A stretch of DNA of 64,000 nt from Lactobacillus xylocopicola (GTDB taxonomy: Bacteria; Bacillota; Bacilli; Lactobacillales; Lactobacillaceae): positions 850,501 through 914,500 of the forward strand of contig NZ_AP026803.1 in NCBI RefSeq assembly GCF_033096005.1. The letters are read 5' to 3'. Shown here piece after piece: positions 1 through 64,000 of the stretch; within the stretch, counting starts at the first letter, position 1, and every line of letters starts with the position of its first letter. The translations under genes and the position numbers were made by a program. The notes under the pieces were generated by a model. That model did not search any database, had not been told where the DNA came from, and saw only the letters and a list, made by a program, of their open reading frames with translations.

Positions 1-1
1 C

Positions 2-823
2 GAAGAAGCCCAAGACAAGGGGATTGTCAAAATCAGCATTTACCAAAGCCCCAAACGCGCCGAAAAACTGGAAAAAGAACTGCAACGTCTGTTTAACCTG
101 AAAGAAGTATACATCTTAACGGACTTGGAAACTAAAAACCAAGATAATGAGATGATTGTTAATTATGCCGCTAAACAGATTCAAAATTACGCTAAGTCCG
201 CACACGTCATTGGCCTAACTTGGGGTACGTTGTTGAAGGACATTATTAACAACTTTTCCGAAACCAATCAGGAAAATCTAACCTTCGTTCAGCTTTTGGG
301 CCAGGCTGTCAATTCGAGTAAACGAAAAAATCAACTAGTCCAAGAGGCTGCAGACAAGTTTAACGCCCAAAGTCTGACCTTCCCGGCCCCGTTATATGCA
401 ATCAACCCGGACCTGGTACAGAATATCAAGCAGGAACCCTATTACCAGTATATTGAACACTTCTTTGCGCAGATCGACCTTGCTTTTGCTAGTATCGGAA
501 CAGTTCAGTCCCTTGAATCAGGCCAGTTTTTTATGGACCATTATGCAGACCACCTGTTTGAACCGGGGAAACAGGAAGAAATTGCCGGTATTATCTTTGG
601 TCGCCCCTATGACATTAAGGGTAACTTTTACCAGCCGCTTGAAGCCCACATTTCTGGCATTAGTCTTGATGACATTATGCGCATCCCTAACCGCTTTGTG
701 ACGGTGAAGAACCGCTTTAAGGAAGATGCCCTACTCGGCGCACTTAGAAGCGGAGTAATCACCCACTTGCTAACAACTAGTGGCATTGCAGAGCGCGTAT
801 TACACAAAAATCAGCAGCTCTAA
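2..823 (+). CDS. citI: SorC/DeoR-family regulator, CitI-like, N-terminus cut by the window edge
   Basis: The reading frame is open from base 2, so the gene begins upstream of the window; the first residues (EEAQDKGIVKISI) are the end of a helix-turn-helix domain of the SorC family, and the rest is the SorC effector-binding domain. Internal TTG or ATG codons are not the true start because the frame and the homology continue to the window edge. It is convergent with citX (4-nt overlap of the ends) and closes the citrate lyase cluster. CitI-type SorC proteins activate citrate clusters in lactic acid bacteria, presumably with citrate as effector; that role is inferred from family and position. 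Confidence 0.82.
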   Translation, partial: EEAQDKGIVKISIYQSPKRAEKLEKELQRLFNLKEVYILTDLETKNQDNEMIVNYAAKQIQNYAKSAHVIGLTWGTLLKDIINNFSETNQENLTFVQLLGQAVNSSKRKNQLVQEAADKFNAQSLTFPAPLYAINPDLVQNIKQEPYYQYIEHFFAQIDLAFASIGTVQSLESGQFFMDHYADHLFEPGKQEEIAGIIFGRPYDIKGNFYQPLEAHISGISLDDIMRIPNRFVTVKNRFKEDALLGALRSGVITHLLTTSGIAERVLHKNQQL

Positions 824-1371
824 CAAAATGTCTGGGCAAAAATTTTACTAATGTATTCCTGCATTTCTGCTACGGAGTGCCGCCGCGAGCGCGCACACTC
901 TTTGGCTGGCCGGTTGCATAAAAAGCATTTGCGCGGTAACAGACCATTATCCAAACGAGATAGGGCCTGTTTTTGGTTTTGCACCAGCACATCAGCGTCA
1001 AACAAACGGTTAATTTCAGCTGCATCTTCAAAGGCTATGGCCAGCTGTTTAACCTTGGCGGCGTCTACTTTTAAGATGTAAAACTGCTCACAGCCAGTTT
1101 CTTGATGCCAAGTTGCAAACGTTGTGTAGGCAAATTGTTTTTCCTGGAGCCGCTCTTCTAGGTCAGAGATGCCTGCTGCAAATAATTTCTGCAAGTAGCG
1201 GTTATTTTTGATTGGTCCTGGAATATTGAGCTTAACATCAAGCAGGGTTGCCTGGGGATACTGCTGAAAGGCTTTTCTTTGTAATGCCAGTCGGTCATCC
1301 CGATTGGCTAATACCGCCTTAATATCCTGTTCTCGACCCGCTAGAAAGATTGACTTACTCATTGCAGTCAC
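820..1371 (-). CDS. citX: Apo-citrate lyase phosphoribosyl-dephospho-CoA transferase CitX
   Basis: A 183-residue protein of usual CitX length. CitX transfers the 2'-(5''-triphosphoribosyl)-3'-dephospho-CoA prosthetic group to the serine of the CitD acyl carrier protein. A glycine-proline-isoleucine-lysine segment near residue 52 (NIPGPIK) and the C-terminal Cys-rich part (KCFLCNRPAKEC) agree with the family. A GTG start at 1371 is preceded by GAGGG about 7 nt upstream; an ATG three codons downstream is an alternative. It is separated from citF by a hairpin terminator, so its expression may be lower than that of the lyase subunits. No citG is visible in the window; it should lie elsewhere. Confidence 0.88.
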   Translation of the reverse strand: MTAMSKSIFLAGREQDIKAVLANRDDRLALQRKAFQQYPQATLLDVKLNIPGPIKNNRYLQKLFAAGISDLEERLQEKQFAYTTFATWHQETGCEQFYILKVDAAKVKQLAIAFEDAAEINRLFDADVLVQNQKQALSRLDNGLLPRKCFLCNRPAKECARSRRHSVAEMQEYISKIFAQTFC

Positions 1372-1401
1372 GTCACCACCCTCTTTTAAATATTATCACT
1401 A

Positions 1402-1443
1402 AAAAAACGTGAAAATCGGCTTTGAACTTATTTTCACGTTTTT
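1402..1443. terminator. Hairpin terminator between citF and citX
   Basis: A 13-bp perfect inverted repeat (AAAAACGTGAAAA / TTTTCACGTTTTT) with a 15-nt loop, ending in T runs on both strands. It lies a few bases after the citF stop and before citX, so it probably attenuates read-through into citX. Confidence 0.8.
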
Positions 1444-1447
1444 AATT

Positions 1448-2986
1448 TTAGTCTTTAACTTGTTTTATTTGATCAATTATGGTGCCATCCCGATACTGAA
1501 TTAACGCAACCGTCCGGTTAGTATATTCTAGCGGTTGGGGAACACCAACCTGCTCTTCAGCCATCTTTTGCAGTTCTTTGATGTCCACCAAGTTGAGGTC
1601 AGGAACTTGGCTGAAGACTTCGAGTAAGTCCTGACGGTTAGGATTGACGGCAATTCCGCGCTCGGTTACCAAGACATCAATCGAACTGCCAGGTGTAACC
1701 ACAGTTTCAACCGCTGGAACAACAGTTGCGTTACGGCCACGCACAAGTGGTGCAGTAATGATGGTCAGCTTGGCAGAAGCAGCATCCTGGTGACCACCAA
1801 TGGCTCCCCGAATCACCCCATCAGACCCCGTCATCACATTCACATTGAAATCAGTGTCAATCTGTAGGGCTGAGAGAATCGCGATATCGAGGTTATTAAC
1901 CACTGCGCCCTTGTTATGCGGATCAGCGTACCAAGAGGCATCAATTTCTTGCTGACCACTATTCTTGGCCATGGACAGGGCTGCGCCCTTGTCAAAATCC
2001 TGGACATCCATGATTTTCTTGACCAAGCCCTCCTCTAAAAGATCGGTTGTTGGCTTGGTAATTCCGCCTAGAGCAAAAGAGGCTGTCAATCCGTCTTTAA
2101 GCATTGACTGGCGCAAATAGCGCGTAACTGCTAGTGCTGCACCACCAGAACCAGTTTGGAAAGAAAAGCCCTGCTGATAGTAAGGTGAATTCACGATTAC
2201 CTGATTAACCATCTCGGCAATCTTTAATTCCTTAGGATCCTTGGTAAAACGGGTAGCACCGGAACCAATCTGGTCAGAATCGCCAATTTTCGCTACCTTA
2301 ACAACGTAGTCAACCTGTGTTTGCTTAATTGATGCCGGCGTATTAGGATAATCAACAATGTTGTCAGTCAAAAGGACGACCTTGTCGGCATATTGAGCAT
2401 CGATTAAGGCGTAACCTAAAGAACCAAAGACTGCTTCACCGTCTTGACCATTGGCATTGCCAGCGGGATCAGAAACTGGAACGCCCAAGAAAGCAACGTC
2501 GATTTTGATCTCGCCCTCTTCAATTGACCGAGCACGATTACCGTGTGAACGAAAGATGACCGGATTCTTCAGTCCACCCCGCGAGACAAATTCACCTAGA
2601 CTACCGCGCATACCAGACGAAGTGATATTGGTGATTACTCCCTTTTTAATGGCCTCAATTACCTTATCGTTCATAATACCGGTAAGCGAGGATGGAGCCA
2701 AAGTTAAATTCTGGTAGCCCATTGCAATAATTTGGTCCATTACTTCATTGAAGGCAAAGTCTCCATTGCGAAAATGGTGGTGGAATGAAATTGTCATTCC
2801 ATCTTTCAAGGTCTCTTTAATAACCTTGGCCAGTGATTCAGCCACCTTATTTGTTCCCGTAGTAACTGCCACTTTAGGTGCTACCCGTTTTATTTCCGGA
2901 TTACCAATCTCACTTGACGTAAATGGTGCTAAATTCATTTGTGCCATTAATGCAGCTGGTAATTCACGGTTTACCCTATTTTTCAA
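1448..2986 (-). CDS. citF: Citrate lyase alpha subunit (citrate:acetyl-ACP transferase) CitF
   Basis: About 512 residues, full length for CitF. The alpha subunit exchanges the acetyl group on the CitD acyl carrier for citrate, giving citryl-ACP and acetate. Sequence agrees with CitF throughout ([30 protein letters not shown]). I place the start at the TTG at 2986 (reads [10 protein letters not shown]) because it is preceded at a good distance by GAGGAGG and overlaps the last codons of citE; an ATG further upstream would place the ribosome site inside the coding region. Cytoplasmic; forms the lyase complex with CitE and CitD. Confidence 0.93.
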
Positions 2987-3890
2987 TGTACTTTCCCTCC
3001 TCATCAATCAGCTTAGAAGCCTTGGCCGTTTCAAGGACCCGGTTAGCTTTTTCAACCACTGGCTTATCAACCATCTTACCGTTCAGCGAAATAACTCCAG
3101 AGCCTTTAGCCTTGGCTTCGCGAATCGCATTTTGAACGGCTAGGGCCGCTTCAATCTCATCCTTAGTCGGGTTGAAAACCTCGTTGACCATTGAAACTTG
3201 TCGCGGATTAACGAGTGACTTGCCGTCATAACCCAATTCATAAATATAACGAGTTTCTCGGTAGAATCCCTCCAGGTCATTCATATTGGAAAAAACCGTG
3301 TCAAAGGCATAGACATCAGCAGCCCGGGCTGCTTGGAGAACCATATTACGCGCAAATTCGAGTTCACGACCATCGGGATAACGGTGGGTGTGCATGTCGG
3401 CGGTGTAATCTTCACCAGAAACAGCCAGTCCCATCATTAATGGCGAGGCTGTGGCAATTGCTGGTGCATTCAAAACCCCCTTGGCGCTTTCAATTGCCGC
3501 CATCACACCAATAGAGCCCTGGGCTAACCCATATTCCGCTTCAGCTCTTTCCAGGTCATGAACTAATTTTTGAATCATTTCCGCCGATTCAGTCTTAGGC
3601 AGCCGAATAACGTCCACGCCAGCTCGTACCATCGCTTTGACATCTTCGTCATAAAACGGTGTATCTTGCCCATTAATTCTGACCACAATTTCCGCTCCTC
3701 CGAAGTCAACCGTCTTGATGGCGTTATAAACCAACATTCTAGCTGCATCTTTTTCAGTCAAGGAAACCGCATCTTCCAAGTCTAGCATAATGGAATCTGC
3801 CCCATAAATACCAGCATCCTTAATCATTGCTGGATTGTTACCAGGAACAAACATCATGGTTCGCCGCAAACGATTTTTAACGTAAGTCAT
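2976..3890 (-). CDS. citE: Citrate lyase beta subunit (citryl-ACP lyase) CitE
   Basis: 304 residues, full length. CitE cleaves citryl-ACP to oxaloacetate and acetyl-ACP. The N-terminus [14 protein letters not shown], the DLEDAV metal/substrate motif near residue 37, and VRINGQDTP near residue 70 are diagnostic of the HpcH/HpaI-type citrate lyase beta family. The start codon directly abuts the citD stop and its end overlaps citF by 11 nt, so translation is probably coupled within citCDEF. Confidence 0.95.
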
Positions 3891-4187
3891 TTATTGCAAT
3901 ACCTCCAATTTGGGCTGGTCTGTTGTTCCGGTTGCCCGTTGCACAGCAGCTAACGTCCGCGCTGCAATGACACAGTCAAGGGCCCCTTTATCCGTTGCCT
4001 TGATCTTGGCACTAGTAATACCAAAATCGGTCAAAGTAGCGGTAATTACCTTTTTAATTTGCTTACCATAAGCCTTAGCAACCTCTGAATCAAGCTCAAT
4101 TTGAATTCCTCCGGTTGCCGGTGACACCATAATTTGGATATCAGAAGATTCTAAAGTGCCGGCGACACCAACTGTTTTAATTTCCAT
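3891..4187 (-). CDS. citD: Citrate lyase acyl carrier protein (gamma subunit) CitD
   Basis: 98 residues, usual length. The N-terminal GTLESSDIQI motif contains the serine at residue 14 that carries the triphosphoribosyl-dephospho-CoA arm. It overlaps the end of citC by 11 nt and abuts citE, giving the classical citC-D-E-F order. Confidence 0.94.
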   Translation of the reverse strand: MEIKTVGVAGTLESSDIQIMVSPATGGIQIELDSEVAKAYGKQIKKVITATLTDFGITSAKIKATDKGALDCVIAARTLAAVQRATGTTDQPKLEVLQ

Positions 4188-5232
4188 TAATGTTCATTCC
4201 TTCCTTAATTCTTTTTTGTAAATCTTGCTGATGCGCTAGCATAAAATTCATCGTGCTAGCTGGCACCAGTGCAGCAATTGCCGCAATCTGATCTGTTTTA
4301 AGCAACTGTCTAACGCGAGTTGCTGTAATAATTTGCTCCTTAGTGCTAAAGCGTTCAACAATTCTGACGTCAATCTCAGGACTTAGGATACTAACCAAAC
4401 TTTGGTTATAGAAATTAGTTGTCCGTGAAAATGGTTCAGTTCCTAGATAACGACGTTTAATTGCTAATGCTGGTGCAATCTTATTTTTAAAAACAAGGGC
4501 GTCAACTGCAGTTTGACTGACAATCAGTTCAGCGGGCGACTTTAAAAAATAAGCCGGAAAAGTTGATTGCGAAACTAAATAGTCGCCCCCGCTGACGACC
4601 AGCACATTGTCCAAGTCGGCCGTACCGGCCTTAACCAGTTCCTGCCGTTCTTTCGTGTTAAACAGCGAAGCATCTGTTGCAACAACAAAGACATAAACCA
4701 GGCCATTTTCTCGACTGGCTAGTTCCACCAGTTGCCGGTGTCCAAGTGTAAAGGGGTTGGCATTCATGACGATAGCCGCAACTTGCTGACTAGCTTGGTT
4801 AGCAACCTGCGGAAGATTAACCAAAAAGTCATCAATATCAGGTGTCCCACTTTCCAAAAAGGCAGCCGTTTCAGTTCGAGCTAATTCAGTAAATCCCAGA
4901 TGGGCAAAACTAGCTGCATACTCCTCCTTGGTAAAGACGAAACTGTGGTAAATATTTTGATTAAACAAATACTGCTGCAAAACTGTCACTAGTTGATTGA
5001 ACCGCGCCCCTGCTACTGCATCTTGGTTACAGACAGCAAGATATTTCAAAACATTGCCAGCAACACTGCCAGTGCCGACTAGTTCATTTTGATCATCAAA
5101 TAGTCCAAAGGTATGGTCAATAACCTCAACTTCCCGTGAACTAAAGTTGGTAATCCCCCTTTTTGCCAGGAAATTTTCCCACTTTTTGCGCGTCGCTGGA
5201 ATATTTAAATACAAGTCAACTATCTTATCCAT
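4177..5232 (-). CDS. citC: [Citrate (pro-3S)-lyase] ligase CitC
   Basis: 351 residues. CitC activates citrate lyase by ATP-dependent acetylation of the thiol on the CitD prosthetic group. An N-terminal GNAT-like part (residues 1-130) is followed by a nucleotidyl-transferase domain with the NPFTLGHRQL motif (HxGH-like, near residue 160). It overlaps both the upstream hydrolase (8 nt) and downstream citD (11 nt), indicating one polycistronic unit. Confidence 0.93.
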   Translation of the reverse strand: MDKIVDLYLNIPATRKKWENFLAKRGITNFSSREVEVIDHTFGLFDDQNELVGTGSVAGNVLKYLAVCNQDAVAGARFNQLVTVLQQYLFNQNIYHSFVFTKEEYAASFAHLGFTELARTETAAFLESGTPDIDDFLVNLPQVANQASQQVAAIVMNANPFTLGHRQLVELASRENGLVYVFVVATDASLFNTKERQELVKAGTADLDNVLVVSGGDYLVSQSTFPAYFLKSPAELIVSQTAVDALVFKNKIAPALAIKRRYLGTEPFSRTTNFYNQSLVSILSPEIDVRIVERFSTKEQIITATRVRQLLKTDQIAAIAALVPASTMNFMLAHQQDLQKRIKEGMNINGN

Positions 5233-6031
5233 TTGCTTTTACCTTTTTAAGAAAGCTCATCACTTGCTGATAGACCAGCTGGGGTTGTTCCGCTTGTAGC
5301 AGATGACCACAATTAGGAATTGTTTCAGCCTTAATCACAGAATTTAGGGTCGTCATGGCAGTAGCAAAGTGGTAGTCAAAAAACGGTGAATTTTCACCTG
5401 CTAGGACCAACATTGGCACTTTCAATCCAACCAATACATCCCGCCAGTCTTGCGCTGCATGGTCAATCCGACAGAGAAAATTATCTTCGGGATGATATGG
5501 GAACTTCTGCGCTTCAGCCTTAGCCTGGTTGAACATGGTGTCATCAACGTGGCTATAGATACCAGTACCAAAATCAAATTTTAGGTACTGCGGAAAGTTT
5601 TCCCAAGTTAAATCTTTAAAGCCATACTGCCAAGATTGATCCTTAATCATCTTAGGTGGCTGATCTAAGTCAACCAGGGCCCGAAAACGGTTCTCACCAA
5701 ATAATGAAATAGTCGCCCATAAGTTGGCCGCTCCCATCGAATTACCTATGCCAACCACAGATTTTAGGTTCAGCTGCTGCATCAGTTCTGCCAAATCGGC
5801 AGCGTGTCGACTTATTCTTTGTCCTTTAAAGGTGCGCTCCGATTTGCCTTGATTGCGCGGATCGAGCACAATAAAACGAAAATCCTGACTAAAGAGTTGA
5901 GCGCACTGCTGCCACATTAGTGCCGAACCACCAATACCTGGAACGGCCAGGATTGGTGGCTGATCGGTTAAGCTATCATAATAATTAAGCCTTACCCCAT
6001 CATTGGTAATGAAGTTAAATTGTTGCAGCAT
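5225..6031 (-). CDS. Alpha/beta-hydrolase fold protein within the citrate operon
   Basis: 268 residues with the alpha/beta-hydrolase layout: oxyanion-side motif PGIGGS near residue 31, nucleophile elbow GNSMGA near residue 98, an acidic residue in the GENSPF segment and a catalytic His in NCGHLLQ near residue 243. No signal peptide, so it is cytoplasmic. It lies between the anion transporter (1-nt gap) and citC (8-nt overlap), so it is co-expressed with citrate lyase. It is not a standard member of citrate clusters; an esterase or thioesterase role on a citrate-derived or CoA-like ester is only a guess. Confidence 0.75.
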   Translation of the reverse strand: MLQQFNFITNDGVRLNYYDSLTDQPPILAVPGIGGSALMWQQCAQLFSQDFRFIVLDPRNQGKSERTFKGQRISRHAADLAELMQQLNLKSVVGIGNSMGAANLWATISLFGENRFRALVDLDQPPKMIKDQSWQYGFKDLTWENFPQYLKFDFGTGIYSHVDDTMFNQAKAEAQKFPYHPEDNFLCRIDHAAQDWRDVLVGLKVPMLVLAGENSPFFDYHFATAMTTLNSVIKAETIPNCGHLLQAEQPQLVYQQVMSFLKKVKANG

Positions 6032-6032
6032 T

Positions 6033-7499
6033 TTACCACAAGCCCATAATTTTCATCCAAAGACTGCCAATTACTCCAAAAATCAGCAAGTAGATAATAC
6101 CTAAAATAAAGTTCAGCTTCCACCATTCACCTTGTTTGATATAACCGGTGTTAGCTATGATTGAAGCGGGACCGTTGGCATAATGTGTAGTTGAAGCATT
6201 AATCGCACCGGTAAAGGCAAGCAGCATGGCAGCGAGTCCAAGTGGAGCCCCGGTAGCAACTGCGACTGACAAGAAGGGCAGATAAAGAGCGGTCATGTGA
6301 GCTGTCCCACTGGCAAAAAAGTAGTGTGTATAAAACATTAATACTACTAAAACTGCCAACACAATTTCCCAACTGATACCGTGCAAACCCATTTGAATTG
6401 ACTTGGAAAACCAGTCAATAAAACCGAAAGAAATCAGCTTGCTAGCCATAAAAATTAAAATCGATAACCAGATCAAAATATTCCATGCACCAGTTTGCTT
6501 TAGGGCATCGTTCATCGTTAACACCCCCGTCAAAAGCAGTAGTCCAACTGCTAGAAAGGCAACAAAGGTCGAGTCTAATTGCGGCAGCTTAAAGATGCCT
6601 GATAATACCCACAAAATGATTGCGAGAAAGAAGACCGCTAGCATCACTTTTTCCGGCTTAGTAACAGGTCCTAATTCACTAAGTCGATCATCTGCCCATT
6701 TTTTGGCATTTGGCGTTTCCTTAATTTCTGGTGGAAAAATCCGGTAGATTACCAGTGGAATGACAATTGTTGCCACAATAACTGGAACGAGGGCCGCCGT
6801 GAACCAACTGACCCAAGTCATGGTATAGCCCTTTTGTGCAGCCATCTGTGACGCCACCATATTGGGCGCCGCACCGGTAATGAACAATGCAGTCGACAGG
6901 ATATTGGCATGAAAAGCTAACATACTCAGATAAGCACCAATCTTTTTGCGCGAAGGATCATTAGGCAATGAATCGTAGTCTTTTGCAATCGATTCGGTGA
7001 CTGGCCATACCACGCCCCCCGTTCGGGCACTGTTGGACGGAATTAGCGCACCCAAAATTAGTTCTAGGGCGGTTATTGCATAACCTATACCAATTGACCG
7101 CTTGCCAAACCGCCGTATCATCCAGTAAGCAATTCGGTTGCCCAGACCAGTTTTGCTGATACCATAGGCCATGATAAAGGCCATGGCGATTAGCCAGGAA
7201 GCAGAATTACTAAAAGCACTCAAAATTCCCGAAGTTACCACACCAGTTTTGGGGTTCACTTCATCCTTAATCGGAGCTAGGCCGACTAAAACAGTTACAA
7301 TCAAGCCAATCAGAGTTGTCCCCCCAATTGGTAAGGGTTTAGTAATACAACCCACAATCGTCGCCACAAAGATGGCAAACATTTGCCAAGCGGCTAGCGA
7401 AAGTCCCGCTGGTCGCAACGGCGTCATGCACCACAAGATAATCCCGCAAACAAGGGGAAGCACAAACCCGCGATAATTTACCTTTTCTAAATTTTTCAT
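6033..7499 (-). CDS. DASS-family (CitT/SLC13-like) di/tricarboxylate transporter
   Basis: 488 residues with about 12-13 hydrophobic segments; typical family signatures include the KPLPIGG segment near residue 55, the SNSARTGG motif near residue 156 and a C-terminal helix-rich half with NASTTHYANGP near residue 435. It belongs to the anion:Na+ symporter / CitT antiporter family and lies directly upstream of citrate lyase genes, so citrate uptake (perhaps in exchange for succinate) is the likely role. A second paralogue lies at 34616-36031. Confidence 0.87.
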   Translation of the reverse strand: MKNLEKVNYRGFVLPLVCGIILWCMTPLRPAGLSLAAWQMFAIFVATIVGCITKPLPIGGTTLIGLIVTVLVGLAPIKDEVNPKTGVVTSGILSAFSNSASWLIAMAFIMAYGISKTGLGNRIAYWMIRRFGKRSIGIGYAITALELILGALIPSNSARTGGVVWPVTESIAKDYDSLPNDPSRKKIGAYLSMLAFHANILSTALFITGAAPNMVASQMAAQKGYTMTWVSWFTAALVPVIVATIVIPLVIYRIFPPEIKETPNAKKWADDRLSELGPVTKPEKVMLAVFFLAIILWVLSGIFKLPQLDSTFVAFLAVGLLLLTGVLTMNDALKQTGAWNILIWLSILIFMASKLISFGFIDWFSKSIQMGLHGISWEIVLAVLVVLMFYTHYFFASGTAHMTALYLPFLSVAVATGAPLGLAAMLLAFTGAINASTTHYANGPASIIANTGYIKQGEWWKLNFILGIIYLLIFGVIGSLWMKIMGLW

Positions 7500-7510
7500 A
7501 ATTTTCCCTT

Positions 7511-8215
7511 TTAACTTTCAGGGCGATAATAATCGTCAATTATTTGATAATCTTTATGCTTAAGTTCATTATCAATCCAAGCGAGGTCGCCCGTCCCCTC
7601 GTGATAACTTGCCGCTTTGGCGTCATCTTTTTGGTGAAAAGCTTGCGCCCGAGCTAGCAAAGTTGCTGCTTCAGCACGCGCAATTTTGATTACACCATCA
7701 CCGTCACCCAGAATCAGGTCACCGGGATTTACGGCAATACCTCCGCAAGAAACTGGCACGTTGATTTCGCCTGGACCTTCCTTATATGGTCCGTTAGGCG
7801 TAGTACTAACTGCATAGATTGGTAGATCCCAGTTGCGGAGGCTGTCAATATCACGCATAGGACCGTCAACAACGACGCCAGCTACATGTCTTTGATCGCG
7901 TAACCACGTCATCATCACTTCACCGATAACTGCCCGGGTGTTGTCTTCCTCGTTATCAATTACCAGTACATCGCCCTCATGACAATACTTTAGGGCAGCA
8001 TAAAGGGTCAGGTTGTCTCCCGGCCGATTATGTACGGTAAAGGCCGGTCCACACATTTCTTTTTGGGGTTGCGACATTAACTTAATGCGGGGCGCCATCG
8101 CCCCAGTTCGGTTCATGCAATCCGCAACATTTGAAGCCGGTAATTCGCGATAGGCCTGGATTAAATCTTGATCAGGTAATTTTCTTTTTAAATAAATGCG
8201 CTTTCCGTTTTGCAT
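7511..8215 (-). CDS. RraA/HMG-aldolase-like protein, likely oxaloacetate decarboxylase
   Basis: 234 residues of the RraA / 4-hydroxy-4-methyl-2-oxoglutarate aldolase family. The loop GEVMMTWLRDQ and the substrate- and metal-binding VVDGPMRDID segment (Arg-Asp near residue 122) are present, and the late GDGDGV motif is seen. Members of this family commonly decarboxylate oxaloacetate. Its place between the malate dehydrogenase-like gene and the citrate transporter fits an oxaloacetate-decarboxylating branch to pyruvate. This role is inferred; no classical citM or oad genes are in the window. Confidence 0.8.
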   Translation of the reverse strand: MQNGKRIYLKRKLPDQDLIQAYRELPASNVADCMNRTGAMAPRIKLMSQPQKEMCGPAFTVHNRPGDNLTLYAALKYCHEGDVLVIDNEEDNTRAVIGEVMMTWLRDQRHVAGVVVDGPMRDIDSLRNWDLPIYAVSTTPNGPYKEGPGEINVPVSCGGIAVNPGDLILGDGDGVIKIARAEAATLLARAQAFHQKDDAKAASYHEGTGDLAWIDNELKHKDYQIIDDYYRPES

Positions 8216-8233
8216 ATTAAGGCCTTCTTTTGC

Positions 8234-9163
8234 TTAAGCTAAATCAATGGCTGCTAATACTTCCTGCATCTTTTCGGCGGAGTTGCGCATCTTCTTTAAT
8301 TCAGCATCAGATAGCTTAGTTTCGAGTACTTGATTAATTCCTGCCCCATTGATTACAGTTGGCGTACCTAAATAGAGGTCATGCTTGATGCCATATTCTC
8401 CATTAATTGGAGCTGACAGCGGTAGCACAATTGCCCGATTTTCCAAAATTGCACTGACAATTTGCGTCAACATCATGGCAATTCCGTAGAAGGTGGCACC
8501 CTTATGCTCAATGATTGCACCACCCTTTTGGCGGACGTCCTGTTCAATTTCGGCCAGGACCTGGTCATTAATGCCACTAAAGTCACGTAAAGCCTTACCA
8601 GAAATAGTGGACTCGTCAAAGTTTTCAAAGGAGGTATCACCGTGTTCGCCCAGAACCAACGAGTTGACCTCAGTAACCGGTACTTGCAGCTTTTTAGCCA
8701 ATTCAACCTGGAGACGCGCTGAATCCAGTGAAGTACCTGTCCCAATTACCTTGTTTTTTGGAAAACCTGATAGTTTCTGGGTTAACGTGGTCAGAATATC
8801 AACCGGATTGGCAGAAACAACAAAGATTCCTTGGAAGCCTGAATCAACTACTGGCTGAATGATACTTTTCAAAATGCCGACATTTTTGTTAACCAGATCA
8901 AGCCGAGTTTCTCCGGGTTTGCGTGGCACTCCGGCAGTGATAACTACAACATCAGCATCTTGGGCATCAGCATATTCACCCGGATGAACATTACAGCCAC
9001 CAACCAGCGGCGTAATATCCTCCAAGTCCATCGCATCACCGACCGGTCTTTTTTTGACGACATCAGCTATTACCAATTCATCAACCTTAGTATGTTGCAA
9101 CAAGTCATTAGCAAAAGTCGAACCAACAGCACCGTCACCAACAAGTAATATTTTTTTGGTCAT
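8234..9163 (-). CDS. mdh: LDH-fold NAD-dependent malate dehydrogenase (Arg at the specificity position)
   Basis: 309 residues of the L-lactate/malate dehydrogenase family: Rossmann motif GDGAVGS at 9-15, catalytic His174 in GEHGDTS, Asp147 and Arg150 in LDSARL. At the substrate-specificity position (Gln102 of lactate dehydrogenases) the loop reads AGVPRKPGETRLDL, with Arg81. Gln-to-Arg at this site is the well-known switch from lactate to malate/oxaloacetate specificity. In a citrate cluster next to fumarase and fumarate reductase, reduction of oxaloacetate to malate is the coherent role. A generic annotation would probably call it L-lactate dehydrogenase. Good ribosome site (GAAAGGAAATAATT) before the ATG. 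Confidence 0.88.
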   Translation of the reverse strand: MTKKILLVGDGAVGSTFANDLLQHTKVDELVIADVVKKRPVGDAMDLEDITPLVGGCNVHPGEYADAQDADVVVITAGVPRKPGETRLDLVNKNVGILKSIIQPVVDSGFQGIFVVSANPVDILTTLTQKLSGFPKNKVIGTGTSLDSARLQVELAKKLQVPVTEVNSLVLGEHGDTSFENFDESTISGKALRDFSGINDQVLAEIEQDVRQKGGAIIEHKGATFYGIAMMLTQIVSAILENRAIVLPLSAPINGEYGIKHDLYLGTPTVINGAGINQVLETKLSDAELKKMRNSAEKMQEVLAAIDLA

Positions 9164-9313
9164 AATTATTTCCTTTCAAAAATTAAATTTTTACTATTCT
9201 CTACTATAACTAATTATAAATTTAATTCTTATTTTTGCAATATTTAAAATAAATAAATTATTTTTTATATATTTAAAAATATTTGTATTTTTGGAATACT
9301 TGCTTAACCACAT
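9164..9313 (-). promoter_or_regulatory. AT-rich upstream region of the mdh-cit operon
   Basis: About 150 bases, very AT-rich, between the frdA terminator and mdh. A TATAGT hexamer lies about 40 nt upstream of the mdh start on the minus strand. It is the natural site for the promoter and for CitI binding, but I cannot define an operator. Confidence 0.45.
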
Positions 9314-9352
9314 AAAAAGACACTTAACAATGTTAAGTGTCTTTTTATGTTT
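9314..9352 (-). terminator. Rho-independent terminator after the fumarate reductase gene
   Basis: Perfect inverted repeat AAAAAGACACTTAACA / TGTTAAGTGTCTTTTT immediately downstream of the reductase stop. It separates a fumC-frdA transcript from the mdh-cit transcript. Confidence 0.9.
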
Positions 9353-9353
9353 A

Positions 9354-10748
9354 CTAACTTCTACGCACGAAAGCTGTCATTTGAATTCCGGCTTGACGAC
9401 CAAACACGACCGTTTCCGCAATCGAGTTACCGCCGATCCGATTGTTACCATGTAAGCCGCCAGAAACTTCACCGGCAGCATAGAGACCCTTGATGATATT
9501 TCCATCAGTGTCTAATACCTCAGTTTTGGGTGTAATGTGAATCCCCCCCATTGTATAGTGAATAGCGGGATTAACATGAATAGCAAAGAAGGGCCCACGA
9601 GCAATAGTCCGGTCCATCCCCGTTTTGCGGCCAAATTCCTCGTCTTTTTGCGCAGTTACAGCGCTATCCCAAGTTTGAACAGTCATCGTTAGTCCGGCGG
9701 GGTCAATGCCACTTGATTCGGCTACTTCTTCTAGGGTATCACCGCGGCTAACCAGTCCAATGCTGTCATAAAACTCCACCGCGGTAAAGTTCTGTCGGAT
9801 CCCCTGATCAAAAATCAAATATGCCCCGTCTTCATGTAAGTTACTAATCGCGTTAGACACAATTTTGCGGGTGTCCATTTCGTTAATAAACCTTTGACCT
9901 GCCTTATTAACAAGGATAGCACCCTCGCCGCGGAGTCCCTCACCAATCAAGTAGACGTGTTCCGTATCAGTTTGGGCAGTCGGATGAACTTGGATAAAGT
10001 CCATTTGTTCAAGTTGAGCTTCAATTTGCTCGGCCAGTTTCAGACCATCACCGGTTGCGCCCGGCTGATTGGTGGTTTTGTAATCGACTAAGTCAGGACG
10101 GTACTTTTTGATTAACTCTTTCGAGGACCCAAAGCCACCAGAGGCCAGAAGCACTGCCTTGGCCTTAACAGTTTTAACACCCGCGTCCGTGTCTAGCTTG
10201 ACGCCCACGACCTTCTGTCCATCATCTTGCAGTAATTCAATTACCTTGGATCGGATAAAAACCGGAATTTTTGCTTTCTGAACTTGCTCCAGTGCGCCAG
10301 ACACCAAGTAACTGCCCACAGGGGCCATGGAAGCAGGCCGGTGAGCCCGCTTTTTGCTCATTCCCCCCGTAATCGTGAGGTTACTCAGATCAATACCGTG
10401 ATCACTGAGCCAGTCAATTGCACTGGCAGAGTGATCCACAAAATATCTCAGTAGCTCGCGATCATTTAGGCGACCACCACCTTTAAGCGTTTCACGGAAA
10501 AAGTCTTCTTTGTCGTCAATAATACCTGCTTTTAACTGGACTAAGCTCTCAGCGGCGTTCATTCCAGACGAGGCCCGACTGGTATTGCCACCTAATTGGT
10601 CGTTCTTTTCAAAAACTGCAACCTTCAAGCCTAGCTCATTAGCCTGGAGCGCAGCGGTCAAACCTGCTCCACCGGCTCCGACAATAATTGCGTCGTAACT
10701 TGGCGCAATCTCATCAGTTCGGTTTGGTGCAAAAACAAATTTAGCCAT
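9354..10748 (-). CDS. Cytoplasmic fumarate reductase flavoprotein subunit
   Basis: 464 residues, FAD_binding_2 family without heme or FMN domains and without signal peptide. FAD motif GAGGAGLTAA near residue 24. The fumarate reductase active-site motifs are all visible: VHPTAQ, GEGLRGEGA followed by NEMDTR, HYTMGG, and NNRIGGNS. It should reduce fumarate to succinate, with the electron donor unclear (free reduced flavin or an unidentified NADH partner). It is 16 nt downstream of fumC, and completes a malate-fumarate-succinate branch for citrate-derived oxaloacetate. Confidence 0.9.
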   Translation of the reverse strand: MAKFVFAPNRTDEIAPSYDAIIVGAGGAGLTAALQANELGLKVAVFEKNDQLGGNTSRASSGMNAAESLVQLKAGIIDDKEDFFRETLKGGGRLNDRELLRYFVDHSASAIDWLSDHGIDLSNLTITGGMSKKRAHRPASMAPVGSYLVSGALEQVQKAKIPVFIRSKVIELLQDDGQKVVGVKLDTDAGVKTVKAKAVLLASGGFGSSKELIKKYRPDLVDYKTTNQPGATGDGLKLAEQIEAQLEQMDFIQVHPTAQTDTEHVYLIGEGLRGEGAILVNKAGQRFINEMDTRKIVSNAISNLHEDGAYLIFDQGIRQNFTAVEFYDSIGLVSRGDTLEEVAESSGIDPAGLTMTVQTWDSAVTAQKDEEFGRKTGMDRTIARGPFFAIHVNPAIHYTMGGIHITPKTEVLDTDGNIIKGLYAAGEVSGGLHGNNRIGGNSIAETVVFGRQAGIQMTAFVRRS

Positions 10749-10764
10749 TAATCAATTCTCCCTT

Positions 10765-12171
10765 TTATTCTTCTGGTTTCGTCCGGTCAATATTGGTCAT
10801 CTGCATGTAATCCATCCAAGCTTCATATTGCTCTTCAGTGACCTTACCACTCTTTAAAGCTGCTGCCTTAAGGGTTGACCCTTCCTGGTCGGCAGTTTGT
10901 GCAATTTTGGCAGCATCATGATAGCCAATGTGCGGTGATAAAGCAGTAACTGTCATCAACGAGTCTTCTAATAATTCATTCATCTTGCTAGCGTTAACAG
11001 TCAGACCCGCAATCATCTTGTCAGCAAAACCCGTAATGGTCCCCGTTAATATGTCACACGAGTCCAAAAAAGCAGTAATCATGACCGTCTTGAAAACGTT
11101 CATTTCAAAGTTGCCTTGTGAAGCAGTAAAGGTGATAGTCGTATCGTTCCCAAAGACCTTTGCTGCAGCCATGGTCACTGCCTCCGCTTGGGTTGGATTT
11201 ACCTTACCAGGCATAATTGAGGAACCTGGTTCATTTGCCGGAATATTTAATTCATGGTAACCAGCTCGCGGACCAGAAGCCAGGAAGCGGATGTCTTGGG
11301 CGATTTTAAACAAATCGGCCGCCAGAGTTTTGAGTGCACCGTGCACTACATCAATTCCAGAATGGTGAGCCAAACCCCAGAACTTGTTGGTCTCCACTTC
11401 AAACTTATGTCCATAAACTACAGATAATTGGGCAGCAATCTTGCTCGTCATTCCCGGCGCTGCATTTAGCCCTGTACCAACCGCCGTACCACCAATTGCC
11501 AACTCATAGAGCGTCGGCTTAAGTTCCTTGATATAGGCTAAATCGTGCTTTAAAGCCGCTAGATAGCCGGATACTTCCTGGCCAAAGGTAATTGGGGTGG
11601 CATCCTGCAAGTGAGTCCGGCCCACCTTGACTGTCGTCCAATACTGGTCTTGCTTGACCTTTAGTTCATTGATAAGGTGCTGAAGAGCTGGTTCTAACTT
11701 ATCCAGTGCCTCAACCGCCACAATATTCATCACTGTCGGATAAGTATCGTTAGAAGACTGCCCCCGATTAACATCATCATTAGGCAGAATTGTTAATTCG
11801 GGGTGCAACTTGTTGGCCAGATTAGCAACCACCTCGTTAACATTCATGTTACTTTGAGTGCCTGATCCAGTTTGGAGCACGTGTAAAGGAAAGTCTTTGC
11901 GCAAGTCATCATCATTTAGTGCCAATAACTGGTCAATTGCTTCCACAATCGCTTGCCCCTTCTCCTGAGGCTCGTCACCGACTTCAACGTTAGATACAGC
12001 CGCCGCCTTTTTTAACTGCAAAAAAGCACGAATAACTGCTAGTGGCATTAACTCCCCACTGGGAAAATTATTCCGACTGCGCTCTGTTTGCGGACCCCAT
12101 AAAGCATTTTTGGGAATTTTAACCGGACCAATCGTGTCACTTTCAATTCGGTACTCTACTTCACTCATCAC
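10765..12171 (-). CDS. fumC: Class II fumarate hydratase
   Basis: 468 residues, typical class II fumarase length. Signature GSSIMPGKVNP near residue 315 and substrate motifs GSGTQSNMNVNE near residue 102 and GRTHLQDATP near residue 185 are present. It converts malate to fumarate, feeding the downstream fumarate reductase. Two adjacent ATG codons begin the frame; either could serve. Confidence 0.95.
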   Translation of the reverse strand: MMSEVEYRIESDTIGPVKIPKNALWGPQTERSRNNFPSGELMPLAVIRAFLQLKKAAAVSNVEVGDEPQEKGQAIVEAIDQLLALNDDDLRKDFPLHVLQTGSGTQSNMNVNEVVANLANKLHPELTILPNDDVNRGQSSNDTYPTVMNIVAVEALDKLEPALQHLINELKVKQDQYWTTVKVGRTHLQDATPITFGQEVSGYLAALKHDLAYIKELKPTLYELAIGGTAVGTGLNAAPGMTSKIAAQLSVVYGHKFEVETNKFWGLAHHSGIDVVHGALKTLAADLFKIAQDIRFLASGPRAGYHELNIPANEPGSSIMPGKVNPTQAEAVTMAAAKVFGNDTTITFTASQGNFEMNVFKTVMITAFLDSCDILTGTITGFADKMIAGLTVNASKMNELLEDSLMTVTALSPHIGYHDAAKIAQTADQEGSTLKAAALKSGKVTEEQYEAWMDYMQMTNIDRTKPEE

Positions 12172-12334
12172 TAAACTCCTTTTGTCTTGTTTTACTGTAT
12201 GAAACCTACTTAACTAATAACTATTATTTATCATACCTGCTAACAGTTGCTTTTTCAATATCTTTAAAATAAATGGCAAATTATTTAATTTTTTAAAAAA
12301 ACGAAAGTTTAAAGATCTCGCTCTTACCAGTGGC

Positions 12335-14359
12335 CTAAATTTTTAAAGTTTCAGCATTAATAGCTACGATTATGGTAGAAAGTGCCATCAAAGCTGCACC
12401 AACTGCTGGCGTGAGGATAATTCCCCAGGGTGCCAAAAGTCCGGCCGCCAGCGGAAGCGCAACGATGTTGTAGCCTGCGCCCCACCACAAATTTTGGACG
12501 GTTTTTTGTTGCGTATGCTGGGCCAATTGTAAGAAGCTAATAATATCAGTTGGATTACTGTTAACTAAGACAACGTCAGCCGAGTCTACCGCTACATCCG
12601 TACCAGCACCAATGGCAACGCCAATATCAGCCTTGGCCAAACTAGGCGCATCATTGATCCCATCACCTACCATCATCACCTTGCTAACTTGGTCTTGGAA
12701 CTGGGCAACAATTTTTTCCTTATCTTCTGGCATTAAATCGGTATAAACTTCAGTTATGCCTAACTTTTTTGCAATTCCTTGCGCAGCCTCGCGATTATCT
12801 CCAGTTAACATAACTGGTGTAATATTTAACTTTTTAATCTGTTTAATTAAAGATTGGGCACCAGGTTTAATCTCGTCGCCAACTAGCAAATAGCCTAGGA
12901 CGGTTCCTCCTTCTATGAGGTAACTAGCGGTATTATTTAAGGTATCAATTGCCGGAAAGACTTCAACTTGCGATCGCGCTGCCTGTTCATTAACAAGCTG
13001 ATAATGATGACCATTGATGGTACCGCTAATCCCCTCACCTGGCAGATTTTGACCATTAGTTAACGTCAGTAAGTCAACCTTTTTGGCTTGGGCAAATTGC
13101 AAGACACTCTGGGCAATCGGATGAGTTGAATCCTGTTCTAAAGAAGCAGTAATGGCCAGTACCGCTTGTGCGTCGAGGTCAGAACTCAAACTAGCAAACT
13201 TATTGACCCGGAACTTTCCTGCGGTCAAAGTGCCCGTCTTATCCAATAAGAGATAATTAAGTTTTGAGCTAACGCTAATGACTTTACGGTTTCTAATCAA
13301 AAGACCATGCTTTGCTCCGATAGCCGTGGATTTAGCATTAACTAAAGGAATTGCTAGCCCCAAGGCGTGCGGGCAGGCAATGACCAGGACAGTGACCATG
13401 CGCTCTAAGCCAGTACCAATACCGCGCATGCCAGTCCAAACAATTAAAGCAATAAGTCCCACAACTAGAGCGGCATAGAAAAGCCAGCCCGAAACGCGAT
13501 CAGCCAGGTCCTGCAGCCTGGACTTGGTCATCTGCGATGACTGTACTAGCTGGTTAACATTAGCCAAAAAACCTGAATTAGCCGGACTATTGACCTTGAC
13601 CGTCAGAGCACCACTACCATTAAGCGAGCCCCCGATTACTCGATCACCTTTTTTTCGGAAGACCTCGCGGGCTTCCCCCGTCATTAGCGACTCGTTAACC
13701 CGACTAGATCCTGCTAGAATAGTACCGTCTAAGGGGATACTTTCACCGGCCTTAATCAAAATAAGTGCGCCTCGTTTGACGTCATTAATTTCCACCTCAA
13801 CGGTTCGCTTACCCTGTTTTTGGTGTACTTTATCAGGCAAAAGCTTGGCTAAATCATGAACCGAGCTATTGGCCGACATTACCGACGACATCTCAATCCA
13901 GTGACCGAGCAACATAATTAAGATTAAAGTAGCCAGTTCCCAAAAAAAGTCCATTGTATGTTCTGCACTCTGTACTAAGTCATTGCGGATGAAGGCATAC
14001 AAACTGTAGAGGTAGGCCGTGGAAATTCCGAGCGTAATCAGCGTCATCATTTCAGGCCGGCGCTCTTTTAACTCAGAGCAGGCACCCTTAAAGAAAGGCC
14101 AACCACCGTAGCAAAATAAAATAGTGGCAAAAACTACTACCACCCAATCCGAATCGGGAAAAGAGAATTGAAATGGTAGACTAATGCCCATTGCTGGTGC
14201 CAAAAACAAGATTGGCAGTGCCAAAACCACCGAAACCAGTAAGCGCTGCTTTAAATTGCCCATCGGCATCATCTGCTGATTACCCATGTTCATGTTTCCA
14301 TGCTCATGACCAGCGTGCATTGCAGTCCGCTTTTTGTCTTCATTTTCGTTTTTAGCCAA
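12335..14359 (-). CDS. copB: CopB-type heavy-metal P1B ATPase
   Basis: 674 residues. A His/Met-rich N-terminus (MHAGHEHGNMNMGNQQM) replaces the CXXC metal domain. Membrane motif CPHALG near residue 327 (CPH is typical of CopB, rather than CPC), phosphorylation site DKTGTLT near residue 372, and GDGINDAP near residue 566. It probably exports copper or silver ions. The frame starts with TTG at 14359 with a weak ribosome site; the internal ATG before HAGHEHG is an alternative. A strong promoter with an inverted repeat lies just upstream. Confidence 0.87.
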   Translation of the reverse strand: MAKNENEDKKRTAMHAGHEHGNMNMGNQQMMPMGNLKQRLLVSVVLALPILFLAPAMGISLPFQFSFPDSDWVVVVFATILFCYGGWPFFKGACSELKERRPEMMTLITLGISTAYLYSLYAFIRNDLVQSAEHTMDFFWELATLILIMLLGHWIEMSSVMSANSSVHDLAKLLPDKVHQKQGKRTVEVEINDVKRGALILIKAGESIPLDGTILAGSSRVNESLMTGEAREVFRKKGDRVIGGSLNGSGALTVKVNSPANSGFLANVNQLVQSSQMTKSRLQDLADRVSGWLFYAALVVGLIALIVWTGMRGIGTGLERMVTVLVIACPHALGLAIPLVNAKSTAIGAKHGLLIRNRKVISVSSKLNYLLLDKTGTLTAGKFRVNKFASLSSDLDAQAVLAITASLEQDSTHPIAQSVLQFAQAKKVDLLTLTNGQNLPGEGISGTINGHHYQLVNEQAARSQVEVFPAIDTLNNTASYLIEGGTVLGYLLVGDEIKPGAQSLIKQIKKLNITPVMLTGDNREAAQGIAKKLGITEVYTDLMPEDKEKIVAQFQDQVSKVMMVGDGINDAPSLAKADIGVAIGAGTDVAVDSADVVLVNSNPTDIISFLQLAQHTQQKTVQNLWWGAGYNIVALPLAAGLLAPWGIILTPAVGAALMALSTIIVAINAETLKI

Positions 14360-14408
14360 CTTGCTCAGTCCAATCTTTTAACTCATAATCACTTTATTCT
14401 TCTCCTTC

Positions 14409-14437
14409 AATCTACTTTTATTAATAGTAGTTGTCAA
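14409..14437 (-). promoter_or_regulatory. Promoter of copB with an inverted repeat in the spacer
   Basis: On the minus strand TTGACA (14437-14432) and TAGATT (14414-14409) are separated by exactly 17 nt. An inverted repeat CTACT/AGTAG (14412-14430) fills the spacer and overlaps the -10 box, so it could be an operator. It is not a CopY-type TACANNTGTA box. Confidence 0.6.
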
Positions 14438-14476
14438 AAAAAGTGGCTCATCTAAAAGCTAATCTGCATAGTTTTG

Positions 14477-15850
14477 CTACTGCTTTGGTCGTTTGCGGTA
14501 AAAATGCACCAGTAAGCCAGCGGCAATTCCGACCGCTGCCGGAATTACCCAGTCCAGACCAATTGCAGCCAAAGGCAACAAACGTACTTGGAGTTCCTTG
14601 ATAAAATGAGCCCACGGACTTTGGCTGATAACCGGGGGAAACGAGGCTAACATATCGAGTAGTGCAGGAATCATGGTCAGTCCGATTGCCCAAAAGTACA
14701 CAACTGGATCGCCAGCAAAAGCTGTCTTAGCAATCGACAGGACAATTAACACAATGGCAATTGGATACAAAAACATCAACATTGGGGTTGACCAAGCAAT
14801 GATTGTGTCGAGGCCAAAATTGGCCGTCACAAATGATGCAAAGGTCATGATTGCCAGCCAGGTATGATAACTGATTTTTGAAAAGCTGCGGTGAAAGTCC
14901 TGGGCAAAAGCCGCTAGCAGGCCCACTGCGGTCGTTAAACAAGTTAGCGTCACCAAAGTAGCCAGGAGGGCATGCCCAAAGTCACCAAGGTAATAAGTAA
15001 CAATCTGATTGAAGGCTGTACCACCTTCAGCTGAGGGCTTAAAGTGCTTAAGCGTTGTAGCCCCCAGCCAAATCAGTGCAATATAGATCAGTCCAATTGC
15101 GCCAGTGGCAATAACACCAGCGCTCGCAGTAACCTTTGCGTTACTCTTAGCAGAAGTCTTGCCTAGCTGTTTGACCGCTGAAACAATCGTATAACCAAAG
15201 GCCAAGCCAGCTAAAGCATCCATCGTGTTATAGCCCTGCAGAAAACCATTAAAAAAGGCCATATTGTGATAAGCAGCAGTGACTGTCTGCTGATGAGCCG
15301 CACCCATTGGCTTTGCAGCTGCCAGCAGAAAAACAACAAACAGTAAAAGTAGAAAAATTGGATTCAAGACGCGACCAACACTGTCCAAGATAGTTGTTTC
15401 TTGATAAGAAATAATAAACGCTAAAATAAAAAAAATAGCGGAAAAAACGAGTAGGCATGGCTGAGCCAGCTTGGCTGGTAAGACAGGTTGCAAACCAACC
15501 GAAAATGAAATACTAGCGGTCCGCGGGGTTGCAAATAAGGGGCCCAGGGTCAGGTGGATTAGCACCATAAAGGCCAGCGCAAACTTTCGGCCCAAAGGAC
15601 GACCAATATCGTAGATTCCCTTGGCATGACTGACACTAATCGCTAAAACGGCTAACAGTGGCAAAAGCACGGCGGTTACTAAAAAACCGGCAGTAGCAGC
15701 CAGCCACTTGGCTCCTGCTAGTTGGCCCAAGTGAACAGGAAAAATCAAATTTCCTGCCCCAAAAAACAAGCCAAATAATAGGGAAGCAATCACTAAATAT
15801 TGCTTCCAGGTTAATGGTTTGGTATTTTCATCCGGTCTAATCTCTTCCAT
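14477..15850 (-). CDS. brnQ: Branched-chain amino acid:cation symporter BrnQ
   Basis: 457 residues, about 12 membrane segments, with the family hallmark FGAGNLIFP near residue 30. It imports leucine, isoleucine and valine. Transcription is controlled by a T-box leader upstream (15893-16160). Confidence 0.92.
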   Translation of the reverse strand: MEEIRPDENTKPLTWKQYLVIASLLFGLFFGAGNLIFPVHLGQLAGAKWLAATAGFLVTAVLLPLLAVLAISVSHAKGIYDIGRPLGRKFALAFMVLIHLTLGPLFATPRTASISFSVGLQPVLPAKLAQPCLLVFSAIFFILAFIISYQETTILDSVGRVLNPIFLLLLFVVFLLAAAKPMGAAHQQTVTAAYHNMAFFNGFLQGYNTMDALAGLAFGYTIVSAVKQLGKTSAKSNAKVTASAGVIATGAIGLIYIALIWLGATTLKHFKPSAEGGTAFNQIVTYYLGDFGHALLATLVTLTCLTTAVGLLAAFAQDFHRSFSKISYHTWLAIMTFASFVTANFGLDTIIAWSTPMLMFLYPIAIVLIVLSIAKTAFAGDPVVYFWAIGLTMIPALLDMLASFPPVISQSPWAHFIKELQVRLLPLAAIGLDWVIPAAVGIAAGLLVHFYRKRPKQ

Positions 15851-15892
15851 ACAATCTTCCTCAATTTCTTAACTAGCAGCGTCTTTAAAATA

Positions 15893-16160
15893 AAAAAGCA
15901 CCCTTGATTGTCATCAAGGGTGCTTCACGCACGGTACCACCTATTTTACTGCCTAATTCTCAAAAGCCGCAGTCACTTCACGTACAGCCCAATTGCGATA
16001 CGCTAACACGATAATGGGTGTCACCAATACTAACTACTTAAATTCACTAGCTTGCTCAAAGTTACTTTCAGATTGTTTTCACGATCCCTTTTCACCATCA
16101 GGACTCTCTAATACGCTACCTACAACCTTACTCTTCTTTTCATTGCATTTTTCTATTAAT
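15893..16160 (-). promoter_or_regulatory. T-box riboswitch (branched-chain amino acid type) upstream of brnQ
   Basis: Minus strand. The T-box core AGGTGGTACCGTG lies at about 15929-15944, followed by a strong terminator hairpin AAGCACCCTTGAT / ATCAAGGGTGCTT with T run (15893-15926). A GAGAGTC segment and an AGTA bulge upstream belong to stem I. The variable T-box base is U, matching an A discriminator as in tRNA-Ile/Leu/Val. An ATC in the 3' part of stem I is a possible isoleucine specifier, but I could not fold it with certainty. Confidence 0.87.
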
Positions 16161-16163
16161 AAT

Positions 16164-16192
16164 ATTCTAATCAACAACTTATTTATTGTCAA
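16164..16192 (-). promoter_or_regulatory. Promoter of the brnQ T-box transcript
   Basis: TTGACA (16192-16187), 17-nt spacer, TAGAAT (16169-16164) on the minus strand: near-consensus sigma-A promoter just upstream of the T-box. Confidence 0.85.
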
Positions 16193-16246
16193 CCAAAAAA
16201 TAAAACTAGCTTACGCTAACTCAATCATAGCTGTTAGCAATATCGT

Positions 16247-17143
16247 TTACACAAAATTGGCGTAGTTGTTTTTTAACCAGGTAACAAGGGATTTAGCAGC
16301 TTTAGTCATGCCATATTCAAGCATCGCTATCCCATAATGCGGCTGCACTGGATATATTAGCGGAATACCATGTAGCTGCCGATCCGCAAAGTCTGAAACA
16401 AAATTAGCCCAAATACCCACCCCCAAATTAGCTTGAACCATTACATGCGAATTTAAAATGTTGTTAGAATAAACCAAATTTAAATGCTTATTCTCTTTGA
16501 CAATCGCCTTTTGCAGTTCATTTTGGGAAGGTGGACACCACTTACTATCTAAAAAAATCAAGCGATAATTACTCAAACTGGTTAATGGCAAGGCTGCTTC
16601 ACTAGCTGCCTTGGGACCATAAAAATTGGCATAATATTTACCTTCAACCAAATCCGTATAATGGATATTGGCAATTTTGGCCACGATGTCAGGCATGGTA
16701 AAGATCAAATCGCAGTCTCCATTTAACAAGTGATCTTTTAGACTATTATGAGCAAAATTTTCCAAGTAGATATTTGGCCAGTTGTTAGCTTTAACTTGCC
16801 GATATTCTTTAATGATATTAGGTAGCATTGAAATTTCATACGGCGTTCCGCTGTAACCTATGGTTAGATCTTCCGCTCTGGCACTAGCAATTCTTTGGGC
16901 CTTTTGGACCGACTTATTGTAGAGGTTTAACATGGGCTTCATCGAAGCATAAAAATTTTCTCCACTTTTCGTTAACTGTACCTGCTTTCTTGTCCGATAA
17001 AACAGTAAAAAATTGAGCTCTTTTTCCATCGAAGAAATAGTTTGTGAAACTGCTGATTGAGACAAGTTCATTTGTAAGGCAGTGCGCGAAAAGTTTAAGG
17101 TTTCAGCTAAATTTACAAAAACAGCTAAGTGGTCATAATTCAT
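16247..17143 (-). CDS. LysR-family transcriptional regulator
   Basis: 298 residues with an N-terminal LysR helix-turn-helix (residues 1-60, ETLNFSRTALQMNLSQSAVS) and an effector domain. It is transcribed divergently from the FMN/FAD reductase at 17283, so it very likely controls that gene. Confidence 0.85.
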   Translation of the reverse strand: MNYDHLAVFVNLAETLNFSRTALQMNLSQSAVSQTISSMEKELNFLLFYRTRKQVQLTKSGENFYASMKPMLNLYNKSVQKAQRIASARAEDLTIGYSGTPYEISMLPNIIKEYRQVKANNWPNIYLENFAHNSLKDHLLNGDCDLIFTMPDIVAKIANIHYTDLVEGKYYANFYGPKAASEAALPLTSLSNYRLIFLDSKWCPPSQNELQKAIVKENKHLNLVYSNNILNSHVMVQANLGVGIWANFVSDFADRQLHGIPLIYPVQPHYGIAMLEYGMTKAAKSLVTWLKNNYANFV

Positions 17144-17282
17144 TTTGGTTACCTTCTACATCCTATATATCAGTAAAACTTATAAACAATCATATTCTTG
17201 ATTAATTGTGCTCCTTTAACCAATGTTATATTAAGATCATAAATATTAACAGAACAATTGCAACTTTTTAAGGAGAAAAATT
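17144..17282. promoter_or_regulatory. Divergent intergenic region, LysR regulator / flavoprotein
   Basis: 139 AT-rich bases between divergent starts. On the plus strand TATATT and AAGGAG precede the flavoprotein. The region is where LysR-type T-N11-A sites are expected; several AT-rich dyads occur and none can be chosen. Confidence 0.45.
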
Positions 17283-19106
17283 ATGAAAAAATTGCGAGCT
17301 GGACGTTACGCTGTTATTGCACAAGAATATGAAAAAGAAACGATGCCACTAGAAGTTGAAATTACTGATAATCAGATTAGCCAGATACTTCCACAGGAGC
17401 CAATGATTCCTGGCAGTTTGGAAGAAAGTGTTTTTACTAAGGTACCCCAAGAAATCATTCAAAAGCAAAGTATTGACGTCGATGCGATTACTGGTGCAAC
17501 CCATTCCGTTAACGGCTTAATTCAAGCCGTGAGCACTGTAATTGAACAGGCCGGAGGAGATCCTGCTGACTTTAAGTTACACTCAAATAGCAAAAATAGT
17601 GACCCGTCATCAAAAACACCAGATTTAGCTGATCCGCAAAAAACTTTTGCTAGCTGGCGTAATAAACCTGAACAAGTCGTAAAAGAATATCATACCGATT
17701 TTTTAATTGTTGGTGCTGGTATTGCAGGACTTGCAGCAGCAGTTCAAGCTCGTCAATTAGGAATGGAAACAATTGTAATTGAAAAAAATGGCTTTGTCGC
17801 TGGCAACGGTGGCGGAGTTGAAGGCATTTTTGGGATTAACACCAAAATGCAAGCAGCCGCTGGAATACATGCCGAACCAGAAGACATTATTACCAAAGAA
17901 GCAGAACTAGGACAATACCGAGCAGATGGCTCTTTTTGGGTTGATTTAATTAATAATTCCGCTGCCAATATTGACTGGCTAGTAGATTTAGGGGTGCAAT
18001 TAACTAATGTTGATGATTACCACGGCACCTGCATGTTTCCAACTTTTCACTGGTTTAAGGGGGGCTTTGCTTCAGTTGGGTATGCCCCTTACATGAAAAA
18101 ACAGGCTGATAAACTCAAAGCACAATTCTTACTTGAAACAGCTGCTACCAGTATTATTTACGAAGATGGCATAGTCAAGGGCGTCTACGCTAACACACCC
18201 GCAGGCAGCATTAAAATTAGTGCCAAGGCTACCCTGCTAGCAACTGGTGGCGTAGGGCACAACCCTAAATTACTCGAAGCCCAAGGCTGGTCGACTAAAA
18301 ATATTCATTATTGCTCCATGCCCAGCAACACAGGTGACGGTTATCAAATGGCTATGTCCGTTGGCGCAAAAGACTTTTTAAAAGAGTCACCCGAGTTTAT
18401 GATGAACTATATTCAAGCTCTGCCACACGAAGGTGTACACTTGTACATTGATCCAATTAATGGCTTTATGTCTCTACCAGCAGGTGGACCAGTTGTGTTC
18501 GTTAACCAAGACGGGCGCCGTTTAGTTAACGAAAATGTCAAAAAAGATAACCTGCTCTACCAACGAATGGCAATTAAATCAACTCGAGTTACGTATGAAA
18601 TTTTCACCCAGAAAATTTATGATCAAATTACAAAAGACGTCCCTAAGGCAGACCAAATACTAGCCCAAGCAGTTAAAACAAACGATGGTGATTCGCTCTT
18701 TAAAGCAGATTCATTCGCTGGTCTAGCGCAAGCCGTTGGCTTACCAGAAAATGTTTTAGTTGAAACCATGGAAAACTACAATTCATACTGTGAGCGTGGA
18801 CACGATTTGGAATTTAACAAGGATAAAGATATGCTGCTGGCGATGAAAGAAGGCCCTTATTACATCGCTCGCCTTGATCCCTCAAACTTAATCGGGATTG
18901 GTGGAATTGGTTCAAATCAAAAATTCGAAGTTATTACTAACGACTTTACTAAAATCCCTGGTTTATATGCTGCCGGAATGGATTCAACGATGCAATATCG
19001 GGATGTCTATACGATTACTTTAGGTGGTTCAGCCTGTGCCCATAATGTTAATTCTGGCCGACACGCTGCCATACATGCGCAAGAATATCTTAAGCAGAAT
19101 AACTAA
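17283..19106 (+). CDS. FMN_bind plus FAD_binding_2 flavoprotein reductase of unknown substrate
   Basis: 607 residues. An N-terminal FMN_bind domain (about 1-95) carries the covalent flavinylation motif DAITGAT with Thr73 as probable FMN acceptor. It is followed by an FAD_binding_2 domain from about 138 (IVGAGIAGLAAAVQ). The fumarate reductase residues are absent: no HPT, AGGP instead of RGEGA, IGGIGS instead of HxTxGG, and TLGGSACAHN instead of NRxGGN. Thus another enoate or similar acceptor is likely. No signal peptide. Good AAGGAG ribosome site. An ApbE flavin transferase would be required and is not in the window. Confidence 0.82.
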   Translation: MKKLRAGRYAVIAQEYEKETMPLEVEITDNQISQILPQEPMIPGSLEESVFTKVPQEIIQKQSIDVDAITGATHSVNGLIQAVSTVIEQAGGDPADFKLHSNSKNSDPSSKTPDLADPQKTFASWRNKPEQVVKEYHTDFLIVGAGIAGLAAAVQARQLGMETIVIEKNGFVAGNGGGVEGIFGINTKMQAAAGIHAEPEDIITKEAELGQYRADGSFWVDLINNSAANIDWLVDLGVQLTNVDDYHGTCMFPTFHWFKGGFASVGYAPYMKKQADKLKAQFLLETAATSIIYEDGIVKGVYANTPAGSIKISAKATLLATGGVGHNPKLLEAQGWSTKNIHYCSMPSNTGDGYQMAMSVGAKDFLKESPEFMMNYIQALPHEGVHLYIDPINGFMSLPAGGPVVFVNQDGRRLVNENVKKDNLLYQRMAIKSTRVTYEIFTQKIYDQITKDVPKADQILAQAVKTNDGDSLFKADSFAGLAQAVGLPENVLVETMENYNSYCERGHDLEFNKDKDMLLAMKEGPYYIARLDPSNLIGIGGIGSNQKFEVITNDFTKIPGLYAAGMDSTMQYRDVYTITLGGSACAHNVNSGRHAAIHAQEYLKQNN

Positions 19107-19139
19107 TTTAGCTAAAAAAACCTAGAAAAAAGTCTAATC

Positions 19140-19198
19140 TACCCAAAAAAGACTGACATATCACGTTAACAAACGTTGAATTGTCAGCCTTTTTAAAT
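19140..19198. terminator. Terminator between flavoprotein and cutC
   Basis: Long imperfect hairpin GACTGACA...CACGTT / AACGTT...TTGTCAG with flanking A and T runs, suited to end both convergent genes. Confidence 0.7.
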
Positions 19199-19249
19199 TG
19201 TGGGATTTTTTTGTTTAAGTTAAAAAGCACTTTTCTCCCAGACTCTTTT

Positions 19250-19900
19250 CTAAGCTTTTTTAGTTGCAACCAGCCTGGTGCCATGTAGTTGTTCTACATT
19301 TAACCTGTTTGCAATAGTAGCGCAATTGGTAGCCGTAATACCACCACCCGGTAAGATTGCAATGCGCTGGCCAGCCCATTCCATAATTTTTTTTAAGTGT
19401 GGTATTGTGGCTAAAATTGGTTGATCCAGACTCCCGCCATGCGTCAAAATACGACAAACGCCACTGGTTACCAACCAGTTGAGTGCTGCTTGCTGATCTG
19501 CAGCTGGAATGGCATCAAAGGCCATGTGCATGACAACCTCAAGGCCCAAATTTCGTGACAAGTTAATCAAGCGTTTCATTTGAAGTTGGTTGAGCTGGCA
19601 GTCCTTAGTCAAGCAACCAAACGTGACCGCGTCAGCCCCGGCCAAACTGGCAACTTGTATGTCACTTACCATGATGGCAAGTTCAGCTTCATCATAGACA
19701 AAATTACCACCTCGCGGCCTAATCATCACCACAACCGGAACGTTATGGTGGTGGGCGTAATCAACCGTTTTCTTAATCAAACCAAATGATGGCGTTGTTC
19801 CGCCAGTACTTAAGTCACTATTTAGCTCAATTCGTCCAGCGCCAGCTGCAATCATTTGAGCAGCGCTGGCAAAATCTTCAACACAAGCTTCTTTCAACAT
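19250..19900 (-). CDS. cutC: CutC family protein
   Basis: 216 residues, TIM-barrel CutC family: ELNSDLSTGGTTPS near residue 26, MIRPRGGNFVY near residue 59, and LTHGG near residue 153. The family is linked to copper tolerance, although the biochemical role is uncertain. It is immediately upstream in frame order of nothing obvious; the asparaginase gene precedes it by about 40 nt on the same strand and may be co-transcribed. Confidence 0.88.
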   Translation of the reverse strand: MLKEACVEDFASAAQMIAAGAGRIELNSDLSTGGTTPSFGLIKKTVDYAHHHNVPVVVMIRPRGGNFVYDEAELAIMVSDIQVASLAGADAVTFGCLTKDCQLNQLQMKRLINLSRNLGLEVVMHMAFDAIPAADQQAALNWLVTSGVCRILTHGGSLDQPILATIPHLKKIMEWAGQRIAILPGGGITATNCATIANRLNVEQLHGTRLVATKKA

Positions 19901-19942
19901 TTATCTTTTCCTTCTGTACTAGTTATGCAACTTAACCGTCAC

Positions 19943-20899
19943 CTAATCAAGGCTAATCCCATTTTGCTTTTCATACTCATCAAACCACGCTGATGAAACT
20001 GCTTTGATTGGGGTTACTCCTGCTTGACCAGGCTGGGCAAAGTAAATCTGAGCTCCCCCTTCAGCCGTGGCCACGCAGAAAGGAAATTCCACATTCGTGG
20101 CCACGCCCCATGCGCCCTGCTTATTCAGCGCAATCAAGGAGATAGCGCCAGTCTGACCAGAGCGTTTTTTTAGCTTGGCAATAAAGTGATAAAGGGTCGC
20201 ATCACAAGCTGCTTGCGGGGACTTGCCCTCCGCCATCTGCCTAACAATTTCATAAGACAAGCAGCCCTTCATAATATCCTCGCCTAAGCCAGTAGCCGCA
20301 GCGCCGCCAATTTCACTATCAACATAAAAGCCTGAACCAGATAACGGAGAATCGCCCGTGCGACCGCTCTTCTTCATAAACAGACCAGAAGTAGACGTGG
20401 CTGCTGCCATCGAGCCAGCCTGGTCAAGTATAATGGCACCGACCGTGTCGTGACCATCATAGGGCTTTAAGTCTATATTTGGTGTTGACTTGCGCCTGTC
20501 TTGCCAGCTTGCTTTAGCCGCTGTGGTTAGCATGTTAGTCATTTCAAAACCAGCCTGCATCGCAAATTTGGTCGCTCCTGGCCCCACTAAAAAGCTGTTA
20601 GTCTTGTTTTGGCTTAGTCGGCGGGCAACTGAAACGGCATGCTTAACATTCTCAAGTGCAGCTACTGCTCCTTGAGCTAGAGTATCGCCGTCCATAAAAG
20701 CCGCATCTACTTGAACCACCCCTTCTTCATTGGGCAAGCCGCCATAGCCGACTGACTTATACAAGGGATAGTCTTCTACGGTATTAATTAATTTCTCAAC
20801 TGCGTCTCCAGCGCTAACTCGATCATTTAGTTGCTGACTGGCTGCTTGTAGACCATCATACGACATTCTCCAAGTCGATATCGCTGCCCATGTATTCAT
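19943..20899 (-). CDS. N4-(beta-N-acetylglucosaminyl)-L-asparaginase-like Ntn hydrolase
   Basis: 318 residues of the glycosylasparaginase / isoaspartyl peptidase family. The autocleavage site is D-T in GHDTVGAI near residue 150, making the Thr the N-terminal nucleophile of the beta chain. GRTGDSPLSGSG near residue 183 forms the substrate-binding loop. No signal peptide. Whether it acts on glycoasparagine or on another asparagine amide is open. Confidence 0.85.
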   Translation of the reverse strand: MNTWAAISTWRMSYDGLQAASQQLNDRVSAGDAVEKLINTVEDYPLYKSVGYGGLPNEEGVVQVDAAFMDGDTLAQGAVAALENVKHAVSVARRLSQNKTNSFLVGPGATKFAMQAGFEMTNMLTTAAKASWQDRRKSTPNIDLKPYDGHDTVGAIILDQAGSMAAATSTSGLFMKKSGRTGDSPLSGSGFYVDSEIGGAAATGLGEDIMKGCLSYEIVRQMAEGKSPQAACDATLYHFIAKLKKRSGQTGAISLIALNKQGAWGVATNVEFPFCVATAEGGAQIYFAQPGQAGVTPIKAVSSAWFDEYEKQNGISLD

Positions 20900-21202
20900 C
20901 TCTGTACTCCCTTGCTTTTATTACCTAAATCTTAGCCTAGGCAAGTAAATCCCACAAGTGGCAAAAATTATTTTTACCTAAAAAAACTTATGTACCTTAA
21001 TTAAAATTAAGGTTGATTCAAGCTTGTTCTTTGTCAATTCCAACTTGAATTAGTGTCTTGTAATTCATTTCCATTCTTTGATAAATATGCTAACGATTTA
21101 TTGAACGCATTCACTATAAAATTTCGAATAATCGATAGCATACATTTACCCTACCTACTCAAGAAACGCGCATAGCCAATAATTGTAACTGTGTGAGTAA
21201 CA
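20900..21202. other. Intergenic stretch without a recognised gene
   Basis: About 300 AT-rich bases downstream (minus sense) of the orphan CRISPR-like repeat. It holds a small palindrome CCTTAATT/AATTAAGG near 20996-21013, otherwise nothing I can assign. Confidence 0.5.
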
Positions 21203-21229
21203 GGACACTCCCGCTTACGCGGGAAACAC
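21203..21229 (-). repeat. Orphan degenerate CRISPR repeat
   Basis: The plus-strand sequence GGACACTCCCGC...GCGGGAAACAC matches the array repeat except for one deleted T and two substitutions; the hairpin CCCGC/GCGGG is intact. It is 714 nt outside the main array, not in register with the 61-nt period, and begins directly after the stop codon of a small membrane ORF. Confidence 0.8.
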
Positions 21230-21433
21230 TTAAATAATTAAACCGATTATTAACGCAATAATAAATAATTTAAATGACTCATCACCGGTAATTGTTCTAA
21301 TATTTGTATGAAATACACTATTTGTAAAAGGTACAAATGCCTTATTCCAACCATAGTATAAAATCAAACAGGATAGCCATACGCAAAATGCGACAATTGC
21401 ACAAATAACTAAAAAACCAACAAAAAGTTCCAT
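21230..21433 (-). CDS. Small two-helix membrane protein, unknown function
   Basis: 67 residues with hydrophobic segments at about 3-28 and 53-67. It is preceded by a clear ribosome site (GGAGGTAAAGTTATG), so translation is credible. Its stop abuts the orphan CRISPR repeat. It lies 16 nt after another small membrane ORF, forming a two-gene unit. Similar small membrane proteins occur in phages and plasmids, but I do not recognise the family. Confidence 0.6.
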   Translation of the reverse strand: MELFVGFLVICAIVAFCVWLSCLILYYGWNKAFVPFTNSVFHTNIRTITGDESFKLFIIALIIGLII

Positions 21434-21449
21434 AACTTTACCTCCACTA

Positions 21450-21632
21450 TTACTTTTCTCTATCGTTTTTAAATAGGCTCTGAATAAAAATAAACAGAAT
21501 ACCTAGTAAAAAACCACCCCAAAGATTAATCGTATTCAACGTTACACCAAAGATAAAATGTGCTAAGTATACTATCACGAAATTCCATAGTACATAAAAT
21601 TCTAAACTTAATATAGTCCCAAGCACTAGCAT
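21450..21632 (-). CDS. Small membrane protein, unknown function
   Basis: 60 residues, hydrophobic at about 3-32 and 38-53, with a charged tail KNDREK. The ribosome site is weak. It pairs with the 67-residue membrane protein downstream. Function unknown. Confidence 0.5.
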   Translation of the reverse strand: MLVLGTILSLEFYVLWNFVIVYLAHFIFGVTLNTINLWGGFLLGILFIFIQSLFKNDREK

Positions 21633-21687
21633 AATCGTTAAACATGATAGCTAACATTTCAAAAATATGTCTACAACTCCTATTTTA

Positions 21688-21840
21688 CTATATGCTTATG
21701 GTGTTATCCGCAATAGTATCTGTTACTATTTTTTGCGTAATATCATCTGCAGAAATATGTTCCCTATTAAACACAGTACCAAAAGCATAGAAATTATCTA
21801 ACTTTGTTTCTGATATATGTTCTCTCTCCTCATTCGACAT
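21688..21840 (-). CDS. Short ORF at the leader-distal end of the CRISPR array, doubtful
   Basis: A 50-residue hydrophilic reading frame starting MSNEEREHIS. The frame stays open backward into the last repeat of the array. Ribosome site weak (AGGGATAAGAG). It could be a relic or simply chance. Confidence 0.25.
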   Translation of the reverse strand: MSNEEREHISETKLDNFYAFGTVFNREHISADDITQKIVTDTIADNTISI

Positions 21841-21916
21841 TTTTGCGCTCTTATCCCTACTCTGTTCCCTATGTACAATATTGGGGTTACTATCAATAAG
21901 TTTATAGGTGTGGACA

Positions 21917-24813
21917 GGATCACCCCCGCTTACGCGGGAAGCACAAATAATCAACGATCTCTTGTATTATTGCGAAGGGATCACCCCCGCTTACGCGGGA
22001 AGCACTCATAGCGAGGCTGATATGGCTTTTGCCAACGAGGATCACCCCCGCTTACGCGGGAAGCACATGCTGAAAATGCCTTTAGTGGCGTTAAATACGG
22101 GATCACCCCCGCTTACGCGGGAAGCACTTAACCTGCTTGGCAATTTGCTCGCCAAACTTAGGATCACCCCCGCTTACGCGGGAAGCACTAACCGTCAAAA
22201 GACATTTAACATTGGCCAAGGGGATCACCCCCGCTTACGCGGGAAGCACTATCATTTTCTGCAATCATAAACTGGTCACCTGGGATCACCCCCGCTTACG
22301 CGGGAAGCACATGCCGGCTGGAAAATAAGCTATTCTGGCCCGAGGATCACCCCCGCTTACGCGGGAAGCACCCCTGCATAGAAAAGCCCTACGTACCTTT
22401 TAGAGGATCACCCCCGCTTACGCGGGAAGCACCCATACGCTATGGACTTTTCTACTAATGTCAAGGGATCACCCCCGCTTACGCGGGAAGCACGTCCAAC
22501 CATGCCGCGTTCATGAAGAAACGCAGGGATCACCCCCGCTTACGCGGGAAGCACAAAAGAAATCATACTGAAAAACGGCGAAAAACGGGATCACCCCCGC
22601 TTACGCGGGAAGCACTTCTTTTCAGTGTTCATTTTAATTCTCCTATTAGGATCACCCCCGCTTACGCGGGAAGCACCATAATCTTCACTTTTATCATAGT
22701 ATTCACTTAGGATCACCCCCGCTTACGCGGGAAGCACACCGAGCCTGCCAAGTTTTGCCGCGTTTTGTGAGGATCACCCCCGCTTACGCGGGAAGCACCG
22801 TCTTTTTCTTCTTTTGATTTAAAAATCCCCAGGATCACCCCCGCTTACGCGGGAAGCACTCAACAGGTGTAGGTACATCTACACTAGTTGGAGGATCACC
22901 CCCGCTTACGCGGGAAGCACTTGGCGATTTGTCTACATTGATGAGCCTTCAGGAGGATCACCCCCGCTTACGCGGGAAGCACCTTGCTAATATTTTCATC
23001 ATTGGCTAGATTGTAGGATCACCCCCGCTTACGCGGGAAGCACACACTGGACACTAATACCTAAATTACTAGAAGAGGATCACCCCCGCTTACGCGGGAA
23101 GCACTGATTGCCATATTTATTTCCCCTTTGATTTTTGGGATCACCCCCGCTTACGCGGGAAGCACTTGCGTTTATCAGGCTTCTTGTTTTTTTAGTCGGG
23201 ATCACCCCCGCTTACGCGGGAAGCACAAGAGAAAGCTGATACCGGACTAGATAAAGTTAGGATCACCCCCGCTTACGCGGGAAGCACCAGTTGGCCACAC
23301 CCTCGTAAATGTCGGTCTCAGGATCACCCCCGCTTACGCGGGAAGCACTAGCTTATACTGAAGCAACAAGTTGTTTACTAGGGATCACCCCCGCTTACGC
23401 GGGAAGCACTACCAGAATTGTTTGATAATGATGAGCTACCTAGGATCACCCCCGCTTACGCGGGAAGCACAAAGCTAACCTTGACGGATAGTGATCATAA
23501 ATAGGATCACCCCCGCTTACGCGGGAAGCACTTGGTGAATTCCTTAAAGACATCAACCTTGGCCAGGATCACCCCCGCTTACGCGGGAAGCACCAGTACT
23601 ATCTGCCACCTGAATGTTGCCTGCTGGGATCACCCCCGCTTACGCGGGAAGCACTGGTAGATGACCCCGCGCTGTTTGAGCTCCTGAGGATCACCCCCGC
23701 TTACGCGGGAAGCACTATTCGTCAGCAACAGACACAGCTTTGGATCGAGGATCACCCCCGCTTACGCGGGAAGCACATATTGCGAAAAAATATTTACAAG
23801 ATCATGGTAGGATCACCCCCGCTTACGCGGGAAGCACAAGTTCAATCGAATTAGTAACCTGGTCTGTGTAGGATCACCCCCGCTTACGCGGGAAGCACAC
23901 AGTCTTGGGAAGATGCTTTAGAAGATTTGAAGGATCACCCCCGCTTACGCGGGAAGCACCTAGGTACATCGTTTCAAGAAGATTGATTAGTGGGATCACC
24001 CCCGCTTACGCGGGAAGCACAAAACCGGTAGACCTAGACCTGACCAAATTAGGGGATCACCCCCGCTTACGCGGGAAGCACTTTTTTAGTTAGCTGTTTA
24101 TTTTAAGCTGTTAGGGATCACCCCCGCTTACGCGGGAAGCACTGTCCTGACGTAAATGCAAATAAGCCAGTACCAGGATCACCCCCGCTTACGCGGGAAG
24201 CACAGGAAATACTAGTAATAAGAAAGAAGATGATGAGGATCACCCCCGCTTACGCGGGAAGCACTTTTTGGTGTTCAATGGAATTCTTTAGTTTTTGGGA
24301 TCACCCCCGCTTACGCGGGAAGCACCATACTATAATACCTTTTGTTCAGTAAGTGAAGGGATCACCCCCGCTTACGCGGGAAGCACAGTGTAATTATACT
24401 AGTTAGAAATTTATGCCTGGGATCACCCCCGCTTACGCGGGAAGCACCACATGGATACAGGATAACTAATCATGGTTTGAGGATCACCCCCGCTTACGCG
24501 GGAAGCACGAGGACAAGCATAATGGCTAAAATCAAAGTAAAGGATCACCCCCGCTTACGCGGGAAGCACAACGAACTAGGTCCTTCCGCTCCCCACACAT
24601 AGGGATCACCCCCGCTTACGCGGGAAGCACACATATTAATCCTCCTAGTCTAATATTTTGATAGGATCACCCCCGCTTACGCGGGAAGCACCATTAATGA
24701 GATGTGTATTGCGGGAGCTGATTAGGATCACCCCCGCTTACGCGGGAAGCACACCAATTCTTTCTCAATTAAGGGCAATACGCCAGGATCACCCCCGCTT
24801 ACGCGGGAAGCAC
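21917..24813 (-). CRISPR. Type I-E CRISPR array, 48 repeats and 47 spacers
   Basis: I located 48 copies of a 28-nt repeat (plus strand GGATCACCCCCGC...GCGGGAAGCAC), identical as far as I could read. The period is 61 nt, with two 62-nt steps (repeats 17-18 at 22893/22955 and 27-28 at 23504/23566), hence 45 spacers of 33 nt and 2 of 34. The crRNA-sense repeat starts GTGCTTCCCGCG and ends GGGGGTGATCC, as in other type I-E systems, so the array is read on the minus strand, away from cas2. The base after each repeat in crRNA sense is always C or T, suggesting a 29-nt functional repeat with a PAM-derived last base. Spacers are all different. Confidence 0.99.
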
Positions 24814-24842
24814 ACTAAATAGATCCCGTTAAATCAGCATTC
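24814..24842 (-). promoter_or_regulatory. Very short gap between cas2 and the first repeat (leader-proximal end)
   Basis: Only 29 bases separate the cas2 stop and the first repeat in crRNA sense. Any leader with promoter or integration signals must extend into the cas2-exonuclease 3' end, or the array is transcribed by read-through from the cas operon; no terminator is visible between them. Confidence 0.6.
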
Positions 24843-25723
24843 CTAAAAATGAAGATCTTCGTTTTTAATTAGTTTTTCTGCAAGACTCAAAGTTGCTTCA
24901 GCGTCTGATCTTGCTTCATGCGGTCTTGAATTTTCGATTTTGTATTTTTCCAATACAGTACCTAACTTATAATCATCTAGAAATTTGTTTTTCTTTTTTA
25001 CAATTGGCATTAAGTCAATTAATTTATTAGATAAACCTTCTTCATTGATAGTCTTAAAACCCGTCGAGATAAACCTATCATCAAAGGACAAGTTATAGCC
25101 GATAAGCGGTAATCTTTCAACAAATATTTTCAGCCCATGCAGTGCTTTGCTTAATTCAATACCTTGATCCTTTAGACTTTCATTTGAAATGCCGGTTAGC
25201 TTAACAATGCTTTCGGGGATTCTTTGGTCAATTTTAACAAAAGCATCGTAATGTTCTTTGGTTCCGTCAGCATTTCTTTTAACAGCAGAAATCGAGATTA
25301 TTTGATCTTTCGTTGGATCTAAACCCGTGGTCTCGATGTCAAGGGTAACGAAACGGTCTTGACTTTCTATACTATAATGTTTTTGCATACCGGCTTTTGC
25401 TTTGCGCCATTTCGCAGCCTTACTAAAGCCATGTTTAACAGGAACATCTACCCGGTTTAATCGTTTTACCAGCGGAATTCCTTCAAAATCCCTAACCTGA
25501 TAATCCGGTCTAGTAGTTTTAACTTGATAGCCAAATTCATTTTTAGCATTGAAGGCCATAGTTGCCTGACCATTACCGATGTCACGCATAATTCGGTCCC
25601 ATAATAAATCACGGATCCTCGCGGTCACATTACCAACATAAACACCGGTCTGAATTTCTTGACACCACTTGGTTAGGTCCCCTCTAAGTGAAGGCGGAAC
25701 TTTAGTTAAAGTAATAACTATCA

Positions 25724-25724
<1 letters not shown>
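24843..25724 (-). CDS. cas2: Cas2 fused to a DEDDh (DnaQ-like) exonuclease
   Basis: 293 residues. Residues 1-95 are Cas2 of type I-E (MIVITLTKVPPSLRG, ...). From about residue 122 a DEDDh 3'-5' exonuclease follows: ExoI DIETTG with Asp129 and Glu131, ExoII GYNLSFDDRFI, ExoIII HEARSDAEA near residue 275. Such fusions are known in type I-E systems of lactic acid bacteria, where the exonuclease trims prespacers for Cas1-Cas2 integration. Start overlaps the cas1 stop by one base. Confidence 0.95.
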
Positions 25725-27329
<1,605 letters not shown>

Positions 27330-27341
27330 TTTGCTCCTTTC

Positions 27342-28043
27342 TTACAACGCCGCAAATGGGTCGTGTTCGCTACTTGTTTTAAACTTTGGATTAGTTACTT
27401 TTTTCCAAACACGGACAACTGGCCGGTAATCGAAATAGCGATTACGTTGATCAAAAGAACCAACACTATCTTTCACCATGAAGTATTTTTCGCCAGCTAA
27501 GAGTTTAGCATCAGCAAACAATTCCACATTGATTATCTCTTCCTGTGATTTTTTCTCTTGATACCAATTCGCTGCCTGCCAAGGCAATTTGGATAGGACT
27601 TCTACTGGATTAGCATCAGCAAATACAGCTATTTGTAAAACCCCAGCTGGAGCATTTGAACGCCGACCGAGGAAAAGTTGAAACTTGGGATGGTGCAGCG
27701 CATATTTGATTTTATCAATTAATAGGTCATTTTCACTACTAATCGCAAGTACAAATACCGCATCTTGGATATAAGCCCGGTAAGTGACCTTTCGCGTGCC
27801 TTTTTTCCATTCTACGGTTTGATAATCGGTTAAAAGGGTGCCCGGTTGATCGACTCTAACCGCCAAATCAAGTTTATTAAAAGCTTTGATCCGCTGATCG
27901 TCTCTTTGATAGCCAAAAGCAGCAGCAATCATCCCAATGATCGCACTTTTGGACGGATGGGCAGCTGTTGTGCGCTGATTAAAGCTCGCTTCATTCCCGT
28001 AAGATTGCAACGGTCCCGTTAATTTAATCGTGATTGTTTTCAT
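27342..28043 (-). CDS. cas5e: Cas5e (CasD) Cascade subunit
   Basis: I place the start at the ATG at 28043 (MKTITIKLTGPLQSYG), which matches the family N-terminus; this gives 233 residues. The longer frame up to 28091 would add 16 residues unlike the family. It overlaps the cas7e end by 20 nt. Cas5e caps the 5' handle of the crRNA. Confidence 0.92.
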   Translation of the reverse strand: MKTITIKLTGPLQSYGNEASFNQRTTAAHPSKSAIIGMIAAAFGYQRDDQRIKAFNKLDLAVRVDQPGTLLTDYQTVEWKKGTRKVTYRAYIQDAVFVLAISSENDLLIDKIKYALHHPKFQLFLGRRSNAPAGVLQIAVFADANPVEVLSKLPWQAANWYQEKKSQEEIINVELFADAKLLAGEKYFMVKDSVGSFDQRNRYFDYRPVVRVWKKVTNPKFKTSSEHDPFAAL

Positions 28044-29106
28044 CTTGCACCACTTGTTCAAGTTCAGCGGATACTTGCTGGAGTAACTCATTTAAAGTAG
28101 CTACTTGATAATCTGTTAAAGAACTATCATCGTCCAATGACAAGATCCATGTTTTAACCGGCTTGTCGACCATTTTGCAGGTATTCTCATACTCTTTTTC
28201 AATTCTTTCAATTGAAGCTTTAACATAGCCTTTATTCGAAGTCACTGCTTTTTCAAATGCCGAAACCAAATTAACCGGCGTGTCAGTTCTTAACGTAATC
28301 ATGACATAATTTGGCAGAGTTTTATTAGCAAAAGTATTTTGTTTACCGGTTGGCATTGATAACAAGAACGATTTGATAAACTCAACTGTTCCTTCAACTG
28401 CCGTCTCTGAACCTAAATTATGGACCAATTCAGGGAAATTCAGGTTGGCATAACGATAAAGTGTAGAAGAATTATATTCAATTGTTCCCAGCATTGCGGC
28501 TCCCGTTGTATCTTCTTTTTGGAGATCATCAAGGGCCGTAAAGTAATCAAATTCAGGAACCACTTCATGGGTCGAGATTGCGTGCGCTACCTGGGCTGAG
28601 CCTTCAACATTGAGTTCAGGATTATCAGCAACCATGCGCCCAAATAAAGCCAAGTCTACTGATTGGTCGCTGTTGAACAAGCGCTTTAATTCCTTTTTAT
28701 CAATTGTATCGTGATCTAAAACATATTGAGCAATCTTTTCGACCTGTCCCCGACTTATTAAAAGCAAGGCTCCTGTTTTGCCGTCCTTATCCAACTTAAT
28801 GCCAGTACTCTTAAAAACTTCCTTAACTTTAGCTTGCACATCTTTTTCGGGCAAAGAAGAATCTAATTCCATGATTTTTTCGGCTATTAATTGAGCTAAT
28901 TTTACAGTTCTTAAGCCTGCACCCAAGTCATGTCCATTAAATTCTTGGCGCATTGCCCGTTTCCAGCTTTGCGATGAAACCCTTGACCTCATTACCCCGC
29001 CATAAAGCGCTGTTTTGGGAGCTCCAGTGTCGTCGCGATTAATGTTTGAAGACGGTACCGCCTGTAACGCGTGAAGATCGATGTAAAAGTTTTTATTATT
29101 GTTCAT
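28024..29106 (-). CDS. cas7e: Cas7e (Cse4/CasC) backbone subunit
   Basis: Start chosen at ATG 29106 (MNNNKNFYIDLHALQ), preceded by AAAGGAG; 360 residues. Family hallmarks: SNINRDDTGAPKTA near residue 19 and RSRVSSQSWKRAMR near residue 40. Six copies normally line the crRNA. Overlaps cse2 by 11 nt. Confidence 0.95.
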   Translation of the reverse strand: MNNNKNFYIDLHALQAVPSSNINRDDTGAPKTALYGGVMRSRVSSQSWKRAMRQEFNGHDLGAGLRTVKLAQLIAEKIMELDSSLPEKDVQAKVKEVFKSTGIKLDKDGKTGALLLISRGQVEKIAQYVLDHDTIDKKELKRLFNSDQSVDLALFGRMVADNPELNVEGSAQVAHAISTHEVVPEFDYFTALDDLQKEDTTGAAMLGTIEYNSSTLYRYANLNFPELVHNLGSETAVEGTVEFIKSFLLSMPTGKQNTFANKTLPNYVMITLRTDTPVNLVSAFEKAVTSNKGYVKASIERIEKEYENTCKMVDKPVKTWILSLDDDSSLTDYQVATLNELLQQVSAELEQVVQDENNHD

Positions 29107-29743
29107 TGTTTTCTCCTTTGGTTTTTTTATTGTATCCATAGTATTTCTGACCCCAATCGAGTCTAACCTTATTGGCTGATTCATAACTCATTTGAAAGCG
29201 ATAGAGGTCTTCAGCAAGTTTTCCGTAATCAATCTTTACCCTGGAATTATTTGCTTTAATAATCCCAATCAGATGATTAAGCGAGTTAATGACGCTATTA
29301 ACGTCGGTAGTTGCTAACGTTTGTCTAACCCGTCGATCTAAAGCTACTTCTAAATTTTCGTTTTTCCTTAGTTCTGCCAAAGCTGTAAAGAAATCGCTTC
29401 CTGCTTCCTGCTTTTTGGTAGAATCCGCTTCTACCTTGTCAGCAGCTTTTGCATTGAGCTTATTTTTACGTTGAATGTGACCATAAACCAATTCATCTTT
29501 TCCTTGCTGATGAATGGCATAAATTCTTAAAGCTGCATAAATTGCTTTTTCAGCATATGAGGGCTTACCATTTTTACTCAACATATCTGTCTCTAAAGTT
29601 TCCATCATTATCGGCCAAACAGCTTGCGCCTTAGGGCTGGCAAAACTCGCAGCGCCGCGCATACTTGCAAGTACCCCGCGATAATTCCCAGACTCATGCA
29701 TTTGCATGATCATCGAGCTGGTCTTCATACCTATTTTATTCAT
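29096..29743 (-). CDS. cse2: Cse2 (CasB) Cascade small subunit
   Basis: 215 residues, alpha-helical, basic, with the expected position between cse1 and cas7. The RGAASFASPKAQAVWP segment near residue 29 agrees with Cse2. It stabilises the R-loop. Confidence 0.92.
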   Translation of the reverse strand: MNKIGMKTSSMIMQMHESGNYRGVLASMRGAASFASPKAQAVWPIMMETLETDMLSKNGKPSYAEKAIYAALRIYAIHQQGKDELVYGHIQRKNKLNAKAADKVEADSTKKQEAGSDFFTALAELRKNENLEVALDRRVRQTLATTDVNSVINSLNHLIGIIKANNSRVKIDYGKLAEDLYRFQMSYESANKVRLDWGQKYYGYNKKTKGENNEQ

Positions 29744-29751
29744 AACTTAGC

Positions 29752-31431
29752 TCACCACCTAATTTTCAATTTGTTAGAAACGCTTCCTAACAACTTATTC
29801 TTTGCCACAAAAACATTCAGTAAATTCTTCTGATCGTCTACGATTCCCGTAATATCACGGGATGTGCTATTTTTCATAAAATCTTCTACTTCAGAATTAA
29901 CAATTTTCCATAATTCTTTCTTCCATTCGTTAATCTTTAGATCCCGATCATCTTGATTGGTCAATTGGGATAACCAGGTTTTAAAAGGCATGTTCAACTG
30001 ATCGTAAAATTTATCCATTAACTTTTTGTTCAATTCTTTAGAATCAAGTTTACGAATTCTTGCTAAATCATTGACAAATACCCAGTAGCTTTTCCCAACA
30101 TCTTGGGTCAAATCAATCGTATCTTCGATTCGTTTAGGCCAATAATTTTCACTATCATCAAAAAGTACATTGAGGTCCAAGGTCAAATCATCTGAAACTT
30201 CAGCATAAGGTGATTGAGAAGTGGCGTTACCATCACTCACTAAGGCGACTGAGACCAATGAAATGCGTTTTTTGCGCTCAATTATTTTCTCGTTTTTAAG
30301 TTCATTAAGCCAACTGACTATTCCCGGTCGATGAACATCATCAGCCTTGTTGGGATTGACATAATCACCAAATTTGCGCCACATTGCCAGACTTAATGCC
30401 TGTTTTCCTTTAACCGCAGGAATAAACTCATTATCTTTGGCTTGGCGGCTTTTTTTCCAAACTGTCATCGGTTCGATAAAAGCATTGCTTGAACTAAATA
30501 TGGGAATGCCAGCACTATAAATCGTTGGCAGCATGTCGCTTGACCACTCAATGTGAATAATTCGCGACCAGGCTGTGTAGAGTGCAGCTCGATTATCGGG
30601 TAGCAATTCCGTTTTACGCCACTTAATGTATTCGCCAATCTCATCATATTCCCAAACTGGTCGTTCTTGATAATACTCATCACCTGTCAAAACCAAATTC
30701 AACAGCAAGGATTCAAACATGTTCTTTCCATTGGCATAAACGGGATTTAATTTATACAGCCAGCCGGCGGGAGTTGAAAACTTCTCAGCAGTTTCAACTT
30801 TTGCTTTATCGGTAACTCCCGTAAAATTCTGATAACAGATGAGCCAACGTACCAATTCAGCCAAATCTACGTCATTTTTAGAATCGGCAATTTTAGGCGA
30901 AAAAAGATCGGGTGTGTTGTTACTTTCTGAAATCCGGCGATTCATTTGCTTAATCGCAACCGTCCCCGTGCCCTTGGCTATTTTGTATTTATCAAGGACG
31001 AACCGGTCGTATTCTTCCTTTGTCACCTGATAAAAAGGATGTTCCCCAAATAAATCAAAGCGATCTTGATTTTTCTTTAAGTATTCCACCACCACTTGGG
31101 TGAAATTACCGCCTTGGTATAAGCTCTCCCACGTATCAAGCAAATCATCTTCGTCGTAATCAGTAACATCTGTTACTTGAAATTTCTTGGGGTCAACCGT
31201 TAGCCAGCCATAAGACTTATCCTCGGCATTAAAGCGAGAATAAACCGTCTGTAAAACCGCTAACAAAAATCGCATAATCGCCAGATCCTGTGAGCGCATC
31301 TCACCAGCCAGCTGGCGATACTGCTTGGCATTTTCGAATAATTCGACCATTGATACTGTTTGAGTTTTTGCATTAAGATCAATTACTTTAATCCACGGAT
31401 CAATGACTAAATTAAAATGCTGATCATTCAT
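29752..31431 (-). CDS. cse1: Cse1 (CasA) large subunit
   Basis: 559 residues. N-terminus FNLVIDPWIKVID is typical. The large subunit reads the PAM and recruits Cas3. Overlaps cas3 by 8 nt. Confidence 0.94.
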   Translation of the reverse strand: MNDQHFNLVIDPWIKVIDLNAKTQTVSMVELFENAKQYRQLAGEMRSQDLAIMRFLLAVLQTVYSRFNAEDKSYGWLTVDPKKFQVTDVTDYDEDDLLDTWESLYQGGNFTQVVVEYLKKNQDRFDLFGEHPFYQVTKEEYDRFVLDKYKIAKGTGTVAIKQMNRRISESNNTPDLFSPKIADSKNDVDLAELVRWLICYQNFTGVTDKAKVETAEKFSTPAGWLYKLNPVYANGKNMFESLLLNLVLTGDEYYQERPVWEYDEIGEYIKWRKTELLPDNRAALYTAWSRIIHIEWSSDMLPTIYSAGIPIFSSSNAFIEPMTVWKKSRQAKDNEFIPAVKGKQALSLAMWRKFGDYVNPNKADDVHRPGIVSWLNELKNEKIIERKKRISLVSVALVSDGNATSQSPYAEVSDDLTLDLNVLFDDSENYWPKRIEDTIDLTQDVGKSYWVFVNDLARIRKLDSKELNKKLMDKFYDQLNMPFKTWLSQLTNQDDRDLKINEWKKELWKIVNSEVEDFMKNSTSRDITGIVDDQKNLLNVFVAKNKLLGSVSNKLKIRW

Positions 31432-34180
31432 TAACTTCCTCCTTTATTATTTTTAAACCAAATTTAGCTGAATAATTTAGCAGCCAATTATGCTTCTTAT
31501 GCTTCAAGTGAATTGTGGCATTGTTATTGCCATCCAATACAACTGCTAGTTCCCCTTTTAACCACTTATCTGACTGCCAGGTAGGAAAATATTTCCCTGT
31601 AGTTTCTTCCAAAACATCAATAATATCGTTAACATCAAAACTAACTGCTGCCGGCAAGCGAATAACTTGCCCAGCGAGCTCTTTAGACTGACAAGTCTCA
31701 ATTGGTCGACCGTCAAGCAGAAAGATTTGGTGATTTTTTTCTTGTAAAAGCAGCACATCAAGCGTTTCCTTAATATCGCGGACCGCAGCTTGGGCTTTTT
31801 GCTCATCCACTGCACTATGCGACCGATCTAGCCAACCATGCAAGGTTTTTCTCTTCTTATTTATTGGAGCCGCGATTCTAAACGCCTTAGCTTTAATCTC
31901 CGATCTTTCCAGGTCATGTGCAAATTCAGCTTTGGCTGCTGACAGACCTGCAATTTCGGGATCATTGTTTTCATCGTAGGTCTTTTGGACAAGGTTAGAT
32001 ATATCATCCGGTAAATGAATCTCATCATTTAAATAGTAATCTGTCTTCATGAGGAGGTACTTCTCGTAAACCGCCTCATTTGCGGCACCATAACTACCCA
32101 TCGCTTCAATTCCCATCACAGATAGCTTGGGAGCTCGAAACTTTGGTGGACGTTCAATTAAATGACGATGAAGTCGGCCCGCTCGTTGCAACAAGAGATC
32201 CATTGGTGCAATATCAGTGTAAAGCACGTCAAAGTCAATATCTAACGACTGTTCAAGCACTTGGGTGCCTATCACGATCATTTTGTGCGGCCTTTTTGCC
32301 CCTTTACCAATTTTAGTTTGCAGCCGCTCTTCAATCTTGATCCGCTCGGGCGCAAGGAAGGCCGAATGCAGCACAATCAATTCAACAGTTTCGTCATCAA
32401 CCAGCTTTGCCAACTCTTGTGACCTTTTAACCGTATTAACAATTATTCCAGCAATACCGCCGTCATTAATTGCAGTTAAAATTGACTTGATTAACTTGTC
32501 ACTTTCGAGGTTGATTCGTTGTACTTTTAAACTGACCGGTTTTTGATCTGATTGTCCCGCAAAATGTGAGACTTGTTTGACCTCGCTTCCATCTAAAATA
32601 GTTAAGAGCGGGTATGCTTGAGATTCGACCCATTCAGCATCTGTTGTTAATTTTTTTTGATATTTACCATGATAATAGGATTTTAAGAGCTGCACCCTTT
32701 TATCTTTAGGTAAAGTTGCAGAGAGCAGCACTAGCGGTACCCGATAAGCGCCTAACCATTCAATCGCGCGATAAAGATACTGGTTCATGTAGGCGTCATA
32801 GGCGTGCACCTCATCAATCACGATTACCTTATCGCTGAATCCGAGATGCCGTAAAAATAAGTGCTTCTGCTTGAGGGCCATTAACAACAGCGTATCAATC
32901 GTACCAACCGCAAACTTTGACAAAATGGACTTTTTACCCGTGAACCAGCTGTTAACTACAACTGCACCAGCATCTTCAACGTTACTGGCATTGGGCAAAT
33001 TTGCATATTCCTGATTAAATTGCGCCTTGCCGTGCAACAATTTAATGGCTAGGTGATCGTTCTGCTCATCTGCTATCTCGCCGAGCCAGGTGTTAACGCG
33101 GGTAAACATAGCGTTGCTCGTTGCTTGGGTAGGTAGCCCCCAGAACAAACCATCACGCTGAGTCGCATAAGCTAATTGTTCAGTGGCAATTAAAGATGTT
33201 TCTGTTTTCCCCAGCCCCATCGGTGCTTCGATGATAATCATGCCGGGATCACTGGTATCCTCAATCGCCTCTGTGATTACTCTTTGTACGGGGCGAGCCG
33301 TAAAGCCCCAGCGCTTTTTGTAAGGATCCTGCGTCACGTCAACTTTTTCAGGAATCCAATCACCACTAATGTCCCAGGCTTCAACTGCTGCTTCGAAGCG
33401 ACCTTCTAAATCCAGATCATCGAATGTGAGATCCAAAGGAATCAACGGAAATAATTTTTGGTTGGGATCATCACCTAAAAATTCACTTGAAGCAAACCAA
33501 TCTGCCGTGATCAAGAGTCCTTCTAAAATAACCGCTTGAGCTTGGTTGACCGCAGGTATTTCTGCAACAGAATGATATCCAGCGAGTTTTAAGCCATATT
33601 CAAAAATTTCTTTTTGAATAGCTTGCCAATTTTTCCGCACCGCTTCAGCATCAGTCGCAGAATTACCCGTGTCATACTGTCGATAATTATCCGGATAGTC
33701 ATCAAGCTGCTCAGCCGGAAAGACTGGCCCGGCATCACCATGATGTCCGCCAATAATAGCTCCGATTGAATCTGGGAGTCCCAGATCTTCTAGCAAAGCC
33801 TCCCCTGCCTTAGCGTGAGGAGAATATTTTCGAGATGAGCCAGTATAATCGTTTAACTTTGTAAATCCCGAATCAATCAGATTTTCGATTAACTTCTCGT
33901 CCAGGTCATCGTCGCCGCTGTACGAACTTTTAGTCTGGAATGCTGGTGTGGCTTTGCCAATATCGTGATTAAACCCTAAAAATTTAACTAACTTGCGTAA
34001 TTCTGTTTCTCCGCCAACATTTTCGCTCAGCCATTTTTTTGTGCCTTCACAAACTTTATGACTGAGTAACCAATTGATTACATTGGCCGTATCAATCAAA
34101 TGAGCCAGCAAGGGTAGCCAGAGCTGTTCGCCGTTGTCAGTCCTTTTTTTCGCCCAGAGCGCCTTTACTTCTTTATCCAT
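31424..34180 (-). CDS. cas3: Cas3 HD nuclease-helicase
   Basis: 918 residues. The N-terminal HD domain has His27, Asp30 and His72-Asp73 (GFNHDIGK), then GGHHGDAGP near residue 145. The helicase part has Walker A APMGLGKTETS, DEVHAYD box II, SATLP box III and GTQVLEQSLDIDFD / QRAGRLHRH motifs. Clear AAAGGAGC ribosome site. First gene of the cas operon; nuclease-helicase that destroys targets marked by Cascade. Confidence 0.97.
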   Translation of the reverse strand: MDKEVKALWAKKRTDNGEQLWLPLLAHLIDTANVINWLLSHKVCEGTKKWLSENVGGETELRKLVKFLGFNHDIGKATPAFQTKSSYSGDDDLDEKLIENLIDSGFTKLNDYTGSSRKYSPHAKAGEALLEDLGLPDSIGAIIGGHHGDAGPVFPAEQLDDYPDNYRQYDTGNSATDAEAVRKNWQAIQKEIFEYGLKLAGYHSVAEIPAVNQAQAVILEGLLITADWFASSEFLGDDPNQKLFPLIPLDLTFDDLDLEGRFEAAVEAWDISGDWIPEKVDVTQDPYKKRWGFTARPVQRVITEAIEDTSDPGMIIIEAPMGLGKTETSLIATEQLAYATQRDGLFWGLPTQATSNAMFTRVNTWLGEIADEQNDHLAIKLLHGKAQFNQEYANLPNASNVEDAGAVVVNSWFTGKKSILSKFAVGTIDTLLLMALKQKHLFLRHLGFSDKVIVIDEVHAYDAYMNQYLYRAIEWLGAYRVPLVLLSATLPKDKRVQLLKSYYHGKYQKKLTTDAEWVESQAYPLLTILDGSEVKQVSHFAGQSDQKPVSLKVQRINLESDKLIKSILTAINDGGIAGIIVNTVKRSQELAKLVDDETVELIVLHSAFLAPERIKIEERLQTKIGKGAKRPHKMIVIGTQVLEQSLDIDFDVLYTDIAPMDLLLQRAGRLHRHLIERPPKFRAPKLSVMGIEAMGSYGAANEAVYEKYLLMKTDYYLNDEIHLPDDISNLVQKTYDENNDPEIAGLSAAKAEFAHDLERSEIKAKAFRIAAPINKKRKTLHGWLDRSHSAVDEQKAQAAVRDIKETLDVLLLQEKNHQIFLLDGRPIETCQSKELAGQVIRLPAAVSFDVNDIIDVLEETTGKYFPTWQSDKWLKGELAVVLDGNNNATIHLKHKKHNWLLNYSAKFGLKIIKEEVNE

Positions 34181-34220
34181 TTTGCTCCTTTCTTTGGTAC
34201 TTATTAATTTTTAAAAACTT

Positions 34221-34255
34221 ATTTATAGAATATTATAGTTTTTTGTTTTTGGCAA
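34221..34255 (-). promoter_or_regulatory. cas operon promoter with a mini-CRISPR target site over the -10 box
   Basis: A perfect TATAAT hexamer lies at 34237-34232 (minus strand), 51 nt before the cas3 start; no good -35 box is visible. The bases directly upstream are AAC, and the sequence TATAATATTCT matches the seed of the mini-CRISPR guide (TATAAGATTCT) at 10 of 11 positions, with the single mismatch at guide position 6. Confidence 0.72.
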
Positions 34256-34319
34256 GTGGTTTTGTTAAATATTTTAGCTTTTTGAGTAAATTGATAAATA
34301 GGTCTTCACTAAAATCCAC

Positions 34320-34349
34320 AAAAAAAGTTAGTGGCTGGCCACTAACTTT
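34320..34349 (-). terminator. Terminator of the mini-CRISPR RNA
   Basis: On the minus strand an 8-bp stem (GTTAGTGG/CCACTAAC, extendable by AAA/TTT) with a 4-nt loop is followed by seven Ts. It lies between the mini-CRISPR and cas3, so it separates the small RNA from the cas transcript. Confidence 0.88.
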
Positions 34350-34435
34350 CGTCCTTTCCCCTGCTTATTGCAGGAAACACTAGATTTCAAAGAATCTTAT
34401 AGGGATCACCCCCGCTTACGCGGGAAATAAACTGT
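34320..34435 (-). ncRNA. Stand-alone mini-CRISPR RNA, probable crRNA-like repressor of the cas operon
   Basis: Minus strand, in order: first repeat (34430-34403) identical to the array repeat in hairpin and 3' handle but with TTAT for GTGC at its 5' end; a guide of 22 nt (34402-34381), whose first base is C as in array spacers; a second, degenerate repeat (34380-34353) whose hairpin is CCTGC/GCAGG instead of CCCGC/GCGGG, a compensatory pair change; then the terminator. The guide is 11 nt shorter than array spacers, too short for a full R-loop. Its seed matches the cas3 -10 region beside an AAC PAM. This is the design of known crRNA-like cas autorepressors; function here is inferred. Confidence 0.8.
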
Positions 34436-34441
34436 AAAGTT

Positions 34442-34447
34442 ATTATA
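34442..34447 (-). promoter_or_regulatory. -10 box of the mini-CRISPR RNA
   Basis: Perfect TATAAT on the minus strand, placing the start about 34435, a few bases before the first repeat. The -35 region is poor (TTTCGT at 16 nt). Confidence 0.6.
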
Positions 34448-34615
34448 CACTTTCAAACAAATTACGAAACTATTGAACTATACAATATTTCACCTTCCAC
34501 TAACAGTAAGGATCTATCCCAGAATAAAGAATAGCGGTCAGCTGATAATAAATTAGCAAACCCATGACGTTTAACTTTTTAGTTGCACTTCATTACCTTT
34601 ATCGATGGTTTAGTT
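34448..34615. other. Intergenic region between mini-CRISPR and the second DASS gene
   Basis: About 170 AT-rich bases. No ORF, no clear terminator for the DASS gene; that transcript could therefore run on to the mini-CRISPR terminator at 34320. Confidence 0.4.
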
Positions 34616-36031
34616 TTACCACATACCGATAACTTTGGTCCAGAGCAGACCGCCGCCCAACCAGATGACGTTAAGTACAACACCAATGATTGCACTTAAC
34701 TTCCACCAGTCCTTGTTAGAGACATATCCGGTTGAAGAAAGCAGCGCAGCCGGACCAGCTGAATAGGTTGAAGTTGACAAATAGAGTGAACCGTCTAAGG
34801 CCAACATTAACGCAGCCATGATTGGCGGCACACCAGCACCAATCGCAATTGACAAAAAACCTGCATACAGGGCCGAGATTTGTGTCGAAACACTTGGAAA
34901 TAGGTAGTGCAAGTAGAAGTAAGCCAGGTATAGGATGACCAACACCCAAACCCAATTCAAACCTTGCAAACTGCTTCCCAAGGTTTTTGAGAACCACGGG
35001 AAGAAGCCTAATTGCATGAGCTTTTGTGACATTAACATAATAATTGACAACCAAGTTAAAATATTCCAAGCAAAACTCTGTCCGAGAATGTCCTTGACGT
35101 TAATTACGCCACAAATCAACAGCAGTGCGACTGCAATGAAACTAACCATTGTTGCATCAATCCCAAATTTAGAACCGATTAACCAAAGTACAACTGACAT
35201 GACAAAAACCACGGCCATAATCTTTTCAGCGGCGGTCATCTTACCAATTTCCTTTAATTTGCCATCTGCCCAGGCGTGAGCGTTTGGCGTTTCCTTAACT
35301 TTAGGTGGGTAAATTTTGTATAGAATCAGTGGCACTACTAAGAGTGAAATCAGTCCGGGGACGATTGCCGCTACAAACCACTGCATCCATGAAATGGTAA
35401 TGTTCTGTGTTTTGGCGATACCCAGTGCAACCATATTACCAGCCAATCCAGTTAAGAACATAGTTGAAGTGACAATGTTAACTTCGTACTCGTTAAAGAC
35501 CAAGAACGACCCAATATTACGCTCTGTCCCCTGCTTAGGATCAGAACCCATTTCTTTTGAAAGGTTATCAATAATTGGGTACATGATGCCGTTAACCCGG
35601 GCATTATTACTTGGAATTCCAATTGCTAAGACCGTTTCAACCAACGACAAGGCGTAAGCAAGTCCTAGAGTCCGCTTGCCAAAGGTCTTAACAAAGAAGT
35701 AGGCGATGCGCTTCCCCAAACCGGACTTGATGAAACCGGCAGCAATAAACATACACATCGCAACCATCCAGGCGGTCGAGTTACCAAAGCCAGCAGTTAC
35801 TTCTTCCATCTTAAAGATACCAGTAAGGGTTGCAATTACGATAGCAATGATGGTGGTTGCCATCATGGGCAGCGGTTTAGTCACGCAAGCAACAATTGTT
35901 GCAATGAAAATGGCAAACAAGTGCCAGGCCTGAACATTAATTGCAGCTGGTCTAACCGGCGTCAATAACCATAAGATAATACCGATTGCAAGTGGCATTA
36001 ACCACTTTTTCCATTCAAATTTATCTAACAT
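34616..36031 (-). CDS. Second DASS-family anion transporter
   Basis: 471 residues, about 12 membrane segments, same family as the cit-cluster transporter: KPLPMMATT near residue 55, SNNARVNG near residue 152 (SNSARTGG in the paralogue), STSTYSAGP near residue 420. It is 16 nt downstream of two flavoprotein genes. I infer import of the organic acid that those enzymes reduce, or exchange of it for the product. Confidence 0.85.
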   Translation of the reverse strand: MLDKFEWKKWLMPLAIGIILWLLTPVRPAAINVQAWHLFAIFIATIVACVTKPLPMMATTIIAIVIATLTGIFKMEEVTAGFGNSTAWMVAMCMFIAAGFIKSGLGKRIAYFFVKTFGKRTLGLAYALSLVETVLAIGIPSNNARVNGIMYPIIDNLSKEMGSDPKQGTERNIGSFLVFNEYEVNIVTSTMFLTGLAGNMVALGIAKTQNITISWMQWFVAAIVPGLISLLVVPLILYKIYPPKVKETPNAHAWADGKLKEIGKMTAAEKIMAVVFVMSVVLWLIGSKFGIDATMVSFIAVALLLICGVINVKDILGQSFAWNILTWLSIIMLMSQKLMQLGFFPWFSKTLGSSLQGLNWVWVLVILYLAYFYLHYLFPSVSTQISALYAGFLSIAIGAGVPPIMAALMLALDGSLYLSTSTYSAGPAALLSSTGYVSNKDWWKLSAIIGVVLNVIWLGGGLLWTKVIGMW

Positions 36032-36047
36032 TTTTCTCTCCTTTAAA

Positions 36048-37868
36048 TCACTTGTTAGCTTGCTTAATAGCGGCCTTTACGGCTTCTTCTAGTGCCTTAG
36101 TGGTCATCGATGCCCCAGAAACAGCATCGACTTCGGTAGAATTTTGCTTGACCATTTCCCGTGGCAGCTGCTCAAGCGCTACAGCTCCAATACCTTCAGT
36201 TTCATGATTTTCCAAGACTTCAACCTTTTTAATCTTCTTATCTTCATAGGTAACACGGACTAGAATGCGGCCACCGATTCCAGCTTCAGAAGAACCTAGG
36301 TATTGGTTAGCTTCCAGTTTAATCCGCTCTGCCCGATTACCGTCCACCAGATCATTAATACTGGGAACTTGATTAACTAAGTCAACTTCTTCAGCAGCAG
36401 GTGTCAACTTGGCGACGGCCTCGCCCGCAATCTTGCCAAAAATCAAGCACTCCGCCAGATTGCCTCCACCTTGGTAGTGGTTAGCGCACATGCCGCCCAG
36501 TTCCCCTGCCGTATAGAGCCGCTTAATCGGTTCGCCTTGTTCATTAAGAACACGGGCATACTCATCATGTTGTGGTCCCCCTTGGGTGTTCAAAACCGCT
36601 GGGGCCAACTTGATCGCATAAACTGCCCCATCCGTTGAGAAGAGCTCAAGCGTTGCAGGAGCACGCTCAAATTCCAAATCGCACCCGTTTTTAGCAAATT
36701 CGTTGAAGCGTTGTACCGTTTGGATTAGGTTAGTAGCCGGGACATTTAGCTTGTCGGCAAGATCAGATAGTGAAGCAGCCTTAACTAGCTTGTCGAAGAA
36801 TTTCTGATACTTTAATTTACCTTGCTGCTGTTCTTGAACAAACTTATCACACTGCTTTTGGTCAAAAACTAGCCAGGCATTGTCATAGGCATGCGGCAAA
36901 AGGTAGTCACCATGCTGATAAATATGCCCATGGCGGAACTTAGCGTCTTCACGCATAAAACGACTGCCGTCATCAGCAACAGCAAAAATTGAACCAGATT
37001 TAACGTTCTCCCAACCACTAATTTGGCGACCACGCTCATTTTCCGTTTCCGCAATCACATAACTCGGGACGATTCCTAATGATTCATAATTGCCCATATG
37101 CCACATCTTGGCACCAACTTCACTCGCCATGCTAATTCCATCGCCCTTGTTATAAAGCGTGCCAAGTGGCGTCAACTTAGTAATATGCAGGTAATCCTGC
37201 TGCATTTGGGGATTATTTTCAAATCCACCAGTGGCTAACACTACTCCGCGCTTAGCGTGCATGTAGTATTGTTTATGGTTACGAGTAATCATAGCGCCAC
37301 GGATTTCTCCAGTTTGAGCATCCGTTAGCAGATGCTCAGCTCTTGAATTCAACCAGATGTCAATGTTCTCTGCCCGTACCACTACTTCCTTACGAATAAC
37401 CTTCCATAATTCAGCATCAAAGTCGCGATTATGAACCATGGCGAAGTCGAAGGTATCAGCCCCTTCATACTCAGGATATTCACACAACTGCTTTTTGCGG
37501 GCAACGTGATCACCCTCTTGGTAGTCACGGGACCAGATGTAGGGCTCAATGCCAAAGTACTTCTTGAAGTATTCCGGTATCTCGACAAAGCCGTCTAGAT
37601 ACGCCTCCATGGTTTTGGCATCGATGGCAAAGGGTGCAGTCAACTGCTTAAAGTAGGTCTTGATTTTTTCTTGATCGTGTCCCATTGCAACATGTTGGGC
37701 TGAATAGCGTGTATTCCCGCCCTCATGTCCGTAGGGTGCTACATCAACTAAGAGTACCTTGGCACCATTATCGGCTGCGAACCGAGCCGCAGTTCCGCCA
37801 GCACCACCAAAGCCGAGGACGATGACATCATAGTCACCATTCCACTTAGTTTGCGCATTAACTTCCAT
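36048..37868 (-). CDS. FAD_binding_2 flavoprotein with C-terminal FMN_bind domain
   Basis: Start chosen at ATG 37868 after AGGAGG, giving 606 residues. FAD motif VLGFGGAGGTAA near residue 15. The C-terminal FMN_bind domain ends with the DAVSGAS flavinylation motif near residue 582. Fumarate reductase residues are replaced: no HPT, and QGGGNLAE where NRxGGN is expected. Substrate unknown. Starts one base after the stop of the paralogous upstream gene. Confidence 0.82.
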   Translation of the reverse strand: MEVNAQTKWNGDYDVIVLGFGGAGGTAARFAADNGAKVLLVDVAPYGHEGGNTRYSAQHVAMGHDQEKIKTYFKQLTAPFAIDAKTMEAYLDGFVEIPEYFKKYFGIEPYIWSRDYQEGDHVARKKQLCEYPEYEGADTFDFAMVHNRDFDAELWKVIRKEVVVRAENIDIWLNSRAEHLLTDAQTGEIRGAMITRNHKQYYMHAKRGVVLATGGFENNPQMQQDYLHITKLTPLGTLYNKGDGISMASEVGAKMWHMGNYESLGIVPSYVIAETENERGRQISGWENVKSGSIFAVADDGSRFMREDAKFRHGHIYQHGDYLLPHAYDNAWLVFDQKQCDKFVQEQQQGKLKYQKFFDKLVKAASLSDLADKLNVPATNLIQTVQRFNEFAKNGCDLEFERAPATLELFSTDGAVYAIKLAPAVLNTQGGPQHDEYARVLNEQGEPIKRLYTAGELGGMCANHYQGGGNLAECLIFGKIAGEAVAKLTPAAEEVDLVNQVPSINDLVDGNRAERIKLEANQYLGSSEAGIGGRILVRVTYEDKKIKKVEVLENHETEGIGAVALEQLPREMVKQNSTEVDAVSGASMTTKALEEAVKAAIKQANK

Positions 37869-37869
37869 T

Positions 37870-39657
37870 TTATTTTGCTTTTCCTCCTTTGGCCTGTTCG
37901 ATTGCTTCGTCCACAGCTTCCTTAAAAGCCCTACTGGTAGTGGTTGCACCGCTAACTGCATCAACTTTAGTCGTTTGCTTATCTAACATCGCCTTGGTCA
38001 AAACAGGAATTGCCTTACCTCCAAGATAGGGCGTTTCTTTTTGCTGCAGGGTTTCAATGTTGGCAATCTGATCACCGTCCATCGTTACCCGAACCACAAT
38101 TGGAATATCATTAATGCCATTTTCACTACTACCAATTCCCTGGTTAGCACCGGCCACATACTCCTCCGTGGTGGTCTGTGCCTCTGATTGCAGGTCAGAC
38201 ATTTGGGAAACAGCATTGGCTGCGAATTGCTCTAGCTTTCGCTTGGGCCAAGCAGCATTTTCACCGGCAATCTTACCTGAAATTAGTAAGTCGGCAATGC
38301 TGTTAGCACCAATGTACTTGGTTGCAAAAATATCACCCAGCTCACCCGCTTCATAGAGGTGGGGAATTACGTTATTTTCTAAATCAAGCACCTCACACTT
38401 TTCGTTGCGGCGGGCTCCGCCGTGAGTGTGTAAAATATTGTGTCTAATGGCAATCGCATAGAACGGGCCGTTGCCAAATGCTCGCATAGTTTCAATCTGG
38501 CGGTTTAAGACCAAGTCGCGCTTTTGACCGCTTAAAAAGTTAAAGTCAGCGACCGCTTCACCTAATTTAGGTGCGGCGATCTTTTTAGCTAGCTCGGCAA
38601 TTGAACCCGCCTTAATTGCATATGACAAGAGTTGCTTGATCTGGTCAGCCTGAGCAGACTCATCGCTGGCCAATTGATCATATTGGCGTTGATCCATAAT
38701 GATATGGGGGTGATTCTGGTTAGGCAGCATAATCCAGTTACCGTGATTATACTTATAACCATGCCGATCCTCTTCGTCTTCACGGTAGTAGCGTGTTCCA
38801 TCGTCACCGGCTACAAAGATACTGCCATTAAACAAACTCTTCCAGTTAATCATGTAGGCAAACTTTTCTCTGGGCTGACCTTCATTTAAGGAAAAACCGT
38901 GTGAGTCATAGTTAGCCATATGCCACAGGCGGGCCCCAGCTTCAACGGCTAAGTCAATGCCTTTCCCCTTGTTGTAGAGCGTACCAATTGGTGCAAGCGC
39001 CCCCTGACCCAAAAAAGTTTGAACCATGTCCTGGTTATTTTCAAAACCACCACAAGACAGGATGACACCATTCTTAGCAGCCACATTTCGGATAATACCC
39101 TCATGCTTGATCTGTACGCCAAGAATTGTTTGGGTCTCTGGATCTTGAATCAAGTGCTCAGCGGGACTAGCAAACCAAATATCAATCTGATCTAAGCGCT
39201 CATATACTTGCTTGCGCAATAACTTCCAAAAACCTCCATTGTACATACCAGCTGTCATACTTTGCGACCGCATCGTATCAGCATGAGCATATTCGGGATA
39301 CTCGCCTTGGGGCCGTCTGCCGGTATATTCTGCTTCAATGCCAAAATATTTTTGAGCATACTCCCTCATCTGCAAAACATTATTAACAAAAGCGTCTAAG
39401 GCTTTAGGATCATATTTGAACGGATAATAGGTCTGCTGATAATAAGCACGCAAGTCGTCAAAACTGTCGCTCCAGGCGAAAGCACCACCAGCATAACGGG
39501 TGTTACCACCCTCCTGTCCTTCTGGTGCTGAATCAATTAACAAAACTTTGGCCCTATTGTCCGCTGCAAATCTTGCGGCAGTGGCGCCAGCACCACCAAA
39601 GCCAACCACCACAACATCGTAGATTGCATCCCACTTAAGTGTCGAATTATAAATCAA
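37870..39657 (-). CDS. FAD_binding_2 flavoprotein with C-terminal FMN_bind domain (paralogue)
   Basis: About 595 residues from a TTG at 39657 that follows GGAGGT by 7 nt; a GTG at 39672 would add five residues but puts the ribosome site inside the gene. FAD motif VVGFGGAGATAA; C-terminal FMN_bind domain with DAVSGAT near residue 570. Like its neighbour it lacks the HPT and NRxGGN motifs (IGANSIAD instead). The two may act on different acids or as a pair. Confidence 0.82.
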   Translation of the reverse strand: MIYNSTLKWDAIYDVVVVGFGGAGATAARFAADNRAKVLLIDSAPEGQEGGNTRYAGGAFAWSDSFDDLRAYYQQTYYPFKYDPKALDAFVNNVLQMREYAQKYFGIEAEYTGRRPQGEYPEYAHADTMRSQSMTAGMYNGGFWKLLRKQVYERLDQIDIWFASPAEHLIQDPETQTILGVQIKHEGIIRNVAAKNGVILSCGGFENNQDMVQTFLGQGALAPIGTLYNKGKGIDLAVEAGARLWHMANYDSHGFSLNEGQPREKFAYMINWKSLFNGSIFVAGDDGTRYYREDEEDRHGYKYNHGNWIMLPNQNHPHIIMDQRQYDQLASDESAQADQIKQLLSYAIKAGSIAELAKKIAAPKLGEAVADFNFLSGQKRDLVLNRQIETMRAFGNGPFYAIAIRHNILHTHGGARRNEKCEVLDLENNVIPHLYEAGELGDIFATKYIGANSIADLLISGKIAGENAAWPKRKLEQFAANAVSQMSDLQSEAQTTTEEYVAGANQGIGSSENGINDIPIVVRVTMDGDQIANIETLQQKETPYLGGKAIPVLTKAMLDKQTTKVDAVSGATTTSRAFKEAVDEAIEQAKGGKAK

Positions 39658-39862
39658 AATATCTACCTCCACTTTCCTAAATAATTCTTACTATCTGCAA
39701 TATATCCCCTAAACTTTTCTTAGTCTAATAAATTTTTGCTTACCTAATTTATAAATAAAGTGTGAGAGTTTTTGTAACTCAAAGGATTCTGGTATTTTTT
39801 AGGAAATTTAATATAATTAAAAAAGATATACTTATAAATTATTTTTATTTTAGGAAGTTAAC
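39658..39862. promoter_or_regulatory. Divergent control region, flavoprotein operon / LysR gene
   Basis: About 200 AT-rich bases between divergent starts, expected to hold both promoters and LysR binding sites; I cannot single out one. Confidence 0.4.
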
Positions 39863-40744
39863 ATGAACGAAAAAGATCTTTTGTACTTTTGTAAACTAGT
39901 CGAAACAGAAAGCTACACTGTTACTGCTTCCGCCTTTGATGTCACTCAACCAACCATTTCGATGGCGGTCAAACGGCTCGCCGAAAAGTTTGGTGACCCG
40001 TTAATTCTTCAAAAAAATCGCAAAAGTAAAATCTCGCTAACCGATGCCGGCGACCTCCTCTATCAGAAGGCCAAAATCCTACTGCACGACATTGCCAGTA
40101 TTAACTACGACGTTAAGCACGCTAGTGATAAAAAAATCCGGATTGCCTTTTCTGGTGAGGCGGGAAGCCTATATATTCCCGACATTATCCAAAAATTTCA
40201 CCAAGCCGGTATCAATAACCTGCTTGAGACTCACTTAGAAAGGTCTGCCAATGCTTTTTCTGATCTAACTAACGGCGACGTTGATGTGGCTATCTACTCT
40301 TGGATGCTCCCCATCAACGATCCCGAATACTTCATTCACAACCTCCAAAAAACCGAGCTAGTAATTATTACTAGCCGGCAAGATCCCTGGAAAGAGATGC
40401 ATGAAGTCGGAGCTGCCGACTTGCGTAACCGCCAATTTATTGCCCGCAACCGGGGCTTTTTAACTAGAGAATGCCTAGAACGAGAAGCAAAATTGGGTGC
40501 ATTCACACCCAATGTGATCTATACCGCTTCTTCAATGAAGTTAATGATCGATCTCGTGAAGCGCAACGTGGGCATTGCATTGGCAATGGAAAGTAGTCTC
40601 ACTGACTTAACCGGACTCCACATTATCCGGTTAAAGGCGGGACAAAAAATTTGGGCCTACATGCAAATTGCAATGCGAAAAAGCTTTATTCCTAATAAGT
40701 ATCAACGCCAAGGAATCGACATTTTACGCCACTTTAAACCCTAA
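39863..40744 (+). CDS. LysR-family transcriptional regulator
   Basis: 293 residues. N-terminal winged helix (ESYTVTASAFDVTQPTIS) and effector domain. Divergent from the flavoprotein-DASS operon, hence its probable regulator. Start preceded by AGGAAG. Confidence 0.85.
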   Translation: MNEKDLLYFCKLVETESYTVTASAFDVTQPTISMAVKRLAEKFGDPLILQKNRKSKISLTDAGDLLYQKAKILLHDIASINYDVKHASDKKIRIAFSGEAGSLYIPDIIQKFHQAGINNLLETHLERSANAFSDLTNGDVDVAIYSWMLPINDPEYFIHNLQKTELVIITSRQDPWKEMHEVGAADLRNRQFIARNRGFLTRECLEREAKLGAFTPNVIYTASSMKLMIDLVKRNVGIALAMESSLTDLTGLHIIRLKAGQKIWAYMQIAMRKSFIPNKYQRQGIDILRHFKP

Positions 40745-40774
40745 AAACTGACTCAGCTTTTGTTTTTTTCGCAA

Positions 40775-40817
40775 AAAAAGGCCCCATAGTTGAACTACAA
40801 CCATGGGGTCTTTTTAA
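40775..40817. terminator. Bidirectional terminator
   Basis: Hairpin AAAGGCCCCAT / ATGGGGTCTTT with flanking A and T runs between the convergent LysR and aquaporin genes. Confidence 0.85.
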
Positions 40818-40822
40818 ATACT

Positions 40823-41542
40823 TTAAGCTAAAACTGTAAATAATAAGCCGGCAATCGTGCCACCAGCAAGTGGAGCAACGATGGGAACCCAGCTGTAAGC
40901 CCAATCTGAATCACCCTTATTAGCGATTGGCATAAATTGGTGAGCCAGTCTTGGCCCCAAGTCACGAGCGGGGTTCATTGCAGCACCAGTCGGTCCGCCT
41001 AATGATAGCAGTACGGCCGCAATCAAAAACCCAGCGAGGAGTGGATTCAGTCCGGGGGCAAAAGGCGTCTTGCTCATCGCCAACAGACCATAAACCAAGA
41101 CAAAAGTCGCCATTAACTCCGTAACAAAGTTCCACAAATAATTTCTGATTGCTGGGACAGTGGCAAAAGTGCCTAAAATCGCGCTTTGGTCATCGGTTTC
41201 CGCCCAGTGTGGGTAATAGGTCAACCAAACTAGGATGCCGCCAACAAAGCCACCGGCAACTTGCGCAAGCATGTATGGCAAAACTGCTGACCACGCCGTC
41301 TTATGTGCAATTGCCATGCCCAACGTTACTGCTGGGTTGAAATGACCCGGAGACAACCAGCTAACACAGTACACCCCAAAGGTCACGGCAAAGCCCCAAC
41401 CTAAGGAAATGACAATCCAGCCACTAGCTTTGGCCTTCGACTTGTTCAAGTTGACACTGGCACAGGCGCCGTCGCCAAGTAATATTAGAATAATGGTGCC
41501 GAAGAACTCGCCCACTAATTGCATTGTTAAACTATTGTTCAT
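40823..41542 (-). CDS. glpF: MIP-family aquaglyceroporin
   Basis: 239 residues, six membrane helices and both NPA boxes: HFNPAVT near residue 67 and AMNPARD near residue 191. The Asp after the second NPAR supports glycerol or other small solute passage. Lactobacillus paralogues also pass lactic acid; substrate here is unproven. Confidence 0.9.
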   Translation of the reverse strand: MNNSLTMQLVGEFFGTIILILLGDGACASVNLNKSKAKASGWIVISLGWGFAVTFGVYCVSWLSPGHFNPAVTLGMAIAHKTAWSAVLPYMLAQVAGGFVGGILVWLTYYPHWAETDDQSAILGTFATVPAIRNYLWNFVTELMATFVLVYGLLAMSKTPFAPGLNPLLAGFLIAAVLLSLGGPTGAAMNPARDLGPRLAHQFMPIANKGDSDWAYSWVPIVAPLAGGTIAGLLFTVLA

Positions 41543-41669
41543 TTTCTATTCTCCTACTTCGATTATCAAGTTGTATAGTAGACTCTTAAAATAACTTCAG
41601 TAGTAAACTATTCCCAATTCGAATATACAACTATTCTAGTTCAGTGTAAACCATTTCTTGACTTTCACG

Positions 41670-41710
41670 AAAAATAGCTCTTACTCACAAGAGCAAGAGC
41701 TATTTTTAAT
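41670..41710 (-). terminator. Terminator of the SLAP-protein gene
   Basis: Hairpin AAATAGCTCTT / AAGAGCTATTT just downstream of the stop, with a T run on the minus strand. Confidence 0.8.
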
Positions 41711-41717
41711 TATAGTA

Positions 41718-42329
41718 CTATTTATTTAGTTCTTTACCACTTTTATGGTCTAAAGCTGACCACTTAATAAAGTCCTTACTTGTAAAGCCCACCAACTTAA
41801 GGCCGCGCACCGTCTTGGTCTTGTGAACTAGCAAAGTCTTGCCCTTTGGTACGTAGTAGCCAGTTCTAAGTTTACCCTTGCTGGTATATACGTCTGCCCT
41901 TTTCTTTACCTTATAACTGACCGCTTTAAATACTTTAACGTTCTTAGCCTCAACGTATTGGGCCTTGGTCTGTTTGCTACTAGAATTGGGGTTGAGAAAT
42001 TGCACTAAGGTCTTGTTCTTAACGGAATTAATCCCGCCGGTGATGTAGAGCACTGTACCCTTCTTCATCTTAGCTTTTTTAGCTACTTTCCCACTCTTAT
42101 CGTAAACCGCACTCGCCTTGGTGACTTTAACATATTTGTTATTCAAAGCCAGTGCTTTGGAAATATCATTTGAATTACCGTTAGTCGTCTTACTTGGCGT
42201 TGTTGTCGAAGTAGTTGGCTGGTTAGTTGCTGGACTTGTAGTCTCTGCCGCGAAAACTGGTGCCGCCGCGCTCATTACCAGCGATAGCGAAGTGACTCCG
42301 ACAAAACTTAATAACATTTTTTGCTTCAT
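41718..42329 (-). CDS. Secreted SLAP-domain surface protein
   Basis: 203 residues. Signal peptide (MKQKMLLSFVG..., cleavage near AAAPVFAAE at 23-30), Thr/Ser/Pro linker, then two SLAP (S-layer-type cell wall binding) repeats rich in Lys (KYVKVTKASAVYDKSGK and a second at about 140). It should bind the cell wall non-covalently. No catalytic domain, so it is a wall-binding module on its own. Confidence 0.85.
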   Translation of the reverse strand: MKQKMLLSFVGVTSLSLVMSAAAPVFAAETTSPATNQPTTSTTTPSKTTNGNSNDISKALALNNKYVKVTKASAVYDKSGKVAKKAKMKKGTVLYITGGINSVKNKTLVQFLNPNSSSKQTKAQYVEAKNVKVFKAVSYKVKKRADVYTSKGKLRTGYYVPKGKTLLVHKTKTVRGLKLVGFTSKDFIKWSALDHKSGKELNK

Positions 42330-42470
42330 TTTAAAACCTCATTACTTCATATTATTTACTATATAATTATTTTACTACAATCCTTTGACGATTTCTCGCC
42401 TTTCAGAAAACTAATTTTGCTTTATACTATTAAGTAAAGTAAGCAAAATTCAGTCGTTAGGATGGTCTAA

Positions 42471-43334
42471 ATGACAAGTCGAAAAAAAGCTGTAATAGAA
42501 ATCCTGGTCACAATCGACCAAAATTATCTCAAACCACTAGAAGTAATGCTGTACTCGCTCAGGCTCAACAACCCTGGAGAAGACTTTCGAATTTGGGTAC
42601 TTCACGATAATATCCCAGCCCGTGCTTTAGCTGCACTTCACACTTATAGTATCAAAATTGGCATGGAAATCGCCCCCATGGCTATGGACAAACATTTCGA
42701 CTTTCCTGCTTCTTTGCTTAACCTGCACGACTATCCCAAGGAAATGTACTTTAGACTGCTAGCTGGTCAAGCGCTGCCAGCATACCTGCATCAGATAATC
42801 TACCTAGATCCTGATATTTTAGTGATTAACGCGCTGCGGCCCCTTTGGGAAACCGACCTGCAGGGTAAAATGTTTGCTGCAGCAGTTCATGAGGGTTTAA
42901 CTGACATCATGAGTTCAATTAACAACATTAGACTAGGTACCGACACAGCCTACTTTAATTCTGGAATCATGCTCATGGACCTAGACCAGATGCGACAAAA
43001 AATCAAAGTCGTAGAGATTGCTGCAGCAATTCAACAGCACCATGATACGCTAATTTTACCTGACCAAGACATTCTTAACTACCTGTACGGCGAAGACATC
43101 TTAAAAATCCCAGAAACTCGGTGGAACTATGATGCTCGTGCTTATTCTATCTACTTCACCCGTAGCGGCGGCAATATCAACACTGAGTGGGTTATGGAAA
43201 ATACAGCCATCCTGCACTTTTGTGGCAAACCCAAGCCTTGGGAGCGCGAAAAACACTCGCACTACTCACGCTTCAAACCACTCTATCTGAACTATCAACA
43301 GATGGTTAACCGGATCTTTCAGCAGCAAAAATAA
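42471..43334 (+). CDS. GT8-family glycosyltransferase
   Basis: 287 residues of glycosyl transferase family 8: EILVTIDQNYLKPLEVML at the N-terminus, DPDIL (DXD-type Mn2+ site) near residue 107, FNSGIMLMDL near residue 163 and DQDILNYL near residue 203. Likely adds glucose or galactose to a cell wall or protein acceptor. Stand-alone, good AGGATGG ribosome site. Confidence 0.87.
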   Translation: MTSRKKAVIEILVTIDQNYLKPLEVMLYSLRLNNPGEDFRIWVLHDNIPARALAALHTYSIKIGMEIAPMAMDKHFDFPASLLNLHDYPKEMYFRLLAGQALPAYLHQIIYLDPDILVINALRPLWETDLQGKMFAAAVHEGLTDIMSSINNIRLGTDTAYFNSGIMLMDLDQMRQKIKVVEIAAAIQQHHDTLILPDQDILNYLYGEDILKIPETRWNYDARAYSIYFTRSGGNINTEWVMENTAILHFCGKPKPWEREKHSHYSRFKPLYLNYQQMVNRIFQQQK

Positions 43335-43492
43335 TAAGATATTTCGCTTTTTTCTATTGAAGGACCAGCCAACTGTGATAAAATAAGAAAAGTTGCCAGA
43401 TATCATGCAACGCAATGACTTACCTAGTCTGCGTATATGCCAGATTAGCGTGATACTTGTTTATTCATTTTTTAGAAAAGAGAAGGAAAGAT

Positions 43493-43774
43493 ATGGCCTC
43501 AATTAACAAATCTGAACTCACTAAAGAAGTTTCAGCGAAGACAGAACTTAAGCAAAAAGATGCTGAAAAAGTTATCGATGCTTTAATTGAATCAATTAAG
43601 GAAGACTTAGCTAAAGGCGAAAAAGTGCAAATCATCGGCTTTGGTTCATTTGAAGTTCGCAGTCGGGCAGCCAGAAAAGGTAGAAATCCCCAAACTGGTA
43701 AAACTTTGACTATTCCTGCTACTAAGGTACCTGCTTTTAAACCAGGTAAGGCCTTAAAAGATGCTGTGAAATAA
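43493..43774 (+). CDS. hup: HU-type DNA-binding protein
   Basis: 93 residues from ATG 43493 ([10 protein letters not shown]) with AAGGAAAG upstream; the longer frame from 43457 is not used. Signature [21 protein letters not shown] is the beta-arm of HU. Nucleoid protein; it may replace IHF in spacer integration, since Gram-positive type I-E hosts lack IHF (inference). Confidence 0.95.
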
Positions 43775-43786
43775 GTTTTCATACCA

Positions 43787-43827
43787 TCGAAAAAGCCAAC
43801 AGATCTAAGATCTGTTGGCTTTTTCTT
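43787..43827 (+). terminator. Terminator of hup
   Basis: Strong hairpin AAAAAGCCAACAGATCT / AGATCTGTTGGCTTTTT. Confidence 0.92.
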
Positions 43828-43839
43828 CGTTTAAAAACT

Positions 43840-44538
43840 TTATTTTTGATGGTTCAGTCGCCGGGCACAGAAGTCGCCGACAATTTGCACAATAAAGATT
43901 ATAACTACGACCAGAAATGTCGCCGCCAGAGTAACGTCATCATCAGACCTTTGGTAACCATAGACGATTGCTGTGTTGCCCAGTCCCCCTGCACCAATGG
44001 CTCCAGCCATCGCGGTTAGCCCAATCAGACTAATCAGGGTCACCGTTGATACGCGAATTAATTCTGAACGTGACTCGCCCAAATAAACATCAAAAATAAT
44101 GTCCCAGTTGCTAGCACCCAGACTCTGCGCAGCCTCTATCTTGCCATTGTCGACACTCTCCAGGGCCACCTGAACCTGGCGCGCATAAAACGGAAATACC
44201 CCCAGGGAGAGCGGAACTAGTGAGGCCGTGAGGCCAATCTCGGTGTGCACAATTAACCTGGTCAGTGGTGCAATAAAAGCTAATAAGATAATAAAGGGAA
44301 TAGCCCGAAAAATTGAAACAAACTTGTCAAAAATGTTATACCAGAACTTGTTGGGCATAATACCATCGCTTTTAGTTAGGACCAGCAGGACACCAAAGAT
44401 AATGCCGAGAATCCCACCAAAAATAGCTGACCAAAAGGTCATATAAAATGTCTGACCGATGGCTGACCCCCAGCCATAGTCACCCTGCCAGCCCAAATTC
44501 ACTACATTAGGAAAAGTCTTGCTAAACCAACTAATCAT
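43840..44538 (-). CDS. metI: Methionine ABC transporter permease MetI
   Basis: Start at ATG 44538 ([10 protein letters not shown]), overlapping metN by 8 nt; 232 residues. Five to six membrane helices and the permease motif EAAQSLGASNWDIIFDVYL near residue 135. Forms the D-/L-methionine importer with MetN and MetQ. Confidence 0.9.
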   Translation of the reverse strand: MISWFSKTFPNVVNLGWQGDYGWGSAIGQTFYMTFWSAIFGGILGIIFGVLLVLTKSDGIMPNKFWYNIFDKFVSIFRAIPFIILLAFIAPLTRLIVHTEIGLTASLVPLSLGVFPFYARQVQVALESVDNGKIEAAQSLGASNWDIIFDVYLGESRSELIRVSTVTLISLIGLTAMAGAIGAGGLGNTAIVYGYQRSDDDVTLAATFLVVVIIFIVQIVGDFCARRLNHQK

Positions 44539-45592
44539 ATAATTTCCCCTTTTCATTTAACCGTGTAACTGCTACTTTTTCTGCGGTCAAAAACCGTCGG
44601 GTCTCTTCCTGTTTAGTCGAATCACCCTTAACTAGGACCAAGAGCGTGCCAATCGGTTCATCATTAAGCAATTCAACGTTTCCATAAAGCATGCTAGTTT
44701 CAACCCCAATTTCGCGGTAAAGGTCAATAATAATTGTCTTAGTGACATTAGCCATGCTGTAAACTAGCTGGTAAATCGCCTCATTGGCTCCCAACTTGTC
44801 CAAGTGGAGCGACTTCAACGTATTAATAACTTCACGTGAACCACCGACAAAACTTTGCGTCAGCTCATTCTGCGGATGCAACACGACCTCCCGCAATGAG
44901 CCCTGTTCCACAACTTCACCATGCTGCATTAGCACGACCTCATCACAAATCTTCTTAATTGCCGCCATTTCGTGAGTGATTAAGACAATCGTTAAGTTGA
45001 GTTCTTCCTTCAGCCGTTTCAGTAAGGCTAAAATCTGCTGAGTATTTTGCGGATCTAGTGCACTAGTTGCCTCATCCGAAATCAAAATATCGGGTTCATT
45101 GGCCAGTGCACGAGCAATTGCAACACGTTGCTGCTGTCCACCCGAGAGCTGGCTAGGGTAAAAGTTGGCCTTATCTCTTAGGTCAACTAAGTCAAGCAGT
45201 TTTAAACATTTTTCCTCAACCTCTTGGTCCTTTAAGTTAGCATGCTTTAACGCAAAAGCAACATTTTCAATCACTGTGATCTCATTGAGCAGGTTGAAAT
45301 GTTGAAAAATCATCCCGATTTTTCGGCGAGCCAGTTGAAGCTTTTTGCCACTAATAACCTGCTGGCCATCCTTAACAAAGTCAATACCGTTAACCCTAAT
45401 ACTGCCCGCTGTCGGTCTTTGCAAGAGATTGATGGTTCGGACCAAAGTCGACTTACCCGCCCCAGAAAAACCAACAATACCGAAGATACTGCCCTTTTCA
45501 ATGGACAGACTAACGTCGTTTACTGCCTGTACCGTCTGGCCTTTTTGGTCTGGAAAATCAACCTTAACGTGTTGTAATTCAATAATCCCCAT
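44531..45592 (-). CDS. metN: Methionine ABC transporter ATPase MetN
   Basis: 353 residues. Walker [10 protein letters not shown] near residue 38, signature LSGGQQQR near residue 142, Walker [13 protein letters not shown]; the C-terminal NIL domain (about 270-350) gives feedback inhibition by methionine. Confidence 0.94.
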
Positions 45593-45610
45593 TGCCTACT
45601 TCTCCATTCA

Positions 45611-46462
45611 CTAAAACTTTAAATCCCAAGCCGGTATTTCCATGTCACCATAATATTTCTTATAAAGGCGCTTAGTTTCGGCTGTTTGAAAGGACTTAAC
45701 TACCGCCAGATAGTCCTTGTTCTTTTCTTCACCTTTCCGCGCCCCAATAATGTTTACCCACTGCAGGGAGTCCTGGTTAACCGGTTCGATATAGATTGTT
45801 TCCTTAGTACCAAGACCAGCCGGACTTGCAAAGTCATTATTGACCACTGCGGCATCAACTGAGTTAATTACCCGGCCCGCCTGATCAGCATTAATTTCTT
45901 TGATTTTAAAATTCTTGGGATTCTTAATAATATCTGCAGCGGTGACTAAAGCCTGTCCCGGACGTAATTTAATCAGCCCCGCATTCTTTAAAACAAAGAG
46001 CGCCCGGGATTCGTTACTGGCGTCGTTGGGAACGGCAATCGTTGCACCTTTAGGGAGTTCACTTAACTTGTGGTACTTCTTAGAATAAAGCCTGATGGGC
46101 GCAATCTTAGTCCGCCCAATTGCCACCACGCCGCCATGATTTGCCTTGTTCCAGGCTTTCAAAAAGGCATAGTGCTGAAATGCATTGAGGTCAATGTCAC
46201 CATTTTTAACTGCCTTATTAGGTTGGTTGTAATCAGTGAAATTCTTGATTTTTAGCGTCACCCCATACTTTTGTTTAGCGACGATTGCAGCCTGCTCCCA
46301 AATTTTTTGCTTCGCTTTAGTTTCGCTGACAATCCCCACTGTCACCACGTGGTCTTTTTGGTCATTATTTTTCTTTGGTCCAAAACTGAACCAGGCTGCC
46401 GCTACAATGACCAGGGCAGCAACTAGCCCGATAATAATATTTCGCTGTTTTTTTCTTCTCAT
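45611..46462 (-). CDS. metQ: Methionine-binding protein MetQ
   Basis: Start at ATG 46462 after GGAGG; 283 residues. The longer frame to 46552 runs into the T-box terminator and is rejected. NlpA/MetQ family; KFTDYNQPNKAVKNGDIDLNAFQHYAFL-type region near residue 70 (read in two parts). The N-terminal helix lacks a lipobox Cys, so it seems membrane-anchored by an uncleaved or conventional signal helix rather than as a lipoprotein. Confidence 0.9.
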   Translation of the reverse strand: MRRKKQRNIIIGLVAALVIVAAAWFSFGPKKNNDQKDHVVTVGIVSETKAKQKIWEQAAIVAKQKYGVTLKIKNFTDYNQPNKAVKNGDIDLNAFQHYAFLKAWNKANHGGVVAIGRTKIAPIRLYSKKYHKLSELPKGATIAVPNDASNESRALFVLKNAGLIKLRPGQALVTAADIIKNPKNFKIKEINADQAGRVINSVDAAVVNNDFASPAGLGTKETIYIEPVNQDSLQWVNIIGARKGEEKNKDYLAVVKSFQTAETKRLYKKYYGDMEIPAWDLKF

Positions 46463-46487
46463 TATTTTTACCTCCAAAATTGCAAAT

Positions 46488-46762
46488 AAAAAAGCACTCA
46501 TCCTATCTACTAAGGACGAGTGCTTCGCGTTACCACCTTTAAATTTGTTCATTACTCACGTAATAAACCTCACTGGCTGTCAATCAACAGTCTGCAATCA
46601 TAACGGATGCAACTCCGCCGTCAGCTAACTATCACTGCCGGTCATCACTCCAAGCCCATCTTCATCATCCCTTGTTAACTGACTCTCACCACCACGTCAG
46701 CTCTCTTTACTAACAATAAAACGACTACTCTGCTTTTCAAGATGTATTAATTATTTAATTGT
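46488..46762 (-). promoter_or_regulatory. T-box riboswitch (methionine type) upstream of metQNI
   Basis: Minus strand. T-box core AAAGGTGGTAACGCG at about 46526-46540, followed by the terminator hairpin AAGCACTCGTCCT / AGGATGAGTGCTT with T run (46488-46525). Stem I begins with GAGAGCTGACG. The variable base is U, agreeing with the A discriminator of tRNA-Met; ATG triplets lie in the specifier region. Methionine is assigned from the operon. Confidence 0.88.
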
Positions 46763-46767
46763 TTATT

Positions 46768-46796
46768 AATTTAGCACCTCAAATAAATTCTGTCAA
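46768..46796 (-). promoter_or_regulatory. Promoter of the metQNI T-box transcript
   Basis: TTGACA (46796-46791), 17-nt spacer, TAAATT (46773-46768). Confidence 0.75.
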
Positions 46797-46810
46797 CTAA
46801 AATTATCAAT

Positions 46811-47332
46811 TTATTTATCTGCTAGGTCATTTTTGCGCAGATAAGTTTTAAAAACATAGGGGTACTTGTTCTGCTCATCAGGCTGGTGCGCTATTTTTTT
46901 GATTAACTTAAACTGGCTGTAATCCAGCGGCGGCATCACTGTATCTCCAGCAAAACTGGCCTTGATCTCGGTTTTTTCAAGACAATCAACGCGCTCCTGC
47001 AGTGCTTCAAACACCATCGCCCCACCAATGACAAAAATCTGGTCGGCTGAATGGTCCGCCAGCCAGGTGTCTAACTTAGCTAACGTCGGTAATATCAGGA
47101 CTTGCTGATGAGCCGCATACTTGCTCTTCAAGTCCTTGCTACTACTCAGCACAATGTGCTGGCGCTGCGGCAAGATGGTGGGCAGGCTGATAAAGGTCTT
47201 GCGCCCCATGACAATTGGATGTCCTAGCGTTAGTTCCTTGAAATGCTTCAAGTCGTTGGGCAAATGCCATGGCAGGTGCCCAGCCAACCCAATCTCGTGT
47301 TTTTGATCTTCTGCCCATATATAGGTAATCAT
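46811..47332 (-). CDS. folA: Dihydrofolate reductase
   Basis: 173 residues. IGLAGHLPWHLPNDLKHFK near residue 14 with the catalytic Asp in place, and VMGRKTF near residue 41. Makes tetrahydrofolate. No thyA is adjacent in the window. Confidence 0.93.
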   Translation of the reverse strand: MITYIWAEDQKHEIGLAGHLPWHLPNDLKHFKELTLGHPIVMGRKTFISLPTILPQRQHIVLSSSKDLKSKYAAHQQVLILPTLAKLDTWLADHSADQIFVIGGAMVFEALQERVDCLEKTEIKASFAGDTVMPPLDYSQFKLIKKIAHQPDEQNKYPYVFKTYLRKNDLADK

Positions 47333-47485
47333 TACTTCAGCCCTCCTACTGCAATTATACCGGTTAAGGCTCAGCTTTTGCTGGTAATTAGATTCAGCTT
47401 TTCAGATTTCTCTATAGAGGTTAACGCGCCTAGAGCTGAATGTGCTATAGTAATTAGGTAAAACCACCGGCAGTAAGGAGAAAAC

Positions 47486-47797
47486 ATGAATAAGAAAACT
47501 GATCAAATTACCGCAAAAAATTACAATAAAATGAAGGAGACCGAGGCTGATTTAGTCCGTGACTTGCAAGCCGTAGTCAAAGATGCAAGTAAGGAAGCTA
47601 GCCTTAGTGACGAAATTTTTCAAAAGCACCAAGACTGGCTCAAGTTAATCATGCCCAACTACTCTCCTGAAATTCACTTGGGTATCATTAAGGGCTATGA
47701 AAACATTGAGCGTTATCAGTCATATTACGACAACAAGGCCGGTAAAGGTGCCACCAACATACTAATTAAGATTGTCAAAGCGCATTTGGCAAAATAA
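47486..47797 (+). CDS. Stand-alone TipAS-like domain protein
   Basis: 103 residues, cytoplasmic, helical. The second half (FQKHQDWLKLIMP, EIHLGIIKGYENIERYQSYYD) resembles the TipAS antibiotic-recognition domain that usually follows a MerR DNA-binding domain; no DNA-binding domain is present here. Possible ligand sink or truncated regulator. Good AAGGAG ribosome site. Confidence 0.6.
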   Translation: MNKKTDQITAKNYNKMKETEADLVRDLQAVVKDASKEASLSDEIFQKHQDWLKLIMPNYSPEIHLGIIKGYENIERYQSYYDNKAGKGATNILIKIVKAHLAK

Positions 47798-47798
47798 A

Positions 47799-47842
47799 AG
47801 GTGAAGTTCCGCTCTGTAAAAGCAAAACTTCACCTTTTTTAA
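47799..47842 (+). terminator. Terminator of the TipAS-domain gene
   Basis: Hairpin AAAAGGTGAAGTT / AACTTCACCTTTT with following Ts; also serves the convergent pnuC-like gene. Confidence 0.85.
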
Positions 47843-48552
47843 TGAAACCAGTGGGTGTGCTTGTCGGTGAAAGCCAACAAGTCATTACTAAGGTAAAGGA
47901 GATAGGTAATGAACAGGGTCAAATTGGCATCGCCTTGAAAGGCCGTCACTCCCCAAAGGACTACCGACATGATACCCTGAATCGTCCAAAAATAGTACTG
48001 CTCGCGAAAGCGCAGCGTGCACAGTATCGATCCAGTGACGCCGATTGCGCCAGCAGTCGCATCAATCCAAGGCCGCGGACTAATAAAAACCTGGGTATCC
48101 ATAAAGTAAAGTAGCCCCAGTACTACCATAAAGAACAAGAGCGTCAAAAACCACTGGGAAATATTCAATCCGCGAATATGCTTTTCCGCATTTTTAGACC
48201 AAGCTGGCAACAATAAGACCGGTAAATCTAACAACAAGATATAGGAAGCCTGTAAAACCACATTGGCATAATTTTTGGCATAAATCGAAACAATAATGTA
48301 AATAATTGCAGATAGCAAGCCCAAGATCCCGTTAATTGGCTTGGCATTAGTAATGGCCAGCGTACAGGTAAAGCCCATAACTGCAGCAATCATCGTTATT
48401 AAAGCAAGCGCGTTTAGGGGCGCGCCCACCGTGGTCCCAATAATAATCCCAATCCCTAGCATTAACAACATGTAGGTTTTGAAACTCCATCCTCGCATCT
48501 GGTCAAGATACCAACTAAGTCTGAAAATATTAGTATTCGGCTGTAATTTCAT
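47839..48552 (-). CDS. pnuC: PnuC-like nicotinamide riboside/mononucleotide transporter
   Basis: 237 residues, seven to eight membrane helices. The helix with REQYYFWTIQGIMSVVLWG near residue 180 resembles the PnuC substrate site. Likely uptake of an NAD precursor by diffusion coupled to internal phosphorylation. Confidence 0.75.
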   Translation of the reverse strand: MKLQPNTNIFRLSWYLDQMRGWSFKTYMLLMLGIGIIIGTTVGAPLNALALITMIAAVMGFTCTLAITNAKPINGILGLLSAIIYIIVSIYAKNYANVVLQASYILLLDLPVLLLPAWSKNAEKHIRGLNISQWFLTLLFFMVVLGLLYFMDTQVFISPRPWIDATAGAIGVTGSILCTLRFREQYYFWTIQGIMSVVLWGVTAFQGDANLTLFITYLLYLSNDLLAFTDKHTHWFH

Positions 48553-48668
48553 CTATTTCTGTCCCATCCATTCAATAATTTAGCATTTAAAAAATACGCC
48601 TTTCATCATAGCATTTTTCTGGCTAAATTTTCTAAAATTTTTTTGCAGGTTACTAGCTCAACTATCAG

Positions 48669-49823
48669 TTATTTTTTGGAATTGAGCAACCAGCGCAGCA
48701 AGAAAGGCGCTAGCAAGGTCGTCATGATGATTGACCCAACGACCACAGAATAAGCTTCTGGTGCTAACAGATGTTGCTGCAACCCAAGCTGAGCAACTAC
48801 TAGCGCCATCTCCCCTCTTGAAACCATTCCCGCACCAATCGTTAGTGCTTGCTGATTAGCAAATCCAGCAAGTTTGGCCCCTAATCCTGCTCCGAGCAAT
48901 TTCGACATGACCCCGCCCAGAAACAGCGTTAAAAATAAGGTGCCGTCCTGGAAAATTCCCGTCAGCGACATCTTTAGACCGATGCTGGCAAAAAAGATGG
49001 GGATAAAACTGCTGTAGCCAAGCACCGTGAAGTTTTTTTGCAATTCAACTTTTGCGGAGCTTCGACCCAGTGCTAACCCGGTTAAAAAGGCGCCCAGGAC
49101 ACTACTGAGACCGACTGCCTCTGCTAACCAGGCCGCGGCCAAAACTAGCAAAAGACTGACCAGAGTCGTAGGAACCGGTAGCGTCAAGCGTCGACTTAAG
49201 GTAATTAGTCGCGGCATGAACCAAATGCCAGTGAGGGCCAAGAGGCCAAGATAACCCACTTGTAGTAGGAGCGGCTTAACTAGTTGTAAGGCAGCTGTTG
49301 TTCCGCCGTTTGCAGCACTCATCAAATTGCTGGTAACACTTAATAAAATAATCGCCAGCAGATCATCAACCACAGCTGCACCTAGAATAGTCATCCCTAC
49401 CTGACTGTTCAGCTGGCCCATTTCTTGCAAAACCGCAACTGAAATGGAAACCGAAGTCGCAGCAAAAATCAAACCGAGAAATAAACTTTCACTTTTAGCA
49501 AAATGAAACATAATACCGGTCAAATAGGCCGTGATAATTGGCACCACCATCCCCATAGCCGCTACTAAGACGCTCTGTCGCCATAATTTTTTCAAAATTG
49601 CTAGGTCACTTTCTAAGCCCGCCAAAAACATTAGTAAAACAACGCCCAGATCAGCAAAACTAGCAAGCAAATTACTGGGGCTTACCCAGTTTAAAATTGC
49701 GGGACCAATGACTATTCCTGCCAGCAACTCGCCTATTACTGCCGGTAGGTGGCAACGAGTACTTAGTTGCCCGCCAATTAACGTAAATAATAAAACTACC
49801 ACTAGTGTGCTTAAAACTTGCAT
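48669..49823 (-). CDS. CPA2-family cation:proton antiporter
   Basis: 384 residues from ATG 49823 (MQVLSTLVVV) after GAGGAAG. About 12 helices; LPAVIGELLAGIVIGP near residue 26 and AAVVDDLLAIILL near residue 151 with the Asp-Asp ion-binding pair typical of NapA-type antiporters. Likely Na+ or K+/H+ exchange for pH and salt tolerance. The leader carries an attenuator-like hairpin. Confidence 0.87.
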   Translation of the reverse strand: MQVLSTLVVVLLFTLIGGQLSTRCHLPAVIGELLAGIVIGPAILNWVSPSNLLASFADLGVVLLMFLAGLESDLAILKKLWRQSVLVAAMGMVVPIITAYLTGIMFHFAKSESLFLGLIFAATSVSISVAVLQEMGQLNSQVGMTILGAAVVDDLLAIILLSVTSNLMSAANGGTTAALQLVKPLLLQVGYLGLLALTGIWFMPRLITLSRRLTLPVPTTLVSLLLVLAAAWLAEAVGLSSVLGAFLTGLALGRSSAKVELQKNFTVLGYSSFIPIFFASIGLKMSLTGIFQDGTLFLTLFLGGVMSKLLGAGLGAKLAGFANQQALTIGAGMVSRGEMALVVAQLGLQQHLLAPEAYSVVVGSIIMTTLLAPFLLRWLLNSKK

Positions 49824-49839
49824 TTCTTCCTCTTTCAAC

Positions 49840-49932
49840 TAAAAAAGCCTTCAACAATTGCCTAGGCAACCCAAACCTAGAAACAATTCTTGAAAGCCAA
49901 TAGCTCCAACCTTATCTTTTTATTTACTGATA
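49840..49932 (-). promoter_or_regulatory. Structured leader with intrinsic terminator ahead of the antiporter gene
   Basis: A -10 box TATAAT (49942-49937, minus) starts a leader of about 90 nt. It ends in a long hairpin (49898-49847: GGCTTTCAAGAATTG...CTAGG / CCTAGG...CAATTGTTGAAGGC) followed by six Ts, about 10 nt before the ribosome site. A terminator inside the leader of the gene it precedes suggests conditional attenuation. I do not recognise a known riboswitch class. Confidence 0.6.
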
Positions 49933-50093
49933 GTTTATTATAGCCTAGTTAGGAATAAATTAGCCAGTCATTTATACATAACCTATATTCTGTTACATTA
50001 GCTAGAATGCTTTTTCAAAAACGAATTGTCTACTTACCCTATTAGATGTAAGATAAAGGTGGTTAACTGCCAGCATTTTTAAGGAGATTATTT

Positions 50094-50726
50094 ATGAAAG
50101 CTAAAAAAACACTGTCATTATTCATCGCTAGTGCCATAGCCTTAACCACCGGTAGCGGAATTGCGATCAGCGCAACTAATACTAACGTTCAGGCCAAGCA
50201 AGTAACCTTATCTAAAGGTACCTACAAGGTTAGTGCTAAGGGCAAGATTACTCCAGGTCGTTATCGGATTGAATCAGTCCAAGGCCACGGCGTGGTCTCG
50301 TCAATTAGAAAGAAGCCGGCTGGGTTTTTCTCTGAACTAATTGGTGATGCTGCCGCCCGGAATGATTCCAGCACTTATATCTCATCATATACTACAGACC
50401 TAGGCAAGGGTAACAAGCTTGAATTTACTGGTACTGGCACCTATAAATTAATTAAATTGTCGCGGAAAAGACATTACCGCACCACTCTAACTGCCGGTCA
50501 GTGGAAAGTCGGCCGGGACATTAAGCCGGGCAAATATACCTTTACTGCAATTACCGGTCAGGGCAATGTGGCTACCGATTCTTATGGCAGTAAATATTTC
50601 TTTACCCAACTACTAGGAACTGAAAAAAAGGCAAGTAGCGGCCGCGTCACAAAATTCACCAAAACATTAGTTAAAGGCGAATATTTAAGTACTGGCGTAG
50701 AAAAGATCAAGTTAACTAGAAAATAG
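50094..50726 (+). CDS. Secreted protein with two tandem repeats, unknown function
   Basis: 210 residues. Signal peptide (MKAKKTLSLFIASAIALTTG, cleavage near VQAKQ at 33-36). Two related units of about 80 residues follow (about 37-120 and 125-210), each with G-x-(Y/W)-KV, I-(T/K)-PG-(R/K)-Y, G-x-G-x-V, FF-x-x-L and a closing KL or KIKL strand. Rich in Lys, all beta predicted by eye. Perhaps wall- or polymer-binding. Good AAGGAG ribosome site. Confidence 0.7.
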   Translation: MKAKKTLSLFIASAIALTTGSGIAISATNTNVQAKQVTLSKGTYKVSAKGKITPGRYRIESVQGHGVVSSIRKKPAGFFSELIGDAAARNDSSTYISSYTTDLGKGNKLEFTGTGTYKLIKLSRKRHYRTTLTAGQWKVGRDIKPGKYTFTAITGQGNVATDSYGSKYFFTQLLGTEKKASSGRVTKFTKTLVKGEYLSTGVEKIKLTRK

Positions 50727-50735
50727 AATAGAATA

Positions 50736-50772
50736 AAATAACCACCGGAGATTTTTCCTGGTGGCTTTTTAT
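50736..50772 (+). terminator. Terminator of the secreted repeat-protein gene
   Basis: Hairpin ACCACCGGA / TCCTGGTGG followed by a T run. Confidence 0.75.
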
Positions 50773-51083
50773 TTAAAATATTTGAATAAGTCTACCCCAT
50801 TGTCTGAAGCCATTTTTAGAGTTTCTTCCATATCGTAACCATAATCTGTGATCGTGATATCATACATAAAATCGTGAATTTCGTCAGGCTCTGCTGTTTT
50901 ACTAAACGTGAAAAAAGCTCCAATAAGACCTAGCCATTGCAAAACAATTAAAAAATCTTCATCTGAATAGACCAAAAAATATATGCTATTATCGATTGAT
51001 TTTTCCAAATGGTATGTTATTTTTCTTTCTCCACTGAGATACCTAAAATAAACGATTAAATTCTCTTGTTTTTTTTTGTTCAC
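50769..51083 (-). CDS. Hypothetical acidic protein
   Basis: 104 residues, acidic, with one hydrophobic stretch (FLIVLQWLGLIGAFFTF, about 44-60). No family recognised. Codon use is AT-richer than the neighbours. Its size and isolation resemble immunity-like orphans, but this is speculation. Confidence 0.5.
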   Translation of the reverse strand: MNKKKQENLIVYFRYLSGERKITYHLEKSIDNSIYFLVYSDEDFLIVLQWLGLIGAFFTFSKTAEPDEIHDFMYDITITDYGYDMEETLKMASDNGVDLFKYFK

Positions 51084-51321
51084 AATTAAAAAATGTTACT
51101 CTCTCCGTCACCATTTGCTTAAAGCTGTTTTTAAAAATATTACCATATTTTTGGATTATTTAAGCGATATTTTGTTTTTAAAATACTAGCTAGATATTGA
51201 AGATATAAAAATGACCTATCGATTAATTTCAGATAAGTCATTTTTAATTACTTTGGCGAACATTTGACGAGCATCTATATTTAAAATGCTGTTATATCAA
51301 TGCCTTCAAGCACTATATTAA
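51084..51321. other. Intergenic region before the tRNA
   Basis: About 240 AT-rich bases. A weak inverted repeat AAAATGACTTATC / GATAAGTCATTTTT near 51210-51246 may be a terminator; nothing else. Confidence 0.45.
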
Positions 51322-51408
51322 GGAGAGTACAGGATTTGAACCTGCGCGCCGGTATAAGCCGGTTCGCCGGATTTCGAGTCCGGTGCATTACCACTCTGCC
51401 AACTCTCC
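51322..51408 (-). tRNA. tRNA-Ser (CGA anticodon)
   Basis: 87 nt with a 7-bp acceptor stem (GGAGAGT/ACTCTCC), a long variable arm (GAACCGGC...GCCGGCGC) typical of class II tRNAs, T-loop GGTTCAAATCC and anticodon loop CTCGAAA giving CGA at 51376-51374. The CCA tail is not encoded. Confidence 0.93.
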
Positions 51409-51525
51409 GCAACGGATACCATTATAACCTACTAGTCCAAATTTTCCAACCTAATTACGTATAAAAATAAAGTAGCGCGGCAGCACTTTCGGTTGGATTG
51501 TCTGGAAAAATCCCCTGTTACTTCC

Positions 51526-51807
51526 CTAGACCATCATTAACCTGACTACTGCTACCACAACAACTAAACATTGAGGCCGAGACCACAATGTTAGTTGCCA
51601 AGTTGACATCACCATGCTAGGTCGCAGCAAAACGGTCAAAACAGCAACGGTAGGCGTTGCGACTTGAATAATTAAAATTTTATAGAAGCTGGGCAGCATC
51701 GCCCGTCCAGCTGGTGCACCGAGATAAATCAACGTCGCAATGATGGGCGCTAGGTCATAGTAGTCGTAATTACAATTGCTAAGACGCTTTGAATTAATGG
51801 CCCCCAA
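51526..51807 (-). pseudogene. Remnant of an AEC (auxin efflux carrier/malate permease) family transporter
   Basis: The main frame reads APAGRAMLPSFYKILIIQVATPT, like the next-to-last helix of AEC permeases, and then loses similarity. Another frame of the same DNA continues with HGDVNLATNIVVSASMFS, matching the family C-terminus, behind an in-frame stop. So this is a frameshifted C-terminal scrap; the N-terminal part is missing. Confidence 0.55.
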
Positions 51808-52019
51808 AAACTATATCCTACCTAATTCTTTTAACAAGTTTTTATGTTAAACAGTCATTTTGCTTTATGCTTAAATCATGCCAGCTATTTTTAAAAAGCC
51901 ACCTCTTGACAATCACATCTTCACATTTCTTAAGTTTTACTCAAGAGTGACGGTAAACGGATCTTAGCTTTAACTACTTTTGATAGAATAACAGGCAAAT
52001 AGATTGCTTTAGGTGGGAT

Positions 52020-52604
52020 TTGACCTTGTACACAAATATTGGGCTTACAGCAATATCAGCTCTTATCTTGTTGCTACTCATTTATAATATCAGAAATTCA
52101 CGCCGCTTTAACCTGTTTGACCACTGGCTACACCATAAGTTGATTCGACAGCATGACGGCTGTGGCTGGCGGGTAATTGCCTTTTTAAATGACCCCAAGC
52201 TGCTAGTGGTCTGGGATATTTTTCTGGCTAGCTTTTTGATTAATGAAAATAAAAATTTGCTGGCACTCTGGGTTTTAACTACACTTGGCTTTGCCGACTT
52301 AACGGGGATCATGCTCAAGCGGTGGATGCACAGAAAGCGGCCCCGCATGCATTCCAATCTTGAAGCTGGCTACAGCTTTCCCAGTGGTCATGTCCTGGGG
52401 ATAACGGTAATGGTTTTAATCATTGGGCAGCTTTTTACCAGTATGGGGACAGGGCTGATCGTGATTCTGGCCGCCACCTGGCTGCTTGTAGTTACCTCCC
52501 GCATCAGCCTAAAGGCTCATTACCCATCTGATATCCTTGGTGCTACATCACTGGCAATCTTTTGCTTTAGCCTTTGTCAGCAACTTTTTTCCGCTTTTAT
52601 TTAG
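52020..52604 (+). CDS. PAP2-family membrane phosphatase
   Basis: 194 residues, TTG start after AGGTGGG. The three PAP2 motifs are present: KRWMHRKRP near residue 99, SFPSGH near residue 121, SRISLKAHYPSD near residue 160. Five to six helices. Likely a lipid or undecaprenyl pyrophosphate phosphatase. Confidence 0.87.
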   Translation: MTLYTNIGLTAISALILLLLIYNIRNSRRFNLFDHWLHHKLIRQHDGCGWRVIAFLNDPKLLVVWDIFLASFLINENKNLLALWVLTTLGFADLTGIMLKRWMHRKRPRMHSNLEAGYSFPSGHVLGITVMVLIIGQLFTSMGTGLIVILAATWLLVVTSRISLKAHYPSDILGATSLAIFCFSLCQQLFSAFI

Positions 52605-52637
52605 AACAAAGGCAGTTTCATCGCGTTGAAGCTGCTT
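52605..52637. terminator. Bidirectional terminator
   Basis: Hairpin AAGGCAGTTTCA / TTGAAGCTGCTTTT between convergent PAP2 and degV genes. Confidence 0.65.
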
Positions 52638-53468
52638 TTATCTTTCAGCAAAACCAACCATCAGACTCCCGTCTTCTGCATAAAAACTGCACAGGCCGCG
52701 TTCAGGGCGAATATCCACTTCCGCTTGCGGATAGATGGCAATAATATCATCCCTTAAGGTCTCCGCGTCTTTTTGGTTGCGGCAATGATCAATGACTACC
52801 CGGCCACCTTGGTAGTTCATCTCTTCCATCAAGCGGATAATTTCTTTGAGGGCCCGCTTAATCCCACGAGCTTTGCTAATAGGCTCCAGTTTTCCCGCAA
52901 GATTAGCAGTCCCTACTACATTAATCTTCAAGGCTCTAGCAACTTTCGCTACCGCCAGATTAATGCGACCACTTAAAGCAAGATTATGCAGCGATTGTAA
53001 CATCACTAGCAGGTGGGTGTGACTTTTATATTTTGAAATTTGCTCTTCTAAGTCAACAAAACGGATCTGGCTAGCGAGCAAGCGCCTAATTTCACCTAAA
53101 ATAACGGCCATTTCTGGTCCAGCAGATCGTGAATCAGCCACGACAATATGACTGTCAGGATGTTCTTTTTCATAAATTTGCTTAGCTTGAAAGGCAGACG
53201 AGTAACTGCCACTCAAGCCGCTGGTAATGGTCATCATAACCGCTCGCTTGCTGCCTTCAAGGGCCCTAAGCCAGTCATCAATACTGGGACAAGAGGTCTT
53301 ACCCGCTTCCTTATTTTGCGCCATAGCGTCAATGAAGTCGTCCATATTCAGTTTTTCATCATCAATGAAGTCCTTACCAGCAATCGTAATAATCAGTGGC
53401 ACAACCGTTAACTGGTTATTTTGTCGGGCATTAGCGCCAGAATCAACAATTAATTTTACATCTTCCAT
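52638..53468 (-). CDS. DegV-family fatty acid-binding protein
   Basis: 276 residues. VKLIVDSGAN at the N-terminus, KTSCPSIDDW near residue 57, MTITSGLSGSYSSA near residue 78. DegV (FakB-like) proteins bind fatty acids for phosphorylation by FakA. Confidence 0.87.
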   Translation of the reverse strand: MEDVKLIVDSGANARQNNQLTVVPLIITIAGKDFIDDEKLNMDDFIDAMAQNKEAGKTSCPSIDDWLRALEGSKRAVMMTITSGLSGSYSSAFQAKQIYEKEHPDSHIVVADSRSAGPEMAVILGEIRRLLASQIRFVDLEEQISKYKSHTHLLVMLQSLHNLALSGRINLAVAKVARALKINVVGTANLAGKLEPISKARGIKRALKEIIRLMEEMNYQGGRVVIDHCRNQKDAETLRDDIIAIYPQAEVDIRPERGLCSFYAEDGSLMVGFAER

Positions 53469-53599
53469 ATACTATAAATTCCTTACCTAAATATTATAAT
53501 CGAATCACAATAATGTATAGCTAAATAATAAATCAACTTCTGTGAAAAAGCGACTAAATTTTTTTAAAGATTTTTAACTTTAGAAATCGTTTACAAATG

Positions 53600-53628
53600 T
53601 TTACATAATCACAAACTTAGGCTAAAAT
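53600..53628 (+). promoter_or_regulatory. Enolase promoter
   Basis: TTTACA (53600-53605), 17-nt spacer, TAAAAT (53623-53628). The 5' leader then holds two small hairpins (TGGAGC/GCTCCA near 53643 and GTACTAA/TTAGTAC near 53668) before AGGAGG. Confidence 0.8.
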
Positions 53629-53710
53629 TTGTCATGGAGTGTTGGAGCGCAGGCTCCACTAATGTATGTACTAACTTTTAGTACAGCATTTATTTTTAGG
53701 AGGTTTTTAG

Positions 53711-54997
53711 ATGTTAAAATCAGTCATTGAAAATGTTCATGCACTGGAAATCTATGATTCACGTGGCAACCCAACTGTAGAGGCTTTTGTCACTCTTTCA
53801 AATGGTGTTGTTGGTAAGGCTGAAGTTCCATCAGGTGCTTCAACTGGTGAAAATGAAGCAGTTGAATTGCGTGATGGCGGCAAACGGGTTGGCGGCAAAG
53901 GTGTGGCCAAGGCAGTTGCCAACGTTAACAATGAAATTGCTAAGGCTTTAAAGGGTTTGGACCCACACGATCAAGCAAATATTGACCGTGTAATGATTGA
54001 ATTAGATGGTACTCCAAACAAGGCCAAGCTTGGTGCTAATGCTATCTTAGGTGTGTCAATGGCAACTGCTGCTGCTGCTGCTAAAGACAGTCACCAACCT
54101 TTATACCGTTACCTGGGCGGAACTGACCTGGAAATGCCACAAACTTTCCACAATGTAATTAACGGTGGTGAGCACGCTGACAACGGTATCGATGTTCAAG
54201 AATTCATGATTACCCCAGTTAAGAAGACTTCATTCCGTGATGGTTTTGAGAAGATCGTTAACACCTACCACACTTTGAAAAAGGTGCTAGAAGACAAGGG
54301 TTACGAAACTGGCTTAGGTGATGAAGGTGGATTTGCACCTAACATGAAGAACTCAGAAGAAGCTCTTCAAGCTCTTCACGATGCCATTATTAAGGCTGGT
54401 TATAAGCCCGGTGAAGACATTGCGATTGCCTGTGACTGTGCTGCTTCCGAGTTCTTCAACAAAGAAGACGGCAAGTACCACTTTGAAGGCAAGGTTTTTG
54501 ACGGTGGCCAATTAGGTGCTTACTATGACAAGCTGCTTAATGAATTCCCTGAATTAATTTCAATTGAAGACCCATATGACGAAAATGACGTTGACGGCAT
54601 GATTAACTTCACCCAAACTCATCAAGATAGATTGCAAGTTGTTTTGGATGACTTCATTTGTACTAACCCTCAGCTTTTGACTAAGGCTATCAAGGAAGGT
54701 GCCGGTAACGCTTCATTAATCAAGCTGAACCAAATCGGTACTGTGACTGAAACTTTAGAAACTATCCGTCTTTCACGTAAGAATGGCTACAATACCATGA
54801 TTTCTCACCGTTCAGGTGAAACCGGCGACACCTTTATTGCTGACTTTGCGGTTGCAATCAACGGTGGTCAACTTAAGACTGGTGCCCCTGCCCGGTCAGA
54901 ACGTGTTGAAAAGTACAACCGTTTACTTGAAATCGAAGAAGAACTCGGTGATGGTGAGCGTTTGGCTACTTTCCCAGACAGCGTTGACAAGGATTAG
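53711..54997 (+). CDS. eno: Enolase
   Basis: 428 residues. GASTGENEAVELRDG near residue 41, metal ligands in IEDPYDENDVDG near residue 285, and SHRSGETGDTFIADFAV near residue 363. Converts 2-phosphoglycerate to phosphoenolpyruvate. The codon use is that of a highly expressed gene. Confidence 0.98.
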   Translation: MLKSVIENVHALEIYDSRGNPTVEAFVTLSNGVVGKAEVPSGASTGENEAVELRDGGKRVGGKGVAKAVANVNNEIAKALKGLDPHDQANIDRVMIELDGTPNKAKLGANAILGVSMATAAAAAKDSHQPLYRYLGGTDLEMPQTFHNVINGGEHADNGIDVQEFMITPVKKTSFRDGFEKIVNTYHTLKKVLEDKGYETGLGDEGGFAPNMKNSEEALQALHDAIIKAGYKPGEDIAIACDCAASEFFNKEDGKYHFEGKVFDGGQLGAYYDKLLNEFPELISIEDPYDENDVDGMINFTQTHQDRLQVVLDDFICTNPQLLTKAIKEGAGNASLIKLNQIGTVTETLETIRLSRKNGYNTMISHRSGETGDTFIADFAVAINGGQLKTGAPARSERVEKYNRLLEIEEELGDGERLATFPDSVDKD

Positions 54998-55008
54998 TTT
55001 TAGCTAAT

Positions 55009-55034
55009 CTTAAAAAGCTTGCAGCTTTGCAAGC
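55009..55034 (+). terminator. Terminator of eno
   Basis: Hairpin AAAAAGCTTGCA / TGCAAGCTTTTTTT. Confidence 0.92.
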
Positions 55035-55057
55035 TTTTTTTGTACCCTAAATTATCA

Positions 55058-55390
55058 TTAGTCGGACTTATCAACCGCCTTTAAGAATTTCTGCTTTGAA
55101 ATGTAGTCAATCTGGCGTACATACTGGCCCTTGTGCTCAATTGCAATGTATTGTCTACTTGGATCGTATCCTCCAACCCGCTTGAGGCGGTACGGCAGTT
55201 CCTTGCCGGTTGCGGGATCAATTATCCGGACATTGCGGTAATCTAGATTGCTTTTTGGAACTTTGGCATAACTAACTGTTTCCGGGAGATCTTGCTTAAT
55301 GCGATCCGTCACCGAATAATTGTCGAAAGCCACCCGCCCGACTGCAATTTGCAAGAGAATGTAAGCAGTAATTAAGATATCCTTTAACAT
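55058..55390 (-). CDS. Small exported protein, possibly YxeA-like
   Basis: 110 residues from ATG 55390 (MLKDILITAY) after GGAGGAAAAG. One N-terminal hydrophobic segment (about 2-20), then a hydrophilic domain with YAKVPKSNLDY and YIAIEHKGQYVR. The layout recalls the YxeA/DUF1093 family, but the match is weak. Confidence 0.5.
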   Translation of the reverse strand: MLKDILITAYILLQIAVGRVAFDNYSVTDRIKQDLPETVSYAKVPKSNLDYRNVRIIDPATGKELPYRLKRVGGYDPSRQYIAIEHKGQYVRQIDYISKQKFLKAVDKSD

Positions 55391-55632
55391 AACTTTTCTC
55401 CTCCACACTATCAGCTCTTAATTCGTAGCTTTAAGCTTAGATTTTTGATTTTCTAAAATCATTTTATTCTAATCTTACTGTTATTAACAAGGCTCTTTAA
55501 ATAAACTTAAAATTGCCTTTTTGCCTGTCATTACTTAAAAGCACTACTTTGCTGGTCAGCGTTTCATTTGCTAGAAAAAAGGCGGCATTTGTGCTAATTT
55601 AGATGAAGTATTAGTAATAAGGAAGGAAAACT

Positions 55633-57906
55633 ATGTCAGCAAAAATTAGTGGCTTGAGTCAAGCCGAAGCAGAAAAACTTCTGACCAAGAATGGCTTAAA
55701 TGAGGTGCCAGAACCGCAATTTAACTTTTTCAAGGAGTTTTTATCGAAGTTATGGAACCTATCTGCCTGGATTTTAGAAGCGGCCTTACTTTTAGAATGT
55801 ATCTTGGGCAAATGGATTCAATCATTATTCGTGTTGTTAATGCTATTGTTTGCGGCTTGGAATGGTGCGTCGAAGAAAAAGCAATCACGACGTGTGTTGA
55901 ACAATATTTCGCACAAGTTAACGCCGACAGTCTCAGTTGAGCGTGATGGCAAGTGGCAAAATATTGATTCAAAATACCTGGTTCCTGGCGATCTAATCAG
56001 TGTACAGGCCGGCGACGTCCTTGCCGCCGATTTGCGGCTAGTTGACGGGCAAATTTCAACTGACGAAAGCTCCATTACGGGTGAAGCCAAGACAGTCCGC
56101 AAGAACCCGCAAGATCCGGTCTACGCTGGCACAACGGTCACTGAAGGCAGCGGTCTGGCCCTTGTTACCGCCACTGGCTCTAATTCTCGGTCTGGTAAGA
56201 CTATCAACCTAATTAATAACTCTGCAGCTCCTGGCCACTTGCAGCAGCTACTTACCAAGATTATTTACTACTTGTGTGTTCTTGATGGCGTTTTAACCTT
56301 AGTAATTATTATTGCTTCCTTCTTTAAAGGCGGCGACCTCAAGAACCTTATCAATATGCTTCCCTTCTTGGCCATGATGTTTATTGCCTCAATTCCAGTT
56401 GCCATGCCTTCCACCTTTGCCTTATCGAACTCCTTTGAGGCGACCAGGTTAAGCAAGGAAGGAGTTTTGACTTCTGACTTAACGGGCATCCAAGATGCAG
56501 CCAATCTCAACCTGCTGCTGCTGGACAAAACTGGCACGATTACGGAAAACAAGACCGCCGTTGCTAGCTGGACTAACTTTAGCAAACTAGACAACAAGCA
56601 AGTTTTGGGACTGGCATCCGCCGCTACGGACCAACGGAACCAAAAGATTATCGACAGTGCAATCGATGACTATGTTAAGAGTCAAGGATTGTCGGTTCAA
56701 AGCGCCAGTGACTTCACCCCCTTCACTTCTGCTACTGGTTACTCCATGGCAACCGCTGCTGGCCACAATATTAAACTGGGTTCCTTTAAACAGTTGTCCC
56801 TGATCGACCCTAGTGCTAGCGCTAAGGTTAAAGAAATTGACTTTGGGGCTGGCCGTTCTGTTGCCCTGTTAATCGATGATAAACTGGCCGGGGTCTTCAT
56901 TCTGCAAGACCAGGTTCGCCCTGATTCCAAAGAAGCTTTGGCCGAACTCAAAAAACGCGGCGTTTTGCCAATTATGTTGACTGGTGATAACCAAAAGACT
57001 GCAGCTGCCGTAGCTAAGGAAGTCGACTTGCGCGGTCAAGTGATTTCCATCCACGATTTCTCTGATGAAACCGACACTAGCAAGTTAGCTGGTATTGCCG
57101 ACGTCTTACCGGAAGACAAGTTGCGCATGGTCAAGTTCTTCCAGCAACAGGGCTATATTGTCGGCATGACCGGCGACGGCGTTAACGATTCGCCTGCCCT
57201 GAAGCAAGCCGAGGTCGGTATCGCCGTTTCTAATGCCGCTGATGTGGCCAAACGCTCTGGTAAAATGGTTTTACTAACTGATGGCCTTTCCTCAATCGTT
57301 AAAATCCTCGATGCAGGCCACCGCGTCTATCAACGCATGACCACCTGGTCACTGACCAAGCTAGCCAGAACGGCCCAGCTAACCATGATCCTTACCTTTG
57401 GTTACCTCTTCTTCGACTACATTCCAATGGCCTTAAACGCAATGGTCATCTACACCATCATGAACAATATGGTCACGATGATGATTGGAACCGACCGCGC
57501 TCAAATTACTTACAAGCCGGAAAACTGGAACATGGCTAAGCTGGCCAAGATCGCCTTTTCTCTTGCTTCCGGCTGGACCATTATCGGGATTGCCGCAATT
57601 GCCTACCTGAACACCCATGGCTGGTCGCACGGCACTATTTCGACTATGGTCTATGTCTTCCTCGTCCTCAGTGCCATGTTCATTATTCTGATCACCCGGA
57701 CCAAGCGGTACTTCTGGCAGGATTATCCGTCTAAGGCGGTGGCCTTGACCCAGTTAGGAGACATTATCCTAACCGTGATCCTCGCCCTCTGCGGCATCGC
57801 CATGACTCAGATCAACTGGACTAACTTGGGAATAACCTTCGTAGTTGCCCTACTTGCAGCTATTGTCATTGATCTTTTCTATCAGCCGATTATGAAGAAT
57901 AGATAA
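55633..57906 (+). CDS. P3-type H+-translocating P-type ATPase
   Basis: 757 residues. N-terminal cation ATPase domain, DESSITGE (TGE actuator) near residue 139, phosphorylation DKTGTITENK near residue 297, MTGDGVNDSP near residue 516, with 8-10 helices. The length and absence of a long C-terminal half agree with P3A proton pumps rather than Ca2+ ATPases. Probably exports protons for acid tolerance. GAAGGAAAA ribosome site. Confidence 0.86.
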   Translation: MSAKISGLSQAEAEKLLTKNGLNEVPEPQFNFFKEFLSKLWNLSAWILEAALLLECILGKWIQSLFVLLMLLFAAWNGASKKKQSRRVLNNISHKLTPTVSVERDGKWQNIDSKYLVPGDLISVQAGDVLAADLRLVDGQISTDESSITGEAKTVRKNPQDPVYAGTTVTEGSGLALVTATGSNSRSGKTINLINNSAAPGHLQQLLTKIIYYLCVLDGVLTLVIIIASFFKGGDLKNLINMLPFLAMMFIASIPVAMPSTFALSNSFEATRLSKEGVLTSDLTGIQDAANLNLLLLDKTGTITENKTAVASWTNFSKLDNKQVLGLASAATDQRNQKIIDSAIDDYVKSQGLSVQSASDFTPFTSATGYSMATAAGHNIKLGSFKQLSLIDPSASAKVKEIDFGAGRSVALLIDDKLAGVFILQDQVRPDSKEALAELKKRGVLPIMLTGDNQKTAAAVAKEVDLRGQVISIHDFSDETDTSKLAGIADVLPEDKLRMVKFFQQQGYIVGMTGDGVNDSPALKQAEVGIAVSNAADVAKRSGKMVLLTDGLSSIVKILDAGHRVYQRMTTWSLTKLARTAQLTMILTFGYLFFDYIPMALNAMVIYTIMNNMVTMMIGTDRAQITYKPENWNMAKLAKIAFSLASGWTIIGIAAIAYLNTHGWSHGTISTMVYVFLVLSAMFIILITRTKRYFWQDYPSKAVALTQLGDIILTVILALCGIAMTQINWTNLGITFVVALLAAIVIDLFYQPIMKNR

Positions 57907-57910
57907 ATAA

Positions 57911-57957
57911 AAAACGCTCAAAATACTTTTGAATCAACGTATTTGAGCGTTTTTGCG
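57911..57957 (+). terminator. Terminator of the P-type ATPase gene
   Basis: Hairpin AAAAACGCTCAAAATAC / GTATTTGAGCGTTTTT. Confidence 0.92.
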
Positions 57958-58041
57958 TGTGTTAAAATCAGCTCGCTTTGAAATTTGCTCCTCTTTCTTG
58001 GTCTCAAAAAAGCCGTTATTGTCGTCTGCTTTTATAAATAA

Positions 58042-58530
58042 TTAACCTATAATTTCTTTTAAAGAATAAATGGGTCTTCGTAATAACTCCTGCAGTGATT
58101 TCAAATCTTCTTTTGAAAGTGAAGTATAAGGGCAATCTAAATCCGTGTGACAGTCAAAATCGTTATAAAAAGCGAAAGCATAGAAGACCTCGGATTTTGC
58201 TGGATCAAATAATGCTGGCCAATCTTCAAAATAACCCTCTAAACTGCACCAAGTTAAACTCGCCCCCCTGTCTGAAATAAAGGAGGTTTCTCTTCATCGC
58301 TTTCCGCCAGTCTGGAGGAAATTTACTCACTTTTAAATCCCAGACCCAAACCACCCGATCATCACCAAATAATTTATATTTTTTGGCAGTTGTCTCCTTT
58401 TCCCAGAAACTAAGTGAAAAATCAAGATTACTATCCTAAACATAAAAAGTTTGATCGGGCACTCGCCCGCTAACCGAATTCCAATAAATCGTCAAAAGAT
58501 CTTTGGTAATTTTGCTCGTCTTCAAAAGAT
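58042..58530 (-). pseudogene. Degraded protein-coding gene, unknown family
   Basis: The minus strand shows coherent coding segments in two frames: an upstream part ending ...VWVWDLKVSKFPPDW with an in-frame TAG before it (QTFYV*DSN), and a C-terminal part GYFEDWPALFDPAKSEVFY to a TAA at 58042. At least one stop and one frameshift separate them. I do not recognise the family. No functional product is expected. Confidence 0.5.
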
Positions 58531-58934
58531 ATTACTCCTTGTTGTTAACTGAGTTTTCACTTTTTTGTTAAGCCGAGCATTATCTTGTTCACTTTCTGCA
58601 CAAATCAATTCTAAAAATAAATATCAATGAGTGATCGCATTTATTTTTCTTCCTTTAAGTAACCATTATAGCAATGAAATTCATCAGCTACACGGCCAGC
58701 CAACAACTGCAGACTACGTATGTTCTAGACGAGCTCAAGCAAGTTTTTACTAAAAGGCCGTATACCAATTAGCTAGTGGAATACGGCCTTAGCGACCATG
58801 AAATAATCTTAAGGTCTAATTCTAAACTTTGATTTCAAAAGCTATTGTTAGAACTGTGGATCTATCTATTTACACTAATTGATATGGATGTTACGCTTAT
58901 ATATGCAGAGATTTTAAGTGTAGGAGATATTAAA
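58531..58934. other. Intergenic region with a strong hairpin
   Basis: About 400 bases without a supported gene. A perfect 11-bp stem AAGGCCGTATA-like / ATACGGCCTT hairpin lies at 58754-58790, weakly terminator-like on the plus strand. Confidence 0.5.
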
Positions 58935-59087
58935 ATGCATTCTAAATTATTGCCAGCTTTTTTAAGTATAGCATCACTATCTTTATTAGTAATGGCTCTT
59001 ATGCAAACTAGACCAATAACATCCATAATTCTTTTAGCATTAATCATAGTTATTTGTATAGTTGGAATTATAAATATTAAAAAATAG
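58935..59087 (+). CDS. Small membrane protein, unknown function
   Basis: 50 residues from ATG 58935 (MHSKLLPAFL) after TAGGAGATAT; almost wholly hydrophobic with a KK end. Two short helices are likely. It is followed directly by a terminator, so it forms a small transcription unit. Confidence 0.5.
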   Translation: MHSKLLPAFLSIASLSLLVMALMQTRPITSIILLALIIVICIVGIINIKK

Positions 59088-59107
59088 TACAGTCCTAACA
59101 CATGAAG

Positions 59108-59152
59108 TTAACCCACTAGCTTGAATCTAAATCAATCTAGTGGGTTTTACTG
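59108..59152 (+). terminator. Terminator after the small membrane gene
   Basis: Hairpin AACCCACTAG / CTAGTGGGTT followed by Ts. Confidence 0.8.
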
Positions 59153-59190
59153 TGGTTAAAGTTGCCGTCTAACGAAAATCAAAAGGAACT

Positions 59191-59325
59191 AACTTGATTA
59201 ATAGTGGCTACAGCAGCCGCTCTATGGCCCAAATAATTGGTACTGGATCACACCAAACAATTTATACTAGAGTTTTGACAAAAATTAAAATTCAGCACAC
59301 ATCAAACTTATCGTGGTCAATTTAG
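59191..59325 (+). pseudogene. Fragment resembling a transposase N-terminal helix-turn-helix
   Basis: Frame NLINSGYSSRSMAQIIG followed by HQTIYTRV reads like the first helix-turn-helix of an IS-element transposase, ending in a stop at 59325. No terminal repeats or remaining transposase are visible. Low certainty. Confidence 0.3.
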
Positions 59326-59496
59326 GCTTCAGTCTTTAACTAGTGGATAGAACATGACTAGACCAAACAAATACCGTTATTTTCTTCAAAATTGCCACTT
59401 TAAAAAAATGTTTCATGAAGGCGGACTTAATTGCGCTCTTTGCCCAGCGAGGCCGACCTTCGATGAACAAATCGCCTAAAAAGGTTGAAGACATAA

Positions 59497-59598
59497 ATCA
59501 GCTGGACCAACTTAGATATTACCTTTCCAGCAACATTAATTGCTGCTATTGACATTTTCCTCTTCTATCAGCCAATCGTGAAGAAAAAAATAGATAAA
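59497..59598 (+). pseudogene. Duplicate 3' scrap of the P3-type ATPase gene
   Basis: The frame ISWTNLDITFPATLIAA... IFLFYQPIVKK is clearly related to the last 31 residues of the ATPase at 55633-57906 (INWTNLGITFVVALLAA... DLFYQPIMKN). Only the end of the gene is present: a relic of a second copy. Confidence 0.7.
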
Positions 59599-59644
59599 AG
59601 CATCTCTCTACAAACTAATTTCTTTGATTTTATATCACATTCTA

Positions 59645-60093
59645 CTATTTTCTGTGCTCAATTTTCGCGAAAGTTTTTGTCCCCTCAACTTGCCCACGAA
59701 GAACTGAAATCAAAGTGCTTATTTTTATTTGATTATTCAACTGTTTTTTTATAATTCGATTGAAATTGTCCTCTATTTCGGTAGTTCCTATAAGTGTTTT
59801 TTTCCCTTTTGAGGTTAAATAAATATTATTTACCCGAGTATCAGTTGAATTTTTCTTTTTTCAATCATACCTTTGTTTAAAAGACGTTCTACAAGCCTAC
59901 TTGGATTATCAGAACCACATATAAGCATATCTCCAATTTGAGCGATAGACAGTCCATTATTTTTCGATAAAATTTTCAGAATTTCATTTTGACTGGGTGT
60001 AACGTCTAGTGGAACTAGCATACGAGCAAATTGGGCTTCACCTTCTTTGTCCGCTGCCTTAATTAAATACCTCAACTCTTCAATGTTATTCAT
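59645..60093 (-). pseudogene. MarR-family regulator with one frameshift
   Basis: The first 80 residues (NNIEELRYLIKAADKEG, ..., SDNPSRLVERLLNKGMIEKRK) are a MarR winged helix. The frame then stops at KIQLILG. A shift in the A tract near 59853-59862 restores NSTDTRVNNIYLTSKGKK, the wing of MarR, and a C-terminus to a TAG at 59645. The complete protein would be about 148 residues. Either the gene is broken or there is a base-calling error. It is downstream of the SDR gene in one operon. Confidence 0.8.
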
Positions 60094-60114
60094 TTAAAAT
60101 TCAACCCTCTTTAG

Positions 60115-60885
60115 TTACCTTGTTTTTTTCATTATATTATATACCATCTTCGCCATTGCCTTTCTAGGTAGCATTCTGGGCAAAAACGTACTAGTAAAAT
60201 AGTTGTTAGCTCCATCTATCTTGGATATTTTTCCTTTGCGAAGTGCTTTTATTGTTTCCTCGACTACGTGTTCTGGAGTGCGCAGCTGTCCGTAAGCAAC
60301 TCCCTTGCCAGCTGAGAAAAAGTTGGTATCAGTTGCTCCTGGACTCATTGCAATGACTTGAATATGATTATCCTTAGTTTCAATAGCTAGTGCTTCAGTA
60401 AAAGACAAAACAAAAGCTTTACTTGCTGCATAAACAGCCATACTAGGAATTGGATGGTAAGCTGAACTAGACGCAATGTTAATTATTGTACCTTGATTAT
60501 TTTCTTTCATTGTTGACAAAAAAAGTTTTGTTAAGTCAAATAAGGACAACACATTTACTACTATTTGATTATGTTGTTCATTATACGCAATGTCATGAAC
60601 CAATCCATTTAATCCAAAACCTGCAGCATTAACTAGTGTATCTACATTAATATTTAATTCCTTTGTCAAATCAAACACTTTTTGAGCAGCACCTGGAATA
60701 GATAAATCTTGAGGTATTACCACAATCTCTATTCCGTATGTGTTTTCCATTAATATTTTAAATTTATCTAACTTATTTTTTGATCTAGCTACTACAACCA
60801 AAGAACAACCTTGTCTTGCATAATATTCAGCAAAAGATTTTCCGATACCTGATGAGGCTCCTGTTATAAGGACATATGATTTCAT
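60115..60885 (-). CDS. Short-chain dehydrogenase/reductase
   Basis: 256 residues. Cofactor motif TGASSGIG near residue 7, NAAGFG near residue 88, active site Ser with YAASK near residue 152. NAD(P)-dependent; substrate unknown. Forms an operon with the MarR gene; an inverted-repeat operator lies at its start. Confidence 0.9.
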   Translation of the reverse strand: MKSYVLITGASSGIGKSFAEYYARQGCSLVVVARSKNKLDKFKILMENTYGIEIVVIPQDLSIPGAAQKVFDLTKELNINVDTLVNAAGFGLNGLVHDIAYNEQHNQIVVNVLSLFDLTKLFLSTMKENNQGTIINIASSSAYHPIPSMAVYAASKAFVLSFTEALAIETKDNHIQVIAMSPGATDTNFFSAGKGVAYGQLRTPEHVVEETIKALRKGKISKIDGANNYFTSTFLPRMLPRKAMAKMVYNIMKKTR

Positions 60886-60898
60886 TTCTAAACTCCTT

Positions 60899-60930
60899 TA
60901 TGTGATCAGACATTTATATCTAGTCACATA
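60899..60930 (-). promoter_or_regulatory. Inverted-repeat operator upstream of the SDR-marR operon
   Basis: TATGTGATCAGA, 8-nt spacer, TCTAGTCACATA: a 12-bp inverted repeat with 10 matched positions, spanning a TATAAA -10-like sequence a few bases before the SDR ribosome site. Likely the binding site of the co-encoded MarR protein. Confidence 0.6.
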
Positions 60931-61247
60931 TTGTCATATTTTTATTTAAGTAAGACAGGTTTTTTGGTGAAAAGCTTTATCTCGGTCTATCTATACTATT
61001 AGACGTTTTTTGGGTCATTCAACGACACATTTCTCAGCAGCATTCATATCCACTTGGATATCAAAAAAGCACTCTCACGAGTGCTTTTCTATTTATCTTT
61101 GCTTAGATAGTTAAAATAAATAAGCAGATTTTCTTATCCATTTTTTTATTCATAAATAAAAATTTGCGCCTGGTTTTCAAATAATTCAATTCTCTAGGAA
61201 ATAAATTCCTGAATCAACTTGAAATTCCAAGCAACTATCTTTTTCAC
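60931..61247. other. Intergenic region with a terminator hairpin
   Basis: About 300 bases without a gene. Hairpin AAAAAAGCACTC / GAGTGCTTTT at 61062-61090 is a good bidirectional terminator; the rest is AT-rich. Confidence 0.7.
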
Positions 61248-61526
61248 CTATGCTTCTTCTGATTTTTGTTGTTCTTCCATTTTATCGAAAGCCCTTTGGA
61301 GAGTTTCAATACGGGGCGCTACTTTCCCCGCTGATTTTTCTAAGGTATAGCCTTCAACCATAAGCTCATGTATCAGAATGATCTTTTTGATTTCGTAGTA
61401 ATCAAATTTTCTGGTTTTATTCGGACCTTCATCAACACTGTTGATGATCCATTTTTCTTCCCAATAGCGTAATTTTCTGATTGGAACACCGGTAATGTTA
61501 GCTGCTTCATCAATGGAAACAGACAT
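61248..61526 (-). CDS. MerR-family regulator, DNA-binding domain only
   Basis: 92 residues: MerR helix-turn-helix and wing (VSIDEAANITGVPIRKLRYW, ..., KIILIHELMVEGYTLEKS) without an effector domain. The ribosome site before this ATG is poor; a strong GAGGAG site serves an ATG 27 bases further upstream in another frame (MLIDIALLKK), joined by an A run, so a one-base indel may have split off the first ten residues. Divergent from the DUF2798-like gene. Confidence 0.7.
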   Translation of the reverse strand: MSVSIDEAANITGVPIRKLRYWEEKWIINSVDEGPNKTRKFDYYEIKKIILIHELMVEGYTLEKSAGKVAPRIETLQRAFDKMEEQQKSEEA

Positions 61527-61610
61527 TTTTTAAGTAATGCAATATCAATCAGCATACGTATTCTCCTCGATATTTTTCTAAATGTCAGCATATCTCAAGA
61601 AGGAACGAAG

Positions 61611-61673
61611 TTGACAATTTGTGCCATAAATGTATAATTGATGTATATTATCTACAAATGTATATCATATACA
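61611..61673 (+). promoter_or_regulatory. Promoter with tandem palindromic operators
   Basis: TTGACA (61611-61616), 16-nt spacer, TATAAT (61633-61638). Directly downstream are two 15-bp palindromes 17 bp apart: TGTATATTATCTACA (61642-61656, imperfect) and TGTATATCATATACA (61659-61673, perfect). They sit at the transcription start and should repress when bound; the divergent MerR-like protein is a candidate, although MerR sites usually lie between -35 and -10. Confidence 0.7.
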
Positions 61674-61687
61674 AATAAAGGAATTAT

Positions 61688-61918
61688 ATGCCAACCGAGA
61701 ACAAGCGATTAATTGTCAGCAAATATCTCAACTTTTTAATCACCACAGCAATAATTTCTTTGGTATTGACATTAGTCAATGCTAGAGGATAGAGTTTTCC
61801 TCTTATAAATTGGCTTAGATCTTGGCTCATTGCCTTCTGCGTCATTATTGTTTTAGCTACGTTTTTACTAAAACTTGTGTCAGCCATGGTTTCGAGATTG
61901 CTGATAGATAGAAAATAG
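61688..61918 (+). pseudogene. DUF2798-like membrane protein with an in-frame amber stop
   Basis: ATG after AAAGGAAT. The frame reads LITTAIISLVLTLVNARG, then TAG at 61790-61792, then SFPLINWLRSWLIAFC to a stop at 61918. The two halves together match the two-helix DUF2798 layout (76 codons). The stop interrupts a gene with an excellent promoter and ribosome site. Confidence 0.6.
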
Positions 61919-62136
61919 GCGACGGCAATGTCATGTTCTTGCATTCCGGCCACCTGCACGCACCCCCAAGTCGAACTCTGATACTGTTATAAAGCTATTT
62001 ATCTCTATGTTTTTGCTATTCTCAATAGTTTGTTAACTTTTTTAAAGAGCTTGCATCACGATAACTTCAAAAATATCCGGTAGTGCAAAGGTCTGTGCGC
62101 CTTATTGTCTGATCACTGCCTGCTTCCCTGCCTTAC
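61919..62136. other. Intergenic stretch
   Basis: About 220 bases with no supported gene or clear signal. Confidence 0.4.
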
Positions 62137-62658
62137 TTAATTCCCATTGAGCCAGTTGAACCAGGCTAGTAGGTCTTTGAACTTATGCTCGCCTTGGCCT
62201 GAGTATCTCCATATCTCGGGCTCTGCAGGATTATTCCACACAGCAAGCGTGTAATCACCCTCATCCTGGCTCATCACAGAGAGAAGCGATAAACGACTGT
62301 CAGGATACATGGCCGGAGCGGAACTCTCCCAATTGTCCCTCATGGATGCAACCCAATCCCTAAAGTGAGGTTTATCGACCAATTCGGCCATCTCATTAAC
62401 GCTGATAAAGGTCTCTCCGATGTCTTGCCAGGAACCGGCATACAAGAACCTCTCTTTCAAGAGCAGGGAGGCTGCTTGATACACGCCCGCATCCAGTGTT
62501 GGTATCCTATCCACCACCGAACCGGGAAGTATCCGCTGTTGTATGTCGCTTTTAGCTTCTTCCTCCGTCATACCGTATGAAAGATATTCTTCAACAAAGG
62601 CTTGAGACAGACTATCAAAGCTGTTCTTATACTTATCGAGAGCCTCTTTTACGGACAC
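62137..62658 (-). CDS. Hypothetical acidic protein, possible SUKH-like immunity protein
   Basis: About 173 residues from a GTG at 62658 after GGGTGG. Acidic, with a C-terminus VWNNPAEPEIWRYSGQ... FKDLLAWFNWLN that weakly recalls SMI1/KNR4 (SUKH) immunity proteins. GC content is higher than its neighbours. It heads downstream of other immunity-like genes on the same strand. Function not established. Confidence 0.45.
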   Translation of the reverse strand: MSVKEALDKYKNSFDSLSQAFVEEYLSYGMTEEEAKSDIQQRILPGSVVDRIPTLDAGVYQAASLLLKERFLYAGSWQDIGETFISVNEMAELVDKPHFRDWVASMRDNWESSAPAMYPDSRLSLLSVMSQDEGDYTLAVWNNPAEPEIWRYSGQGEHKFKDLLAWFNWLNGN

Positions 62659-62742
62659 CTTGCCACCCCACAATAGACTTTAGGAAAGTCTCCTACTGGT
62701 TTCATCTGAACAATAAACTAAGAAAATCCCCCTTTAATGCGA

Positions 62743-63088
62743 TCAGGAACGATGTAATTCACTTATCCATTCCCGAAAATCCTCTTCTGTATATAAGTAG
62801 TTTCTATCTGAGGATGGTGAAATCCACCGCGCCTAACATTTCCAAATAATTAGATATCATTGGGTCTGAGATTCTTAAAGAATCATCATTATAAATATCA
62901 AACGCCCACTCAGAAACAGTTTTCCTACTTTCATGTCCCGATATTAGATTCTGCATCTTTGTAATTAAGTCACTTTTTCTAGGGATTTCTCTCATAGTTA
63001 CCTTCGCTATTCGAATTGCTGTATCCGTGAGCACCAGAGAAGGTTTACTTCCATCAGTGTCAGATAAATATGCCAATCTAACATTCAA
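62743..63088 (-). pseudogene. Frameshifted immunity-like protein
   Basis: The open frame (94 residues) ends DPMISNYLEMLGAVDFTILR. A one-base shift near 62815 gives SPSSDRNYLYTEEDFREWISE to a stop at 62743, a natural C-terminus for this kind of protein (EWAFDIYNDD... LGAVD... YLYTEEDF). I recall the pattern from small immunity-like proteins of polymorphic toxin loci; the family name is not certain. The shift lies in a short T run. Confidence 0.55.
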
Positions 63089-63383
63089 TCACTTCCAATG
63101 ATGATGTTTCTATATCGTGAGATTTACGCCACTGCTTAAGCGGATCCAGATCAAGAGATAATCGAGTTTTCCTTGCATAGTTTATAATATCAGACATTGC
63201 GAACAATGCAGTAGTTTTATTCTCATAGTCGTTAGTACCCAAAAACATTTGCAATAGCAATCCCCATAAATCACTTATTACACTTTTTGTTTGATAAGAA
63301 GATGAGAATAGGTCGTCAACAGAACCTATTACATCAAAAAAATCAAAGTCCTCATCATATAAGTGACTTTTGATTTCATTCAT
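63078..63383 (-). CDS. Hypothetical helical acidic protein
   Basis: 101 residues, helical, overlapping its neighbours by 11 and 4 nt, thus part of one operon. Segments SVISDLWGLLLQMFLG and ALFAMSDIINYARKT are amphipathic. Family unknown; an immunity role is suggested only by context. Confidence 0.45.
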   Translation of the reverse strand: MNEIKSHLYDEDFDFFDVIGSVDDLFSSSYQTKSVISDLWGLLLQMFLGTNDYENKTTALFAMSDIINYARKTRLSLDLDPLKQWRKSHDIETSSLEVIEC

Positions 63384-63556
63384 TTTATGAGCGATAAACG
63401 TATCTTGTTGCCCATGACTAAGTTACCTTCTACCTTGAGAAAACTTTTTTCTTTGGCATAAGCAAAATCTGAAGCGTCAATCCTGCGGTTTTCATCATCA
63501 ATCCAGCCGTTATTCCTAAAAGTTTTGGATACGATCCTCTTTGCTTTTTTATCCAT
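63380..63556 (-). CDS. Small basic protein, likely a truncated orphan
   Basis: 58 residues from ATG 63556 (MDKKAKRIVSKTF). The segment GWIDDENRRIDASDFAYAKE resembles the N-terminal part of larger immunity-like proteins; the end looks abruptly cut. Overlaps the next gene by 4 nt. Confidence 0.4.
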   Translation of the reverse strand: MDKKAKRIVSKTFRNNGWIDDENRRIDASDFAYAKEKSFLKVEGNLVMGNKIRLSLIK

Positions 63557-63592
63557 TGTTTTACCTCGCAATGTAATGCGTGAGTGCCACAC

Positions 63593-63850
63593 TGTAAATA
63601 TCGATCATTGGTGCCATTAAATGTAGCCGCGGCACCAGGAAAGGCATAAAAATGACTTATAGGTTTCTCTGAGACTTTATCTGTTGCTGCGTCAACAAAA
63701 TAAACTTGTAGGGCATTTTTCTAACTAGTTTCCAGACTGCTTTGACCAATTTGTCTGTTTCTGAATAATACTCTGAATTATAACTGCTGCATCCAATTGT
63801 ATCGTGCATGCTATCCAGCTAAAGATTACTCTGCAGGACCAAATCCAACC
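63593..63850 (-). pseudogene. Degraded reading frame at the window end
   Basis: The minus strand shows coding-like segments in two frames: EYYSETDKLVKAVWKLVRKM, then after a shift QVYFVDAATDKVSEKPISHF and AFPGAAATFNGTNDRYLQ. It may be the C-terminal part of a secreted or toxin-like protein upstream of the immunity-like genes. The remaining bases to 64000 show nothing I can support. Confidence 0.35.
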
Positions 63851-64000
63851 TTGATATGGCGGTATATTTACTAGGCTAATTACAGCTATGCCTTGCTAGC
63901 AAAAATATGTTGAAATAGCTTTTATAAAATATCAGTTTTTATATTAATATTATTTTATAATTATCAAGATGTCAAACAATCTCTAGCCCAATAGCGCTAG

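Follow-up and report, generated by a model that had tools for sequence, protein, structure and literature searches.

A mini-CRISPR in front of cas3 as a probable source of a self-repression guide for the type I-E locus of Lactobacillus xylocopicola

The type I-E CRISPR-Cas locus of Lactobacillus xylocopicola carries, outside its array and adjoining the cas operon, a repeat-spacer-repeat unit (here, the mini-CRISPR) that lies ∼140 to 270 nt upstream of cas3, which raises the question of what a spacer in this place could serve for. The stretch of DNA analyzed (the window) comprises 64,000 nt of the forward strand of contig NZ_AP026803.1 (positions 850,501 to 914,500; assembly GCF_033096005.1). 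Its minus strand encodes a complete type I-E operon, cas3-cse1-cse2-cas7-cas5-cas6-cas1-cas2, and Pfam families were found for all eight frames, so that genes for the cognate effector are present (Table 1). The first repeat of the main array begins 29 nt past the cas2 stop codon (24786-24845), a gap that measures 28 to 30 nt in 34 of the 39 other loci measured, and no sigma-70-like promoter was found on the array's strand within 24780-25300; the main array may be cotranscribed with the cas operon. A stray repeat-like sequence with five differences and a broken handle is found at 21202-21229, in the same orientation as the array and 687 nt past its last repeat. The cas2 frame (24843-25724) includes an RNase_T exonuclease domain at its C terminus. 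Elsewhere in the window, two adjacent minus-strand frames of 638 and 600 amino acids (36048-39672) share two stretches with 72% identity and probably form a tandem pair of paralogues.

The guide of the mini-CRISPR, C-TATAAGATTCT, occupies a spacer of 22 nt, as opposed to 33 nt, rarely 34 nt, in the main array. This shortening was overlooked in the original prediction, as was a third paired segment at guide positions 13 to 15. The short spacer and the strongly changed second repeat rule out a canonical defense array, with its near-identical repeats and spacers of 32 to 34 nt. The second repeat is followed by a terminator-like palindrome, and the fold of the entire 124-nt stretch that includes it has a z score of -3.55. 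This palindrome is not among the features returned by the consensus scan, which also gave no promoter-like hexamer pair at the mini-CRISPR's own TATAAT; an Rfam search of positions 34100 to 34620 returned zero matches at E values up to 1.

Table 1. Features of the type I-E locus and the mini-CRISPR, in window coordinates
Feature	Positions	Strand	Basis
Main type I-E array	21917..24813	-	48 exact repeats GTGCTTCCCGCGTAAGCGGGGGTGATCC
cse1, cse2, cas7, cas5, cas6, cas1, cas2	24843..31431	-	Frames and Pfam families
cas3, first gene of the operon	31424..34180	-	Cas3_HD and Cas3_C domains; AAAGGAG ribosome site ahead
Likely paired stretch, guide positions 1-16 (1-5, 7-11, 13, 15, and 16 match)	34222..34237	-	Third segment conserved in 21 pairs
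Seed match, guide positions 1-11, mismatch at 6 only	34227..34237	-	Sequence
TATAAT, -10-like box of cas3	34232..34237	-	Sequence
AAC, PAM of the promoter site	34238..34240	-	First bases of array spacers; C/T after AA in 21/21
Terminator-like palindrome, then T run	34320..34349	-	12-bp stem; would end the predicted guide transcript
Second ectopic repeat	34353..34380	-	Hairpin kept, C-G pair of the array stem replaced by T-A; handle lost
Guide spacer, 22 nt	34381..34402	-	Sequence C TATAAGATTCTTTGAAATCTA
First ectopic repeat	34403..34430	-	Hairpin and handle (GTGATCC) preserved; altered at the 5' end, 3 changes relative to the array repeat
TATAAT immediately ahead of the mini-CRISPR, predicted own -10	34442..34447	-	Sequence

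In front of cas3, the minus strand (34240-34227) reads AAC TATAATATTCT. The original prediction was that the guide seed matches this site at 10 of 11 positions, that the sole mismatch falls on position 6, the base ignored in type I-E, and that the match covers the TATAAT of cas3, all of which holds in the sequence; counting the leading C, 11 of the first 12 bases of the guide match the predicted cas3 promoter. The consensus scan instead proposes TTGCCA (34255-34250) and, after a 17-nt spacing, TATTCT (34232-34227), a box that is also within the site. The first gene downstream is cas3, ∼50 nt from the -10. A further part of that prediction, that pairing fades beyond position 11, stands for positions 17 to 22, which are unmatched, as are 12 and 14, but not for positions 13, 15, and 16, which match here, bringing the total to 13 matches within guide positions 1 to 21.

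The reading of AAC as a PAM of the AAY type is supported by the main array, in which all 47 spacers start with T (29 spacers) or C (18 spacers), the imprint expected of a PAM ending in Y. This PAM was deduced from the first bases of spacers and not from protospacers: when the array was compared with phage records, a single match of 71% was obtained, and no protospacer that could be used. The search for sites in other genomes, described below, demanded only AA and left the third base free; the base following AA is nonetheless C or T in 21 of the 21 matched cas3 upstream sites, against a background of 43%. The type I-E Cascade of Ligilactobacillus is described as binding with AAT, and for a self-targeting spacer with an AAC PAM in that system the account given is of no apparent downregulation of epsG (PMC11288051).

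One explanation of such a match would be that the mini-CRISPR is what remains of an old, decayed array and that its spacer fits the cas3 promoter by chance. Its repeats have changed, its spacer is shortened, and the window contains another stray repeat, the one with the broken handle at 21202-21229. The guide is also AT rich: among 20,000 shuffled guides, 15 matched an AA-flanked site upstream of cas3 at 10/10 positions. None of the 47 spacers of the organism's own array did so, the best one matching at 8 positions. The pattern AAYTATAANATTCT (AAY plus the seed, with N at position 6) has one exact site in the 1.636-Mb genome, at the cas3 promoter; given that a reversed pattern likewise has one exact site, and that with one mismatch allowed the genome contains 9 sites for the pattern and 13 for the reversed control, this rarity alone is unremarkable and it is the location that counts. 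Taken with the swap of guides among loci described next, these controls make a chance match unlikely, and the cross-genome test is far stronger than the shuffle and array-spacer controls.

For this comparison, named loci were fetched for the best 80 of 294 relatives and supplemented with further loci from other genomes. After the removal of duplicates, 150 cas3 upstream regions yielded 127 distinct ones, including the window (which L031 duplicates). Loci L049, L164, L165, L183, L190, L192, and L193 were excluded as partial Cas3 matches, save L183, which extends to the Cas3 N terminus and could have stayed in the set; distant Cas3 rows L184 to L189 and L191 were retained, although some of them may miss the true start and may not belong to type I-E. 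Repeat-like units were sought from -420 to -50 before cas3, with at least 5 of the 7 handle positions required in the first repeat, and a perfect match was defined as identity at guide positions 1 to 5 and 7 to 11 at an AA-flanked site of the same region, the unit itself being excluded. The 127 regions contain 44 such units, and 21 of these, the window's among them, perfectly match their own cas3 region. When guides were placed on the other regions, perfect matches numbered 12 in 5,412, of which 8 were to sister copies with the same guide; the remaining four look like chance matches, three of them being those of AT-rich guides on L120. An earlier, smaller set, superseded by this count, gave 16 of 28 cognate and 5 of 2,968 noncognate matches. 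The other 23 units lack a perfect match; several of them probably resemble repeats only by chance, but those of L136, L041, and L141 look real.

The 21 pairs of guide and target come from the window and 20 other genomes and include 18 distinct guides. They span named lactobacilli, a second family of the same order, Kineothrix (L132), a metagenome-assembled genome from the Bacillota (L139), and another member of the same phylum (L171). Their first repeats keep 6 or 7 of the 7 handle positions; where a second repeat could be placed (20 pairs), its handle is lost (1 to 5 of 7), and its best hairpin has 5 to 8 bp in 20 of 20, a figure that has no control. Spacers fall into two length classes, 21 to 23 nt in 11 pairs (including the window) and 32 to 36 nt in 9, with L118 not assigned. 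Five of the 21 pairs, the window's included, have a full TATAAT within or at the footprint, and the others have weaker boxes. Four loci of the second family (L053, L057, L058, and L059) and L132 have the target upstream of the repeat unit, and the guide may therefore sit in the leader of the very transcript it would repress; this wiring differs from that of the window.

The guide positions that were not used in selecting these pairs are telling. Position 6 is matched in 7 of the 21 pairs (baseline, 0.35) and position 12 in 2 of 21 (baseline, 0.24), so both look unconstrained. Conversely, position 13 is matched in 21 of 21 (P = 4e-9, which, like the other P values given here, is optimistic because the pairs are treated as independent while holding only 18 distinct guides), position 14 in 18 of 21, and position 15 in 16 of 21. 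The window, mismatched at position 14, differs in this from the 18. Position 16 is matched in 9 of 21 (baseline, 0.36), and from there on the counts stay near the baseline, with mild rises at position 18 (11 of 21; P = 0.012) and position 24 (11 of 21; P = 0.05). As judged from these alignments, the pattern is the one predicted by the 5+1 heteroduplex of type I-E Cascade, in which every sixth base is unread, and it ends after three segments.

In four groups of related units, chosen by eye, changes at the paired positions within guide positions 1 to 15 are compensated on the other side, except at position 9 in one group, whereas positions 6 and 12 drift. Up to six compensated positions are seen within a single genome pair; since L059 is very unlike L057 and L058, its six "compensated" positions may instead reflect an independent guide. 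The group with this exception consists of the Lactobacillus loci L129, L149, L151, and L152, in which the seed matches at 9 of 10 positions, position 9 being mismatched throughout, and covariation is seen elsewhere. These patterns point to selection on the match between guide and target in many type I-E loci. The covariation was observed at other loci and not at that of the window, for which no close orthologue was found among 60 genomes: a search of these (its own included) with the 351-nt region of the window returned no homologue of the whole element and matched three others, at the repeats in a member of another family (G049) and, with 79% identity over the terminator palindrome (query positions 156 to 201), in two members of the same genus (G024 and G027). 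A tblastn search of plasmids gave 232 records, and the 30 of them that were listed include three Cas3 matches from the lactobacillus family.

The comparative results speak against a decayed array remnant. Its chance matches would hardly produce hits in 21 of 44 cognate tests and in 12 of 5,412 noncognate ones (8 of them sister copies), a signal at positions 13 to 15, or compensatory changes. The repeat part that was lost is one for which a guide would have no need, and both hairpins as well as the handle of the first repeat have been retained. This explanation therefore appears very improbable.

It is instead highly probable that the mini-CRISPR spacer represents a crRNA-like guide (CreR) that makes type I-E Cascade repress its own cas operon without activation of Cas3. 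Transcription of the unit would run from the -10 of its own as far as the terminator palindrome, both hairpins would be cleaved by Cas6, and the guide would be loaded into Cascade as a short crRNA-like RNA. Cascade could then pair with the promoter through positions 1 to 5, 7 to 11, and 13 to 16 (14 remaining unpaired) and exclude RNA polymerase. Array crRNAs or an anti-CRISPR protein may draw Cascade off the guide, relieving the operon. In E. coli, Cascade is reported to bind fully with mismatches at positions 19 to 32, while interference and priming are stated to require more than 18 bp (PMC5904413), and in type I-B a 24-bp spacer is described as repressing without interference (PMC10989794). 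Beside its PAM, the predicted cas promoter is only partly complementary to the guide, with 13 matches in positions 1 to 21 that stay under the E. coli threshold, and cutting of the chromosome would thus be avoided; natural pairing through positions 15 to 16 would accordingly fall into a zone of binding without cutting. For off-target binding of E. coli Cascade, the expression of nearby genes is reported as unchanged (PMC5904413). A PAM-flanked match need not, therefore, mean repression, given these genes and the lack of apparent downregulation of epsG in Ligilactobacillus. As far as is known, the E. coli off-target sites with unchanged expression were not selected for promoter location.

The guide might also act mainly as a decoy crRNA or in priming, with promoter binding as a side effect. 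Its loading into Cascade is likely in any case, since the handle and hairpin are intact; however, a decoy would not need complementarity to a promoter at positions 13 to 15 or compensatory changes, and for priming the pairing is under the published E. coli threshold. There is thus only a slim chance that this accounts for the mini-CRISPR, and self-repression of the cas operon remains the preferred reading. A broader proposal can be made only tentatively, with doubt somewhat outweighing confidence: that self-silencing guides of type I-E systems in Bacillota follow a fixed code (5, skip 1, 5, skip 1, 3, stop), evolutionarily tuned to bind a promoter as tightly as a full target would be bound, yet with pairing slightly too short to license Cas3, and that one guide controls the immune locus in its entirety, the crRNAs as well as the proteins. 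The latter part is suggested by the start of the array 29 nt past cas2 without a visible promoter of its own.

CreRs, cas-regulating RNAs of types I-B, I-E, and V-A, were reportedly introduced by Liu et al. (2023, Cell Host Microbe). Like them, the mini-CRISPR is an ectopic crRNA-like unit that lies next to cas genes, is complementary in part to their promoter, and is predicted to cause autorepression by the cell's own effector; the difference is that repression is here a prediction from sequence. Mini-arrays targeting cas promoters are said to have been described by Shmakov et al. (2023, NAR), with emphasis on cas8 and a test in type I-F. They share with the mini-CRISPR the two repeat-like sequences and a spacer that can pair with part of a cas promoter, while its own target lies before cas3 in a type I-E system. 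Autorepression of SpyCas9 depends on the long tracrRNA; there, too, an effector represses its own expression, but the system is of type II, with another RNA and another effector. Such SpyCas9 autorepression is mentioned in one of two reviews (PMC13131331) that treat CreRs as known for type I-E and competing crRNAs as relieving autorepression (PMC12737573, PMC13131331); anti-CRISPR proteins are a further means of relief in the published CreR model. Hence, the mechanism of autorepression as such is not new. Among the papers listed in literature searches, titles and opening parts of abstracts named no CreR in a Lactobacillus, and the lists of Liu et al. and Shmakov et al. may already include this locus. 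What is added here, from sequence comparison, is the 5-1-5-1-3 pairing rule, the AAY motif, broad guide-target covariation, and the two spacer-length classes.

Also very improbable is a CreA-type antitoxin guide (CreTA or CrePA), by which Cascade would silence a promoter driving a toxin RNA or a small toxin gene: CreA, as described, is similarly a degenerate two-repeat guide for promoter repression by Cascade (PMC9458426), and weak plus-strand promoter-like matches overlap the site, but CreTA guides target a toxin gene, whereas here the target promoter runs directly into cas3, which has a good ribosome site, with no frame of at least 14 amino acids starting in between and only TTG-start frames, of up to 46 amino acids, on the plus strand of 34181-34620. 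The search for a toxin target thus gave no candidate frame, and a frameless toxic RNA is compatible with the sequence. The anatomy also differs in that the more diverged repeat is the first one in the CreTA units described (PMC9458426), whereas in the mini-CRISPR it is the second repeat that lost its handle and the first that keeps it.

The mini-CRISPR probably represents a directly testable self-control switch for the type I-E system of L. xylocopicola. Beyond this species, the 21 pairs with their 18 distinct guides appear to record, through selection, which bases are read by Cascade (positions 1 to 5, 7 to 11, and 13 to 15) and which are ignored (6 and 12), as well as how short a match on the organism's own chromosome stays. 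If the proposed mechanism holds, the rule could help to locate further guides of this sort, to explain why some native type I-E systems are quiet, and to plan the repression of genes with native Cascade.
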